From NCBI GenBank assembly GCA_905221615.1, contig CAJNDT010001251.1, positions 1-64,000 of the forward strand: 64,000 nt of DNA, read 5' to 3'. Under the pieces are notes generated by a model. The model did not search any database. It was not told the DNA's origin and saw only the letters and a program-made list of their open reading frames with translations. Below, piece after piece: positions 1-64,000 of this stretch; position 1 is the stretch's first letter, and each line of letters opens with the position of its first letter. The stretch comes from Symbiodinium sp. CCMP2592. Lineage: Eukaryota; Sar; Dinophyceae; Suessiales; Symbiodiniaceae. A program made the position numbers and the translations under genes.

Positions 1-240
1 GCAACTGCAAACCCAGGATCGAAACGAACAGCAGGAGTCCGCCAGCCGCGGTAGATCAGTAGCGCCTTTCTAGGCGGGCTTGCGGCTTAACCCTAAGGGT
101 CCAAGTACCTAATTATCATACACTCTCCAAAATCCTAACCTACTATACTATCCTAAAACCGAGTACCTAATGGTCGGGTCCTTTGGACCCTTGGGGTTAA
201 TGTAGGAACCTGACTAAGAAACGCTGGGTCTATATCCCAC

Positions 241-337
241 CAAAAAAGTAGGGTTCACATAAGGAGGCGCTTGCGGGTTCATATGTAGAATCCTATAAGG
301 TAATCCCAAAAAGGAACTACTTTGGGGCCTATGGGTA
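241..337. repeat. Partial MITE-like element, AGTTCCTTTTTGG family
   Basis: The right half (near 277-337) carries a 'GGGTTCATATGTAGAAT' core followed by CCAAAAAGGAACTACTTTGGGGCC. The same core and arm recur at 14299-14371 and, in reverse orientation, at 54463-54540, where both arms of the inverted repeat are intact. Here the left arm is degraded. No coding capacity. Confidence 0.55.
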
Positions 338-349
338 GACGTCGCAATA

Positions 350-461
350 CCCAGAGGGTCCATATACACTACTACTATGGAATTATAGGTCCACAAAACC
401 ATAATGGGGACAGTCTTTTAAGGCCTAATTCCATAATGGTAGTGTAAACGGACCCTCTGGG
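350..461. repeat. MITE-like element with CCCAGAGGGTCC termini
   Basis: The sequence begins CCCAGAGGGTCCATATACAC and ends with the near-complement GGACCCTCTGGG. The inner arms also pair (ACTACTATGGAATTA against TAATTCCATAATGGTAGT). The whole unit is about 112 bp and non-coding. A second copy, interrupted by about 1.2 kb of other repeats, is split between 39503 and 40790, which supports mobility of the family. Confidence 0.65.
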
Positions 462-1410
462 ATATATATAATTTGAGCTAATATACGTTTGGGGATATCT
501 TACAGTATGCGTGAAATTAGGACTTTTCAGGACTACTAGTACAATTTAATTTTGCCGGCTCGTATGGGGCTTGGGGTTTGGGTTTTCTTCAGGATGCGTG
601 GCATATCTATCGTCTCTGTTGCAGTGCCCGTTTGTTGCGGGCAGGGGGGGCGGGCTAGCTTGTTTTATCATGGGGTTGAAACCATAGCTACTAGATCTGT
701 TAACGGACGGGTGAAAAGAGCTAGAATGGAGACTAGATACCGCGAGGTATCAATAATCGGGGTCCTACTACTTCAGGGCCTATCTTGCAGTCCTTATTTC
801 TGCAGATCCCCAGACTACTGGTGCAAATCCGTAATCCAACACTCTAGACATTCTAGACTTGCAACAATGACGTTGTACACCACCTTGAAATGGAATATGA
901 CAACATTGCTGAACTCTCTAAGGCCATCCCAGAACCCAACTTCTCACAGTGGGCCTTCCAAGCTCCTTGTTGAAGCTGTGCCTACATTGCCGACCACAGT
1001 AAGAATAGGCCTTGATGTTTTTTTAGGCAAACTATTGGCATGGGGCTTCCAATTCCTAAGTGTTCCGACCCCTACATTGAGCTCCTGGTGCCCACGCAAG
1101 GGCATTCATGATAAACTTATTTCATGATCGCCTCTGACACGCAGCAGGGGCAAAACGCCACCATATTCCATGAACCTGAAACCGTATATGGGCAAGCCTA
1201 AACATACCGAACTATCCGGGCATTGAAAGGCCGAACAAATCCGATCCGAGGCACGCTAACGGTGGCCACACCGAAGGCGACGCCTGCAGCCGAGCCGATG
1301 GCGACGGAGAAGGCGACTCCATCCTTGCCAGCCACTTTTCAACTCTGGACCAGAACTTACGTGGTCGAAGTAGGGTTTAGGGTTTTCCAATATGGGAGGT
1401 TCAGAACACA

Positions 1411-1427
1411 TATATATATATATATAT

Positions 1428-1458
<31 letters not shown>

Positions 1459-1495
1459 CATATGTGACAACATAGATACATACATACATACATAC
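1411..1495. repeat. Microsatellite block (TA)n, (TTTA)n, (CATA)n
   Basis: A run of TA dinucleotides passes directly into about eight TTTA units and then, after a short gap, into CATA tetranucleotides. The open frame across it is a by-product of the repeat. Confidence 0.9.
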
Positions 1496-4400
1496 CTCAA
1501 TCTTCGCATGAAATACTAGGATCCTTGCTATCAGAAACACAAGGACCCTGGCCATCAGGACAACTAAATCCTAGATGACAACGCGGCCCTCAGAGGGAGC
1601 GCCCCAGGACGTTTTCGGCTGCTTCCACAATCCTGAGGCCATCCTACAGCTGTGACAGCCGCACTGATGGTAGACGGGGGGTCTATAGGCCAGGACCCCC
1701 CAAGGGCCCGAATTGAGTCCTTATGGCCCTTAGTAGTGAGTATTTGGGGTATATTAGAGGGTAGTTGGGGGGTCTAGGGGTAGGACCACTGTCTTGGGTT
1801 TACGCTCTCACTGTCTTGTGTTTAGAGTTAGAGTGTTGAGGTTGGCCTGTATATAGAGGGTGTATGATGTACGGGTTCGGGGCGTAGGGTTTAGCGGTTT
1901 GATGTTCAAGCCTGGCGGCGTTGATGAAGTGTGTAAGGTGTCGGGGCGATGATGTACAAAAAATCCAGCCAGTGCAAGAAAGGCTCCAATGGTTCTGCAG
2001 GAATCAGCGCGGCAACGGCGCTTGACGGAACCCCATAAACTCGACAGGCCAATCATGATAGACATTCATAAACCCTTTATACTGAAAACCTAATTAAGCG
2101 TGAAATGATGGTACTGTCACCTTATCCATGGTGTGCCATACCAGGGAAGTACGGCGCGCAGGATGTTGCGTCGTCGCTGACTGTTCGCCATACACGGACA
2201 CAACAAACCAGGAACCTCAAACCTCCATAACCTCCAAGCCCCAAAGCCTGTAACACCACGACATGCACCTCGAAGCCGCAAAAGAGCAGCCAGTCCTACA
2301 AAAATGAAGGAAAACAACCTTCGAGAACGTTTGAGATAGCGTAAGAACAAAACTTCAGAATAGCGAAAGTAAACCTCAGATAGTCTGAACCGCGCCTACG
2401 GATCCTCCACGACGGTGTCCTCCAGGCAATCCCACACAGTAAGATGTGTAGGGGTCTGAACATTCGATCAGGGCAACTATCTTGAACATTCTACTGTGAT
2501 CATTCGTATTCATAATGAAGCATCTTTTTGTTACTACAACATGGCCATACTAAGCATATCTTTTTGTTGTAACATAGTCATGAGAGTAAGAAATCCTATA
2601 AGGAACCCTACTACTGGTGTTCCGACTCCTTCCTTGCACCCAAAAGCCCCCAAAAAAACACCCGCCAAGGCTTTGAGCACCCGTAAAAATTACACCCCCA
2701 ACACCTAAATCCTTGAACCCCGTATATCCTAGAATCCGAAAGCCTAAAATCCTAAAACCGAAATTCTTGAGCATGACGCTCACATGAACTTGCCGAAGGG
2801 GCCCCAGGAAAGAACAGCTCGTTTTGACAGCTGGCCACTGGAGGGTAGAGCAACGATGCACTTTACAGCAAGAGTGTGCTGGCTTCAAAAGTCACTGGCT
2901 TCGCAGAAACCGAGCCATTCCCCAGGGAGGGACGGGAGGGAGAAACATTTAAGAGCATGGCGGCGCCCCACAAAGAGGAGCTGAAATATTGATTGGGCCA
3001 CATGCCAATCCGGACGACATGCAGCTGCGCATTCAAGTGTCCTGCCTACGAGTTTTCACAGGCAGACAACTCTCCTGCAGGCACGCTCTGTCAAGAATCT
3101 CCCCTTCAACCCTAAAGCGCCAAAACCATCACCACCACCGCCACCACCACCACAGGGGCTTAGGATGTAGGGTTTAGGGCTTAGGATTTAGGGTTTAGGG
3201 AATAGGGGACAGGGTTTGGACTACAGGGTTTTGCAACAGTGGCTTTACTTGCAGGCACAACTAACACGGAGTTCTTTAATCGACGAGATGGCTTTTATCC
3301 TGAGTCATGGAATCTGAAAGAAACAAGTTCGAATCGGAGGCTGGCTTCAGGTGGTAGGGATGATCGGAAGGCTTTCGACGGTAGGGTGTCAGGCTAAAAT
3401 TGGCTTAGGGGCACTGTTCGCGGCTGGAGGCTCATGACCTGCAGAAGCGCTATGAATGTACAGCGCGCCGCCATTTCAAATCGAAGCGAAATTCAGTGAG
3501 CTCATCTACTGCTTGAATCTGCTTGAACCTCGTGCAGTCCGCAAGCACATCATCACCATCTCCACTGTCCCGTATCAGCTTTACTTTACCTTCATGCTTC
3601 ATCGTTAACTGCTGTAGTGCTACTTGGACGTTGGCAGTTAAACACGCTCACCCAGCCCTTTTCCCAAACAAACGCCTCAACCCTGCACTCACCACAGACA
3701 TCTTGTAAGGGTGAGGGATGTCCGTGCATCCCCGACAGGATCCCTGGAGCCTGAAGGCTGCTGTTGCGGCTACATGCAATGAACCCCACAAAACACCAAA
3801 AAACTAAAAATCTCCGAAACGGCCACCGAGGTTAGATAAGATGAAGGGATGAGGGGAGCTGAAAGTCTGTCCAAGCCACTGGAAAAGAAATGTGCTACCG
3901 CTAGCTATATGGAAGGGCCCAGAAAGCGGGTGTGCCCTTCACCTTTCCTGTTGATGCTCGGGTCGAAGTTTTGATTCGCAAAGAATGTCTGTTTCATGTT
4001 TTTCTCTTGAAATCTTCCATCGAAAGCAATGTCCCCCTTATCTGTTCTGGAGTTGATCTCCTGAAAACCAATTGCAAACCCTAGTCTTTCATCCTTGGGG
4101 CATCGTCGCAGCATTCGGACGCTGTTGACTCGGGCTACTTAACGTAACCGTGGCCAGCCCTCAAACACCTTCCACGAAGCCACTTTCCTCATGAGTCGGA
4201 TTCATACGAAGTTACCCAAGATCCCCTTGAACGGACAGCCAAAAACCTCTGGAATACCAACATCAGATCGACTCCCAAAACAAAAGAAATAGGGGAATAG
4301 GGCGTACGGTCTGGAGCCTTCGGGTTGTAGACTTCGAGGTCTGGGGCAAATCTTATCCTCCGTTTCCCCAGACCCAGACCCTTCTGGCCCGAAACCACCA

Positions 4401-4802
4401 GGCCTCTCAACCCCCAAATGTCTCAGCCGTCGAGTAGCCTAGGCGAACTACAGGCTGACCTTTGGGATTATGTAGCAACTGCAATATTCCAAAAAGGTTG
4501 CCGACCCTGCTGCGAAGTCTAACCCCCAATAACCTTAACCCTGCAGGTACAAGCGGCCAATCCTCATATACTTCGCCAAATATCAACCTACATCACTACC
4601 ATCCTAGACCCACGTAATTATCTGATTACTGGGCATTAGCCCCAATACCTGTAACAACCCATATTGCTAAATTTCGCTAGCCCGACCATGTAAGCCCTTG
4701 GAGTTCCGGGTTCTTGCATAAGCAGTTTTTGTTTGCTTGAAATCCTCCATAAGCTAACACAAGCAATTGAACTACAATGGAGACCCTAGGTAGCGTCTTC
4801 TA

Positions 4803-4850
4803 GGTATTTTTCCCTCCTACTTGGCAAGGACGAAGCCCGCATTGCAGGGC
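4803..4850 (+). repeat. Dispersed 48-bp repeat, copy 1
   Basis: The stretch containing GGTATTTTTCCCTC, then GGCAAGGACGAAGCCCGCATT, ending GCAGGG, recurs at 41580-41627 with only a few substitutions. I see no inverted termini or coding potential, so it is a dispersed repeat of unknown origin. Confidence 0.6.
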
Positions 4851-6433
4851 ACTTGGTTGGACTATGGGACTGCCGCTATGATTGTCACACCGAATTTACG
4901 AGTATCTTCAGCCGGTGTAACTGCTGACGTCCGGTGCTGAGCTATCCTGAGCCTAGCTTAAGCTTCGGAAGCGGCTCTCTAGGTATAGCAATAAGGCTTC
5001 AATAAGGGTTTGAGCTTTTTGGAGTTCGAAGAATGGCACACAAATACAGTTGCGCATGGCGTCTACTTCATAGGGCTTGCTAGGTATGGTATTAATAGAT
5101 TCTTTTGTTCAGGGCTTGGCGAAAATTAAAAGCTGTTCTATCGAATAAGGTTGAATAAAGTTGCGCAGTGGTTGCACGAGGGTTCTTTAGGGTTTGGGGT
5201 CTGAGTGAGGGTTTAGGGCTTCAGCACTGTTTCTTCAACCCCAAACCCTAAGCCTTAAAGTTCCTAAAGTGCTCATTCTGAAACAGCAGAGGCTTTCCAG
5301 CGTTTTACGTTTAGTTCGTCGGCTTTCGAAAGGTGTCTTAATGCGCACCGTACGGTTAGGGTTTAGGGCATGGTTATACAAGGAACTCATAAGCAGGAAC
5401 CCCAAAAAGCTAAGTTTGAAAGGTTCCAGGTTTTGTGTTCTTGATTTTGCTGTTAACCTCGGCATTACGTCTCCTGATTTTAGAAGTGGGGACTGATACT
5501 GAGTAGGGAATTGCTCAAACAACCTGAGGTCCCCGGTCACGAAAGTCAATCTTTCTATTTAAAACAGTAGGAGTGCTTCGGCCTTAATGATTCAGTTGCG
5601 GTTCCGCCTTCTTCATTGTAGTAAGGCTTTACAGACCCCAAAAAGTCGAAGATGACCAGCTCAGCTACTAAGTTGTAGAGGGCCTGAGAAATGAGAAAAA
5701 AGTTTCGGGGTTACATTCGACTCTAGCTACAATCTGGAAACCTAAAAACACAGCTGCTCTACAGAAATCAAAGGGCTTTTGGAACTTGCATTAACCAGTT
5801 CCGACACCCTTAACCGCACTAAAACCCTTTGGGGTTTAGGGTTTGGGGATTGCCACGTAATCCGGTCGGCAGACCCCGGATTCACCCTCACGCGCTTCCG
5901 GGCGGAGGGAGACGGATTGGTCCCGTACATGAAGAATCCAAGTATAGTGTAGGGAGTCATGGCCTGTTCATGTTCAAATTCAACCAACCTTTTTTCTTTG
6001 CCCTTAAACCCTAAACCCCTACAGCCTGGTTGAAGACCCTAAAGGCCCTAAAGTTTAACCTACCCTAAAGCCCCAAAGCGCCGAACCCCTCAAACACTGA
6101 GCTGCGGGCAGCCTCTGCCAGCAGGATGAGCAAGCGGCAGCGGGCAGCCAGAGGCATGCCTCCGTGCAAACTGGCACAACGTTTAACAGGGTCCCGGCTA
6201 CTTTCGTGGACGTCGCATGACAATAGCCGTGCTCGTTTTCAGGTTGCAATTTGTTTAAAAACTGTTTGGTGCTTCTGGCACAGGACAATATGCCGCTGTA
6301 CAGATCAATCCATGGTGTCCCAGCTACAGCAACTAAAAAACGATATCGGCAATGGCTGTTCTGCAACGCCGACCAATAGTAGATAACGTTTTGCACTATG
6401 GAAATAGTGTTTGTGTGGTCTGGTTGCCGGGTG

Positions 6434-7195
6434 TCACCGCTCCACTGGCAGAGTCATGCTGCCCTTTGGCGCAACATTGCCGTGCACTGGAAGGCCTGTG
6501 TTCTTTGTGTCGGGCAACGCCGCAAGAAAGGTCTGGTTGCCACGTCTCGGCTTCTTGTGCTGAAACACAACTTTTTGGACACGAATTCTGTGATATGGGT
6601 CAAACCCCCCGCGCTGGAAACGGACGTAGGCCACTTTGCCATCAGCGTCTTCCTCACTTTCGCAATAAACGCGATGACCACGAAGAAGGTCATCGCCATC
6701 GTCGTCATCGGTCCTGTAACACGTTTTGCCTCCAAACCACCAGTTGTTTCTCAATCCAGCGTGGCCTTGCGCGATCAGCACATCCTTGATCAGGTGGTGG
6801 GTCTGGGAGGTCGGAGATCGAGTCACTCGCACTTCCAAGTCGCCTTTGAATGCGAAGTAGAGGCGGCCTGGGTAATGGAAGAAGGTGCACCTGTCAGCCC
6901 GACCCAATTCGTAGCTGAACCAAGTGGCGACTTCTTTGCTCCTGTTGTGCCCGATCCGAAAGACAAAGTCGCCGTTGGAGCCCGCAAACGCCTGCTTTTG
7001 GCCCACTTCGATGTTGCCGTCTGGATCCTGGCCTTTGGTTATGCGAAACGAACGGATCGTGAATGCCACACCACTCAGAGTCAACATGTTTGGTAACTTT
7101 CCGCTATGTTCTGCCGCAAATGTAACGGAGTTGTCCTGGTAAATCATTCCGTGTCCAGCAGACGCCACCAACCATAGGAAGATCACGGCCTTCAT
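6434..7195 (-). CDS. Putative secreted protein of unknown function
   Basis: This 253-codon frame starts with a good ATG at 7195. Residues 1-16 (MKAVIFLWLVASAGHG) form a typical signal peptide: a basic residue, a hydrophobic core, then small residues. The mature part mixes aromatic, charged and hydrophobic residues as a globular protein does. It has a strongly acidic stretch (TDDDDGDD) near the middle and few cysteines. I recognise no domain. Competing frames on the plus strand over the same interval are arginine/serine-rich and look like shadows. No introns are apparent inside the frame, but the last exon or exons could lie further downstream. Secretion or entry to the endomembrane system is inferred from the signal peptide only. 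The flanks are telomere-heptamer spacer with no other gene within several kb, so context gives no functional clue. Confidence 0.6.
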   Translation of the reverse strand: MKAVIFLWLVASAGHGMIYQDNSVTFAAEHSGKLPNMLTLSGVAFTIRSFRITKGQDPDGNIEVGQKQAFAGSNGDFVFRIGHNRSKEVATWFSYELGRADRCTFFHYPGRLYFAFKGDLEVRVTRSPTSQTHHLIKDVLIAQGHAGLRNNWWFGGKTCYRTDDDDGDDLLRGHRVYCESEEDADGKVAYVRFQRGGFDPYHRIRVQKVVFQHKKPRRGNQTFLAALPDTKNTGLPVHGNVAPKGSMTLPVER

Positions 7196-8534
7196 GGCAG
7201 TGGTCTACGGCCAGTCCTGCGCTGTTGCAGCACCATTACCACTTTGAACCTAAAATCTACGACGCGAGCAGCCGTGCTGGATTTCCAACAGAGCAAACCC
7301 TAAGCCCCAAAACCTGCGAACCCTTCGAGACCCTGAATCCACAAGTTGACATTGAAGCCTTGTAGACTTCCCCACGGGTCCGTATATACTATGTACCATT
7401 TGGGGCTTGGGGTTTAGGGAAAAAAGTTCCAATATTGGCACTCCTCCTCCTACTGCCAAGAGGCTGCCCTAAACTACCCTGGGCCCCAAACCACAACCAC
7501 AGTCCCATTCACAAGTTCCAACTCTGGGGGGTGACTATTTAGAATCGGGCTACGGGCGGCTGGGCTGTATGTTTATGTCGAGGCTCTTAGGGGTTTAGGG
7601 TTTAAGGGGTTAAGGGTTCATATAGAACATACTTTGGGCTTTAAGTAGTCTCTTTTTAAGTGCTGTAGAAGGCCAAGGTCTTTGCGATGTTTAGGCTTTG
7701 GGGAACTTTCCAAAGGGAGGCTCGAGGTCAGAGAACCGGTTAAGACGAAAAGGCCTAGGGGCCTAAACCCTTAACCCCTAAACCCTAACACCCCCCGAAC
7801 TTCGGAACCTTGACTCGACGACTCTAAAACCCCAAAACCCGTTTCCAGAAAAGCCCCTCCAAAGACCCTGATACGTATTATCAACCTTTCAGGCCTTTGA
7901 AACCTGTGAATGAGACTTCAAAGGCCCTTCTGGCCTTTGAAAACTCTTCTCGGACCTCCTAAAAAAGCCCCTCTGAATCCACCTAAAACAAAAGTAAAAC
8001 ACAAACTGAAGCAAGCCTTGTGCATGAGACGACCTGCTCAACGACCTCAGCTCCCTGAACTCCATACCCCAGCCCCTAAAAACCATGATACACACTAACG
8101 ATCCTAAACCCGCCTGAACCCCACACCCTAATTCCCAAACCCTTAAGCCCTCAAATTCCCCAAACCCTACAAACCCCAAACCCTAAAGCCACCTACCAAA
8201 ACCCCTAATCCTCAACAAAATTCTCAAACTCCTCAGCTTCGAAGGCCCCAAGCCATGTTTAGCCCCAGAGGCTGTGCAGGTGGAGGCCATGGCATCCGTG
8301 AGGCCAAGACATCCTTCAGGAGCTGCCCAAACCTTTGAGGGCTCTTCGGGTCTCGGTCTACGTTCGGGTTTTATAGGGTTTGGGGCTTTGGGTTATACGG
8401 TTTAGGGCTTTAGGGTTTAAGTCCTTCAGGAGCTGCCCGGACCTTTTATGGTCTCCTAGGGGTTTCGGGGGTTTTAGGGATCAGGGTTTAGGAGTTTAAG
8501 GTTCAGGGCTTGAGGAGCCAAAGTAAATGGATAG

Positions 8535-8624
8535 TTGTCAAAATTCGGGCCCTTTTTGGGGTTTCCTAAATACTAGGCGCCGTATTATATTAGGGACCCA
8601 AAAAAGGACCATAATTTTGACAAC
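8535..8624. repeat. 90-bp palindromic element (GTTGTCAAAATT termini)
   Basis: GTTGTCAAAATT at the left end is exactly complementary to AATTTTGACAAC at the right end. The pairing continues inward through a GGNCC/TTTTTTGGG segment. About 90 bp, AT-rich core, non-coding. MITE-like. Confidence 0.6.
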
Positions 8625-8688
8625 CATGATATACTATTCGGGCACAGGGAATCTTAGTGTTTAGGGAGTTTAAGGATGTGCAAGTAGC

Positions 8689-8797
8689 TAATATACGGGC
8701 CTTAATAGTTCGAACAGGGTTTTGAGGCCCAGTCTACTATACTTGTAATAATAAGGAACCCAGAATATTAGAGGTAATTGTTTAGGCCCCTATATTA
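8689..8797. repeat. GGCCCCTATATTA-family MITE-like element, copy 1
   Basis: A unit of about 109 bp starting TAATATACGGGCCTTAATAG and ending GGCCCCTATATTA. Internally it has CAGGGTTTTGAGGCCC and AATAAGGAACCC. The same outer termini and internal words recur at 9018, 24051, 26105, 34631, 40949 and 53614, defining one non-autonomous family. Confidence 0.65.
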
Positions 8798-9017
8798 CAG
8801 GTAGCTGGGCTTCCACGCGGTTTAGGCTTAGGGGTTTGATCAACTGAGCTTATCCCTTCGGAAATTGCATGCACCCTGAGCACTAATCTCAAATCAGACC
8901 TGTCCCATAGGGAGGCTCTCTTTTGGCAAGGATGCTTGTGGGCAGTGGATTCCGAACGGTCCAACCTGCACAAGGACACTCAAAACACGTCCTAACCCCA
9001 AGATCCGGAACTCCGTC

Positions 9018-9151
9018 TAATATAGCGGCCTTAATATATATATATATATATATATAATTACCTCTGCTATTTTGGTGGTTCCTTACTATAGTTATATAGT
9101 ATAATGGGCCCCAAAGCCCTATTCTAATTATTAAGGCGCCTATAAATATTA
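9018..9151. repeat. GGCCCCTATATTA-family MITE-like element, copy 2
   Basis: Begins TAATATAGCGGCC and ends GGCGCCTATAAATATTA. Internal TTTTGGTGGTTCCTTACTATA is shared (reverse sense) with the other copies. A (TA)n microsatellite (about 9033-9056) has expanded inside the left arm. Confidence 0.6.
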
Positions 9152-9834
9152 TAAACGTATTTCCCGAACCCTGAAACCCTGACACCAAAGCCCTTAAATC
9201 TCGCCCCACCTGCGTGTCGCCCTGCACCGTGCTCTTCGAATCCAAACAAGCCTCGGTTCAAGGTTTAGGGTTTAGTTCGAAAGGCGTTCTTGAGGATGCT
9301 TTAGGTTTAAAAATAGTTCGGTTCTGGGGTCTAGGTTGCCGGGTTTTATGGCTTAGGGCTCCGTTTAAGGATGCTCCTTTCATTCAGCGTCCTGTTTGGC
9401 TACAAGCCGTTTAGCATTAGCAGCCCGCAGAAGGACTTGATAACGGTCGAATGCGGCCTATTTAAGGATCGAGGTATAGATTCGTTTTGGGGCTCAGAGG
9501 TTTAGGGGCTTCGGGTTCAAGTGCGCCAGGGTTTAAAGGTTGGCTTCCATGTATCTGGCTGTCTAGCTATCCATCCATCTATCGGGTTACTTGTTGTTGA
9601 TTCCTGGCTGAAGTGTGACTTTTGTTGCCGATGTTCAACGTGTATTCATATAATACAGATGTGAACCTGGACCTTGAACAACCTACCGTTTCAAGGACTC
9701 ATATAAGGACATCATGATAAGGAAGCCTAAGAAGGTAGGAATTTTGGGGCTAAGGAAGGGGTGTTCGGAGTTCTCGCGGTGCGGCAATGTATTTCCCAAG
9801 TCTGTTCGTTCCAATTCGGTTTAGGGTTTAGGGT

Positions 9835-10417
9835 CTAGGAGTTCCAATTCACTTGAATGTAGATCAAAGTCCAGCTGCATGTCTCTTTCAAGCACGCCAC
9901 CAAGCACCTGAAGGCTAATCCCTGGCAAAAGGCTCCCACAACATGCCAAGAGTCAGAGGGCGGCAGTCTCCGGTGCCCATGCGCCGATCTGCCGTGCTCT
10001 TCAACTTTGTCAGAGCAGCGCGCCACCGCACTGCTTGCTGCAAAGACGTAGTGGTGGTCGTGCAAACCCGGAGCTTGGCCCATTGCATCGCCACGGCATA
10101 ACCCGACTTGGCTGCACGGATGCAGGTCCACAGCCCTTCGGTTAGCATCGACATTGCCGACATCCTCATCCTCGCTGGTTTGCCTCCCCTTCAGGATGTT
10201 GCGGAGTTTGAGCAGCACATCCGCTACTCGACATCTCCCTGGTGAACTTATCGCAAATTCTGGCCTGCTGCTTCGGCCACACCGTTTCCGCAATCTCCAG
10301 AACAGTGGAGACGGTCATATCATCATGCAATTCAGGATTTGTTAGGAGCAAGCCTTCTTTGGACAGGGGAAAAGTCGTACACCTACACCCCATCAACCCT
10401 AATCTCCTCAACCCCAA
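9835..10417 (-). pseudogene. Possible decayed protein-coding fragment
   Basis: On the minus strand the frame ending at 10166 reads plausibly protein-like (it includes ELHDDMTVSTVLEIAETV and then KQQARICDKF). The sense continues only by changing frame into two overlapping frames that cover 10293-9835. The composition is not that of heptamer-repeat translation. I recognise no family. It could be a broken gene, an exon with unrecognised splice sites, or chance. Nothing nearby supports one view over another. Confidence 0.2.
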
Positions 10418-10506
10418 ACCTTAATTAAACCCTCTCTGTCCAGGGACGTCTGCATGCTCTGCACCGAGAACCTCCAGTGTGCTATAAGTTGAACTCATAC
10501 CTGGAA

Positions 10507-10598
10507 CTACCAAAGCCTACTTTTCGGTAGGGTCCCTATAAATTCTGTATTAGGGTTTAAACTTAAGTAAGAACCTACGAAAAAGTAGGTTATGGTAG
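10507..10598. repeat. 92-bp inverted-repeat element
   Basis: The left arm CTACCAAAGCCTACTTTTCG pairs with the right-arm complement of CGAAAAAGTAGGTTATGGTAG. The centre carries a TTAGGGTTTAAAC-like word. Non-coding, MITE-like. Confidence 0.5.
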
Positions 10599-11739
10599 CT
10601 TAAGATAGGTTTCAGGTTGAGGCTTTGGTCTGAAACATTTCAGCGACTCTAAGACTCTAGGAAGTCAGAACCGTAGTTGGCTTCTAGAAGCTTTCTCCTT
10701 GACGTGATGTCTGAGGGGTCAGTGGTTTAGAATCTGGGGTTTGTGGTCACGGTAGTGACATGCAGTAATTTCCCTGGTGTCAGGTACCGACAAAGTCCCG
10801 CGTCTTGCATGTATCCGGAACCTGGCAAATTCATTAAATTGCACCCACGCCTCCCAAATTGCAGGACTCTTCACCAGAAACCGTGGACCCATATTATGGC
10901 ATCCTAAGCTAAGGCGCTTACACAGCGCTCTCAAAACCGAATAAAGCCACTATGAACTTTCGCACAACCCAAGCATTGACACGAAACCTGTGCCAACGTG
11001 GAGCGGGAACGAAGGACCACCCTTACTGCTGCGGGAACAGAAGAACAACAACTGGTATATTCAGAAGCACGTCTAAATTCTCTAAACCAGAACTGCGAAA
11101 AAACGAATCACTACAATAATAAACAACCCAAACCACCTTTGACACAAACCTAAACCCCAAAAAACAACCAGCACAACAAACATGTATGCAACCTTTTGGA
11201 AGGAAAACCTACCCAGACCCCCAAAACACAGCAACACATATCAATCCACCCGCCACCCCACCCTAAATCCCCAAAACCCGGATTATACATGAAGCCTAAA
11301 GCCCAAAAACCTCAAAACGACATGGAGAAAGGTCTTCTGTGCGGCGAGGGGGCGTAGAGGATCTTCACCGCCTCCACCAAAGCGGGCATCTCCAGTCCGG
11401 CTTGGATCCTTGAGGATTTAGGGTTTAGGGTTGCTATTGGAGTTTAGCTTTTTTTCGCTTTTTTGTTGAGCACCTTTGTCCCAGACCTCCCCAAATCCCT
11501 TAATCAAGGAATATACCTTAAATCATATTAGGGATCCCAGTATGATTTACGGTATGTTCCTGAATCATGGGGTTTTGGAGTCTCTGGGGTCCACCTTGCA
11601 GTTAACGTCGGTACGGTTGAAGATACAAATCCTGCATTACCTTAATGGCCCTAAACTATGGGAATTCTGGTATGTTCCTTACTATGGGGAATGCGGGATG
11701 TATATCCTCAACCTTAGCAACCCCATGTTGTGGAAGGCT

Positions 11740-11975
11740 TTCACCAGTTTTAGGGGTTTACGGTTCATGGTCGAGGGTTCGGGGTTCGGGCTTTTAGGGT
11801 TCAGAACTTGGGGTTTCGGATTCAGGGTTTCGGTTTTCGGGTTACGTAGGCTTCCAGGTTTAGGTTTAGGGTTCAGAACTTTGGGTTTCGGGTTTAGGGT
11901 TCAGGGTTTCGGGATTAAGCTTCCGGGTTTAGGGTTGTCACAAGGGTTTAGAGTTTCGGGCTTTGGGTTTTAGCC
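11740..11975 (+). repeat. Degenerate TTTAGGG-type array
   Basis: About 235 bp made almost entirely of variants of GGGTTTAGGGTT, GGGTTTCGGG and GGGTTCAG. It retains partial heptamer spacing but no perfect run longer than about two units. An open frame across it (glycine/phenylalanine-rich) is a repeat translation, not a gene. Confidence 0.7.
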
Positions 11976-13298
11976 TTTATGCACCCCTAAAAAGAACGAC
12001 CTAATAGAAGGAACCTAATGATTGCGGTTTTGCGGATAGGGTTTCGGCATTAGGGTAAAAAGGACCCTAGAAGGAACCCTATAATGGTTGGGGTTTAAGG
12101 GGACCTTAAACGGCATTGGCTTGGTTGAAAGTGTGCTCTCTTCGTTAATCTTTGTGTAATGCTTACTTGTTTTGCTATTTCTTAATTCTGAAGGTGCGTG
12201 TGTGCGCATCATTACTTTTTGGAGAGGGGGGGGGTTAGGGTTGAGGGTTTAAGTTAAGATCCATTCATGTGTCGTTGTGTGTTGCGGGCTCTCTGTGCTT
12301 GCAGGCTCCCAGGTTTGATCAATCAGAGTGCAGGGACGAACCCTTGACCCTACCTGGACCCTAAAGAACCTTCCTGTTTAGGGCTCCCTTTTATGATTTC
12401 CGTATATAAGTCCTTCAAAAGGTAGGTCATTGGGGGTCCAGGTAAACCCTAAACCCTCTGCTAAAACAAACTTGGACCAGACCAACACCCACAAATGCCA
12501 TCCGAAAGCACAGCACTCTTACAAATCCTGAGATGCCCTGGAACCTGGTTTAGTAAATACCCGACTAGGGCCTTGATAATCATACTAGCAATGTGTGGTA
12601 CCTAAAGGATCATAGAACTTAGTAAGTTCTAAAGTTACATATATATGGCAACCATACTGGACCATACTTATTCATACTATATATGTATATATACATGTAT
12701 ATATATATATATAAATACACATATATGGATGGGTGTGCAGGCTTAAGATTTATTGAGTGTTTCCGGGGTTTAGAGACATCTTTGGGTTTTCATTTTTTGA
12801 GGGCTCTGCAGACTTAAGGCTTTAGGGCTTAGGGTCCTTTTACAGTGTAGCTGCAAAACCCCAAAGGTTTCATCTGGCTTGCTCGGAGTTTACACGGCAT
12901 TTCATCGGCATGGCTTTCGGGTCAGCGGGCCGCAGGACGATGGTCGTCGTAACCGTGCTTCTGAGTCAAGAAGAAACGATGTTTGTGGTGTTGGTAATGA
13001 TGAACTTGAAAGTGCAAAGAAGGACTTTATGACGCATGGTGGAATGTTATGATGCCAATGGCGCTGATGGCGATGACGTGCGATCACGCAAAGGAGGAGA
13101 AATGCATTAATGCCGAAAAAGACAGCGAAGAAGAAGATCATGATGGTGATGACGTCGACGACCATGACGATTTCCAGCAGGCTGGCTCTTCTACGAGTCG
13201 GTTGCCCCGGGAGGTGCGTGCAGGCAAAGAAAACCAAACCCCGTGGGCTTAGAATCAAAGCCCCAAGCCGCTTGGAACCCCAAGTCTGATGATCCGAA

Positions 13299-13416
13299 TT
13301 ACTTGGAGGCCCTTTCGACTTAGTGAGTCTACTTAATATGCCCTAGAAACCCTATTATAATCCCCATGACCCACCTTACTAACCCTACTTACTAAGTCAA
13401 AAAAGCCTCCAAGTAA
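13299..13416. repeat. 118-bp inverted-repeat element (TTACTTGGAGGC termini)
   Basis: TTACTTGGAGGC at the left is the exact complement of GCCTCCAAGTAA at the right. The inner arms (CGACTTAGTGAGT and ACTTACTAAGTC) also pair. Non-coding and MITE-like. Confidence 0.65.
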
Positions 13417-14298
13417 CCTTTTAACTTAAGATCCTATCACCCAAAGAGCCGTATGCTGGTCTGAGCAAATGGAGGCAACTCTACCTCAAGCCCGGGAAGT
13501 GTTCGGGAGCATCAGGTTACCGGTTAGGGTTTAGCGGTTTAAGGACCATCGGGGTTTGGGGATGAGGGTGTTATCGGTTCTGTGGAGTTCGGGGACAACC
13601 GCTTTTGGCGTCTATGCGGCCGTTGTGGTTTAGGTTTGGTTATAAGTTATACACGTTTAGACCCTGATAACCCTCCCACAGCCCAATAAACCCCTCCTGC
13701 ACATCCGAATGAACAGGCCCTGTAATCATAGGGACCCTTAGGCGGGTTGGGGGGGGAGGGGGTAGGGGACTATACCTCCTTAAATCGGCCTTTGTTCGCC
13801 CTTGTTATCGGTATGAAGGCCCCTTACGCCCCTCCACCCCACTCCCCGTAAGGGTCCTTATGATATAAGCATGAGGTCCTCAGGCCTACACGCCCCGAGA
13901 CTCAAACACGAAGCCTCTACACTTGAAGCTCCTAGCTGAGACGTACTTGAAGGATTCAGTGCCAATATACATACTAAGTTTACCAACAGCTCCGTCTAGA
14001 CGGGTGTCTAGGGCCTGAGAAAGGGCCCGGCTTGAGGGCTTTGCATTACTCTTCGAGCTGAAGGGTTATGATTTGGATCTTAGAAGGGCTCGGAGGGTTT
14101 GGCATTCGCTCCGAATGCAAAGCTCCAGCCCCAACACAGGCAGAAGCCCCTAAACCGTAAACCCAAAAACCCTGAAGCCTGAAGCCTAAAACCTAAATCA
14201 TAAACCCTGAAGGAAGGCCTCATGACGATTGAGACTTCCTGGAGGTTGCTGTTCCTCAGCAACCATGACACTGGGCTGCAGCTCCCTGGTTCGGATGT

Positions 14299-14371
14299 AG
14301 GCCCCATTGTAGTTCCTTTTTGGGGTTCATATGTAGAAATAATCCCGAAAAGGAACTACTGTGGGGCCTAT
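14299..14371. repeat. AGTTCCTTTTTGG-family MITE-like element, intact copy
   Basis: TAGGCCCCATTGTAGTTCCT at the left is nearly complementary to AGGAACTACTGTGGGGCCTA at the right, with GGGTTCATATGTAGAAATAA between. About 73 bp. Related to 241-337 and 54463-54540. Confidence 0.6.
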
Positions 14372-16364
14372 GGGTAGATATATAGGGGTTAGAGCTTATA
14401 GGTATGTGAAGTTCACGGCTGCGAGCTTCATGCTTGGGGGCCAGCACAGTTCGTGTTTTTTCTACATTTCTTCTGGTGTAACATGATTATAAAACACGTC
14501 TTGCAACCCAGACAACAACGTACGGAAGTACCCAGGCGGGGGCACATGCGCAAGTGTGGCAAGCCCCTTTTGTTGCAGGTACACTGCTTTTTTGAAGGGG
14601 GTGGGAGTCGGGAGCGGGGTCGTACGGTCTACCTTGGTTGGCTTCGCTGCCATCATTAGGTCTCAGCGTCGTTGTCTGTTTGTCGTTCGCGCGATAAGGG
14701 GTGTACAACTTGGCCCGCGGTGTATGCTGCCCGGCAACCGGAAAAAGCAAACAGATGGGAATGGCAGCAACAAGAAGACGTAGGTCAGCAGAACAGAAAC
14801 AACAGAAATCCTGACCAGCATGGGCGCCATCATCATCTCCAACGCCTTCACGCAGGAAAACAAGAAAACAAAGAAATCCAAGCATCAAGCACAGGCCGAA
14901 ACCTAAATTTGCTAAGAATAAAAAACCGACAACCCCTTTTTTTGTCACTCGTGCTCGACAAGTCAGACGAGGGTTTAGCAACTGAAGACACTACAAATCA
15001 TGCCAGCCCGCATTGGGACCAACTTTTCTACGTTAACAAAGTTGCAGCGATCCATCCTTCAACCGGTTTGTTCTCGAGTCCACAACCATCCACAACCATC
15101 CAGTCCCATCAGCAGTTACGACAAAGTTGATGCCGCAACCAAAAACACCTTTACGGACCCTCGACACATGCTATGGGGCGTCATTCGCGACGCATTTCAA
15201 CGACAATGGCACCGAATTCGACAGTCACCACAATAGCAACAGCAGTGGCAGCAGCATCAACCGAAGTAAGATCTAAAACAGCAGCATTGCAAAGCCCCCA
15301 AAAAACAAACTCCTAACCAACACCCCTGTGCCAATAAACCCACCAAAGCTTAAACCCCAAGCCCCTGAACCCCAAACCGTAAACCCTTACAGCCAGAAAG
15401 CTTGAGCCCCAAACCCCTAAGCCCTAAACCCCAAACCTCTACCATCACCCCCCAACTACCCTCTATTATACGCGAAATACCCACTATTAAGGACATAAGG
15501 GCTCCATTGAGGGGTACGTGGGGGGTGCTGGTACACCCCTGAACCATCTAAGACCCTAAAAGAAGGCTCTGCATACTCCCAATCCGAAGCTCAGTTTGCT
15601 GAGCGCTTTCGAGGACTTCGGGTCCCGGTACTCAGTGTTCTTCCTAGGCCATTAGGGTTTTAGGGTTTGAGTTTCAGGGTTTGGGTTTTAGCCTTTATCA
15701 ATTTGTTTTAAAGCTTCAGGGTTTGAGCTTTAGTGTTTTAGGGCTTAGGGCTGGCTTTATAGGGCCAGGGTTTGAAGACGTTTTTACGGCCATTGCTGGT
15801 GGTGCGGGATATGGGATTTTAGGAAGGGGCTTCTATGTGGATTTTGGAAGGATGGGGTTCCAGGCAGTGTATGAAGTTTCATTCATAGTTACGGTTGATG
15901 GGCGAGGGCATTGCTATTCCTATGGGCACTGCAGCTAAACGAGTACTTTCCAGCGCGGGCACGCACCGCGACAGGACCACGCACTGGAAAGCAAAATCGT
16001 GCGATGGATGTGCCTGAGCACCGTGTGGCAGCATGCAAGACACCAGCCAGCAGTGTAAATATGAATTATACCGTCAACGCTCAAGCCTGACTAAACGTAA
16101 TCTCCGAGACGTGCAGATATGGTCTTGTTTGCGGCGAAACTTCCGGTCTGGCGGCCAGTCTGGCGTTTACGGTGTTTTTGACGTGTACAAGGGCTTGCTA
16201 GACGGCCATTATGGTCTCTGCAATATCAGGAGTTTAAAGCTTTTACTTTTGCTCCGAGGCTGATCCAGCTGGAATTTGAATAGATACAGAAATCCAAACG
16301 TTTCTGCCGACGCCACTCTTACGCCCCATCTGACCATCCTACCAAAAGAGACCCTGCAAAAACG

Positions 16365-16475
16365 GTCTGGTTCTTAGTAGGGAATGAGGGAAGGGGAAAT
16401 TGGGACTGCTATAGTAGGGGACCTTAAGGGGCTATCATAGGGATCCATGCCCCCATTCCCTACTAAGAACCAGAC
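16365..16475. repeat. 111-bp inverted-repeat element (GTCTGGTTCTTAGTAGGG termini)
   Basis: GTCTGGTTCTTAGTAGGGAA at the left is the exact complement of the right end TTCCCTACTAAGAACCAGAC. The core has a weaker inner palindrome (AGTAGGGGACC...). Well preserved and therefore probably a comparatively young miniature element. Confidence 0.7.
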
Positions 16476-16704
16476 AGAGAAGCTCTGCTTTCTCTTAGTG
16501 CCAGCCAGCGAGTCCCTCCTAAACCCTAAACCCTTAAGTGGGATTCGCCTCCCACTGCGCAAGCATATTGTCGGGACCCTGCGTAATCATTAGAGAAGAG
16601 TGTCGGGGTTTAGTATTTAGCATTCTGGGGTATAGCCAACTAAAAAACGATATGAAGCAACCCTAGGACTGAAGTTAAATCATTCTAAGTTCCCCCGTGT
16701 CCCT

Positions 16705-17738
16705 TTGATAGCACAGGATACGCTAGCCTTCTGTTTAATTTGTAATTCATGTGAGAGGTCTTGTGCTGCGCTTAGCGCCCTGCACGCCGTAGATTTGCCC
16801 GTGTCGCGTGCCTATCCAGGTGCGTTTTTGACATCGGCATTTCGCAGTTTGTTAATGACGCAAACTTGGCATTCGGATGAGTGCCTTGAGACGCCTGCTT
16901 ACCCAAACCACCTCAACTTCACAGTTTTCTCTCCTTGCAAGGGTTTTCCTGGTGAAGGTCCTGGTTTAAGTTTCGTTTCTATCAACGTTTCCTCATGTGG
17001 GAAGCATCGCAATGATCTCGTCGCTTTAGCCGCTGACTCTACGTCACGAGGGTCTCCGACTGACTTTGTTTTCATTCAGGAGTCGCGCATTCCTTCGCAT
17101 TCTGTTTCTTTTCTTAATAACTATTTTCGTGAGCACGGTTTCAATCTTGTCATTGGCGAGCAACCCAAAAACATTGAAGTGAAAGGCCGCAGTGCGGCCA
17201 TGCGACAGAATCATGGCGGCCTTGCCGCCTTGTCTCGAATAGGAGCCGTCATGCAAGAGATCTCGATCCCTGAGGATTGGTTTGCTCTTAGGTCCAGCGT
17301 TCAGTTCTTTGGTGTTCTTCCGACCGTGGGGGTTTTTATGCTGCCAATGTGTACCTTCCTTCGGGATCTGACAACAAAGCCTTGCGGGATGAAATGCTCC
17401 GTGCCTTGTTCGAGTTTGCTGCGACGTATGCCGATTATCCTGTTTTTATTTGCGGGGATTTCCAAGATGATCCTGACGGTTCTAGCCCCATCCAAGAGGC
17501 CCTTATGTCGGGTAGTTGGACCGATGTCTATGCAATGCAGCAAACTCTGCGCAACCTTCCGATTGAAGCATCGTTCACGAAGACCAGCTGGAAGGAAGGG
17601 TACAGCATCGGTTGCGGTAAGACGCGCATCGATTTCGTATTGACCAATACCAAGGCCTTGACCTTGGTTTCCGATTGCAACTTTGAGAGGGGATGCGACT
17701 TTCCTGGGCATAATTACGCCTGTTCACACTTCGCTTAA
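16705..17738 (+). pseudogene. LINE endonuclease domain, split by frameshift
   Basis: This is the target-nicking domain of the LINE. In the first frame, from about 16950, FVSINVSS is followed by FVFIQESRI, the Asn and catalytic Glu motifs of APE endonucleases. After a one-base register change in a G/T run near 17325, a second frame (readable to 17738) carries YLPSGSD, then FICGDFQDDP, corresponding to the GDFN motif, then TRIDFVLTN. The terminal SDH motif is weak, seen only as GHNYACSH. Register changes again just before 17740 into the RT frame. The first ~80 residues of the upstream frame are not recognisable and may not be translated. The two shifts sit in or beside homopolymer-like sequence, so sequencing error cannot be excluded against genuine decay. 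Confidence 0.75.
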
Positions 17739-20700
17739 TTGCGACGTCTTTCAAGAAGAAATCTTCGTTGTTAAGCCTCATCCCCGTTGGATCTTTGGCG
17801 CAAAGCCCTCCGGTCCTTGCGAGTGGTCCCGGCGGGAAGATATTTGTCAACCAGTCCTTGATGCTCACAAAGATAGGTTAATCGGGGCCGTCGGAGCCAA
17901 TGATGTCGAAGAAGCTTGGAGGATTGCTTGTATGATTGCTACTGAGATGTTGAACCTCATTAGTGGTATGCAGATTCCTTCTAGCCGGGGCCGACTACCC
18001 GCATTCCGTAAGACAAGGGTTCACAGAGCGCAAATCAAAGTCGACTCACTCGCTTGTGCATACGCCAAGGCGAAGAAACTGTGTCGAGAGTTGCTCTTCA
18101 AGGCTGCCAGGTGGCCTTCGCAAATGAATCCCATTTGGTTCGTATGCTTGGACAACACTGTTAAGAATTTTCGTCGAGTAGCCTCCAAGTTGCACCTCGG
18201 AGCTCATTTGGATGTTTCCTCCCCAGAAAACCTCCGAGTTTCTGTAGACACTGCTCTTGATGAAATACGGAAGTCTGAAGTGAATGATCAGCGTAGGTCT
18301 AAGCGCGATGCCATCGCTGCTTGGAAAAGCAAATTAAGAATTTCCTCTACAAAGGACAAAGCTGCGGTACACAGGTGGCTTAAAGGAGGGTTGGTTGGTC
18401 CCCCTAAAGTCTTTCTCGATGATTCTGGTTCCTTCGTTTGTTCCCCGAATAAGATGCTTGCTATGCTTACTTCGCATATGCAAGAGATTTACAACCATCA
18501 CTCCGAGTTTGATGTCGAGCATCAGTTTCGCCAGTTCACCCTTAAGTACGGGCAGTCAATTCAGCGTATTCGGGCCGAGTGTGACATTGAACCCCTCGAC
18601 CATCATGATGTCTTTAAGTTGTTTCAAAGGAAATCTGCCAACAAGTGTAGTGGCTTGGACGGATGGGCGGTTGCAGAGTTGCACCAATTGCCGCCGTGCG
18701 GGTGGGTAGGTTTTACGTTCGTAATGAGGTTAGCCGAGGCCTCTGGAGCGTGGCCTGCTGTTATTCGTACCGTAAGTGTCTCTAGCATTGCCAAACATGA
18801 TACCGTTCGGTCTCCTGAAGACACCAGAGCCATTGGGATTTCATCGGTGATTTATAGTGTTTGGTCGTCTCTTAGGTTTAAGCAGCTGTCTGAATGGTCC
18901 AATAAAGTTTTTCCTTGCAACATTCTTGGTGGTGTCAAAGGTAGAAATGCAGATGCTTCGTCTCTTGATCTTACGAGTGAGCGCGAGGCATCAGGCATCG
19001 ATGACGTCATTGGGTTGTTTATCGACAGATGGAAGTGTTTCGATTTGATTGTTCCTGAGTTGGCGTTGCAGGTCGCTGAAGGGTTAGGTTTTCCCCCTCA
19101 TGTTGCCAGAGCTGCCAAAGGGTTTTATCGTCACCAAGTCAAGTTTTTTAAGTTGGGCAGTGCTTTTGGAAGCAGGGTTATGTCTACGAATTCGGCGGTT
19201 CAAGGGTGTAGTCTTTCCATTCTGATGGTTAACTCATTGTATTCCGTGTTAAGCGATGTCGTTTCACAGAATTCCCCGCAGGTTTCTCTGTCGTCGTTTA
19301 TCGATGACTGCAAAGTGTGGGGTTCTGCCAGGTTCGAGTCCCAACTTGTTGAGACCTTCAAGATTATCCAAGGGTTTGACGAGACTGTTGGTCAAGTAAT
19401 TAATCCAGCCAAGTCCAAGGTTCTCACAAGGAGGCAGAAGCGGGCCAAACACTTCTTGCTGAAAGTAAATCAACCCTTTCGTGCAACCAAACAGGTCAAG
19501 TCTTTGGGTTATTTCCACGGCGCTGATGCGCGCAGATCGGCTAAAAACCAAGACTCTAGGGTTAACAAGGCGGTCAAGGTAGCTAAGAAGGTGGCGTGCT
19601 TGCCTACTTCATCTTGGAACAAAGGTTTTCATGTTCATGCGAATGTTCATGCCAAATGGTTATATGGAACAGACACACAAGCCCCTTCAAAGCGTGCATT
19701 GCATAAGCTGCGGACCGCAATTGTCAACGCCTTTGTTGTCAAGAAGCATAAGTTGCGTTGTCCGTTCATGTTCTTTTTAACCCATCGCGATCCATTTTTA
19801 GATCCATTCTCTAAGTGGGCTCTCCATGTGTTTCAGAAACTGCGGAAGCTATCCCAATCAAACCCTCACATCGTCAAGAAAATCTTGCATAAAGCCAAAG
19901 CCCAGGAGCGTAGTCCCTGTCGGACAAGAAATGGGATTTCCAACGTAGTTGCTTTCCTCTGCCACGAGCTGAAGTGGACCATTGTGGATCCAGACGCTTT
20001 TCGGTTTAGTCGCTCTGACGATGCCGACTTGGTTTTAAATGCAGGTAGCAATGATTTTTTCAAGGAGTCTATAGGCTTTTCCACCAGGTTGTATCTTTTT
20101 CGGTCTTCCCCTGATAGGCAGGACAACCCCTTAGGAGTTCGAAGTGGGTTCCCTGACATCTTTTTAACTCGTTTTCTTTCTGACCATAGTTTCTCTTGTG
20201 ATGGGGATTGGGAGTTTATTAAGCCGTACCTTGACTCTTTGCCCCGATCCCACGATTATACCCGCAACATTCTTCAGACCTTACTTTCAGGCTCGGTGTT
20301 TACAGGGTCAAGGCTGAAAGCAGCGAAGATCTCCCAAAGTGACAACTGTCTTGAATGCGGAGAGAAGGAGACTCATAAGCATCTGTTCTGCGACTGTGAA
20401 ACTTTTGCGAGCCATAGACCAACCCGAGGAGATGAACCGTTGTTGTCATGGACTTCTGGCATTGTGGTTGAGTCTGAGGGGTTATCGCGGTTCAGGAAGA
20501 ACAGTACACCCGATCTGTTTTTACCTGAGGTCGCGGTTAAAGCATCCAGCTCGGAACCAATCTTCATAGATGGCAGTTGTTACTATCAGCAGTGGAAACC
20601 GTTGCGGTCAGCAGCATCTGCTGTAGTCATCCCTGCCCAATGTACTTCAGCATTTCCCTTGCCCGGACAAGACTGCACTTCGCAGCGCGCTGAGATTTAT

Positions 20701-21321
20701 GCAGCCATCCTAGCCGTGCACATGACAACAGGCCCAATCTCAGTTGGGACTGATTGCGCTACAGTATTGAGTCGTATCCAGATGCTTCAGGCCCATTCTT
20801 ATGACAAAGCAGTTGCACGAAAGTTTGACAATGCCGATCTTTGGTGTCTCTTCTGTGATGTGTCCCTGGGTCACGAGGGTGAGGTCCGTTTCTTTAAGGT
20901 CAAAGCCCATGTAGCCAAGGGAGACTCCAGGCAACCGGCGTCGTGGACTGAAGGAAACTGCGAAGCAGACGCTGCCGCTAAACAAGTGGCGCGTGAACGT
21001 TTTCTTACTCAGCTGTCCATGTTTAAGCCTGACATCGAAAGAGCGGTGAGTATCCAAACGCACCTTGTTCGTACTATGGTTTCTAGGACTCAGACGTCTT
21101 TACTTGCTCCTTTAGATGGGTTTGAACCTAGCGATGGTTCCCCTAGGGGTCTTACGTTGTCGTCCAAGACGCAGTGTTTATGCAAACCGGTCTTTCGCCT
21201 GAGAACCAAAGCCCCCAAGGTTTGCTTGGGTTATTGTCGCGGGTGTTGTGTGAGAGTAGGCGAAGTTGAAGACTGCTTTGTTTCCCTTTGTCTCAGGGGT
21301 GTGCCTATCCCCCTACAGTAA
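17683..21321 (+). CDS. LINE reverse transcriptase / RNase H polyprotein
   Basis: A 1212-codon frame that copies element RNA into DNA at a nicked target. RT signatures: FIDRWKCFD around residues 446-454 (first catalytic Asp), AVQGCSLS at 505-512, and FIDD at 539-542 replacing the common YADD. A zinc finger with CLECGEKETHKHLFCDC lies at about 889-905. RNase H follows: DGS at 963-965, QRAEIYAA with Glu 1004, GTDCA with Asp 1024, and GNCEADAAAK with Asp 1096, so its four acidic positions are all present. The first ~20 residues overlap the end of the endonuclease in another frame, so the frame's ATG is not a natural start; originally endonuclease and RT were one protein. The enzyme domains look intact, but the copy as a whole is frameshifted. 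Confidence 0.85.
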   Translation: MRGDATFLGIITPVHTSLNCDVFQEEIFVVKPHPRWIFGAKPSGPCEWSRREDICQPVLDAHKDRLIGAVGANDVEEAWRIACMIATEMLNLISGMQIPSSRGRLPAFRKTRVHRAQIKVDSLACAYAKAKKLCRELLFKAARWPSQMNPIWFVCLDNTVKNFRRVASKLHLGAHLDVSSPENLRVSVDTALDEIRKSEVNDQRRSKRDAIAAWKSKLRISSTKDKAAVHRWLKGGLVGPPKVFLDDSGSFVCSPNKMLAMLTSHMQEIYNHHSEFDVEHQFRQFTLKYGQSIQRIRAECDIEPLDHHDVFKLFQRKSANKCSGLDGWAVAELHQLPPCGWVGFTFVMRLAEASGAWPAVIRTVSVSSIAKHDTVRSPEDTRAIGISSVIYSVWSSLRFKQLSEWSNKVFPCNILGGVKGRNADASSLDLTSEREASGIDDVIGLFIDRWKCFDLIVPELALQVAEGLGFPPHVARAAKGFYRHQVKFFKLGSAFGSRVMSTNSAVQGCSLSILMVNSLYSVLSDVVSQNSPQVSLSSFIDDCKVWGSARFESQLVETFKIIQGFDETVGQVINPAKSKVLTRRQKRAKHFLLKVNQPFRATKQVKSLGYFHGADARRSAKNQDSRVNKAVKVAKKVACLPTSSWNKGFHVHANVHAKWLYGTDTQAPSKRALHKLRTAIVNAFVVKKHKLRCPFMFFLTHRDPFLDPFSKWALHVFQKLRKLSQSNPHIVKKILHKAKAQERSPCRTRNGISNVVAFLCHELKWTIVDPDAFRFSRSDDADLVLNAGSNDFFKESIGFSTRLYLFRSSPDRQDNPLGVRSGFPDIFLTRFLSDHSFSCDGDWEFIKPYLDSLPRSHDYTRNILQTLLSGSVFTGSRLKAAKISQSDNCLECGEKETHKHLFCDCETFASHRPTRGDEPLLSWTSGIVVESEGLSRFRKNSTPDLFLPEVAVKASSSEPIFIDGSCYYQQWKPLRSAASAVVIPAQCTSAFPLPGQDCTSQRAEIYAAILAVHMTTGPISVGTDCATVLSRIQMLQAHSYDKAVARKFDNADLWCLFCDVSLGHEGEVRFFKVKAHVAKGDSRQPASWTEGNCEADAAAKQVARERFLTQLSMFKPDIERAVSIQTHLVRTMVSRTQTSLLAPLDGFEPSDGSPRGLTLSSKTQCLCKPVFRLRTKAPKVCLGYCRGCCVRVGEVEDCFVSLCLRGVPIPLQ

Positions 21322-21845
21322 CCCAAACTCTACAACAGCTGTACTCTGCCTTTGCCCGGTCCTTCCGGGCCCCAGGCCAAATTGTGTTTCAATCTTTCGA
21401 GTGCGACCATGTACAAGGCATTGTCACGGGGAAGCGCCCTTTATCCCGGAATGCTGCCAGTAATTTGCAAAGTTTCCTCCGATTACCTATTTGGTCCTTC
21501 CATGATACAGATCGTGGTAAGAAGGTCACATGGGTTCAACTTGCACTCGATTTTGTGTCGCGGTACGGATTCCAGCCGGGCTGGCTGTCTGCCGAGATGT
21601 CTGCTGGCATACTGGCCTCGCGCTTCCGGTCCTGTTTCCTTAAGTTATTGAAAGCCAATGAGATCCCCGTTACGACGGCCAGTCGCTGCAGAAATCTCCA
21701 CGTTTTTGGGTTGCCTAATCAATCTGGCTTTTATGGTTCCGTTTGTTTTGATTCTTTCTTTCATCAGATGTTTTCTTGTGTCAAGCGAATAAGTTTTTCG
21801 CGACCAATACCTTGCTTCCCAATCAGAAGCCCGTGCCCACTTTAA
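21288..21845 (+). pseudogene. C-terminal tail of the LINE polyprotein, out of frame
   Basis: The frame opens without an ATG at 21288, overlaps the end of the RT/RNase H frame and continues about 185 codons. Its composition matches the polyprotein (for example HDTDRGKKVTWVQLALDF and FQPGWLSAEMSAGILASRF) rather than the spacer. The simplest reading is that a single-base change near 21290 cut the polyprotein and this is its former C-terminus. I recognise no domain in it. Confidence 0.55.
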
Positions 21846-24050
21846 ACCCGACTTCACTAATTTCTGTAACATCCCATCATATTCACCTGCTGCAGGCGCT
21901 AATTAAATTTCTCAGGATCCGTTCTTGAACCTTGCATCGATGCCCGGGAGGCTCAGATCCAGAGTGTCGCAAAAAAAAGTACAGGATACCTTTTTATGGT
22001 CTTCAGTTTTAATAGGGGAACCGTCGAGTCGGTACTACTGGGGAATCGAGCATTTGTAATCTTACTTGTCGAGTCTCATGGGGGAACTTATGGTTAAACT
22101 TTGGGATCATAAAGACTTATAACGCCCCAAAAGGTTCAAGGTTCACTACCCTACTACTAAGAGGACCCCATAAGGAACCCTATGGGACAAACTTTTAAAA
22201 CCGTTGTAATACCACCCCAAGAAGGTTAAAGGTTACCTACTCCAACTAAGTAATCAACCTCCGAGATGTGCTCATGGGCTCCCAGACTCAACGGCACTTC
22301 CAAGACTTTACAGGGCATCTGCACGGTTTCATAGGGTTAAAGACGATTGTGTTGATGGTGGGGATGCAGGGTATAGAGTACGGGGTCTGGGGGGTGCTTC
22401 ACCTGATACATTCTGCACAACGGTGTCGGTTTGCGGTCAAGGCTTCGGTGCTATACTTGGTCTTCTTCAAGGTCATTTCCAGTCGAATGTTGAGAGGTTT
22501 AACCCCTAAACCCTAAACCTATTCAGGCCCAGAAATTCCCCCGAAACCCTAACGCACCCAGACCCAAATGAAGCTCCGAAGGCCTACGCCTCAAATCCTG
22601 AGGCTTCAAACAATTATAAGAAGGAGCCCCCCAAAATAGTATTTATTGGTAAGTCTCTAGGCGCCTATACTGTACGCAAGATAAAGCCCTGTCTCCGGGA
22701 AGCCCTTCTGGTCCAAGGCTCTTTGTTATTCGCCTGTCGAACTTGATGAAGTAGTACGGTTTCTCCTGGGCCAGCCACTTCAGGGTTCGAGGCCCTTGAC
22801 CCACGCAACAAAACCCTGAACTCCAAAATCCCTAAGCTTAAAACCACGAAACGCCCAAGCCTAAGCCCGGGGCCCTAAACCCCAAGCCCAAAAGCCTAAA
22901 CCCAAGCAGATCCCAACTAGTAACCCTTATAGAACCCTTGTAGCATCCTTTTGCAATAGCCCGTAAAGAACCCATGGACCTGGCGGCTCCTCACAGGAGG
23001 AGTCATAAACACAAAAACCCGCCTAACATCCACAGTTCATGGTTTAGGGGTTGCAACACCTAGAAACAAACTCTCGGACCCTGTACAATCTTGAAAAGAC
23101 TCCTATAACACCCTAATGAAAGAAGCCCCATAAGGGGAGGAGCACTGGAGTGGATTCTATGGTCTTCGCTTCAAGGATCAAAGTCTATGGCTTCAAGGAC
23201 ATGGGTTCTGATGTAGGGCCTCAAAAAGGGTTCTTACAGGGGCTCGAAGACTTGGAGTTTTGGTATGAGGGATCTCGGCTTTATAGGTTTGGGGGTTCTC
23301 GTGGCTGTAGTGTTTGACGGTTTCGACTCGCACACTCGCTCTCGCAGGCACGGCTCCAGAGTCTCCGCTTGACGGTTTGGGGGCTTATGCTTTTGGGATC
23401 CAGAGGTGCAAAGCTTAGGATGAAACATTTCGGGTAGGGATACGGGTTCAGGTGCAAAATGGTATGGTGGGCATGGCAAGAACTGCTCCGATTGTTTCCA
23501 CTTGTCGCTCTCTTTTGTTTGCAGCACCTATTCACATTGCTGTTCCGCAGGCTTCTGCTCCGTCTGATGGCAGTACAGTTCTTGCAATCACTGTTGCTCG
23601 CATGCATGACTTCTCATGCTCATAGGTCCATATCAGCAGCGAGTACTGTTTTGATGTGTTTAGGCGCCGGAACGCTGAATGCAGCGGAGGGGCAATGGTC
23701 TCAATGTGACCGGTAGCCTACAGAACCTGCCCACGGCAGCTTTGCAAGAAGACCCTGAACAAAACCAAAACCCTAAACTTAGGCCCGAGATCCTTCACTG
23801 TAAAGCGTTAGCCGTAGAATCCAGCCAAGCTCCCCAACCTCATCCAAACTCAAAGCACCAAAGAGAGGCTTGGACAGCGTGGTTTTCTTTCGAAAAATCT
23901 GATCCCTCTATAGGGCTCAGACTGCCGGATTGCCAAATACTCCAAACCCTAAGCCGCCGAGCTCGGATGATTCCCAACACAGGCACAATTTCAGGAGTTC
24001 GGATTTAGCCCTTGGAGGCGTCAGGTTCAGGGGTTCAGGGCTTGAGCTTG

Positions 24051-24161
24051 ATATTATAGGGGCCTGAGTAATTACCAATACAATCTTGGTGGTTTCGCAA
24101 TATAGTATATTGGGCCCCAAAACCCTATTCTAGCTATTCCACTTACTACTGCCCCTATATT
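24051..24161. repeat. GGCCCCTATATTA-family MITE-like element, copy 3
   Basis: Starts ATATTATAGGGGCCTGAGTA and ends GCCCCTATATT. The internal CTTGGTGGTTTCGCAATATAG and TTGGGCCCCAAAACCCTATT match copy 2 (same orientation). Confidence 0.6.
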
Positions 24162-26104
24162 CAAAGCCTTGCAGCTGCGTTTGGGATTCAGAACCCGGAA
24201 CCCAGGATACGAGGTTCATGGTACCTCAGATTAAATCCTTTAACAGAACCCAGGATATAGAGAGAGAGTTGGGGGCTACGGTTTTCGCCCCACCCCCCCC
24301 CCACCCTGGCCTGTGCCAAACTCCCTCTGGAGCTCCTGCTGAAAGAGCATGTGGATATCCTGCAGCACCCCGGAGTTCTGCTTCAGGGCTTTAGGGTTTA
24401 CGGTTTTGGCTTTAGGTTTTGTGTTTAGGGTTTTGGGTTGAGTTCTTTGGGTTTAGGGTTTAGGGGCTTGAGTGTACATGGGGTTTAGGGGTGCGAAAAG
24501 GGTCTTGGACATCGGGCAAAGTGCTGCAAGGACGTCAGTCAACTGAACATAACAGCGCATCCGCCCTTCCTGAAATAACTGAGGTGCTCCTTTCTACGCA
24601 ACAGTTTTACGGCCAGCCTGATCTATCGTCCATAAATACTGTAATACCTGTAACAAAACAGCACTAAGCACTTTACTAAGTGTTCGCGGTCTACTTCCCC
24701 TAATATAACGAAGCTAAAATGAAAACACCTTGAAATACTCATACAAGTAACACTTTCAACATCTTATGAACCCACAAGGCCCTGTGAACCGCTCTAACGA
24801 TCATTACAATTACGATTACGATTGCTATTACTCTTACTGGTCCTATTACCTTTACTATTCTAGTCAATATCACTAATGTTGTTGTTACTGCTACAGTTTC
24901 TTTCATTGTTATTACCCTTGTTTTTATCAGCTCACAACCTTGCAATTTTGCCTTTGCAGCTGGGATTTGGGCGCAGCATTTATGCCGCAAGCCCTTGTCC
25001 CGACAGCCTGAAACCCGTATCCGTATGCTTAAACTTTGTAATCTCACCTCAAAGCACCCGACCCACATTAACCAAGAGCTGCCCATACCCTAAGCCCTAA
25101 ACGCACGGTAAACTCTCGTCAACGCTGCTTCGCGCCGTTCGACCCAAAGGAGAGTAGCGACAACAGCCCTCTCCTTCCATCGCACACACACACACACACC
25201 TCAAACACCATAGACGCCCAAATCCCGAAAATCTTAGGGCGTAAGGCTTCCTTTAACCTACTAGCACCTGCCTCTTTGCAGGTTCCTACAACAACCCGCT
25301 GCGTAAACCTCATAGGGGCCGTACAAAAGAAGTGGTACTCTTGGCATGTCATCGAAGCCTTAATCTTCCTATCCACTCCCTATTCTCATTATAGTAGAAT
25401 ACATTTCAATTTCAAATATCCTATTTTAATCATTAAGGCCTTAAGGCCTCTAGAATTTAAAATCTAAACCCGATAACACCCTTATATAAAATCTGCACAG
25501 GACCGCTCTGAGAACCCCACTTAAACAAAAAACACCTTATCTTGCAGCACCCAGCCTCGAGGAAGCAAAAGGCCAGGTTCTTTGGATAGCCTTGGGCTGT
25601 CCGGGTTTGGGGCTGCTTAGGGTTGAGAGTTCTGGGTTCTGAATCCCAGATCTAGCTAGCAGTTCGGGTCGAAGCAGGCTCTCGCGCGCCGTTTGTTGCG
25701 GGTGGTTGTAGTATTTGGGCTTTAGGTCCCCGGAAGAAACTACTCTGAATCCGAATGGTTGCTGGTATCTAAGATCCGCGTGTTTGGATACTTGTCGCCC
25801 GGGGCCTCCTACGGACTTGGGGACAGGCGGCAGACCAATGCCGGACATTGGGTGGACAGTGTTGAACCCCGCTATGGCCCGCCATACCCCTAAGCCCTCC
25901 AAATTCTGAGCCCTTACGCCCCCCCTGATTTCCACAGTTCAGACGTTCACAAGAACGCTCTACGGGACCAGATCCCCACAAGTTGACATGTTGGTCCTGG
26001 AAGATTAAACTCTTATAGTCGCTAGGCAGGATATGCACGGACCCGTCTCGCAAAGCGCAAACACTCAACTCCCAAAGATCCTGCGACAGGAGCTCTGGCC
26101 CGGG

Positions 26105-26232
26105 TAATGTAGGGGCCTTAAATATTGGAACAGGGTTTTGGGGCATATTGTACTATATAAATATGATATTGACAAACCCTCAAAACAGCGTTGGTACTTA
26201 TTTCAGTTATTTAGGCCCAGGCCCCTATATTA
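26105..26232. repeat. GGCCCCTATATTA-family MITE-like element, copy 4
   Basis: Starts TAATGTAGGGGCCTTAAATA, ends GGCCCCTATATTA, with CAGGGTTTTGGGGCATATT inside as in the other copies. About 128 bp, slightly expanded in the centre. Confidence 0.65.
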
Positions 26233-26864
26233 ATGCCTCCGAGGCGCCAATGTCAAAGAGGGCCATGTAGCAAACGCCTCGGTTTTCGGCACAAAGAGCC
26301 ACTGATGAACTGACGGGACCTGCTTTGCTTGAGAGAGTAACAAGGGGGTTTTTCAGAAATAGGGGTCCTCCCCTAAAGAAACCCGATGCCCCAAACCCCA
26401 TCACCCCGCATCCGAAGCCAGACGGTCATTTTCCATGATGTAGTGAAACGAATTCGCCAGCTCCTGCGCAGACAGCCAGGAAAGGTCATCCGCTTTGGTT
26501 TCTAAAGCTTATACGGTGCTTCACAGGGTTGCGGAATTTTTACTCGGATATCAAAGCCCGAAATTTGCGCTCACTTGCAATAACAAGGAGCTCCGTATGC
26601 ACTGACCAAGACGGTAACAGCTTACTTGTAAGTGTAAAGGGTTTACGTGACAGATCATGAAACCTAGTAAATAGGTTATACGTAGTGGCTATGTTTCGGT
26701 GATTACTTTACCTTGCCAGAGAGTCCTGTCCTTGAACGACCATGAGGCATGGTCAGAACGTGAAACGCTACACAACTAAGCAAAAAGCGTTTGTACAACT
26801 GCACAAGAATAACTACGACTACAACGTCAAGCCACTCACACTCACAGTTGTCCAGCACAAGCGT

Positions 26865-27812
26865 TCACATTTCACACGCTTCAGCGGCTTGGCACACGCT
26901 AGCGACAAAGGACACGTTGTTGGCAATTTCACGAGCACGATTGGTGACGGCGGAGGTGCAGAACAGCGTCGACAAACTCAACGTTCGCCCCGATCTGGCT
27001 CGAGAACGCCACCTTTCTCGCAAGGCTTGGTGCGCTGAGCAATGAAGGAGAGCATGTGCAAGAGTGTCTGAGTGACCAGCACAAAACCGACAAGGTCTGG
27101 CTGCAATGCTTTGATGGCGAGCGCTTCGCCCATCACAGAAGGGGTGATGCCCACAACGAGCTAACCCCCAGTAGCGAGCATGTGCAGGAGACACGTGCCG
27201 GCCATAAACCACTGGGTGCAAGCCGAGGTGCGGCTGCCACTGTGCATAATCGTGCAGAGTTTCAATGCCGCGGACTGCAGCGGAGTACCACGCATTGGCA
27301 TGCGAAACTAACACGGTACGCACATGGCGCAACCAGCGTCGAACCACTGATTGGCTAGCACCACGTCCTACACTCCAAGTTTCTGGATGAGAAACACCGA
27401 GCGGAATCAGCTCATTTTGGAGACTATGAACCCAAGAACCGGGACATTCAGAGGCAATACGCGCAACCTCTGCGGCTATACATCTGCCTGGGATGGAGAG
27501 TAGGCGTCCCCATAACCCCGCAGCACTAAGTAAGTGGGAGAAATGGGCATCAAACCAACCAAGCTGACCCTGAACGGCCGCAGTTGGGGCACCACGCGGC
27601 CACATCAGCAAGCGGCGTCCCCATTGGAATAAACGAGTGTTCACACGCTGTAGCTGACGGTCCTCGGCAACAAATTCCAATCCGAAGAAAACGGAAGGAC
27701 GCGTCATGTGTATATAAAGACTGGTGGATTCCGATACCGGTGTAGCAAAATGTAAGGAAGTCCTGTCAGGATCCTCATTATAAACAACACTGAGGGAGAG
27801 GAGGGTCAACAA
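26865..27812 (-). pseudogene. 5'-truncated LINE fragment (RT thumb and zinc-finger region)
   Basis: A 315-codon open frame entered without an ATG (codon TTG), as expected of a truncated insertion. Residues near 60-90 (RLFQWGRRLLMWPRGAP, then AAVQGQLGWFDA) match the post-catalytic region of LINE reverse transcriptases. CRFCAGHSDTLAHALLHC near 240-258 is the C-x2-C...H...C finger found before or at the end of such proteins. No catalytic RT boxes, endonuclease or RNase H are present. It is not a copy of the element at 16.7-21.8 kb: the finger and surrounding residues differ, so a second LINE lineage is represented. Truncation at the 5' end is the usual result of incomplete reverse transcription. 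Confidence 0.7.
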
Positions 27813-29796
27813 CCAAGAGCCTTGAACCCTATGCTTCTTAAACCCTACACCCTGAACTCAACAAAACATGCTCAACCTTGGGCGTCAAGCAAAGCCCTGA
27901 ACTACACTGGAACAGAGCGCTTAGACGCCGTCACATTAATTTCGGGGCCTTGATCATGATGATAGGGAACCTCAAGAACAGTCATATATTCAACTTAAGC
28001 CCGAGACTGCTAAGCAGTCCAACGAGATCCCACGTCCCGGACTCTACAGCCCCAATCCTCACAAAGGCTTAAGCGTCGTAGCTTGGGCTTTAGGGTCCTT
28101 CTGTTGGGTCATCTTTGAGCAGATACGACTGTAAAAATTTTACGTCTCCATACCCAGTCTTCTGGAGCTCGCGGTCCTTCGACGGAACATCTCGGCGGCA
28201 TGTTACTTCAGCGGAGCAATATGAGCCTGAATAATAAAGAGAAGCCATTAAAAAAAAAACAGTTACCGTTACCTAAACAGCCAACCGTACCAGAAAGCCT
28301 ATACGGGGAAACCCCACACCCCCCAAAACGCTCAAACCCAAAACCCCAACCCCCCCCCAACAAAAGAAAACAAGCAACAAGCACACACAACAACACAAAA
28401 AGAAAACACAACCCCCTCAGACAAAAAACAACAACACACACACAAACAAAAACAATAAAACAAACAAACCAACAAACAAACAAACAAACAAACAGACCAT
28501 CGCATGCAAGAGCCCCCTCAAAGCCAAACCTCGAGAGCCCAAGTCGCGGAGGAGCTGCTTGGCCTGATCCTTGATCTGCTTCGAAACCTGGGTCTCGCCG
28601 AGCTTTAATACATTCTGTTTGAATAGAACTCAATGCACTAACACAGTAACAGGATATAACACACTGCAGTAGAATATTTGTAGAACATAAGCTATCATAG
28701 TAGACTACAGTAGAACATATAACAGATTCGTATACCATAAGAGAAAAAACTTTAAACAACAAACACAATTAACATGATATAATCAGACGCCTCTCCATGC
28801 ACTCTGCTTGGACGTGTATGCTACTACAACTCATGCATTCCACCTCGCAGTACAAGAAAATGTTGAGGCAGCACGAAAGTATGCAAGACAAGGCAGGACG
28901 CAGTGTCTTCATGCTGAGTGCTGTGAGGTTTCGTGATTTCGGGGAGCTGTGCCTTGATCTAAAGTTTGGCATTCTACCGCAACTTTTGCGTACAGCTGAG
29001 GCAAAACCGCAGAAGTTTTACGGCGGCAGCAGGATTAGGGAGCCCGTTAGACGGTGCAGCTAGGTGTACGTTCTTTTCTGTTCTAGCGGGGGGGGGGGAA
29101 GAGCTACATACCCATAGGCTCCATAGTAGGTCCTTCTTATCGGATTTAATGCAGCCTATGGGTAGAGGCTCAGCAGCCGACGGGACCTGGCCTATGATAC
29201 CCAGGGCTCCAACTCTCCAAGCCCATAAACTCCGCGACCCCTAAAGCTTATGACAATTTGAAAGTGCAAGGGGCTCTAGACTCTTGCAGCTCCAAGCAGC
29301 CTTGTTGGAGTCGTCCCACGTTTCTACCAAGATCAGTCCGTCCAAGCTCCGCGCGATGAAGGTGACATGCGCCATGCCTTGCAAGAGAACCCGGCAGTGC
29401 AAGTTCAGAACATATATGGGTTAGGGGTGAAGGGCTTCATGTAACTATGTTGGGCATAGCTTCAGCACTCGAAGAACGGGGCTTAGGACTTGGGATTGTG
29501 AGGTTACCCTCTTCAAACTTATTTATTGTGTTAAGGTCCCTATCCTATATTAGAGGTTAGAGAAAGACATGAGGCTGCTTTCTTCCAACCTACTGTTCCC
29601 ATCGCTACTTGTGCAGAGCAATGCCCTGTACTCGGCCGGCTATAGATACACAAGTGCAGGCTACTACGCCATGATGTAGAACGAGGCCCTGAAATCTAGA
29701 ACTTCACAGCCCGAACGGTACGATAAGCCCCTTACACCCGCAAGGAACCTGCGCATTTTCACAGCGGCTGGGGCTTATGCTATCACTAAACTGAAA

Positions 29797-29905
29797 CTGG
29801 GCTTTGAAATAAGTTAACCAGGGAGAAAGAAGTATAAAGTCTATTTCATACTGGTTCCTTTAACCAAAAGGTGTTAAAGTATGGCACTCCAAAGCGCAGT
29901 GAAAA
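29797..29905. repeat. Dispersed element with CTGGGCTTT and ACCAGGGAGAA words, copy 1
   Basis: AACTGGGCTTTGAAATAAGT, AACCAGGGAGAAAGAAGTAT, TGGTTCCTTTAACC and GTTAAAGTATGGCACTCCAA occur in the same order and spacing at 42755-42872. The ends are weakly inverted. Probably a short non-autonomous element. Confidence 0.55.
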
Positions 29906-32900
29906 AAAGATGCCCAGAGTGAAGTTTCCCGAGCCCCATGCGGTTTATACGGCTTAGAGGGTTTAGGGTTTAGGGCATTGAAGTTTTTAGGGGTTTAGGA
30001 GTTTACGGGTTTAGTGCCCTCACTGCCCTAACTCCTGAACCGGCAAGGTTTTGGCAACCCTGAGGTATATTTGCTAATCCGGGCGCTTTGGAGTCTCCGG
30101 GTACTTACAAGCAGTCTCTTTCTGGCAATCTCCAGGGAATCCTCAGACAGCGCCGGTTTCTGCGACCCAGCCCCCGGAACTTGCCATGGTGTCGGGATTC
30201 TGGGTTCAGTGATAACTAGACCCTCCAGTCTGAAATAACTTAAATTTTGTCTTGGACCCTCAAATCAGAAACTGACCCAAAGAATTTACTACCATTCCGC
30301 GTGAGAGTACTGGGAGACCTAGACTGCTGCTACTTCAGACTATGATCATGAACTTCTAGACCTGGGCTCGTGGCAGAAACCTGTCAAAACCTTGAAGCCC
30401 CTCACCCTAGGGATCCGAAGGCTCTTAAAATCAGGTAATCGGGCTCCAAATCGTAGCTTTCTAGTCCCTAAGGGTCCATGTACTCATATAGCATATACAT
30501 TGGCCTTAATGTAGTCCCTATTTGGGTACTTTGGGGCCCATGCATCTCTATATGGGTACTTGGACCCTTAGGGCTAAACTCTGGGTTCGAGGTGTCCACT
30601 AAACAACAGAGCCGCTTCGATTGAATCGCCGCGCCTCCTCCATAGCCGCTGTGGAGGATGCGCCGCACGCTTCGCCTGCTCTCGTCCTGGCGGGTCTACG
30701 CTTGGTGTGCTCCTGAAAACCACTGAGATGCTCGGAGTGGGCGCTTCGCTTCGGTGGAGGGAGCGGCTGGAAGCCCTGGGGGCCTCTGCCCACTGAATCC
30801 AGGACCGAGAAGCGCCCCACGGCAACATGAGGTTTTGCTTAGTTGCCGACTTCAGAAGCCTCAAAAAGTGTAAACTTTCAGCTTTAAGAGGGCTTGATTC
30901 TCCGAAAAAGTTTAAAGTTTATAAGCCCAACTACGTGCTTCGGGGTGTGGGAAGGGATTTAGGGGCGTGCGACGGTTTGCGTGTTCGGATTTTCGAGGTT
31001 CAGGAACTTTGGTCTGTGCGACGAATCAGGGGCCTACAACAATGCATAACCACTAAAAACGTGAGCCGCCCACATTGACTTCAATAAGGCTAGACAAGGG
31101 CCTTAATCATCAGAACAGGTTTTGGAGTTTGTTCTCGCACATGTTTGACAAGGACTCCTGCGGAATAGTATAGGTATGTACTCAAGCCTCCATGTTACCC
31201 TGCCATAGTTAATGGTTTTCGCTTTGAGGCTCAGGGGTAAAGATTCCCACCATACGCTAGCAGTTTTGTCTTACCTGTAGTTTATGTCGGATCTTATAAT
31301 CTCAGGAAAAGCTTCACAAACCCAACTTTTACGACTCTCCCCTTGCCGAAAAAGCTCGCCCCAAAGGTAGGATGCTCGTTGAGGACTGGGATCTTCTGAG
31401 CTCTTAGGATGCGGGGGTTTAGGAGTCTTATCCATGTTGGGAGGGCTTCGGCTAGACCCTCAAGCTCCCAAACCCATATCGCCCGGCAGAACTTAGTCAA
31501 GGCCTTTGTATACGAACCGCAAGCACATGACCCCTTATTCCGATGGTTTCCGATTGAACGATTCTAAACTCAAAGCCTGAAGCTGGGACGCTGAAACAAA
31601 AGAAGCAGACACTGACTCTCTTTGAGAAGTTTTATCAGAGCGAACATGTTCGAGAATCCGAAGGCATACTGGTTCCTAGTAATAAGTAATACTTCTTGAA
31701 ACCCGCACAACGCCGTTATCGCGGAATGTACCCTGCACCCTGCGCAGGATCCCTCCGCAAACTCAGCAAGATGTAGTTCCTGAAATAATAAACGGCTTTG
31801 GAGCATGAGTGAACTAAACCCTAAACCCTTAACCCTAAAGCCTCGGCAGTTGCATTCGCAACCCAAAGCCATACGTTCTGGGATCCCTCCACGGAGTAGC
31901 TACCTGACCATACACGGAAGGCCTTTGGGTTTGGGGTTTCTGGTCTATAGTCATAAACAAGTCAAGAATATGAATGTGTGGATAGAAAAATAAATATGCA
32001 AATAATATATTTGCATATTATATATGTATAAGTATAAGGGTCTGAACTATCAGGGTCGGGTATAGGGGTACATCATACTCTAACTACAATACGAACTCTA
32101 ATCAGGAAAGGTATATCAGATATTGCTCACGCCAGACCTGTATGGCAGACTTTGTGCTATACATTGCTGGGATCGACTGTGCCTGCCCCAAGCTCCAGTC
32201 GAGCGCTTCGGGGTATATTATACTAAGTTGTAATAAGGAGCCCCAAAATCAAAATAGTACTGGCAATTATTTAAGCCGTCATTGGATCGAACCCAAACCC
32301 TAAACCCTACTACCCTCTGGGTTGCATGGGGGTTCCTTTCTGGGTTGCCCCACATAGCTTCATCTTAAAGAACTTAGCCTAAGCTAGGGTTTGCGGTGTG
32401 TGTGAGCGCTTAGGGGGTATATGCTTTGGGGTCTGTACTTGCAGGCATTTGGGCTTCAATGATTCACCGTTCAATCTTTGGGCTAAGGATTTAGGGCTTC
32501 GAATTTGAGATGTAAATTTAGGGCCCTCGCTTGGGAGGTAGAAAGAACAACATTGCGCGGAAGAACTTGCAGATTAGGTTGAAGGCTCAGGGGCTTAGGG
32601 GTTTAGGGTTTAGGGTTCAGCATGTTTGACCATTTAATTACGTGATGCGGCAGCAGCTCGACTTGCCACAATAAGCGGAAGCTCGACCCCTGCCTGCCAG
32701 AAATGGAAAAGCAACAACGAGCTTAGGATGTATGATGGTTTAGGTCATCTGGGCTTAGAATGTACAGCACCCCTTACCCTTGTAACGACACAAACACGCA
32801 GATGTCCCTGTACTTTCCCCCAGACCTTAGGCCCTAGACCTTAAGCCCTGTAGCCCGCAAACCGCCAATCCGAAACCGTAAACCTCAAACCCAAAACCGC

Positions 32901-32943
32901 AAAGCCCTGAACCCTAAACCTCAAGGCTTGGAATCCCAACAGA

Positions 32944-33038
32944 GAGCCCAATACCCCTGAATTAAGGAATATAGCTCAAATCATAATATGAAGCCCTATA
33001 TGTTAAGCCATATTCCTTAATTAAGGGGTATTGGGCTC
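32944..33038. repeat. 95-bp element with ~29-bp inverted termini
   Basis: GAGCCCAATACCCCTGAATT followed by AAGGAATAT at the left pairs with ATATTCCTTAATTAAGGGGT followed by ATTGGGCTC at the right, with a single mismatch. The core carries an AAATCATAATATGAAGCC word similar to that near 11518-11560. Non-coding, MITE-like, well preserved. Confidence 0.7.
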
Positions 33039-33242
33039 ATCACGACATCCAAAGAAACACAAACGAAGATTCAGGAAGCATGCAAACATGCCCAAATTAA
33101 ACGATGCTGGAACAGGTTTGGTTCCCTGGGCTATGGCAATCGCAACCCTGTGCCACATGCCGCTTTGCAACTTCGTGCAACGTGTATAGTACCAATGACA
33201 CATGCCAACCTTGTGCAATGTGAACGGACGTTCTCAATCATC

Positions 33243-34031
33243 TCAAGCTCGGCCGTTTGCTCCACTCATTTTCTGCGCAATCCCCCAAATATTGGCCTCA
33301 CTCAAGATCGGCGAAGGGCCGAAGCGGCCGAAGGGCGGACCTGAACATGGTTGCCGGATGCGACAAATTGGGCATGCGCCCGGCGCCTGTACACCTTCAA
33401 ACCAAAGCTGGATGCACTCCTGATGGTAGACATGCCCACAAGGAAGAACTGCGACTTGAGATGCTGGCAAAAAATCTTCTAGACAACATACACAGCTTTG
33501 CTGCTGCCAAATTCTCGTTGCTGGCACCATGCACTCTGAGATTGCCTCTTCAGCGGTTTGATCTGCTCCGATGTAGACCCTGCAGAATGTTGACTCTTCT
33601 TCCGGCAAGACTTCATACACATAGGTGGCCCAAAGAAAGAATCGGGCGGATCTGGCAGAGGATACGCCTGACGCCGTGATTCTGGTGGACGATGGCGCCA
33701 TTGGCACCATGATTCTGGCGCACGTTAACGGTAAGTCCCCTATGACATCCACCATACGATTGAAGAAGATGCCCCGGCCAGTAGTGCAGGTCCCGACCCA
33801 TGCGATGCAAATCACAAACGCAACAGCTCCAGGCCGCGATTCGCAAATGATGCTGCCAATCAAGCCTGCTAAAAATATTCCTGTTAGCAGGACACCTGGT
33901 GAAACACAGGTGTTTGATCCAACGAATCTGCTCCGCGAGAATGTGCACAAGGGTCCTCCTGTTCTGGCTCGGAAATGCTGCACCCATCCGGCCACCGAAC
34001 GATCACCCGCAAAAGCACTACTGTCAAGCAA
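33243..34031 (-). CDS. Membrane-anchored RING-H2 finger protein (putative E3 ubiquitin ligase)
   Basis: The 262-codon open frame has a C-terminal RING-H2 finger at about residues 180-223. Cys180/Cys183, Cys198, His200, His203, Cys206, Cys220 and Cys223 follow the C3-H2-C3 pattern (LPCGHVYHQECIQLWF, then CPICR). Such fingers bind two zinc ions and recruit E2 ubiquitin-conjugating enzymes. Upstream, residues about 43-62 (VSPGVLLTGIFLAGLIGSII) and 69-83 (AVAFVICIAWVGTCT) are hydrophobic and could span a membrane. The frame opens with a TTG and the first internal ATG comes only after both hydrophobic segments, so the true N-terminus is probably in an upstream exon. The spacing between Cys206 and Cys220 is within the family range. 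Substrate and compartment cannot be deduced. Plus-strand frames here are shadows. Confidence 0.7.
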   Translation of the reverse strand: MLDSSAFAGDRSVAGWVQHFRARTGGPLCTFSRSRFVGSNTCVSPGVLLTGIFLAGLIGSIICESRPGAVAFVICIAWVGTCTTGRGIFFNRMVDVIGDLPLTCARIMVPMAPSSTRITASGVSSARSARFFLWATYVYEVLPEEESTFCRVYIGADQTAEEAISECMVPATRIWQQQSCVCCLEDFLPASQVAVLPCGHVYHQECIQLWFEGVQAPGACPICRIRQPCSGPPFGRFGPSPILSEANIWGIAQKMSGANGRA

Positions 34032-34630
34032 AGAAATCTGAATATCTCGGCTCTGCCCTAAAACTTAAGCTCGGAAGGCCCTTCTTTATGATGACACAAA
34101 CACAATCTGCAGGACATCTCTCTTGAGAAGCAAATCCTGACGGCAATCGCCAAAATCATAGCCGGCAAGAGCGGTGCTGGTCCCAGGCCCTTTCAGGACC
34201 ACTGTCGCGGGACGAGGCCTGTAACGAAATTGAATGCCACGAAGCTGCACATTGCTCTCTTCCGGACATCAACTGCAGCTGTGGCACCCGCAACCTGCCC
34301 CGCTGGCAAAGAGCGGCGTCCAGCCCACGCCACGGGCGTGGACACCCTCGCCTGGGTAGGGCTTATAGGGTTTACGGGGTTAGGGTTTAATGTTCAGGGT
34401 TGTGGGTTGCACAAGGGCTTGTGGGTTCAGGGCTGAGAGTTTGTAAGTATACTTTCCGGGTCTATAAGGCCTATCGTGTGGGGCGGATAACACCTCACGT
34501 ACTGCCCTAGAATTGGATTTTGGATCCCGGGTAGTCTCACAAGTTACAAGGAACAAGGATGGATCAAAGGAGGGCAGCCAGCCGGTCCGGTCCGAGCTCA
34601 GATGCATCTTCGGCCATGCTGCGCATGATC

Positions 34631-34733
34631 TAGGGGCCTTTATAATTAGTGGTTTTGGGGGGGGGATATTAATATTATGCCACAACCCAAAAACCCCACA
34701 ATAGTAAATTGGTAATTATTTAGGCCCCTATAT
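34631..34733. repeat. GGCCCCTATATTA-family MITE-like element, copy 5
   Basis: TAGGGGCCTTTATAATTA at the left and TAATTATTTAGGCCCCTATA at the right are complementary over about 18 bp. A G-tract lies in the centre. Its right end abuts the next element. Confidence 0.65.
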
Positions 34734-34826
34734 GGGGGTTTCCGAAAATAGGGGACCCTAAATAGTAGGATCCTGATTATATAAGGACACCCAAATAAGG
34801 TACCCTAATTTTCGGAAACTCCCATG
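34733..34826. repeat. 94-bp inverted-repeat element (TTTCCGAAAAT termini)
   Basis: GGGGGTTTCCGAAAATAGGG at the left pairs with CCCTAATTTTCGGAAACTCCC at the right. It directly adjoins the GGCCCCTATATTA element, suggesting insertion of one beside or into the other. Confidence 0.6.
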
Positions 34827-35300
34827 TAAAGAGTTGGGGTTCAAGGTTTCGTGCCTTCGGGTTGAGGGAAGACCCTCCGCGTCGCAATAAGACCCAATAA
34901 ACCCACCCGGGGCCACGGGGGGGGGGGGGGTAAGCAATGGCTGGAAACCCAGCCAGGGGCTGGCTGGCGAAGGGGGAGGGACTTTTGGGCAGCGATCTCT
35001 CAGGGTCGTCGCCGAGGGAACGCGCCTTCTTCCCTCCAAGCGCCGAGCCTCTTCTGGGGTGTAAAAAACGGGGCTCAAGCGCCAGCCGGGCGGCAGAACA
35101 CGCAGCTCTTTTCAGCACGCGATCTTCGCCGAAGTTTCGCCGTCGAGCGGCTTGTTCAATCGGATTCGGTGCTGTACGGCTGCCATTATGCAAGCGCATG
35201 TCACGAGGCTTGCATTCGAACTGCGGCTCTGTTTTGAATTTAAAACACAGACCCTCCCACCCACCTCAAACGTCTGTGTGAAGATGCGAAGATGTTCAAA

Positions 35301-35750
35301 CTAACTCGGGCACGTGACTGGCGTGTGCCAGTTTTGTGCGAAATGTTGTCTGAATAAGTTTTTCTGTACACTGTAAGCCAAACTAACACATATCGGCTCA
35401 CGAAACCCTGATTGTAGATCAAAAGAGTGCTTCTTCAGAGCATTCTTGATGACTTTAGCGGGAACGGTGCGACTGTACTTCACGAAGGCATAGAACTGGG
35501 AACTCTTGTCGCGGGCACTGCGAGATCGTCTGTTTGTTGAAGACTCCATGGCACTCAACTGCTTCAAGATCTTGTTCCACGTCGTTTGGTATGAATGCCC
35601 CCTTAGTGACATTCTGTATGTAAAGAAACGAAGATGCCGCATGAGATCATGGCCGCTTTGATTGGTGCGTCTCAAACGGTGGCATTCGCTTCTGATGATG
35701 CTGTCAAAGACTGAAGAGGGATGACAACTTGCTCCGGGAACATATAAAAA
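35301..35750 (-). pseudogene. Inverted C-terminal fragment of the Penelope-like RT
   Basis: Read on the minus strand from 35750, the frame begins with FLYVPGASCHPSSVFDSI, identical to the last ~28 residues of the plus-strand RT. It then continues through RTNQSGHDLMRHLRFFTYRM for about 120 further residues to a stop at 35301. These residues are what the plus-strand copy lacks. The HP...S...RxR pattern followed by a helical segment is typical of the region after the catalytic core in Penelope-like RTs. No GIY-YIG signature appears before the stop. Confidence 0.75.
35667..35750. repeat. 84-bp perfect inverted repeat, left arm
   Basis: Exact reverse complement of 38414-38497. It begins GCGTCTCAAACGGTGGCATT and ends GGAACATATAAAAA. 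Both arms encode the same RT segment on opposite strands. Identity between arms implies a single recent event. Confidence 0.9.
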
Positions 35751-35809
35751 ATCCAGAGCTTCGTATCACAGCAGCTGGCAGACCACGCTCACCAGATGTC
35801 AGAGATCTT

Positions 35810-37009
35810 ATGGCACAACAAGTTGCACTGCTTCGGGAGCAAACTCGACTGCTACGTCAGCAAGCTTGTGATCAACACGGTAAGGCCCAAAGTTTCCAAC
35901 ATCCCCAACAGGTCCTTGACAGTCTTGATCCACAGCTCAGGGCGGTCGCGCTCAAATGGAGGCAAGAGTTCATGAAGGATGTCGGCCATTTCGCTACTCA
36001 TTCTGATCTTCACGCCAAATATCGAAAAATTGAAGACAGTGGGGAGCTGATGAAGCAGTTTCAGGAAGAAGCTTCCAGGAAATGGCAATGGCCACGTCCT
36101 TACGAAGCTACGGCCGAACCCGTCATTGACATCGACACGGTACCACAAGACAACACACCGTATGACATCAATGCAGCATGGGCAGCGCTAAGGCGCAAGC
36201 ATGCAAAGGAATGTCAGTCCTTCATTGTTGAGCATCAAAAGAGAGCTTTCAAACTGTTCGAGCAGCGCATAGCCCCTTCGGAAGCTGCAAAAACACTTGC
36301 AGATTCATGTGCAGCATGGCGTTCCCAGGTACAGCACTTCGTACCCGAGCAGGCCCTCAACCAAGCGGAAGCGAATTGTAAGCTGTATGCCGAGCTTGTG
36401 ATGCGTGAGGAGATGCCCAAAGTCCAAAGTCGCATCAATGACGCAGCTACAGCCAGACAGAAGAAGGAGCACGCATTGCTAGAAGCAGAGACAAAGTTCC
36501 AACAAATGGATCCCCAGCAGTTGATTGCGATGATCGAGCTTGACAAACAAGCAGTCACAATCAACAAACCGAATGGCACCAAAGCTAAGCATGTCACTGT
36601 TGGCAAATCCAGCGAACTCGCAGCTCTAGTCAAAAAGTACCCGGATTTGGAAGAGCACTTCACCATCAAGTGTGTCAACGCAATCCCGAGTAAAGCAAAG
36701 ACAAGGACACCGACACCGCACCCTACCAGAGGTCGACCCAGATCCTCAACGCCACGTTCGCGCAAGGCCAGTTCGAGGCAACGATCTTCAAAAAGCTCTG
36801 GCACCAATCGCTCATCTTCGCGCCGTTCCCATAGTGCATCGACTACCCGTTCGAGTAAGCATCAGGAGACTGCCAAGTCTTCAGGAAAAGGCAAGTTTTC
36901 AGGGAAAGGTAAAAGCAAAGGTAAGCACGCTGGCAAAGGAGGTGGTCGTAAAGGAAAAGGGCGTGGCAAAGGCATCTTGAAGAATGTGCACTTCGCAGGT
37001 GGTTGTTGA
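35810..37009 (+). CDS. Gag-like basic protein of the Penelope-like element
   Basis: An ORF of 399 codons from the first ATG (the frame is open further left to the inversion junction at 35751, so the natural start is probably lost). The N-terminal half is helical and Gln/Glu/Ala-rich (ALLREQTRLLRQQACDQHG; KKEHALLEAETKFQQM), suggesting a coiled coil. The C-terminal ~100 residues are Arg/Ser-rich and end in repeated Gly-Lys (GKGKFSGKGKSKGKHAGKGG), suited to nucleic-acid binding. I see no zinc knuckle. The stop is a single UGA at 37007-37009. The same frame then stays open into the RT, so the two proteins may be one polyprotein expressed by readthrough. A nucleocapsid-like role is inferred from position and charge only. 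Confidence 0.6.
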   Translation: MAQQVALLREQTRLLRQQACDQHGKAQSFQHPQQVLDSLDPQLRAVALKWRQEFMKDVGHFATHSDLHAKYRKIEDSGELMKQFQEEASRKWQWPRPYEATAEPVIDIDTVPQDNTPYDINAAWAALRRKHAKECQSFIVEHQKRAFKLFEQRIAPSEAAKTLADSCAAWRSQVQHFVPEQALNQAEANCKLYAELVMREEMPKVQSRINDAATARQKKEHALLEAETKFQQMDPQQLIAMIELDKQAVTINKPNGTKAKHVTVGKSSELAALVKKYPDLEEHFTIKCVNAIPSKAKTRTPTPHPTRGRPRSSTPRSRKASSRQRSSKSSGTNRSSSRRSHSASTTRSSKHQETAKSSGKGKFSGKGKSKGKHAGKGGGRKGKGRGKGILKNVHFAGGC

Positions 37010-37132
37010 CAACCACCCCCTCCCAACCGCATTGTACAGAACACCCGAAGAAGATGCAAAAGTTTTTGGAATTCAGCCTTTGATAGTATAGACTTTTTGC
37101 AATACTGCATAAGTCGCTCTCGCAGTACTTCT

Positions 37133-38506
37133 ATGCGAGATCTTTGCACGCGCATACGTGGCAATTTTGTGCATTGTTACACAGATTTCCAAGTGCCTCC
37201 GTTTGTTATGTGGTACTTGAACAAAGGTGGTAAATTCGTTCCAGACGCATCACGATGCTCTTTGTCAGAAGTGTTCTGCAGCTTGGATGGCCTTACAAGA
37301 CTTCGTTCGGCTAAAACTTGCTGCAACAGGGAAATCGCCACAAGGTTTGGTAGACGAGTCAAGCGAGACCTCATCGCAAACTTCCCGGACATGCCCATCA
37401 AGAAGAATCTTGGATGGCTCGACGGTAAGGCTAGACAGTGGCTCAAGCAGAACAAAAACCACATTGTCATCGAGGACGCGGACAAAAGTCTAGGAGACGT
37501 TATCATGCCAAGAGTATGGGTGGAGGACGAAATACAACGTCTTCTCAGCACAGGTTTTCGCAAATTGGATCGTTCTCAATATGCAACTCAGGCTTTTTCA
37601 GCAAGATGCGCTTTAGAAAGTTTGACCGCCGGAGCACAAAACGATGGACTCCTACATCAGCGTGACGCTCAGAAGATCATCAAAGCCGCGTTTACCGCAG
37701 GCGAGGGCAGTTTCAGACTGAGAGCGAAGATCCACAAATCTCCGGTTGTAGGGCGTCCGATTGCAAATCTGTCAAACAGCTGGTTAACGCCAGCTTGTAT
37801 GTTGCTATGCCGCATGCTCTTGCCAGTTCAACGAAACCTTCGATTCGCAGTGGACAGCAGCGCAGTCTTTTTGGAGAAGATGCCCAAAACGGTTCCTCCA
37901 GGTTTTGAGATCGCAACGATTGACATCAAGAATCTCTACCCCAGCATAGACACGGAGCACCTCGTTTCTTCAGTTCAGCATGCAATCTACGTACATTATG
38001 GACAGTCGCCCAAAGCTCTATACACCTGTCGGCTCTTGGAGGTTGTGCTTAGAAACCAATACATCGTTCATCGCGGAGAATGCTACCAAGCTTGGGGATT
38101 AGCGACGGGCATCCCTCCAGGTGTATTTCTAGCAAACCTGTATGTGGCTCAGGTGGATGAGATGATTAATCAGATGCATGGTCCCATCATCGCATTCTAT
38201 GCTCGTTTGGTAGACGACTCAGTGGTCTGTTCCTCCGACATTGAGCTCATTCAATCATCACAGAACTCTTGGAGGCCAGAACTAGTTTGGGAAATCTCCA
38301 GTAGAGGCGGACGCATAGAAAGGGGAGAACCTCCAGTGGCATTCCTTGACGTGGAGTTGACCAACGACAGTGGCCAGATGAAGTGGCAAACGCACCCCAA
38401 GAAACTCAACAGCTTTTTATATGTTCCCGGAGCAAGTTGTCATCCCTCTTCAGTCTTTGACAGCATCATCAGAAGCGAATGCCACCGTTTGAGACGCGCC
38501 TCATGA
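37133..38506 (+). CDS. Penelope-like reverse transcriptase, 3'-truncated
   Basis: The frame is open from directly after the UGA at 37009; 37133 is its first ATG. Diagnostic motifs, counted from 37097: LRAKIHKSPVVGRPIANLS at about 208-226 (the 'KxHK...RPI' box preceding the palm), IATIDIKNLYPSID at 272-285 with catalytic Asp276, ATGIPPGVFLANLY at 336-349, ARLVDDSVV at 369-377 with the Asp pair, and PPVAFLDVEL at 412-421. These are the RT boxes of Penelope-like elements rather than of LINEs or LTR elements. The last genuine element codon is near 38497; the final few residues and stop come from flanking DNA. The C-terminal ~120 residues are found inverted at 35301-35666. The catalytic residues are intact but the copy cannot make a complete protein. 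Confidence 0.8.
   Translation: MRDLCTRIRGNFVHCYTDFQVPPFVMWYLNKGGKFVPDASRCSLSEVFCSLDGLTRLRSAKTCCNREIATRFGRRVKRDLIANFPDMPIKKNLGWLDGKARQWLKQNKNHIVIEDADKSLGDVIMPRVWVEDEIQRLLSTGFRKLDRSQYATQAFSARCALESLTAGAQNDGLLHQRDAQKIIKAAFTAGEGSFRLRAKIHKSPVVGRPIANLSNSWLTPACMLLCRMLLPVQRNLRFAVDSSAVFLEKMPKTVPPGFEIATIDIKNLYPSIDTEHLVSSVQHAIYVHYGQSPKALYTCRLLEVVLRNQYIVHRGECYQAWGLATGIPPGVFLANLYVAQVDEMINQMHGPIIAFYARLVDDSVVCSSDIELIQSSQNSWRPELVWEISSRGGRIERGEPPVAFLDVELTNDSGQMKWQTHPKKLNSFLYVPGASCHPSSVFDSIIRSECHRLRRAS
38414..38497. repeat. 84-bp perfect inverted repeat, right arm
   Basis: Begins TTTTTATATGTTCCCGGAGC and ends CCGTTTGAGACGC; partner of 35667-35750. Element identity stops at 38497, after which unrelated spacer begins. 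Confidence 0.9.
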
Positions 38507-38521
38507 AATGATGGGCCACTC

Positions 38522-38644
38522 GTACTAGGACCCAAGAGTAACCTAGGAGTAAAAGGGGGGGGGGCCTTTTGTGCTTTCAAGGGCGTTTTAAAGGAACCTG
38601 AGCCCCTAAAAAAGGGAATGAGGGCTTACTCTGGGTCCTAGTAC
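38522..38644. repeat. 123-bp inverted-repeat element (GTACTAGGACCCA termini)
   Basis: GTACTAGGACCCAAGAGTAA at the left pairs with TTACTCTGGGTCCTAGTAC at the right. The core contains a G-tract and AAAGGAACCTGAGCCCC. It lies 24 bp beyond the end of the Penelope-like element. Confidence 0.65.
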
Positions 38645-39266
38645 TGGATGCCCCCGTGCAACTCTGAAGAAAACACAGTGAAACTGCAAAACCCAGTAAT
38701 ATACAGTAACACCCTAGAAACCAGTGTTTTGAATCTTGATTCCTCGACACGGAACCTGAAACGTCAGAGGTTCATGGGTGGCTAAAAGGTAGGGTTATAT
38801 GCAGCATAACTACATAGCTATAACCTATATTCGGCGATATATAAGCCACTTTTAACTACCCAGTGGCCCATGCACCTCCAAGTACACACCAAGCCCTAAG
38901 CCCATAAAGCAACCTTTCAAGGGATGCTTCATGGAACCATTATAGAACACTTCAAAGGACACCCTTTCTCCCTCGTATTATTTACAGCTATATCGCCTCG
39001 GAAACCAATGCCGACAGCAGCGTCTGCCTCGGACTCGTCTCTGCAGGTCCTTGCGGTCTACTTGGAGGTTCATGGGTATTGATAAATGGGGTTATACGTC
39101 GCCTAATATAGGTTACAACTAGCTACAGTTACCCGACATCCAAGAAGGGGTTGAGGGAGTGAGGGTTTAGGGATATTGGGTTCAGGGTTTTGGGTCCTTA
39201 TAGGGAATGAACCTCTAAGCTCCAGGCAAACACGACGCCTTCAAAGGAAACACCCGTTGCGTTCAA

Positions 39267-39451
39267 GAGATGTGTCGTGTGGTTTCGTGTGGCCAGGGCA
39301 GTACTCGAGATGTGTCGTGTGGTTTCGTGTGGCCAGGGCAGTACTCGAGATGTGTAGTGTGGTTTCGTGTGGCCAGGGCAGTACTCGAGATGTTTCGTGT
39401 GGTTTCGTGTGGGCAGGACAGTACTCGAGATGTGTAGTGTGGTTTCGTGTG
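39267..39451 (+). repeat. 40-bp tandem repeat, 4.6 units
   Basis: Four complete units (starting 39267, 39307, 39347, 39387) and a partial fifth (39427-39451). The unit starts GAGATGTGTCGTGTGGTTTC and ends GGGCAGTACTC. Units differ by 0-4 bases. Because 40 is not a multiple of 3, the open frame across it changes reading each unit and is not a protein repeat. Not a CRISPR array: there are no spacers. Confidence 0.9.
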
Positions 39452-39579
39452 TGCTGGCAGATGCCCGGGCTTGAAACGCTTCCATCAATCTTAACCTCTA
39501 AGCCAGAGGGTCCGTATACACTACTATTATGGAATTAGGTCCCAAAAGACCATCTCTACTATGGCTTTGGAGACCTACT

Positions 39580-39809
39580 GTTGATGGAGGAAATCTTGCA
39601 CCACTTTAAGTGGCCAAGCTAAGCAGACACCCCACGCCCCCTTTTTAATATTGACCGGTGATCCTCGGAAGTGCCGTGGGTTCCAATGACAAAAATCTTG
39701 CACCACCTCGGTATGCATCATCTTCAATGTTAAAGAGGGGGGGCGGGGTTGTGCTCAAGTGGCGTGTAACCTGTGACTGTGCAGGTGGTGCAAGATTTCC
39801 TCCATCAAC
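39580..39809. repeat. 230-bp repeat with 25-bp perfect inverted ends, copy 1
   Basis: Starts GTTGATGGAGGAAATCTTGC and ends with the complement GCAAGATTTCCTCCATCAAC; the arms pair over 25 bp (to ACCAC/GTGGT). A second copy at 40523-40752 differs by only a couple of bases. Each copy looks like an independent MITE, yet both lie in the same orientation at the two ends of a 713-bp insert. Confidence 0.8.
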
Positions 39810-40096
39810 TGACAGGATCCTTCTTGCTGAGATGACCAAAGTACCCTGTATCTTTACTGGACTGTATCATGCTTCCTGTGACGGGTACCATCCACATGCA
39901 GACCAAACCCGATGCATGTCCAAGAATGCAAGACGGCAAGCTCAAAAATGGAACGCTTACCGCTGTGCTTCCTTCCGCCCCGGGAACTCCACTTCGATCC
40001 AAGTCTGCTTCATGCCGCTCCGCGGCACTCCGGTGGGACGCCCACTGGCGAGCTCCCCGTGTACTCTGCATTAGTGTAGATTCCTTACATTTCCCA

Positions 40097-40331
40097 CAGT
40101 TAACGCTCAGTTAACACTCAGTTAACACTACAGTTAACACTACAGTTAACACTGCCGAAATGCTGGGAAAACCAGCATTTTCTTCAAATGTGTATAAAAG
40201 ACACTAAAAATTAGTAGTTTTGCTTTTTAACATGCGTGTAGTCTGCAAAATGCTGGTTTTCGCAAAACTTCGGTAGCGTTAACTGTAGTGTTAACTGTAG
40301 CGTTAACTGAGTGTTAACTGAGTGTTAACTG
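40097..40331. repeat. Long palindrome with CAGTTAACACT minisatellite arms
   Basis: Arms of 85 bp (40097-40181 and 40247-40331) are reverse complements with about ten mismatches, separated by 65 bp. Each arm contains five CAGTTAACRCT units spaced 11-13 bp apart and a CCAGCATTTT end beside the loop. A further half-arm-like piece (AGTTAACACTTAGA, then CTGCCGAAATGC) follows at 40350-40400. The structure could extrude as a hairpin or cruciform. Confidence 0.8.
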
Positions 40332-40522
40332 TAGAAAAGGCACATTATACAGTTAACACTTAGATTATTCTGCCGAAATGCAAGGAAAACCTACCTTTCC
40401 TCAATTCTGTCTTGCAAGTGCCTCGGTCCTTTTTATATCTTCCAGACAGGCATCGGCATCGGACTGGTCGCTCAGAACTTGTTTAATCCGTCTTGCTTAC
40501 AGTGACGATCGTGTAACGTACT

Positions 40523-40752
40523 GTTGATGGGGGAAATCTTGCACCACTTTAAGTGGCCAAGCTAAGCAGACACCCCACGCCCCCTTTTTAATATTGACCG
40601 GTGATCCTCGGAAGTGCCGTGGGTTCCAATGACAAAAATCTTGCACCACCTCGGTGTGCATCATCTTCAATGTTAAAGAGGGGGGGCGGGGTTGTGCTCA
40701 AGTGGCGTGTAACCTGTGACTGTGCAGGTGGTGCAAGATTTCCTCCATCAAC
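40523..40752. repeat. 230-bp repeat with 25-bp perfect inverted ends, copy 2
   Basis: Nearly identical to 39580-39809 and in the same orientation, with one change in the left terminus (GGGGG for GGAGG). Directly followed by the right half of the interrupted CCCAGAGGGTCC element. Confidence 0.8.
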
Positions 40753-40948
40753 CGTAATTCCATAATGGTAGTACAAATGGACCCTCTGGGTAAGCACAAC
40801 AGCCCGCAAAGCGACCGTATGAGCCCGGATCGTACCATTTGATTCCGTGGCAGCCATAGCCATCAAAGGTGTGTGAAGATTGAGCGGAAGGTTTCGGGCT
40901 TAAGGCCGAGCGCGTACGGTGCCCAAGGCGCTCCACAGGAACTGCCGG

Positions 40949-41185
40949 TAATGTAGGGGCCGTAACAATTAGAATAGGGTTTGGGGTATATAGAATGGGC
41001 AGCAAACCGTTAAGCCATGAGCAGAGCACGCTACTCTTTTACTCAGAGGGCTTGGGCAAAGAGGTCACGGGTCAGCATACAACATGATGACTGTACACGG
41101 TCATACAAACTCCTACGCAAGTAGCGATGCAAAACTACAGGGTATATTAACTATAATTCTAATAATTGTTAAGGCTCCTACAGTA
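40949..41185. repeat. GGCCCCTATATTA-family element, expanded copy 6
   Basis: TAATGTAGGGGCCGTAACAA with AGAATAGGGTTTGGGG at the left, and CTATAATTCTAATAATTGTT with AAGGCTCCTACAGTA at the right, are the two family ends. About 120 bp of unrelated sequence separates them, indicating an internal insertion. Confidence 0.45.
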
Positions 41186-41579
41186 TGCAATTCAGCTCCG
41201 AAAGACCATTGGCTACAATTGTTTTCGGACCAAGTCCAGGATGGTCCAGCAACGTAGTACATATGCCCAAGCCTTAAACCCCACACCCTCCTATACCCTC
41301 CATTACTAAAAGCGTAGGGCAGCCTGACTCTGAACCCCCGACCAAAAAATGACAAACCCGAACCCTAGACTCCCGAAAGCCTCAACCCTCCGAACCACGA
41401 AACAAGGCACGTGCAAAGGACCCGGACCCGGGTCTCTCTTCTAAACCCCAAACCAAAGGATCCCACTCTCCTCAAGATCACAGCCAAGCGACCGGACAGG
41501 GTCTGCAACTCCTGCTTCGGGGTTTTAGGGTTTCTGGTTTGGGGTCTTCGGACTTAGGATTTTGAGGTTAGGGGTTCAG

Positions 41580-41627
41580 GGTATTTTTCCCTCTTACTTA
41601 GCAAGGACGAGGCCCGCATTGCAGGGT
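41580..41627 (+). repeat. Dispersed 48-bp repeat, copy 2
   Basis: Counterpart of 4803-4850: GGTATTTTTCCCTCTTACTT, then AGCAAGGACGAGGCCCGC, then GCAGGG. Confidence 0.6.
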
Positions 41628-41761
41628 AAGTTCGGGCAATAGTTGAAAGCAGGTTCGATTTCAAAGCTGATTTCAGCCCGGGATTCATGCAACATGATGG
41701 CCTAAACATCAGGACATTCCATCACGGAGCAACGTGATTCGCACACGTCTCATGTGTAGCC

Positions 41762-42065
41762 CCCACCCCACCCCAGCCACCTCACCCCACTCCACACCAC
41801 CCTCCGCCCCACCCCACCCCGCACCACTCCACCCAACCCAGATTCTCCACCACAACTCTTAACCGTGTCTTCGTTGTAATGATTGTAAAAACCAACATTC
41901 AGAAGCTATGAACACTCACAGCCTGCCAAGAACACTTCATTCACCCCACCCCACCCCGCCCCGCCCCAGGCCCACTCATCCCACTCCACCCAACCCATGT
42001 TCTCCAACACAACCCTTAATCGTTTCTGCAACGTAAAAACCAGCGTCCAGAAGCTAAGAAAACTT
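41762..42065 (+). repeat. CCCCA-rich tandem duplication, period ~157 bp
   Basis: ACTCCACCCAACCCA occurs at 41826 and 41983. Around each copy the same succession follows: a CCCCACCCC block, a TTCTCCA-CACAAC segment, AACCGT/AATCGT and CAGAAGCTA. Two diverged units are visible. Low complexity, non-coding. Confidence 0.6.
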
Positions 42066-42754
42066 ATCTCTCCTCCAACAAACTTAATTCACCTTGACAC
42101 CCCCCTTATGAACATCAACAAATTCATGCATTGCACTGCACATCAAGCTATCCAAACACACGAAGCCTCACGAAGCCAAACGCAAAACACGCGCACAGGT
42201 CAAGTGGTGGAGAAGGACATGCACGAATCCCAAAACCCTGGACCCCTAAACCGTGAATAATGATGTTGAGGTGTTTAGGGTACTGGAACCCTTGACCCTA
42301 AACCGCAGACCCAAGCTCTAAATTCCAAAGCTATGCAGATAAGCCCTACTACCGTGAATCAGCAAATGCCGTAGCCGGTCCATGAGCATGTTCATGGAGA
42401 AGGTGCTGATCGCATTTCCTACCTGTGAAGTCCAGGGTCGGATCTTAGGGTGTTGGTGGGTTTGGGGTGAGGGTTCAGGACACTTGCCAATGGTTATCTT
42501 TGCTAGAGCCCTTGCAATGCGTTACATAAGCTCCCGTGCTACCAAGACCCTGTAGCAGTGAGGCAGGGTTTGGCTGCTTCAAGAAACCTACCTTTTGTCG
42601 GTGTTTTGAATATGATGTGTTTAAGTATGTCCTTCAAAAAGTCGGTGCTTCGGGGTTGCGGTCGTCTCTCGACCCCCCGCCCAATGCTATGGGTAGTAGA
42701 GTAGTAGAGTCCCCACTAGAAGGAGCCCGAAGTTCGGCTTTGATCGAAGACGCA

Positions 42755-42872
42755 CATGTAAGACCCTATACTGGGCTTTATGTAACCAGGGAGAACAAAG
42801 TATAAACTGGCATTTTATAATGGTTCCCGTAAGAAAAAATGTATTAAAGTATGGTACTCAAAAGCCCAGTAT
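42755..42872. repeat. Dispersed element with CTGGGCTTT and ACCAGGGAGAA words, copy 2
   Basis: TACTGGGCTTTATGTAACCA, GGGAGAACAAAGTATAAACT, TGGTTCCCGTAAG and TTAAAGTATGGTACTCAAAA follow the order seen at 29797-29905. AAAGCCCAGTAT at the right complements the left ATACTGGGCTTT. Confidence 0.6.
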
Positions 42873-44779
42873 GAACGTTGTAGGGTTGGGCGTGTACGGG
42901 AAAAGGGTTTCTGCCACATGAAACCCCTGAACAAAGCGTAGGGAACCCGTAAGGAAACAGGCATGAAACCCGTCACCGTATGTACCCTGATCAAGGAAGA
43001 CATGAAACGATACAAAGGCTTCCAAAACCCCTATGAAGCCCTACTCCCCAAACCAGCTTGAGTAAAATGTGGGGGGCAGCTCGAGGTACAAAAGTCGATC
43101 CAGCTGCCGCCACTAGCAGCTCTACCACGAGATGTGCCTTGTGGTGCTTCGGGTTTAGGGTATGATATCTCTGGTGTTAATGTGCTTAAAGCAGGGCTAA
43201 AGGCATACAAGAAGGGCTCCACAAGGTCATATTTGTAGCTGACAAGGTAAGCTGGTTCATGAGGTCGCCTCCTGGGCTTTGGACAAGAAGCACCCTTAGG
43301 GTTTAGGGTTTAGAGGGTTCAGGGGTTTAGGGTTTGGGTTCGGGTGCTTCTGATTGAGAGCTCGGGGACAAAATCTTGGACCCACCTCTCCAAGCACTTA
43401 GGCCACCTTAACCGTCCGTTTGAGTTGCAGTGGCTGTTGTGACTGCTTTTACTTGCCTTGTTGTTGCGATAGGTGCGGTGTTGTTTGCCCCTACCGTCGC
43501 AAGTCTATGTCACCACCACAGCGCTACCGGAAATCTCAAGCCACAATACGCCAAAATTGCCTCAGACCCATGGTCCTGAAGAAAAGGTGAGTGCGCAAGC
43601 CCTGTAAGCCAAAAGAGGAAAACCAGAGCTCCTCAAGAATTAACGTTTATGGTTCAGCCTTAGGATGTTACGGTTCAGGGTTTATTTTAAGGTTCAGGCC
43701 ATACACCTTGAGGCATTGAAGTGTAGGGTCTGGCCGTTTTCCCAGGTAATCACTTGACCTCCTGACTACGGTTTCAACTTGAAGGAGGGGAAAATCGGAA
43801 AGACTGGCACTGCTGGGCAACCTATAAGTTAGGGCTCGGATTTTGGGCTACATTTAGAACTAGAACTATACTGAGCTTGGGACACCAGCGAAAATCATGA
43901 TTTTAGCCGTCTCGTAAGGGGTTATAGCGGCCCAAAAGTAAGAATTATTTCTAAGTGCCCCTAAGAGAAGCCTGAAAAGCCTGTCTGTGCACTATGATAT
44001 AGCAGCAAACCTCCTCTCATGTAGGGAAAACCCTTACACTGAGTTCAAGCCCTCCTTGGCACCAAGAAGATGTGCTCAGCTGGTACCATACACCCTAATC
44101 CTAAACCTTAAACCTTTAAACCGGCCTTAATTCCCAAACCCCGAACGAACACCCAGACCTGCCTCCAGCGGGATGGCAGCAAAACGCTCGAAGTCCTTCA
44201 CGATTCGAGGTTAGGTCTTCTGCATTTAGGACTTAGTCGGTTTAGAGCTTTGGGTTCGAGGTTAGGTCTTCTGCATTTAGCGCTTAGCAACGATTTCATT
44301 GTACAGGGACTATGAAGGGACGCTCTTACTGGGTGTTCAAGCTTGAAGCCTCCATTTATGGTGGTTTGGTACATAAACAGTCCGATCCCCGATGAGCTAC
44401 AGATCTGGCTTGTGAGTTTCCAGGGTTAGGCTTTGCCCTAAACAAGCCATCAGCCTGAACCCTAAAAAGCCCAAAGCGCTGTATTAGGCTTCGACTTTGG
44501 TTCTGGGGCTGCAAGTTGTCAGCCTTCTCCTTTTGGACTTGGCTGCTGGCATCACGTGTGGCAGGCGACATCTCTATCACTCCCGTAGAAGCATAAACCC
44601 TAAACCCCTAAACCCAAACCCTAAAAGCAGTTGCGGCTGGCCGGCATGGCAGAACTATCTGTCTGTCTATCCGCCTCATGTCATGTGTGCGCATGCTCAC
44701 ATGGCGAATACACCATTGAACGCACACCTAAGCACCGAAATGCAAGACCACAGTTAATGAAAACAGAGATACATAGGCA

Positions 44780-44784
44780 CGTAC
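44780..44784. repeat. Target-site duplication CGTAC (left)
   Basis: CGTAC directly precedes the left LTR and is repeated directly after the right LTR (53418-53422). Five base pairs is the usual duplication size for copia-type integrases. Confidence 0.9.
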
Positions 44785-44968
44785 TGCGAAAGTACACTAG
44801 TCCAGAATGCGCACCAAACTACCCTAAAGTAATTCCGTGCACAAGCTCACACGACTTAGACCAAAGTAACCCTGAAGTTCAGCAGCGCCTTTTCTCGTAG
44901 GGCAAAGTGGTCTTGAGCCAACGACGGTTGGCAAAGTCTGGGGGAGAAAGGGAGGTGTTATTTTCACA
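44785..44968 (-). repeat. 3' long terminal repeat
   Basis: 184 bp, base-for-base identical to 53234-53417 by eye. On the minus strand it starts TGTGAAAATAACACCTCCC and ends CTTTCGCA. It holds five copies of ACTTT in the sense direction. Transcription signals are not recognisable; dinoflagellates lack a canonical TATA box. Confidence 0.95.
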
Positions 44969-44978
44969 CGCCTCCTCG
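44969..44978 (-). other. Polypurine tract
   Basis: On the sense (minus) strand CGAGGAGGCG directly precedes the 3' LTR. A purine-rich stretch here is the standard plus-strand primer of LTR elements. Short and interrupted by cytosines, so moderately supported. Confidence 0.6.
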
Positions 44979-44991
44979 AGATTAAAGTTAA

Positions 44992-45311
44992 CTACTTTAT
45001 TCTCGCAAAGTACAATAACACATAAAAGTGTACATGTACATGTGTGAGCTCACGGCCAAAGTTTTGCAAAGCAGCTGCTCGGAGAAAGTTGCAACGAGGT
45101 CTCCTATCTACAACCTCAAAAGTTGACTTGTAAAAGTAAGCGTTCGTAGTGCTCGTGGTGCAAAGTGTCGTGACTGCGCACGGCACATCAAAGTGCAGCG
45201 TGGCCCAAAAGTGGTTGGCCCATCTAAGTGCAGCAACCAAAGTGGCACCAAGCGTCAAAAGACGCCGAAAAGTGTGCTGTTGGCCCAACCTCGAAAGGCG
45301 AAAAGTGGCCT
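44992..45311 (-). other. Open 3' region of the copia element, coding status unclear
   Basis: A ~106-codon frame is open from the stop of the preceding ORF to near the LTR but has no in-frame ATG at its beginning (only GTG). It is basic and Arg/Phe/Leu-rich and carries ACTTT at the same density as the rest, so openness may simply reflect that pattern. It could be a 3' untranslated region. Confidence 0.3.
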
Positions 45312-46265
45312 TCACAACCTCGCAGGGCGCGTCAAAGTTGACGGCGTAGCGCCAGCGAGGGGCACCCAGCCCTCGGGCATATCCTCACAAAGTTGGTACA
45401 CCTCTGGGAGGATCGGCAGGTGCATCAGTCGAAAGTGACGACACTGCACACCATATGTACCATCAAAGTAGCGATTGAGATCGCCGACCAAAGTGTACGG
45501 TGCCTGGCCAAAGTGTCTCACCACGCAAAAAGTCAGAAAAGTAGGCTGCATTGGGATCTGCAAAGTCGCGACTTTCACCAGAAAGTCCACGTACCTCCTG
45601 TTCCAAATCCTGGCCTGTCCACTTCCAAAGTTGACTGCCAACCAATGTTGAGTTGGTCGGAAGCCAAACGTAGCGATTTCTTCATTGGCAGCAAAAGGAA
45701 AAGTCACTCCCTGCATCTGAGAAATCGACAGCTGGAAAGTGTAGAAAAGATAAGCCGACCGTGGGCTGAAGGAAATGTTCAGGCAATTCTCCAAAGTACC
45801 CACCACATCCTGAAAGTGAACTGTAAAAGTTCCACTCTGGCGGGCAGCGGTCAAGGCTCTATCCAAAACGCTCATTGGCAAAGTAAGATATAACATGAAG
45901 GGCGACCATGCCGAAGGATCGCCTGGCAAAGTGCTCCCCGGACTCACATGGAATACCCAGAAAAGTTGACTGCGCATCAACATGTAAAGTTCGGGTGCCG
46001 TCATGCTTGGCGACACCGGGCTCAACCCAGGGAAAAGTATCGACTTTCCCAGGACAAAGTTGTTGTCAAAAGTTGTCCCAGGGCGAAACAACTGCTCCAT
46101 CTGGCGGCCACCAAAAAGCATCTCAAGCATGAGCTGCAAAGTGCCCCAAAAGCCAAAGTTCGAAAAGTCAGGGACAAAAGTCCCCTGACCAAAACCATGG
46201 CCAGGCCGTGGCCGCTCAATCGATGGCGGCAAAGTGGCAGGCGGCCTCAAAGTCTTTGGCGCCAT
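45312..46265 (-). CDS. Accessory ORF of the copia element, 317 aa, unknown function
   Basis: The ATG at 46265 overlaps the TGA of the preceding ORF as TGATG, an arrangement used elsewhere for termination-reinitiation. The protein has mixed composition, rich in Phe, Leu and Pro, with segments such as LYMLMRSQLFWVFHVSP and YLFYTFQLSISQMQGVTF and without long low-complexity runs, so it looks like a folded protein. I see no signal peptide and no recognised domain. Some plant copia lineages (for example Sireviruses) carry an envelope-like ORF at this position, but I see no similarity that would justify that name. The frame is intact for 317 codons in a young element, which argues for function. The coding strand carries ACTTT about every 31 nt, in all three frame positions. 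Confidence 0.6.
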   Translation of the reverse strand: MAPKTLRPPATLPPSIERPRPGHGFGQGTFVPDFSNFGFWGTLQLMLEMLFGGRQMEQLFRPGTTFDNNFVLGKSILFPGLSPVSPSMTAPELYMLMRSQLFWVFHVSPGSTLPGDPSAWSPFMLYLTLPMSVLDRALTAARQSGTFTVHFQDVVGTLENCLNISFSPRSAYLFYTFQLSISQMQGVTFPFAANEEIATFGFRPTQHWLAVNFGSGQARIWNRRYVDFLVKVATLQIPMQPTFLTFCVVRHFGQAPYTLVGDLNRYFDGTYGVQCRHFRLMHLPILPEVYQLCEDMPEGWVPLAGATPSTLTRPARL

Positions 46266-46657
46266 CACGGCTGCGGGTCACGCCCACGACCGAAAAGTCT
46301 TCTCAAAAGTTGGCGGAAAAGTCTCCGAAGGAAACCGCCAAAGTTCACGATCTCGGGGGCCACAAAGATGGCCAAATTAGTAAGGCCCCAAAGTGCCAAA
46401 AGGGCCAGAAGCACCACCCAGACAAAGTCCGTGGAGTGGAAAACTGGCGGTAGCAATGGCACACCAGAGTTCTCAAAGTCACTCCGGTCCAAAAGTGGCC
46501 TCCTGCTCACAGAGGCGGGTGTGGAGCAAAGTTCACTGCCCCGCTGTCCAAACCCAAAGTCGAACTGGGGATCAGACGCTCTTTGCAACAAAAGTCGCAA
46601 AAGTCGAACCTCACCGTCCGTGAGAGGCGGCTCTTGCGCAAAGTTCTGTTGCGCCAT
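46265..46657 (-). CDS. Accessory ORF of the copia element, 130 aa, single membrane span
   Basis: Starts at ATG 46657 (MAQQNFAQEPPL); another ATG lies 15 bases upstream at 46672, and the frame is open back to 46804. Residues about 79-100 (FVWVVLLALLALWGLTNLAI and on) form a clear transmembrane helix. An Arg-rich tail follows (RRLFRQLLRRLFGRGRDP). Small membrane protein with a basic cytoplasmic-type tail; function unknown. Its stop overlaps the next ORF's start (TGATG). It is separated from the end of pol by about 550 nt that contain dense ACTTT motifs and a 16-bp direct repeat. How it would be translated is unclear: a spliced subgenomic RNA or reinitiation are both possible. Confidence 0.55.
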   Translation of the reverse strand: MAQQNFAQEPPLTDGEVRLLRLLLQRASDPQFDFGFGQRGSELCSTPASVSRRPLLDRSDFENSGVPLLPPVFHSTDFVWVVLLALLALWGLTNLAIFVAPEIVNFGGFLRRLFRQLLRRLFGRGRDPQP

Positions 46658-47047
46658 TACGCAAAGTCTCATGCACTGAGGCAGAAAGTTGCCAGTGCAA
46701 CACAAAGTCAGACAGCCATGGCATGCGCAGCGAGCGAAAGACCGAAGTAAAGTGAAAACGGTTGCGGCGAAAAGGCGCAAAGTTAAAACCAAAACCCACG
46801 ACAAAACCCGAACACCCTGAACGGGAAAGTCAAGTGAGCTTACATATGTACATTAAAAGTGGTGCCGTAGCACCTCAAAACCATCATCGGAAAAGTCATC
46901 CACCATCAAGGTTTCACGGTAAAAGTTTCTTCCTTTTCGGAACGGAGAAAACGGAAAACAGAAAGGTCACCTTCAAAGTTGGTTCCGGAAAACTGAAAGT
47001 TCCTAAATCGAGCGAAAGTCGAAGACATGTCGAGACTGCACAAGCAA

Positions 47048-47079
47048 GCAAAAGTACATGTCCGCAAAAGTACATGTCC
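47048..47079 (-). repeat. 16-bp tandem direct repeat in copia spacer
   Basis: Two perfect copies of GCAAAAGTACATGTCC (plus strand) followed by diverged TACATGTCCGC copies to about 47106. Each unit includes one AAAGT (ACTTT in sense). It may show how the motif multiplies locally. Confidence 0.7.
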
Positions 47080-47205
47080 GCACAAGCATGAAAAATACAT
47101 GTCCGCAAGAACGTGATTCTCTCAGCTCTCAAAGTCTTCTTCTCTCTCATCTGGGTTCTTCTGGGGAAGATGATGAGTGGCAAAGTCCAACCCGAGATGG
47201 GGTGG

Positions 47206-50200
47206 CTAAACCTCAAACCCGAAAGTAGGAAGATGGCGGTGCAAAGTATCCTTCGCGATGTACTTCGTAAGGATATCTGCTGGGTTCAAAGTACCAAGAA
47301 CTTTCTTAATCCTAACCATACCAGAAGCAACAAGTTCTTGCACATAAAGATATCGTAACTCTACATGCTTCGTCTTGCGGCTGGCGCCAAAACGTGAGGC
47401 AATACTTTTGCCAACGTTGCTGTCTGTAAAAACACAAAGGTTAGCCTTCTGAAAGATCTTGCTCTCTTCCACCAAAGACCTCACAAAAAGAGCGTCAGCA
47501 GTACCAGAGCCTATAGCGTAAAGTTCTGCCTCTCCACTCGAGAGGGCCACAGTGGCCTGGGTCCTGCTGTGCGAAAGTATATTCGCCCCGAGCACAAAGA
47601 GGGAAACTCCTGAAGTGGAGCGTCGGGTGTCGTGGCATCCTGCCCAATCGCTGTCAACAAAAATGTTGATGTCTATTGCTTTGTGCTGCGGTGAAAGTGA
47701 GAGGGTTGGTTGCAGTTTCTGCTCAAAGTGCTTTGTTCCTGCCAGGTACTTCAAAAGATGCTTGACCTTTGTTTCGTGTTCTGTGGTCGGTGCAGAAAGT
47801 CCTCGGCTCAACTCCTTGACAGCATACATGATGTCAGGGCGCACGCTGGAAAGCCACAAAAGTTGGCCCACAGCGCGCCGGTAGCGCTTGTGATCCTCAG
47901 GGTCCAAAGGTTCACAGTCGAGCTGCTTCCTCAAAGCATCTGTTCCTGGCGCAAGTGCCTGCCGGCACTGTTTCAAACCGTAAAGCTCTAGCATCGTATC
48001 AATGTAGGATGGGCTCATTCCTACAGAGATGAAAGTGGAGGTGCGCTTCAGGTTGCGGCCTAGAAACGACGAACTCTGACCTTCATCCAAAGTACCTGTC
48101 ACCTTAAGCAACAAGTCCTTCTGAAGATCCCGGATCAAAGTCGAAACATCAGCCCGCGAACCGAAAAACATCAAGTCATCCACATACGCCAGAACGTAAA
48201 GTTGCTTGCTGTCATGTACATAAAGGTTCGGGTCCGACTTCATGCGTCGAAAGCCGTTCTTCTCCATGACAGATGCAAAGTGCTGCTGCCAAAGCTTAGG
48301 GCTGTGCTTAAGTCCGTAAAGGGCTTTCTTGAGCTTCCACAAAGTGCGGCCCTCTGGATAGAATTCCAGGGGAGGAATAACATAAAAGTCACCATCGACC
48401 AGGGCATGAAGGAATGCCGTCGAAATGTCTCCGATCGAGATGTGCCATCCCTTCGCAACAGCCAAAGTCAACAACAGCCGAAGTGTGATCAAGGACGGGG
48501 TCGAGGCGTAAGTCTCATCCTTGTCTTCCACAAGTTGAGTGTAACCTCGCCCAACAATCCTACAGCGCACAGTCCCGTCAGGCTTGCGCACTTTAACCCA
48601 CTTCGTGGAAATTGCAGACCGCAAAGTCTCCTCCGAGACCGACTCAACTGAGACTTCGTCGAACACGTCAAAGTCACGCATCGACTTCATCTCTTTTGTC
48701 ATGCCTGCAGCTTCCTCTTCACGTGTGAACTCGGTCTGGTACCAAATGTGCGGATTCTCAAGTGTCTTCATCAACAAAAGTTCTTTCTCATCTTGATTCA
48801 CCGACACCGGTACTTCAAGGTCCTGCTTTGTTGTCACAGCAGAGACACGAAAGTCACACACGCGAAAGCGCTTCTTGGTCTTCGCAAAAGTTACGCTGGC
48901 CATTCTCTGCACCTTGCTTGTCCCAACAGGCAAAGTCTCCGACGTACGCTTTGTCGGAGAAGAAGCAGACGCCTCCTCAAGTCGAGGCCGTGTAGCCGCA
49001 GGTTGCGGCAAAGCTGCTTCCGTTGCGGACCGTGGTAGGCCCTGTGCTTGCTGGTCCAAAGTGACGTGCGGTGGCTCAAAGGTGTCAAGGTCAGGAGGCG
49101 TAGCCAAAGACTCCAAGTCCGACAAGTCGTCTCTTGGCGGTACCGCCTCTGGCTCATCACCGCCAAAGTCGTCACCAAGCAAGTCTTCAACTTCTTGCAA
49201 AGCTTCTTGTGCAAGTGGCTCAGTCGACTCGTGTTGCTCAAAGTTCGAAAGGTCTGCTGCTGTCGCCTCCTCGGACCGCTTGGCTTGAGGAAAGACAAAA
49301 GTGTCCGTCTCAGCCTTCGAACCGGTGGGGTCCCAAGGACGCGCAGAGATCGACTGCAAAAGTGCAAGGTCGGCTTGCCGGGAGGGCGGGTGGCGCTTGA
49401 CACTGCGGGTCTTAAAGACGCCGGTGGCGTCAGCAACAAAGTGCTGATCAGACTCAGTGTCCTTGCCAAGCCAAACACCAGGCACAAAAGCTGCACGGCC
49501 CTTCTGCGGATGCGGCTTGCGGAAAAGTACTGTCTCTCCAAAGCGACAGATAAAGCCGGCATACTTCTTACGCCAGCGCCGCTCAAAAGCCGTCGTTCCT
49601 TCCGCGTTGCAAAGGTAACGGTTCACAAGCCACTGCGCGTGACGCACAAGCCAAGTAAACAAAGCCGAGTGCACCGAAAGGTCCACGTCAAAGCGCTCAA
49701 GTATGTCAAGGCGCAAAGCTTTGATCTGGCCGTACAAAGTGGCCTGCATGTTACCGACGCTGCCTTGCGCTTGTTTCCAACCAACGGGCGTCTTTCGAAA
49801 GGAAAGTCCACCAACCTCACCAGTGACAGAAGTTGCAATAGCGAGGAGGGCGGGTTCGGGGTCCGCTTGCAACACACCGAAAGTTCTGCCCGTTTCAAGC
49901 ACAAAGCGACGAAGTTCAGCCTGTGAATAAGGTGTGCGGGCCTTGGTGGGGATCACAACCGAAAGTGCCATGCCGGAAAGAACATCGACAACATTCAAAA
50001 TCGTGATCTGTTCCTCACCAGGCTTGTCGCCAAGAAAGCTAAAGTCCATCTGCAGCACAGGCTGCTTCAGGGAAGGTCTGCGACTCTTAGCCTGTTTGCT
50101 CTTGGAACGCACACAAATTTCACACCAGGGCTTAAACGGCAAGTGTGTCAACTCGTGTTCAAGCCGCTCCGTCAAAGTTGGCTCGCCAGGCTGTTTAAGC

Positions 50201-53190
50201 CCGCGGGGGCGACGCGCAACATAGTCAGGAGCTTCTGGCTCGCACTCAACAAGTTGCAAGTCTGCCTTCTCAAAACAAGTGGCGCCGACAAACGGAGAGC
50301 TGATCAAAGTGGCGCCGCGCTTGCGCCAATTGTCAGCATGCCAAAAGGGCACTTCTTCCGTGTTTGGCCTCACAACCAAAGTCATGCGGCCGTCGCCAAG
50401 CTGCTCTTCAAAGTGCGGATCCTCAGGCACAAAAAGTGTGGTCCGCTGTTCGTAGTGGACACGCACCCAGCAAGACGGAAAGTCAAGCCACAAGTCGTGC
50501 GTGTACGGCTGGCCTGTTGCCGGGTCCTTCTCCAAAAGTTGTTCAAGCAAAGCCTTCCGAAAGTCTTCCAGCGTTCCTGAAGAAGTCTGCTCAAGGCGCA
50601 GACGGAAAGTGTCCTCGGTGCTTTGTTCCTTGAGGCCTTTAGTGGGTTGCTTGAAAAGTGGTTGTGGGGCCTCTGCTAAAGGTTCCTGCTGCTGTTCAAG
50701 TGGTTGTGGTTTGCGTGCAGGTGTGGGTTCAGGTAAAGTTGTCTGTTTTCCAACCAGCTTGCGGCCAGTGGGCTTGGAGGAAAGTTTAAAAACAGTCTTG
50801 CCAACAAAGCGTTCAGGAGCAGGCCCTTTAGGGTTCTCCGCTTTACGCCAGTTGTCGGTGAAAGTCTCTTTTCTGCCATCTGCGTACTCAAAGTAGGTTA
50901 CGCGTTCATCCGAAAGGTCCTTCAGGTCTACAGGGCGATCTTTCGTTCCTTCGGGAGAAAAGAAAGTAGCTCTCGCTCTTTTGTGTATGCGGGTCAAAGT
51001 GTTACCCGAGAGCTCCCATTTATCAATGTGATACTGAACGACAGGTCTAAAGACGGGGGCCACTATGGTACCTTGCGCGCTCTGTGTGTGAAAAGTGTTA
51101 CACACAACCTCAAACTCTTCTCGGTTGAAAGGTGCCAAAGTGGGCCTCAAGAAAAGAAGTGAACCATGCCTAGTGATGGGCACCTTGTGTCCATCAGGTG
51201 TTTCCAAAGTGTTCGCCTTCTTAGAAGAAAGGTTCACGTCAAAGCCTGACCTCAAAAGTCTGCCAACTGACACCACACAGTAGGGAACGTCGCAAACGTA
51301 GAAGTGTAGGAAACAGGGCTGGCCCTCAAAGTCAACCTTCACAAGTCTCCTTCCAAAGACCGTCAAAGGCTGACCCGAAATGCTCCTCAAAGGTGGAGCT
51401 TTCCCTGTGAGTGGCAAAAGTGGCCACTCCGAGGCAAAGTCCTTCGGGCAACAGTGAGTTGCAGCACCTGAATCAAAGAGGATCCACGGCTCGGTGTCCT
51501 CCAAAGTCGAAGCAATCAAATGCTCCTCCAAAGCAACATCCTTGAAAGTCGTATTCAAATTCTTAAGATCAAGATCCCCAACACTGAAAAGTCGTTGGTT
51601 CTCCTCCGTGCGACCATTCAAGGAGAAAGTCTCAAGCGGTGCCATACAGGCCGTAGGCTCAAAGTTCTCACACTCTCCGAAACCACCAAAGCTGAAGTCT
51701 ACAACTCCATTCGTCATCCCATCAACTCTGAAAGTGTTCCCCAAACCAAAGTTGCCGAGAACAACAGCCGACATGAGCAAAGTGCTCGGGCTGATGTTTG
51801 CTTTAGCTTTAGGCTTGGCTTTGGGGGTTGAAAGTCCAGGTGGTCCTTGCAAAGTCACAGCCGACACGGGCAAAGTTGCCGCGCCGCTTGACGAGGAAGC
51901 CTCTTCCTTGGGCTTCGCCAAAGTTTCGGCCTTCGCCGAAGGAGCAGCCTCTGAAGGCCAAGCTTCTGAAGTAAAGTCCGAAGACCAACCCCAAGGGTCA
52001 ACATCCCAGGACCAAGCATCCCAAGACCAAAGTTGATCATCCCAAGTCTGATCCCAACTGTTAGGGTCGTTGTAAAGTTCCGTGACCGCGTTCACAGCCC
52101 ATTCGGTCCAATCTGTCCAATCATCGGACTCACCAAAGTGATTCCAATCTCCTGCGTCCTCCGACGGGTAAAGTTCTTCACCTTCAACAGCTGAAACACG
52201 GTTCAACGGACAGTTGCTCGAAAAGTGACCTGTTTTACCACACGTCCAGCAAACCGAAGTAGAACCAGAAGTGGGCTTTCCTTTTCCTTTTCCTCTTCCT
52301 TTTCCTTTCATCATAAAGTTCCAATGTTGTCCTCCTTTTCCAAACGACTTCGAAAAGTCCTTTCCTTTTCCTTTTCCTTTTCCTTTTCCTTTTCCTTTTC
52401 CTTTCTTTCCTTTTCCTTTCCTTCCTTTTCCTTTCCACAAAGCTGCCGCTAAGGCACCAATGTCCATGGGAGCCGAGGCTCCACCAGCAAAAGTTGCATT
52501 CGCCGAAGTTTGTGCAACTGGATTCATCAAAAGTCGTGACCTATGGTACTCAAGGATAACTTCTCGAACCTGAGCATAAGTTGCCAAAGTTTGGGCATTC
52601 AACCTAAGGTGTTGTTGTAAAGCTCCAGAGGTTTTGTTCAGCAAAGTTGCAACAAGAACACCATCAGGCAAAGGTTGTCCTACTTGTCGTTCATATCTAC
52701 TCTTGATTGTCTCCCAAACATTAAAGTCCTGCTCAAATGTTGCTGGGTTGAACTTAAAGTCCAACAGCTGCGTCAAAAGTGACGTACTCCGCGTGGCTCC
52801 TGGCAGCGAGAACTTCTTGTAAAGTCTCCTCCATGTCTCAAAGCCGTTGCTGTCCTCGTTCTGACGAACAACAAGTTTCGCCGAATCTTTCACAAGTTGA
52901 GAAATCAGGTAATGTAGCTTTCGGGAGAAAAGTACTCGGTTGGCGGTCTGTTCCGGATCAACATCACCTGTGCCCAAAGTGACTGTTAGATCAGCATCTG
53001 TAAAGTCACCTTGCGCTGCCGTTCGCATTTCGGCATTGTCCACCAAAGTCACAGCACCTACCTCGAACATCGAAATGTACGCTTTAAAGTTCCATGACCA
53101 TTCTTCCCAGTCTGCTGGGTTCCCAGAGAAAGTCTCTGGCAGAGGAAGCCGAAGCTTCCCTGTAAAGTTGTCTTCACCTCCTAGCGCCAT
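47206..53190 (-). CDS. Copia Gag-Pol polyprotein, 1994 aa
   Basis: One uninterrupted frame from ATG 53190. Gag: residues 1 to about 330, with a Lys-Gly repeat (253-305) encoded by a CCTTTT microsatellite and a zinc knuckle C314-x2-C317-x4-H322-x4-C327. A Trp/Asp-rich linker follows. Protease: DSGAATH with Asp573. Integrase: His1012, His1016, Cys1023, Cys1026 zinc site; catalytic Asp1049 (QMDFS) and Asp1110 (LQADP); the position 35 residues on, where DD35E integrases have Glu, is Gly1146 (QGSVGNMQATL; codon at 49753-49755). RT: IGDISTAF with Asp1588, ALYGLKHSPKLW, and YVDD 1669-1672. RNase H: Asp1846, Glu1887, Asp1923, Asp1972. RT and RNase H look active. The integrase Glu loss is surprising in a copy this young. 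Gag and Pol are fused without frameshift or stop, as in many copia elements. Plus-strand ORFs over this interval are shadows. Confidence 0.95.
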   Translation of the reverse strand: MALGGEDNFTGKLRLPLPETFSGNPADWEEWSWNFKAYISMFEVGAVTLVDNAEMRTAAQGDFTDADLTVTLGTGDVDPEQTANRVLFSRKLHYLISQLVKDSAKLVVRQNEDSNGFETWRRLYKKFSLPGATRSTSLLTQLLDFKFNPATFEQDFNVWETIKSRYERQVGQPLPDGVLVATLLNKTSGALQQHLRLNAQTLATYAQVREVILEYHRSRLLMNPVAQTSANATFAGGASAPMDIGALAAALWKGKGRKGKGKKGKGKGKGKGKGKGKDFSKSFGKGGQHWNFMMKGKGRGKGKGKPTSGSTSVCWTCGKTGHFSSNCPLNRVSAVEGEELYPSEDAGDWNHFGESDDWTDWTEWAVNAVTELYNDPNSWDQTWDDQLWSWDAWSWDVDPWGWSSDFTSEAWPSEAAPSAKAETLAKPKEEASSSSGAATLPVSAVTLQGPPGLSTPKAKPKAKANISPSTLLMSAVVLGNFGLGNTFRVDGMTNGVVDFSFGGFGECENFEPTACMAPLETFSLNGRTEENQRLFSVGDLDLKNLNTTFKDVALEEHLIASTLEDTEPWILFDSGAATHCCPKDFASEWPLLPLTGKAPPLRSISGQPLTVFGRRLVKVDFEGQPCFLHFYVCDVPYCVVSVGRLLRSGFDVNLSSKKANTLETPDGHKVPITRHGSLLFLRPTLAPFNREEFEVVCNTFHTQSAQGTIVAPVFRPVVQYHIDKWELSGNTLTRIHKRARATFFSPEGTKDRPVDLKDLSDERVTYFEYADGRKETFTDNWRKAENPKGPAPERFVGKTVFKLSSKPTGRKLVGKQTTLPEPTPARKPQPLEQQQEPLAEAPQPLFKQPTKGLKEQSTEDTFRLRLEQTSSGTLEDFRKALLEQLLEKDPATGQPYTHDLWLDFPSCWVRVHYEQRTTLFVPEDPHFEEQLGDGRMTLVVRPNTEEVPFWHADNWRKRGATLISSPFVGATCFEKADLQLVECEPEAPDYVARRPRGLKQPGEPTLTERLEHELTHLPFKPWCEICVRSKSKQAKSRRPSLKQPVLQMDFSFLGDKPGEEQITILNVVDVLSGMALSVVIPTKARTPYSQAELRRFVLETGRTFGVLQADPEPALLAIATSVTGEVGGLSFRKTPVGWKQAQGSVGNMQATLYGQIKALRLDILERFDVDLSVHSALFTWLVRHAQWLVNRYLCNAEGTTAFERRWRKKYAGFICRFGETVLFRKPHPQKGRAAFVPGVWLGKDTESDQHFVADATGVFKTRSVKRHPPSRQADLALLQSISARPWDPTGSKAETDTFVFPQAKRSEEATAADLSNFEQHESTEPLAQEALQEVEDLLGDDFGGDEPEAVPPRDDLSDLESLATPPDLDTFEPPHVTLDQQAQGLPRSATEAALPQPAATRPRLEEASASSPTKRTSETLPVGTSKVQRMASVTFAKTKKRFRVCDFRVSAVTTKQDLEVPVSVNQDEKELLLMKTLENPHIWYQTEFTREEEAAGMTKEMKSMRDFDVFDEVSVESVSEETLRSAISTKWVKVRKPDGTVRCRIVGRGYTQLVEDKDETYASTPSLITLRLLLTLAVAKGWHISIGDISTAFLHALVDGDFYVIPPLEFYPEGRTLWKLKKALYGLKHSPKLWQQHFASVMEKNGFRRMKSDPNLYVHDSKQLYVLAYVDDLMFFGSRADVSTLIRDLQKDLLLKVTGTLDEGQSSSFLGRNLKRTSTFISVGMSPSYIDTMLELYGLKQCRQALAPGTDALRKQLDCEPLDPEDHKRYRRAVGQLLWLSSVRPDIMYAVKELSRGLSAPTTEHETKVKHLLKYLAGTKHFEQKLQPTLSLSPQHKAIDINIFVDSDWAGCHDTRRSTSGVSLFVLGANILSHSRTQATVALSSGEAELYAIGSGTADALFVRSLVEESKIFQKANLCVFTDSNVGKSIASRFGASRKTKHVELRYLYVQELVASGMVRIKKVLGTLNPADILTKYIAKDTLHRHLPTFGFEV
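52262..52438 (-). repeat. CCTTTT microsatellite inside gag (Lys-Gly repeat)
   Basis: Near-perfect (CCTTTT)n blocks on the plus strand at 52262-52310 and 52362-52438 encode alternating Lys-Gly in the Gag nucleocapsid region. Positive charge near the zinc knuckle fits RNA binding. Copy number is likely to vary between element copies. Confidence 0.85.
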
Positions 53191-53221
53191 GTTGTTCTAC
53201 CAAAGTTCCGTGGAGCTTTCA

Positions 53222-53233
53222 GCTCCGCTACCA
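53222..53233 (-). promoter_or_regulatory. Primer-binding site, initiator-Met tRNA-like
   Basis: Directly next to the 5' LTR, the sense strand reads TGGTAGCGGAGC. This matches the complement of the 3' end of initiator methionine tRNA (TGGTAGCAGAG-type) with one difference. Copia elements commonly prime minus-strand synthesis from initiator Met tRNA. Confidence 0.8.
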
Positions 53234-53417
53234 TGCGAAAGTACACTAGTCCAGAATGCGCACCAAACTACCCTAAAGTAATTCCGTGCACAAGCTCACA
53301 CGACTTAGACCAAAGTAACCCTGAAGTTCAGCAGCGCCTTTTCTCGTAGGGCAAAGTGGTCTTGAGCCAACGACGGTTGGCAAAGTCTGGGGGAGAAAGG
53401 GAGGTGTTATTTTCACA
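53234..53417 (-). repeat. 5' long terminal repeat
   Basis: 184 bp identical to 44785-44968. Sense start TGTGAAAATAACACC at 53417 and end CTTTCGCA at 53234. Adjacent to the primer-binding site on one side and CGTAC on the other. Confidence 0.95.
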
Positions 53418-53422
53418 CGTAC
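53418..53422. repeat. Target-site duplication CGTAC (right)
   Basis: Matches 44780-44784. Confidence 0.9.
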
Positions 53423-53613
53423 ATACAAACAAACCATACATACATACAGCCAGACAGACATGTATATAGACATATACACACCTATCCTTAAACCCGAAAC
53501 CCTAAACTCCCAGCCACTCAGCCACCCCGCAAAACCTCCACCACCCTTGCTTAAACTTCATAGAGATACACCCAAAACCCTGAACCCATGACCCTTAGCT
53601 CTCAGGCTGCAGC

Positions 53614-53720
53614 AATATAGGGGCCTTACTAATTAGAACAGGGCTTGGGGGCCCATACAACAATAACTATAATAAGGAACCCCCAAAGTAGTATAGGTAA
53701 GTTTTGAAGCCCCTATAGTA
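53614..53720. repeat. GGCCCCTATATTA-family MITE-like element, copy 7
   Basis: AATATAGGGGCCTTACTAAT with AGAACAGGGCTTGGGGGCCC at the left, then ATAATAAGGAACCCCCAAAG, ending AGCCCCTATAGTA. Same order as copies 1 and 4; 107 bp. Confidence 0.65.
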
Positions 53721-54462
53721 GGCCTGGAGTCTCCGTGTGGCAGCGCCGAATCGCTGCACTACCATCTCGGAGAGCCAGTTTTCCACGGGCATGGTTTCGG
53801 TGTTTAGGGCTTACATGCTCGGAGTTTAGGGTACAAAGTTTGCAGATTATGTGGCAAGGGTATAGGGTCTTCAGATTTTTCAGTTCAGGGTTTACTGTTT
53901 CGGGTTTTATGCTTTTAGGTGCGGGGGCAAGGGTGCAGAGGTTTCAGGCTTTGATCGTGTAGGGTCGGGGGGTGTAAAGGATTGGGCCTAAACCCTGCCT
54001 TATACAACACCGAATCCTTCCCTTATAGATTCAACGCCTTTAGCACCTGCAACCCCCTCATCCCCCAAAGCCCCATCAACTTTAAGAAACTCTGCTGTGC
54101 CTCCCTGCGAACAACCCCTACCACCTTAAAACAGGGGCCTAAAACATTGATCATTAATTATTATCCCAGTACCGTAAACTAGGACACTCGAAAGCCTTCT
54201 CAAGTCACCTTATAACACACTACAAAATTGACCCTCAAGAAACCATTCCAAACCCTTTAAAGCCCCACATTGCCTCTCGATCTCTGAAGAGTTTCGGCTG
54301 TTCGTCGCCTGAGAACCGTGTTGCATTGACATGGGCCAACTTAGGACCTTTTTGGGCTTTGAGTTTAAGCGCCTGAGACTCATACAAGGGCTTTCCACTA
54401 AAAAATTTACGGTTTGAGGGTTGAGTTGGTTAGCTACTTTCAGTAATTAGGCTTTACCCAAA

Positions 54463-54540
54463 GGCCCCATAATAGTTCCTTTTTGGCATTACCTTATGGG
54501 ATTCTATATATGAACCCCAACAAGGAACTACTATGGGGCC
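54463..54540. repeat. AGTTCCTTTTTGG-family MITE-like element, copy 3
   Basis: GGCCCCATAATAGTTCCTTT at the left pairs with AAGGAACTACTATGGGGCC at the right. The core ATTCTATATATGAACCCCAA is the reverse of that at 277-337 and 14330-14345. Confidence 0.65.
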
Positions 54541-54685
54541 TTAAGCTTTAGGGCGATCCTATAGGCAGAGGTTACGGCCCTTTTTGGCGCCAAAGGTGCT
54601 CCGCAGCCCGCGGTCCTCGTCACTTCCGACCCAAAAGCTCGAAAGCCCTTCGCAATACAACCGAGCTCCTTACCAACCCGAAACA

Positions 54686-54688
<3 letters not shown>

Positions 54689-54719
<31 letters not shown>

Positions 54720-55057
54720 TTGCGCCCCGGCGGGCCCCCCCCCCCCCCCTCCCCCCCCCTCCCCCCCTCCCCCCTATGGTATCCTGTTATAGGTACTCTG
54801 ATATATTTTCATAAGTAATCGACGTGTATTCTCCCCGCCCCCCCCCCTGTGGAACGGCATGGTTTGCCTTGTCTATCCCCCCCCCCTGTGGAACAGGATG
54901 GTTTGCCCTATTTTCCAAGCCCCCCCCCTGTGGAACAGGATAGTTTTCCCTTTTGCTCTGAGACACACACACACACGCACCATGTCTTTCTGAATGTATG
55001 GCCATTCTATCTCCCCCCCTCCTGTGGAACAGGATGGTTTTCCCTTTTTGCTCTGAG

Positions 55058-55091
<34 letters not shown>

Positions 55092-55452
55092 CGCGTGTCT
55101 GTGTATGTATATGGCATTCTCCGCACATGCTCTCCTGTAATGTTACGAAGTATTGCCTGGAACCCTTTTCTAAGGAATTTTACATAGCCTTGCTTGGAAA
55201 TTTTGGCACACGAGTAATCTTGCTGAGTGCTGCCTAGAACATGTTGCTTAGTGCTCGCAGGAAGCCCTGCTTGGAGGCCTTCGGCGTAGGAATAATGTTA
55301 CTCTGTTTTGCCTCGAGACCCTATCCTTACTGTGGAAATTACGCGGGTGCGTAGCGGGCGGGCCAAGCGGGGTACAATGCGCTGTGCGGCGCGCCTGTAG
55401 CGGGAGTCCTCCAAGCCTCCAGGGTTCAGGCTCCTGTATATTTGGGGGGGAT

Positions 55453-55485
<33 letters not shown>

Positions 55486-55531
55486 TGGCCGAGAACGCAC
55501 AGCGCACAACCATATATATATATATATATAT
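54689..55531. repeat. 843-bp unit with (TA)n-TGGTTG and poly-C inverted ends
   Basis: The left end is (TA)n followed by TGGTTGCGC and a long C-tract to CCTATGGTATCC. The right end is its mirror: GGATACCATT, a G-tract of about 35, then GCGCACAACCA followed by (TA)n. Inside are four units containing CCCCCCTGTGGAACAGGATG followed by GTTTTCCCT-like sequence (54838, 54876, 54921, 55012), two with (CA)n tails. Non-coding; homopolymer lengths should be distrusted in an assembly. Confidence 0.6.
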
Positions 55532-56939
55532 CCTAAACCCTGAGCCCTGAATCACAAACCTCAAACCCGATATTCTAAATCCTGTAAACCCCACACACTC
55601 AAACCCCCATTCAAAAGATTCGAAGCCCAGTCGCCAGAAACAAGGGCCGAGATGGGCTCAGATCCGCCAGAAGTAAGGACTCCATGAGCTCCTCCAGTCA
55701 ATGCTTTCTAGGATAAGGTTCGGTGCTCTTTTTTTGTTGAGGGCCCTTTTCCTCCCTGGCACAGTCAGAATACCTGTGAGGGAGAGCCGGGAAGAGGTTC
55801 GGGGTTCAGGGTTTAAGGTTTCGGGCTTAGGGCTCCTGTAGTCAACAGTCTTTAGGACTAATTTCGGGGCCTGAATATTGAGGGTAGGGCCTGGGGGCAA
55901 TTTAAGTCATAAGCTTAGAATATAATTCAAAGGAATGTTTGAGGTCACTTGCATGCACTACTGTTTATGTTGTTGCTTTGTTGTTGGTTCTTGTCGTATC
56001 ATTTTCGGGATTCAGCTAAGGTTATAAGCCATAGCCATAGCCCATGAAACAAAACACAAAATTAGAAGCAGCTGCAGGGGTCGTCAGCAACATTGGAGTT
56101 TAGGGCTTAAGGGTTGAGGCATCAAATTCCAGATCTGACACAGCTGTGAAGGAGGGGTCGTACACTAGGCGCCACAGCTGTCTTTGAGAAAGAAGTTGAA
56201 GAAGGACTTTCCTCGCCGAAGTCTTTGTGAGGGCGTCTGCCAGCTGCTCGGTTCCGGCGACCCATCGTAGCAGTGTCTGGCTTGGGCTTGACTGCCACAG
56301 TCAATTCGTATCCAGCGCGGGAGCTCCGGAGTCCATGTAGAGCAGAAGCGTTTAGCCGCTCGTGTGGTCTCGAACTTGCTCCTGCAACTTTCCTCGAAGA
56401 GGTGATCCCATGGATCTCCATCCTTCGGAAGACCAGATCTTCCCCGGTTTGCCCGAAGCCCTACACGTCAAGCTTCGCACCCTAGAAGTCCAAACCCCTT
56501 AACCACTTATCCTTAATTCCTGAATCCTAATAAATCTAACAGCCTGAAAACCCCTCATGCCTAGGCCCAAAGCACCTAATCCGAAAACCTGAACCTCAAA
56601 ACAACCCTTCCAGAACCCATGTACTATAGTGGCCAAATCGGGGTTCATTATCGTAAACTTACATTACGGAACCCTAGGGAAGGATGTTGGCTCTTCTTCA
56701 AGCCCTAGAATTACCTACATACAGTTCGAAATCGGTTTCGATAGTAGCAATTACTATCATGGTTTTGGTAAGTATCCCCCACCCTAAACCCGAAACCCTA
56801 ACGTATATGTAGTAGGATTACAAACTGCAAAGTCTCTAAAGCCCGAGCCCTGCAACGCCTCCAAACTCGGGTGGCAAACGGCAGCAGAGGCGTCGAAACC
56901 GAAGCGTTTCCGGCCCCTTCGACGAAGAGATTCGGTTCC

Positions 56940-57002
56940 GGGTTAGGGGGTAAGGTTTAGGGTTTAGGGTTTTAGGGTTTAGTTTAGGGTGTTTAGGGGG
57001 TA
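56940..57002 (+). repeat. Short TTTAGGG run
   Basis: GGTTTAGGGTTTAGGGTTTT with AGGGTTTAGTTTAGGGTG: the most regular telomere-type heptamer run in the window, about six to eight imperfect units. Too short to be a telomere; an interstitial repeat. Confidence 0.75.
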
Positions 57003-57692
57003 AAGTTCAAATTTTTTAGGGGCGAAGATACTCGTCTGGTCTGCGGCTTTGGGCCGGGCTTCAGTTTTCGGGATTTCGGGTTGAATGTTTCGGCGACAGA
57101 TTGTGGGGATTCTGGGGTTTAAAGGGGTGGGGTTTGGACTCATGATTATGGTCTTTCCCAAACCCTACACCCTGAACCCTAAGAGTGAAAGACCAGCTAG
57201 TCCAAGCAACACCACCTATGCAACAGGCTCGTCACGAAGCTTCTCAGAGGTTCCCAAGGCCACAGTTTTAGGTTTAGGGTGTACGGGTTCGGGTTTTATG
57301 TTTACGGGCAGAACAGCCACAATGCATACGCACATTTTTCTTGAGTCAGGCTGTAGGCAGGTTAGCTACATGTTACACAAACTACAGCCCCCGCGCATCT
57401 TAGTGCTACGGTAGAGGCGAAACGACGGTGTAAGGAAAGACTAGCCGCTAAGCTGTCGTGTACTGATGTTCGCATTTTGCGATACACAACTCAAACTGAA
57501 AACAAACATGAGCAGGCCCTGGGTTCGCGCCCTTCTTTTGACATCGAGCTGGACTGCAACCAACCCGCTAGGGCGGTGCCGGAATTAAATCACACTTCAC
57601 TTCTGGCAGAACGGCATCTAAAGATCTCAGAATACCATCCCGCTAAGGAAGTGACTCATTTCCCAGCAAAATGTGGGCCTTTGCCAGGTGGC

Positions 57693-57904
57693 TCAGTAGA
57701 TGCGGTCACGGCGATTGGTACGGTAGTTGTACGTCTCGTGTTCCCACCCTGAGAGGTACCACTGCACGTGAGAAGAGTCGAGGATCGTGAACCCGTGCAG
57801 GTTGCCGTAGGATGGCAAGGCATACGTGATGCTCGTGGGGTTGATGGTCGTTTCCGACATCGCCGCGAAAAACATGTATACGACTCCTACCGCAGCCATT
57901 TTCA
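57693..57904 (-). pseudogene. Possible exon or fragment, faint metallophosphatase C-terminus likeness
   Basis: From ATG 57904 a 70-codon frame reads MAAVGVVYMFFAAM, then SITYALPSYGNLHGF, then TILDSSHVQWYLSGWEHE. The YG...GF...SSHVQW arrangement faintly recalls the last strand of purple-acid-phosphatase-like enzymes, but that is weak. The minus-strand start lies inside the SL-like motif on the plus strand (57890-57901), so the start is ambiguous and could be chance. The plus strand here is also partly open. Confidence 0.25.
57890..57901 (+). promoter_or_regulatory. Spliced-leader-like / trans-splice acceptor motif 1
   Basis: CCGCAGCCATTTT differs from the dinoflagellate spliced-leader start CCGTAGCCATTTT by one base. 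The AG within it could serve as a 3' splice acceptor. It precedes the 129-aa ORF. Identical 12-mers occur at 58960 and 59450. Confidence 0.45.
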
Positions 57905-58058
57905 GACAATCAAGGTGACACCATGTACAAGAGCGCCATGACTGGCAGATTGCAGCCCAGACACAAAGCGCTGTGCAACCGGCCGTTACATCATCGTCCG
58001 ATCCACAAGGAGCCCAAGCACAGACGCCTCTTCGGCAAACAAACAGCCGCAAAGCGTT

Positions 58059-58448
58059 ATGCCACTTCGCTCCCAGATTTTACGTGTCGCGGAGGAGCAA
58101 GAAGAGAATGAACAGCATCCGGAGACAGATACATTTCCGGAGAAGGAGGATGAGCCAGCAATCCTTCCTACAATTCCTCCTACATCAGATGTTCCGGGGC
58201 CGGCCACTCCGCCGTATCCACCAACTACGCAGCCGACCCCACCGAACACGACTGAGATTCTCAATCTCATTCGTCAGTTTCACACAGCTTTTCTTGAGTC
58301 ACAGGATAAGCTGGAACGTCAAATGCAGCAGACGACCACGATGTTAACTACACAACATGAAGCTACCACAGCCATCCTGGCTTCATGTAAACAACAGTTG
58401 GACATTTTGGAGAGTCTCATGAGGCAGAACTCACCAGACTGGTCCTAG
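58059..58448 (+). CDS. 129-aa acidic/proline-rich protein with helical C-terminus
   Basis: Starts at ATG 58059. Residues about 10-35 are Glu-rich (EEQEENEQHPETD), about 37-65 Pro/Thr-rich, and about 66-122 form a helical segment (EILNLIRQFHTAFLESQDKL, then ERQMQQTTTML) of coiled-coil type. No recognised family. First of five consecutive plus-strand ORFs separated by short gaps; a shorter upstream ATG frame begins at 57923 directly after the SL-like motif, so the exact start is uncertain. A structural or scaffold role is conceivable; that is speculation. Confidence 0.45.
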   Translation: MPLRSQILRVAEEQEENEQHPETDTFPEKEDEPAILPTIPPTSDVPGPATPPYPPTTQPTPPNTTEILNLIRQFHTAFLESQDKLERQMQQTTTMLTTQHEATTAILASCKQQLDILESLMRQNSPDWS

Positions 58449-58592
58449 GAGTCGACCGAGGCGTGGCGCTACAAAAAAAACTGCTGACACAGCAATACTC
58501 TACAGTTCTTATAACACAGCAACATCACATCTTTGCACACGTTGCCAGTTTGGGCTCACTAAAGCTCTTACAGTATTATCACCTTTGCTGCC

Positions 58593-58856
58593 ATGAACCA
58601 TTCGGCGAACCATCCCGAAATGGCGCCGACAAGTACTTCCACTATGTCAGAAGAACGTCGCGAAGCCATCGCTCAAGCACTCCTACAAGTACTCACTGAA
58701 CATGGCAGCCATTCTTCGGAGACAGACAGTGAGATATCAGCTTTCAATGACGGTGCCTTCCGTGATCAATTGGCAGAGTACATTACTCAGACCCAAACCG
58801 AGATTTCGGAATTGAAAGCCCGGGTTGCCAGACTCGAAGCCTTGTTGCAAACCTAG
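58593..58856 (+). CDS. 87-aa coiled-coil protein
   Basis: ATG 58593, with a second ATG (MSEERREAIAQALLQ) at codon 18. The C-terminal half is a clear heptad helix (YITQTQTEISELKARV, then ARLEALLQT) ending at the stop. The middle is acidic (SSETDSEISAFNDGAF). Unknown family. It sits 144 bp after the previous ORF. The sequence before the ATG, TTTGCTGCC, lacks the exact SL-like 12-mer. Confidence 0.5.
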   Translation: MNHSANHPEMAPTSTSTMSEERREAIAQALLQVLTEHGSHSSETDSEISAFNDGAFRDQLAEYITQTQTEISELKARVARLEALLQT

Positions 58857-58959
58857 ACAAACATGACACAAGGCGAATCACCTTTTCGCGGCAACATCGG
58901 AAAACATATGCTGGACTGCCGCGACGTTGTGAGTTTACCCATGCATGTACCATATTATT

Positions 58960-58971
58960 CCGCAGCCATTT
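58960..58971 (+). promoter_or_regulatory. Spliced-leader-like / trans-splice acceptor motif 2
   Basis: TTCCGCAGCCATTT, preceded by a pyrimidine-containing TATTATTC stretch, 26 bp upstream of the ATG at 58998. Same 12-mer as at 57890 and 59450. Confidence 0.5.
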
Positions 58972-58997
58972 AGATTACGTTTCGAAGCATTACCTTC

Positions 58998-59243
58998 ATG
59001 GATCGACGCACCAGATCAAGATCCCCACGGGCATCAGAGTGGAGATGGCATTGGGCCACCAACGGCTCGTCTTGGTGGCGTGAATACTTTATTGCCTCCA
59101 GGGAATGGATCAACAATCATGCTCGGCAGCAAGATTTGCAGGCTGATCCACACCAGACTTCACCCAACAACACCACCAAAGAGACAACCTCCGCCACATC
59201 CACACCGACAACTAGCAAGAGGAAGAGATCGCGCACTCCGTGA
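58998..59243 (+). CDS. 81-aa small basic protein
   Basis: ATG 58998. It opens with MDRRTRSRSPRASEWRWHW and WWREYFIASREWINNHARQQ, and ends in a Thr/Ser-rich tail with a KRKRSRTP stretch like a nuclear-localisation signal. Tryptophan-rich for its size. Unknown family. The alternative frame (58945-59247) is proline/arginine-rich and less convincing. Nuclear targeting is inferred from the tail. Confidence 0.45.
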   Translation: MDRRTRSRSPRASEWRWHWATNGSSWWREYFIASREWINNHARQQDLQADPHQTSPNNTTKETTSATSTPTTSKRKRSRTP

Positions 59244-59449
59244 GTAACGCATTCGAGCACATAATTCAGTGCACACTTGCTGCATTCAGCAGCCAACATG
59301 CACAGCGAAGCTGCTGTAGTTTTACACAGTGACAAGCAAGGTCACTCGGTAAGAGCATTCAATCCAACATCGCGTTACAATTTCTCCAACCGTCTCAGCT
59401 TGAGTGTTGCGACTTGGATGCACGTGCTTTGACAAATTCATGCATTTCC

Positions 59450-59461
59450 CCGCAGCCATTT
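59450..59461 (+). promoter_or_regulatory. Spliced-leader-like / trans-splice acceptor motif 3
   Basis: CATTTCCCCGCAGCCATTTC: a pyrimidine-rich lead, then AG, then CCATTT, 33 bp before the ATG at 59495. This is the best acceptor-like context of the three. Confidence 0.55.
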
Positions 59462-59494
59462 CACAAGCAACAGCATACCAATTACATCTACAGC

Positions 59495-60139
59495 ATGAGC
59501 AACATGAGTTCTCATGTGGATGGCGATGATGTTAGCTCTTGGGGATCGGAAGAACTCGAGGCGTTCCTACAGAAGGACCACGCCCCATCAGCTTCATCCA
59601 GCAACACTGGAAACTTCAGCAAAACACCCACAAGACCTACGTCATCAACACAGAAGAAAACAGATGATGAGATCAGTTCTTGGAACTCCGATGAGCTTGC
59701 GGACTTCATGAAGAAGGATCATCCACGCCCAGCTGACAAGTCTGCCAAGCACAAAAAGAAGAAGGAGAAAAAGAATAACAAACGTCAGCGGAGCACATCT
59801 ACCAAGACCTCCAAACAACATGGCAGACGATCCAAGAAGTCAAAACGCCGGCAACGATCTCCGTCTTCATCATCGACGACCCCTGCTTCTCCTTCTCCAT
59901 CAGCTCAACCAATGGCAGCGATCCCAAGCACGCTACCCCGTCCTGACGTTGAAAGGGATCCGTGGTCTTCTGAGTCCATGGCGCCATACGACACGGTGCA
60001 TCCCACCATCATGTACAGTCGACCTAAGCGAGCGTGTGCAAAGATGCTTGTTCGCGCTGGCTATCGTTGCCGTTGCCATTTCAAATTGGTGACAGAATGT
60101 CTTTTTGATCCACGATTCAGGCCAGACAACAGCCACTGA
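59495..60139 (+). CDS. 214-aa Lys/Arg/Ser-rich protein with duplicated SW-EL-F-KDH motif
   Basis: The frame is open from 59414, but ATG 59495 follows the SL-like motif and is the best start. Two copies of a ~24-residue module occur: DDVSSWGSEELEAFLQKDH and DEISSWNSDELADFMKKDH (about residues 11-29 and 58-76). A strongly basic KHKKKKEKKNNKRQR region (about 85-120) follows, then a Ser/Pro tract, and finally a Cys-containing C-terminus (RACAKMLVRAGYRCRCHFKL). I do not recognise the family. The short modules could be peptide-binding motifs; the basic region suggests nucleic-acid binding or nucleolar location. Fourth in the run of plus-strand ORFs. Confidence 0.55.
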   Translation: MSNMSSHVDGDDVSSWGSEELEAFLQKDHAPSASSSNTGNFSKTPTRPTSSTQKKTDDEISSWNSDELADFMKKDHPRPADKSAKHKKKKEKKNNKRQRSTSTKTSKQHGRRSKKSKRRQRSPSSSSTTPASPSPSAQPMAAIPSTLPRPDVERDPWSSESMAPYDTVHPTIMYSRPKRACAKMLVRAGYRCRCHFKLVTECLFDPRFRPDNSH

Positions 60140-60191
60140 TTACTTTCCGGAAAAAGTATGGTCTTGCCCCAACGGGGCTGTGTGTGTGTGT

Positions 60192-60642
60192 GAACCTCCC
60201 TAGCACATGGGAGCAGAGGGTCACTCCTTTCTTTTCTTTTCTTTTCACTTCACGATTTTGCAGTTACAGCTTGACTTGTTCGAAACCTCATCAAGTGCTG
60301 CAGGGGGACACAGCATGTCACTGGGACTGTGTCCAACGAAGCTACCAGTGACATGGGAAAAGAGGACTGATCATCCTCTTGTACCTGCAAAAATCTGGGG
60401 CCCCTGAGCCAGCAAGATTAGAGGGCCCCTGTGCCAAGATTAGCTTTACAGTTTGCTCAACAATTTTGCAATCACCGCAGTTTGCACGTTTGCCGCAATC
60501 TGACAATCACATACAGCAAGTGCAACATGTCCCTATCTCTTTGCCTCTCTGCACTCGTGCTCTTGGCCGGATCCATCACTGTGTGTGTGTGTGTGGGTGT
60601 GTGGGTGGGTGGGTGGGTGGGTGGGTGGGTGGGTGGGTGGGT

Positions 60643-60683
<41 letters not shown>

Positions 60684-61085
60684 CCTCCCTAGCACATGGG
60701 AGCAGAGGGTCACTCCTACACTGTTTGCAATTTTTGCTTTTCAACATAATCAGACATTGGACATTTACCAAATCAACTGTTGCAGGGGCATTGGGCACTC
60801 CTTGGCAGACCCAATGCAACGAAGCTATGCCATGGAGTGGGAAGCAGTTCAGGACCTGAACTGTGTACCTGCAAGCTGGGCCCCCTGAGGCAGCCAGATT
60901 AGAAAACGCTGGCCCCCTGAGGCAGCAAGATTAGTGCATTTACGGTTTCCACCTTTTGCTTGAGCATAAAGCTTTGCACGTTTGCCGCAATCTGACAAGC
61001 TTTTGCAACAACATGCCTCTCTTTTTTCCTCTTGCACTCGTACTCTTGGCCGAATCCATCAGTGTGATCAGCGTGGGTCGTTGAG
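60192..61085 (+). repeat. ~489-bp tandem duplication with signal-peptide-like ORFs
   Basis: GAACCTCCCTAGCACATGGG begins unit A at 60192 and unit B at 60681. Further shared landmarks: CCCCTGAG(C/G)CAGC(A/C)AGATTAG (60402 and 60883), TTGCACGTTTGCCGCAATCT (near 60481 and 60974) and CTCTTGGCCG(G/A)ATCCATCA. Near each unit's end a short ORF starts with a signal-peptide-like sequence: ATG 60527 (MSLSLCLSALVLLAGSIT) and ATG 61013 (MPLFFPLALVLLAESIS; stops at 61084). Unit A then runs into a (TG)n/(GGGT)n microsatellite at 60582-60680. These could be first exons of small secreted proteins or meaningless; the duplication itself is clear. Confidence 0.65.
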
Positions 61086-61220
61086 ACTCCAGAGCAACGG
61101 CTTTCCGTCATGGCGCCGTGGTGCCCCTCCGGGGAGACCGGTGATGAACCGGGTGTTCAGCCTTCGTTCAGATCGTTCAGATTCTCCCGATGCTATTTTA
61201 TCTCTCTCTCTCTGATGCTC

Positions 61221-61400
61221 GCATGTGCGTCTGACATGAGTGCAGGTGCAGTAACCGACGTCTAGTGCAGTAACCGGCCGCTAGTGCACAGGATTACCTC
61301 GCTATTCTGTCCTCTATTCGATCGCTTCTTTATTTCTCAGGGACTGCAAGGGCATGTGCAACTGACATGAGGGCAGGTGCGGTAACATTGGTCTAATGCA
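61221..61400 (+). repeat. Local ~131-bp duplication
   Basis: GCATGTGCGTCTGACATGAG with TGCAGGTGCAGTAAC at 61221 recurs as GCATGTGCAACTGACATGAG with GGCAGGTGCGGTAAC at 61352. Within the first copy TAGTGCAGTAACCG-like words repeat again. Upstream region of the 665-aa ORF; no coding potential seen. Confidence 0.6.
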
Positions 61401-61531
61401 AGTGAAGCAGCGCTTCCTCCGGGAAGTAATCGGCCCTCTTCTTTCTTTCCGTCTTCGACCTCTCAAGACAACCAGGACAGCCTGCACTTTGCTTGTGCAA
61501 CTGTGTTTGTCTCACCAACTTCGTTGCAGCT

Positions 61532-63529
61532 ATGTGGCCGGATTATTTTACCACGCAGCCACCAGCAACACCATACGCACCAACAACCCGACCGGTGCTC
61601 AATCAGTTTCACCCGAACACCTGGGTACCGCAGTCACAAGGATACCCAGCAATGATGCCAACTGGCATTGCTGCCACTCAGCAGCACACACTGCCGACGC
61701 AACCCACTACGATCCCTGTTGAGCAGACGCACAGCTTCCCCATGATGCCATGTGGACACAATGCTCCTATACCACAGCATCCGATGGTATACACACAACT
61801 CAGCACACCACAGCCCCAGCTGCCACAACAACCTCCACCCCAGCAATTCATGACGCAACATTCCCCCACTTTCTTGAACCCTGTTCCTTTGTCTACCCAT
61901 CCTACAGTTTTTCCCACGAGCCCATCACCTCTGACACCGCATCACTCCCAGCCTGCCACATACAACATTCCTTTCACACCACCTGCTCCACAACCCCAAC
62001 CTGCACCTTGCAGCATCCCTTCCACACAACCCGCTCAACAATCCCATATACCGCCGCCAACGACCCTCCAACAAGCCTCACAATCTCACCCCACCAATGT
62101 TACCACTACCGATGCTGCACACATTGCCCCGCAGACACCGGCAATCACCCCCCAACCCCAGCCAATAAGCACAGCCAACACCCCCGCGGTCAGCACATTG
62201 CCACCCACACAATCACCACCCGCTACGGGATCGGGAGACACTGACCCGCTCGCAGCACGTGCTTCTTCCCACCATCCTCCGTTGCCACGCAGGCGACGGC
62301 GCTCACCCACCCGCAGCAGAACCCGCACCTTGAGCACTAGACGCCGACGACGCACACGCAGCAGAGCACGACCTGCCAGCAGCGGGAGACAGCACCGCCG
62401 ACACAGACACCACCGATCCCGCGACACCCGCAGAAGTCGTTCTAGCAGGGACACCAGGCGATCTTCGTCGACACCTCCGCGGAACTCGGTTGTGCTCCGC
62501 AGCTATTCTACAGTACGTGACGTTGATACCAACAAGTGGCATTACAGAGCCACACAGCTACGCCAGAGGCCACCCACCCCACCCAAGGTCCCACAAAGGA
62601 CATTGGCCTCGCAGGTTCAGCGAATCGCCCTCCGCATCAAGGGCAGCCAAGCAGCACAACAGCAGCCCCCAGCCGGACAGGGCACCTCCTCCCGCCAACA
62701 GGCTCAGCACAATCCCTCCAGCTCCGTTCGGACACCTGCCCCGACCTACGATGCATCAACAGCCGTGGCCCCATCGGGTCAGCCAACCCTCGAACAACTG
62801 GGCAAACAGAGCAGACCACCACAGATTGATGTGGCGCCTTTCTCTGAGCTTTACGATCATGAAAAGCCGACACCCCACGCTGTCGACTTGGAGGAAGCGC
62901 ACAAACTCGCCAAAACTTTGGGCGAGATAGCTGCTGACAGCGATTTCAGGCAGGAGACTTTAGCAGAATTTGCACATGCAGTGCTACAATCAGGCACGCG
63001 ATCAGCGTGCAACGAACTTGGGGCAGTGCTGACGCCAATATCGGACGGCGTGCATACTATGTTATTCATTCCTTGGGCTGGAGAGCAGCGCAGAGCGTTC
63101 GGCACCCGTGCCACTGACCCACCAGGAGAGACATACATCTACACCGCCGGACACGGCACGAGCATTGCAAGTGCCGCGCGCATTATGCTCGAGGACTTGG
63201 TCCGCCCAAGTTCAGTCAGACACTGCTTCGACGACAAGTCCTACCCACCCATTCCCTCTTGCGTCATTTACGGGAATGCAACCCCAGGAGATGTATCGGA
63301 AAGCACGGTCCATATAGTAACCGATCAATGTACACGGCGGCCGAAAGGCCAACAGGGAGTGATCGTCATCGGGACAATACGGACTAAGTATCAGCATTAC
63401 AAGATGACGTATCGGGACATGTATAGAGAGGCCTTTATCGTGGGGCGAAAGGGTGTTGTGCGGACCCCAGAGAAGTGGGGATTCCACTCGGGGCATTTCA
63501 GCATTGTTGGATTCGGCCTTATTCAGTGA
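61532..63529 (+). CDS. 665-aa Pro/Gln- and RS-rich protein with conserved-looking C-terminal domain
   Basis: Start ATG 61532 (MWPDYFTTQPP), directly after TTCGTTGCAG, a good acceptor-like sequence; the frame is open to 61493 without an ATG. Residues 1-240 are Pro/Gln/Thr-rich and probably disordered. Residues about 250-325 are Arg/Ser-dipeptide-rich like splicing-factor RS domains. Residues about 420-665 have globular composition. There, HGTS at 541-544 within YTAGHGTSIASAARIMLEDL, a following RPSS, and VVRTPEKWGFHSGHFSIVGF near the end loosely resemble the 'HGTs...A..I...G..pS' signature of ADP-ribosyltransferase-fold proteins. That is a hypothesis from pattern, not a recognised family. A possible paralogue starts at 63798. 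The RS tract suggests RNA-related or nuclear function, by inference. Confidence 0.6.
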   Translation: MWPDYFTTQPPATPYAPTTRPVLNQFHPNTWVPQSQGYPAMMPTGIAATQQHTLPTQPTTIPVEQTHSFPMMPCGHNAPIPQHPMVYTQLSTPQPQLPQQPPPQQFMTQHSPTFLNPVPLSTHPTVFPTSPSPLTPHHSQPATYNIPFTPPAPQPQPAPCSIPSTQPAQQSHIPPPTTLQQASQSHPTNVTTTDAAHIAPQTPAITPQPQPISTANTPAVSTLPPTQSPPATGSGDTDPLAARASSHHPPLPRRRRRSPTRSRTRTLSTRRRRRTRSRARPASSGRQHRRHRHHRSRDTRRSRSSRDTRRSSSTPPRNSVVLRSYSTVRDVDTNKWHYRATQLRQRPPTPPKVPQRTLASQVQRIALRIKGSQAAQQQPPAGQGTSSRQQAQHNPSSSVRTPAPTYDASTAVAPSGQPTLEQLGKQSRPPQIDVAPFSELYDHEKPTPHAVDLEEAHKLAKTLGEIAADSDFRQETLAEFAHAVLQSGTRSACNELGAVLTPISDGVHTMLFIPWAGEQRRAFGTRATDPPGETYIYTAGHGTSIASAARIMLEDLVRPSSVRHCFDDKSYPPIPSCVIYGNATPGDVSESTVHIVTDQCTRRPKGQQGVIVIGTIRTKYQHYKMTYRDMYREAFIVGRKGVVRTPEKWGFHSGHFSIVGFGLIQ

Positions 63530-63797
63530 TGTTCTGTATTACTTTCTTTCTTCTTCCGAGTCTACCTTTCACTCTTGAGTATCATTTCTCTTCCAGGCCT
63601 GAATCCCGTTGCACATAGCTGTATGCAATCAAGCATTTGCTCCGACCCCGCTTTTGAGCCAAAGAAGAGACGATGCAGCTGCATGCTGGATGCATTCCAC
63701 AAGTAGATGCTGACACCCAGGCCAACTATGTTGTCCATGCGCGTGCTATTTGCAGCTTTTGCAGTCACAGGCAATTGTAGTGCCCCATTGTGCAACC
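63530..63797 (+). other. Intergenic region with strong splice-acceptor-like sequence
   Basis: After the stop of the 665-aa ORF a pyrimidine-rich tract runs to CATTTCTCTTCCAG at about 63596, a good 3' splice/trans-splice acceptor. The remaining ~200 bp before ATG 63798 shows no conserved ORF. A minus-strand frame (63562-63840) overlaps but looks like a shadow. Confidence 0.45.
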
Positions 63798-64000
63798 ATG
63801 TACAAGCCGACACAGCCTCAGTGGCACACAACAATGCCAACAGGCATCATCGGCACAGCAATCAGTGCGGTGCAGAGACAAACAGCTTCAACCAGCAGCA
63901 CCCCAATGCACCCGATTTCCCCACCACCAGGGATCCACAACATCCCACCCCACACCTCACCCCAGACCCCAACCACCTGGGGTTCAGCTCACCCTTACAG
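63798..64000 (+). CDS. Start of a Pro/Gln/Thr-rich protein, possibly paralogous to the 665-aa ORF (partial)
   Basis: ATG 63798 opens MYKPTQPQWHTTMPTGIIG and remains open to the window end (67 codons). Proline-, threonine- and serine-rich composition and the shared MPTGI word near the start link it to the N-terminus of the 665-aa protein (QGYPAMMPTGIAATQQ). A second frame from an ATG near 63738 (MRVLFAAFAVTGNCSA) is also open to the end and begins like a signal peptide, so the frame choice is not certain. If the first frame is right, the locus is a tandem gene array that continues beyond the window. Confidence 0.4.
   Translation, partial: MYKPTQPQWHTTMPTGIIGTAISAVQRQTASTSSTPMHPISPPPGIHNIPPHTSPQTPTTWGSAHPY

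Follow-up and report, generated by a model that had tools for sequence, protein, structure and literature searches.

The word and the element that carries it

The question raised by this locus is why one five-base word, ACTTT, recurs about every 50 letters along the sense strand of an entire retrotransposon, and what might read it. Within the window (the whole stretch of 64,000 nucleotides that was analysed), the element is a copia-type LTR retrotransposon by its LTR pair, target-site duplication (TSD), gag zinc knuckle and RVT_2 domain. It lies on the minus strand, where ACTTT corresponds to AAAGT as the window is written. Its parts are as follows.

44785-53417, minus strand: copia-type LTR retrotransposon, 8633 bp; 175 ACTTT on the sense strand, 6 on the other strand
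53234-53417, minus strand: 5' LTR (sense orientation), 184 bp; 5 ACTTT, 0 reverse
44785-44968, minus strand: 3' LTR (sense orientation), 184 bp, exactly the 5' LTR; 5 ACTTT, 0 reverse
44780-44784, unstranded: left copy of the TSD CGTAC, abutting the element edge
53418-53422, unstranded: right copy of the TSD CGTAC, abutting the element edge
53222-53233, minus strand: putative primer-binding site, adjoining the 5' LTR
47206-53190, minus strand: gag-pol open frame, 1994 aa without internal stop; 93 ACTTT
52207-52254, minus strand: CCHC zinc knuckle of Gag, residues 313-328
47947-48624, minus strand: RVT_2 reverse transcriptase domain, residues 1523-1748
46265-46804, minus strand: ORF C, accessory frame with a hydrophobic stretch (by eye); 18 ACTTT
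45312-46268, minus strand: ORF B, accessory protein of 317 aa from its ATG; 29 ACTTT
44969-46920, minus strand: 3' part of the element, densest in words (62 in 45001-46920)

ORF C and ORF B are downstream of gag-pol in the sense direction. As to an integrase ahead of reverse transcriptase in the polyprotein, Pfam named RVT_2 and zf-CCHC in the window's gag-pol and nothing else; PF00665 was present in the relatives P0042 and P0058. The closest named relatives, among the matches listed, were proteins of Symbiodinium microadriaticum and S. natans, and the host is accordingly a Symbiodinium-like dinoflagellate. The 12-mer of the putative primer-binding site also adjoins the LTR of L029, an element of the same genome described below. 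Direct-repeat families of at least 30 nt in 44000-54200 numbered three; one was the LTR pair and none was an array of the word. Telomere-like heptamers (TTTAGGG/CCCTAAA) were found 103 times in the 55.4 kb of flanking DNA, in both orientations, against about 7 by chance (e.g., 44586-44626), and 3 times within the element.

The word was recounted by program, and the figures that the sequence-only reading had given by eye were reproduced exactly: 62 AAAGT in 45001-46920 (ACTTT 2), 36 in 51481-53233 (ACTTT 0), 19 in 47206-48720 (ACTTT 3) and five, none reversed, in each LTR. That reading had placed the excess inside the element, and there it was found. The frequency in the flanks predicted 9.8 words per strand for the element, about 18 times fewer than the sense-strand count; the flanks held 62 AAAGT and 64 ACTTT, and 2-kb bins wholly outside the element held 0-8 words per strand. 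Equal strands or equal flanks had been named as outcomes against the claim, and the counts showed neither. ACTTT was the most over-represented of all pentamers in the element (z 50). One-mismatch neighbours stayed near background, the highest being GCTTT (28 vs 15.4) and ACTTG (24 vs 9.4) and the lowest ACTCT and ACTAT (1 each). The following base was uneven (G 79, T 46, C 31, A 19), but bases on both sides varied, and the unit is therefore five bases.

A codon-shuffled control had been set beforehand as the test, an absence of excess being the contrary outcome. Gag-pol held 93 words against 30.1 after synonymous shuffling (sd 4.0, maximum 41, n=500), ORF B 29 against 12.3 and ORF C 18 against 4.5; the 107-codon frame D was weaker, with 12 against 7.7, and its shuffles also attained 12. 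Because shuffling leaves far fewer words, protein sequence and codon usage are insufficient to account for them. The word covers LTRs, coding and non-coding DNA alike, and all three codon positions were used in gag-pol (40, 27 and 26), as had been noticed by eye. Also upheld was the earlier observation that density is lowest in pol: read in the sense direction, 300-bp intervals of the initial 3 kb held 4-8 words, those of the following 3.3 kb, which is pol, 3-5, and those of the 3' part 7-11. Spacing was far more even than chance: of the 174 gaps, none was shorter than 9 bases and 10 were shorter than 17, against about 16-17 and 44-46 in simulations at equal local density.

Conservation of the word among copies

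Copies were sought in the same genome (assembly of 1.098 Gb, 5383 contigs). The LTR-end pattern matched 90 sites (at most 3 mismatches), and 20 copies with two LTRs were fetched, whose LTR pairs were 98.4-100% identical; the ACTTT family is therefore young. All 20 carried the word, 162-177 times against 3-6 in reverse. Retention was compared in nine of the 20. The six most diverged (3.9-5.1%) kept 92-96% of aligned words intact against 78-82% of control pentamers, and three copies less than 2% diverged kept 97.7% vs 96.3%, 100% vs 95.7% and 96.7% vs 91.4%.

Synonymous third positions of gag-pol were then compared inside and outside words. Alignment of related copies had been proposed as a check, and words were indeed kept at synonymous positions: in the six diverged copies, changes inside words numbered 1/147, 1/147, 2/139, 3/147, 2/134 and 2/145 (0.7-2.0%), against 8-11% elsewhere. 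Summed over these copies, which share ancestry so that the cells are not independent, 11 of 859 cells had changed inside words and 919 of 10025 elsewhere. Ranked by synonymous change in two copies, ACTTT was second lowest of the 74 and of the 77 pentamers tested, behind TTTGA (0/48) and CTTTC (0/54), both of which can overlap ACTTT. Outside gag-pol the contrast was smaller, with 0.09-0.22 per base in words and 0.12-0.27 elsewhere; poor alignment of the accessory region is part of the reason. Purifying selection on the nucleic acid is thus well supported as what maintains ACTTT. The suggestion that selection acts on nucleic acid and not on protein was borne out by this comparison, by the even spacing and by the recurrence of the pattern with other words.

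The word was also present where copies differ most. In 17 of the 20, one or two stretches of 356-1644 bp gave no blastn alignment to the window copy; each held 9-44 words and no reverse word (e.g., in 3' stretches, 9 per 356 bp, 15 per 637 bp and 39-44 over 1.4-1.6 kb). Five copies (L012, L024, L025, L026 and L028) had gag-pol blocks 92-96% identical to the window's beside a 3' stretch that did not align; in L024 a short block was just 87% identical, and in L012, the one copy read in this respect, the stretch encodes a far-diverged ORF B. Diverged 3' regions beside near-identical gag-pol look like recombination between lineages. Two internal-deletion derivatives of about 1 kb and 2.5 kb, L004 (G000:C383) and L032 (G000:C1313:310900-313900), retained both LTRs and the word, and are likely non-autonomous passengers. 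L003 (G000:C383:96523-99552) is an element end with an LTR 87-89% like the window's; its non-aligning interior of 1.27 kb held 5-8 ACTTT per 250 bp, the reverse being almost absent.

Words of related families

Proteins of relatives (initially 120 of the 170 listed) were decoded by scoring all 1024 pentamers by the dipeptides that each forces in three frames. The null was obtained by shuffling residues within 60-residue blocks, with low-complexity stretches masked. ACTTT ranked first on the window's own protein; among 121 proteins the top word was ACTTT in 13, ACTTC in 15 and CAACA in 19. One of the 50 most distant proteins (P0071-P0120) gave p<0.01 and nine gave 0.015-0.045, and the null is therefore somewhat liberal. 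Among 29 further distant proteins (P0137-P0165), none fell below 0.01, three were at exactly 0.010 and four at 0.015-0.04. When a further set was decoded, ACTTT was the top word in 20 of 23 ORF B relatives.

ACTTC was predicted from proteins alone for a clade with roughly 50% identity to the window's element, and DNA was obtained afterwards. L029 (8063 bp, same genome) carried ACTTC 199 times against 3 in reverse, with none in about 0.9 kb past its right end; ACTTT stood at background in its 9-kb locus (7). A second copy, L031, 98.9% identical, had 198 against 6 in its locus. Of 82 words aligned between the ACTTT element and the ACTTC element, whose proteins are 51% identical, 12 coincided in position, so sites were not simply inherited. 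TF and TL dipeptides under the window's words fell from 28/40 in P0002 and P0003 to 6/37 in P0016.

For two groups around P0034, which form a more distant clade, pooled protein decoding gave ATTG as the top tetramer before any DNA was seen; an ACTGG-like first guess for this clade was discarded when the DNA gave ATTG. The pooled pentamer decode was less clean (AGATT first and GATTG second around P0034; AATTG first in the sister group). The loci L033, L034 and L035 held 279, 277 and 246 ATTG where about 30 were expected. Within its LTR boundaries, L034 had 264 against 24 in reverse; its edge was not clean, with 10 ATTG in 273 bp of left flank. All bases occur on either side of ATTG, and this word therefore has four letters. 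The ATTG copies were 97-98% alike and kept 95-97% of words against 88-92% of other 4-mers. Synonymous change was 1.7% vs 4.4% and 2.5% vs 5.0%, with several 4-mers lower, in copies too similar to make this a strong test. Gap coefficients of variation in the ACTTT, ACTTC and ATTG elements were 0.69, 0.58 and 0.57, against 1.03, 1.00 and 0.91 simulated.

Further words are predicted from proteins: CAACA and ACTG in other clades, an ATTC/ACTC-like candidate for P0013, and possibly AGCTT, to which the more distant relative P0062 (2358 aa) decodes. ACTTG was considered for the P0010 clade and dropped, the pooled decode ranking TACGT higher; no word is claimed there. Decodes of P0012, P0025, P0029, P0035 and P0040 were ambiguous (P0029 ranked ACTTT first at p 0.08). 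The reverse transcriptase (RT) tree was built from 62 segments; 66 had been offered (64 relatives from 165, the window's element and L029) and four were too short. Labelled with decoded words, ambiguous rows apart, it required one change each for CAACA, ACTTC and ATTG and two each for ACTTT and ACTG, with long outgroup branches whose joins are unsafe. Each word would thus mark one clade or two.

No such word appeared in L036-L038, which represent three distant copia families from this genome. Their best pentamers reached z 10.0, 7.8 and 9.1, against 50 and 64 in coded elements, or 5.1, 6.6 and 5.4 against 15.4 and 20.1 by synonymous shuffling; tetramers reached 9.5, 9.5 and 10.8 against 42.9 for ATTG, or 5.1, 6.2 and 5.6 against 11.6 by synonymous shuffling. 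As a control on pooled decoding, distant dinoflagellate copias gave AGGTA at z 7.4 (1.39x) and plants 3.9.

Proposed reader

A clade of dinoflagellate copia elements carries a family word of 4-5 bases over its whole sense strand, about one per 25-65 bases. These observations are tentatively read as a family-specific recognition code on the sense strand, whose likeliest reader is a protein of the element itself, such as Gag, acting on RNA. Under this proposal selection would hold the word exact, uphold its density and prevent gaps, while single sites are gained and lost. The reader would be the element's own protein, most likely part of Gag, acting on single-stranded sense RNA; it may coat and package its own RNA, excluding RNA of the host and of competing families. 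The roles that the sequence-only reading had put forward, a Gag-binding code, a transcription or chromatin signal and escape from host silencing, all stay candidates. One-strand bias (175:6, 199:3 and 264:24 for ACTTT, ACTTC and ATTG) together with cover from LTR to LTR fits full-length RNA, and three words in one nucleus favour element-encoded readers. Since the words follow the pol tree, each reader presumably changed along with its word. Held more loosely still is the extension that Gags of rival families read mutually distinct RNA address words of 4-5 bases by which particles would sort self from non-self RNA, the words changing only at deep pol forks and sometimes by a single base (ACTTT/ACTTC; ACTG/ATTG, where ACTG is predicted from proteins).

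Gag ranks first as candidate: coating calls for sites a few tens of bases apart, and words stood every 25-65 bases in the regions measured. The residue after the knuckle histidine was F in all seven canonical CCHC matches among 16 ACTTT-group Gags and T in all nine among 15 ACTTC-group Gags, a contrast of two clades that is no test. Retroviral zinc knuckles tend to favour exposed G, and the words are poor in G, which counts against this reading. ORF B is the second candidate. It has 23 homologues in the protein database (30-68% identity) and one in the ACTTC element L029 (28% identity, E 2e-14, profile probability 97.8); no Pfam match exceeded the cut-off. SPRSA and WNRRY are conserved stretches. 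Its structural model (mean pLDDT 71) has an alpha/beta core with weak structural neighbours, and the weak VIA neighbours are mostly what we take to be ADP-ribosyltransferase folds.

Five-base accessibility of the words was compared with that in 25 motif-fixed shuffles for each of two elements. Neither ACTTT (0.242 vs 0.259, sd 0.016) nor ACTTC (0.215 vs 0.220, sd 0.011) was more unpaired, and a hairpin or structured packaging signal was therefore not seen. Periodicity at 10.5 bases, which could hint at reading on DNA, was weak in the window's element (z 2.3, 16 periods tried) and was z -0.7 in L029.

Alternative explanations

That protein sequence or codon usage produces the words as a side effect is scarcely credible: they do leave dipeptide traces in the proteins, but the synonymous shuffles and the presence in all frames and in LTRs argue against it. 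Creation by biased mutation or replication, which the sequence-only reading had offered beside selection, is very improbable. Some replication-linked editing typically leaves strand asymmetry, which would suit this explanation. The even gaps and the nearly frozen synonymous sites in words stay unaccounted for. No single type of change could yield some 165 surplus sites, since the C-to-T precursors ACCTT, ACTCT and ACTTC have an expected sum of 26; one-step neighbours together were not depleted (176 seen vs 138 expected); and other families use other words. That modification or cleavage by the host (through 5-hydroxymethyluracil, methylation or an endonuclease) makes each family adopt a safe or marked word is improbable. 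Modified T is abundant in dinoflagellate DNA, and 5-hydroxymethyluracil is enriched over repeats of Breviolum; excerpted text of PMC11071213 gives it no sequence motif there. CAACA, one of the predicted words, lacks T on the sense strand, and different words in one nucleus fit a single host system poorly.

Two further explanations keep a reader and change its task or its target. ORF B or proteins of the host might read the word on RNA and thereby serve export, stability or translation, or help the RNA to evade silencing; this is possible and on the whole unlikely. Such a role shares with packaging the sense-strand bias and LTR-to-LTR cover, and is favoured by the 3' peak in word density and the conservation of ORF B. 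The coexistence of three words in one genome would, however, call for several host readers, and L012 has a far-diverged ORF B beside gag-pol 96% identical to the window's and the same word, so ORF B can change greatly without a change of word. Slightly less probable again is DNA anti-silencing of the VANC type, where an element protein (ORF B or another) would bind double-stranded DNA at the word and clear silent chromatin or bring in transcription, family words confining its action. VANC21 motifs are likewise short, dense, one-oriented and family-specific; the ACTTT element and the ACTTC element L029 both encode ORF B homologues; and in the related alga Breviolum copia ranks with the least accessible repeats (excerpted text of PMC11071213). 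VANC21 binds double-stranded DNA and also uses same-orientation arrays, so strand bias is no proof of an RNA reader. VANC motifs are, however, mainly non-coding and spread by tandem repeats, whereas the words here fill coding DNA and LTRs and, for ACTTT, differ between copies by base changes. Helical phasing was weak at most and not common to both families, and a binder of double-stranded DNA does not require a dense orientation bias. Packaging by Gag or another element-encoded protein stays the favoured, tentative reading.

Retroelement biology has long asked how the machinery of an element distinguishes its own RNA from other RNA. These elements offer a natural code with clear letters and at least three words in one nucleus, whose clade-wise changes can be compared with protein changes to locate the reader. 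Selection on nucleic acid can, moreover, fill a coding genome with a word that is readable from protein sequence alone.

Comparison with known systems

Dinoflagellate copia elements named in PMC5890265 share pol, the zinc knuckle and the host group; the excerpted text of that paper describes no word code. The nearest analogue found was the VANC21 target motif YAGTATTAY of Arabidopsis VANDAL21, which the excerpted text of PMC5735166 describes as nine bases long, closely packed in a single orientation and particular to one family; it is bound in double-stranded form, chiefly in non-coding regions that are often tandem repeats (the motif is also treated in PMC10398659). As far as these excerpts go, both systems use a short exact motif in many copies and one orientation, specific to a transposon family and diverging between related families. 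VANC21 is an element-encoded reader, where the reader of the copia words is a proposed one; its motif has 9 bases, is non-coding and has spread by tandem repeats, whereas the copia words have 4-5, occupy coding, non-coding and LTR sequence, are kept by selection on bases and are evenly spaced. VANDAL21 is a MULE DNA transposon with a VANC protein; the window's element is a copia whose ORF B reached no Pfam cut-off, and its words lie in coding frames and form no array.

No report of such a code was found in a search of the open-licence PMC literature, and packaging-signal papers listed from it included none on a whole-element word. The packaging signals dispersed along genomes of single-stranded RNA viruses, and the recognition of RNA by retroviral Gag, are alike in that repeated RNA sites let a coat protein recognise its own genome. 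Viral signals of this kind are usually structured and degenerate; the copia word is exact and linear, and accessibility against shuffles gave neither ACTTT nor ACTTC a common structural context. The DNA uptake sequences of Neisseria and Haemophilus resemble the copia word in being short, exact and dispersed over genes and spacers as a tag of self; they differ in standing on both strands and in serving the uptake of free DNA by bacteria, whereas the copia word marks one strand.
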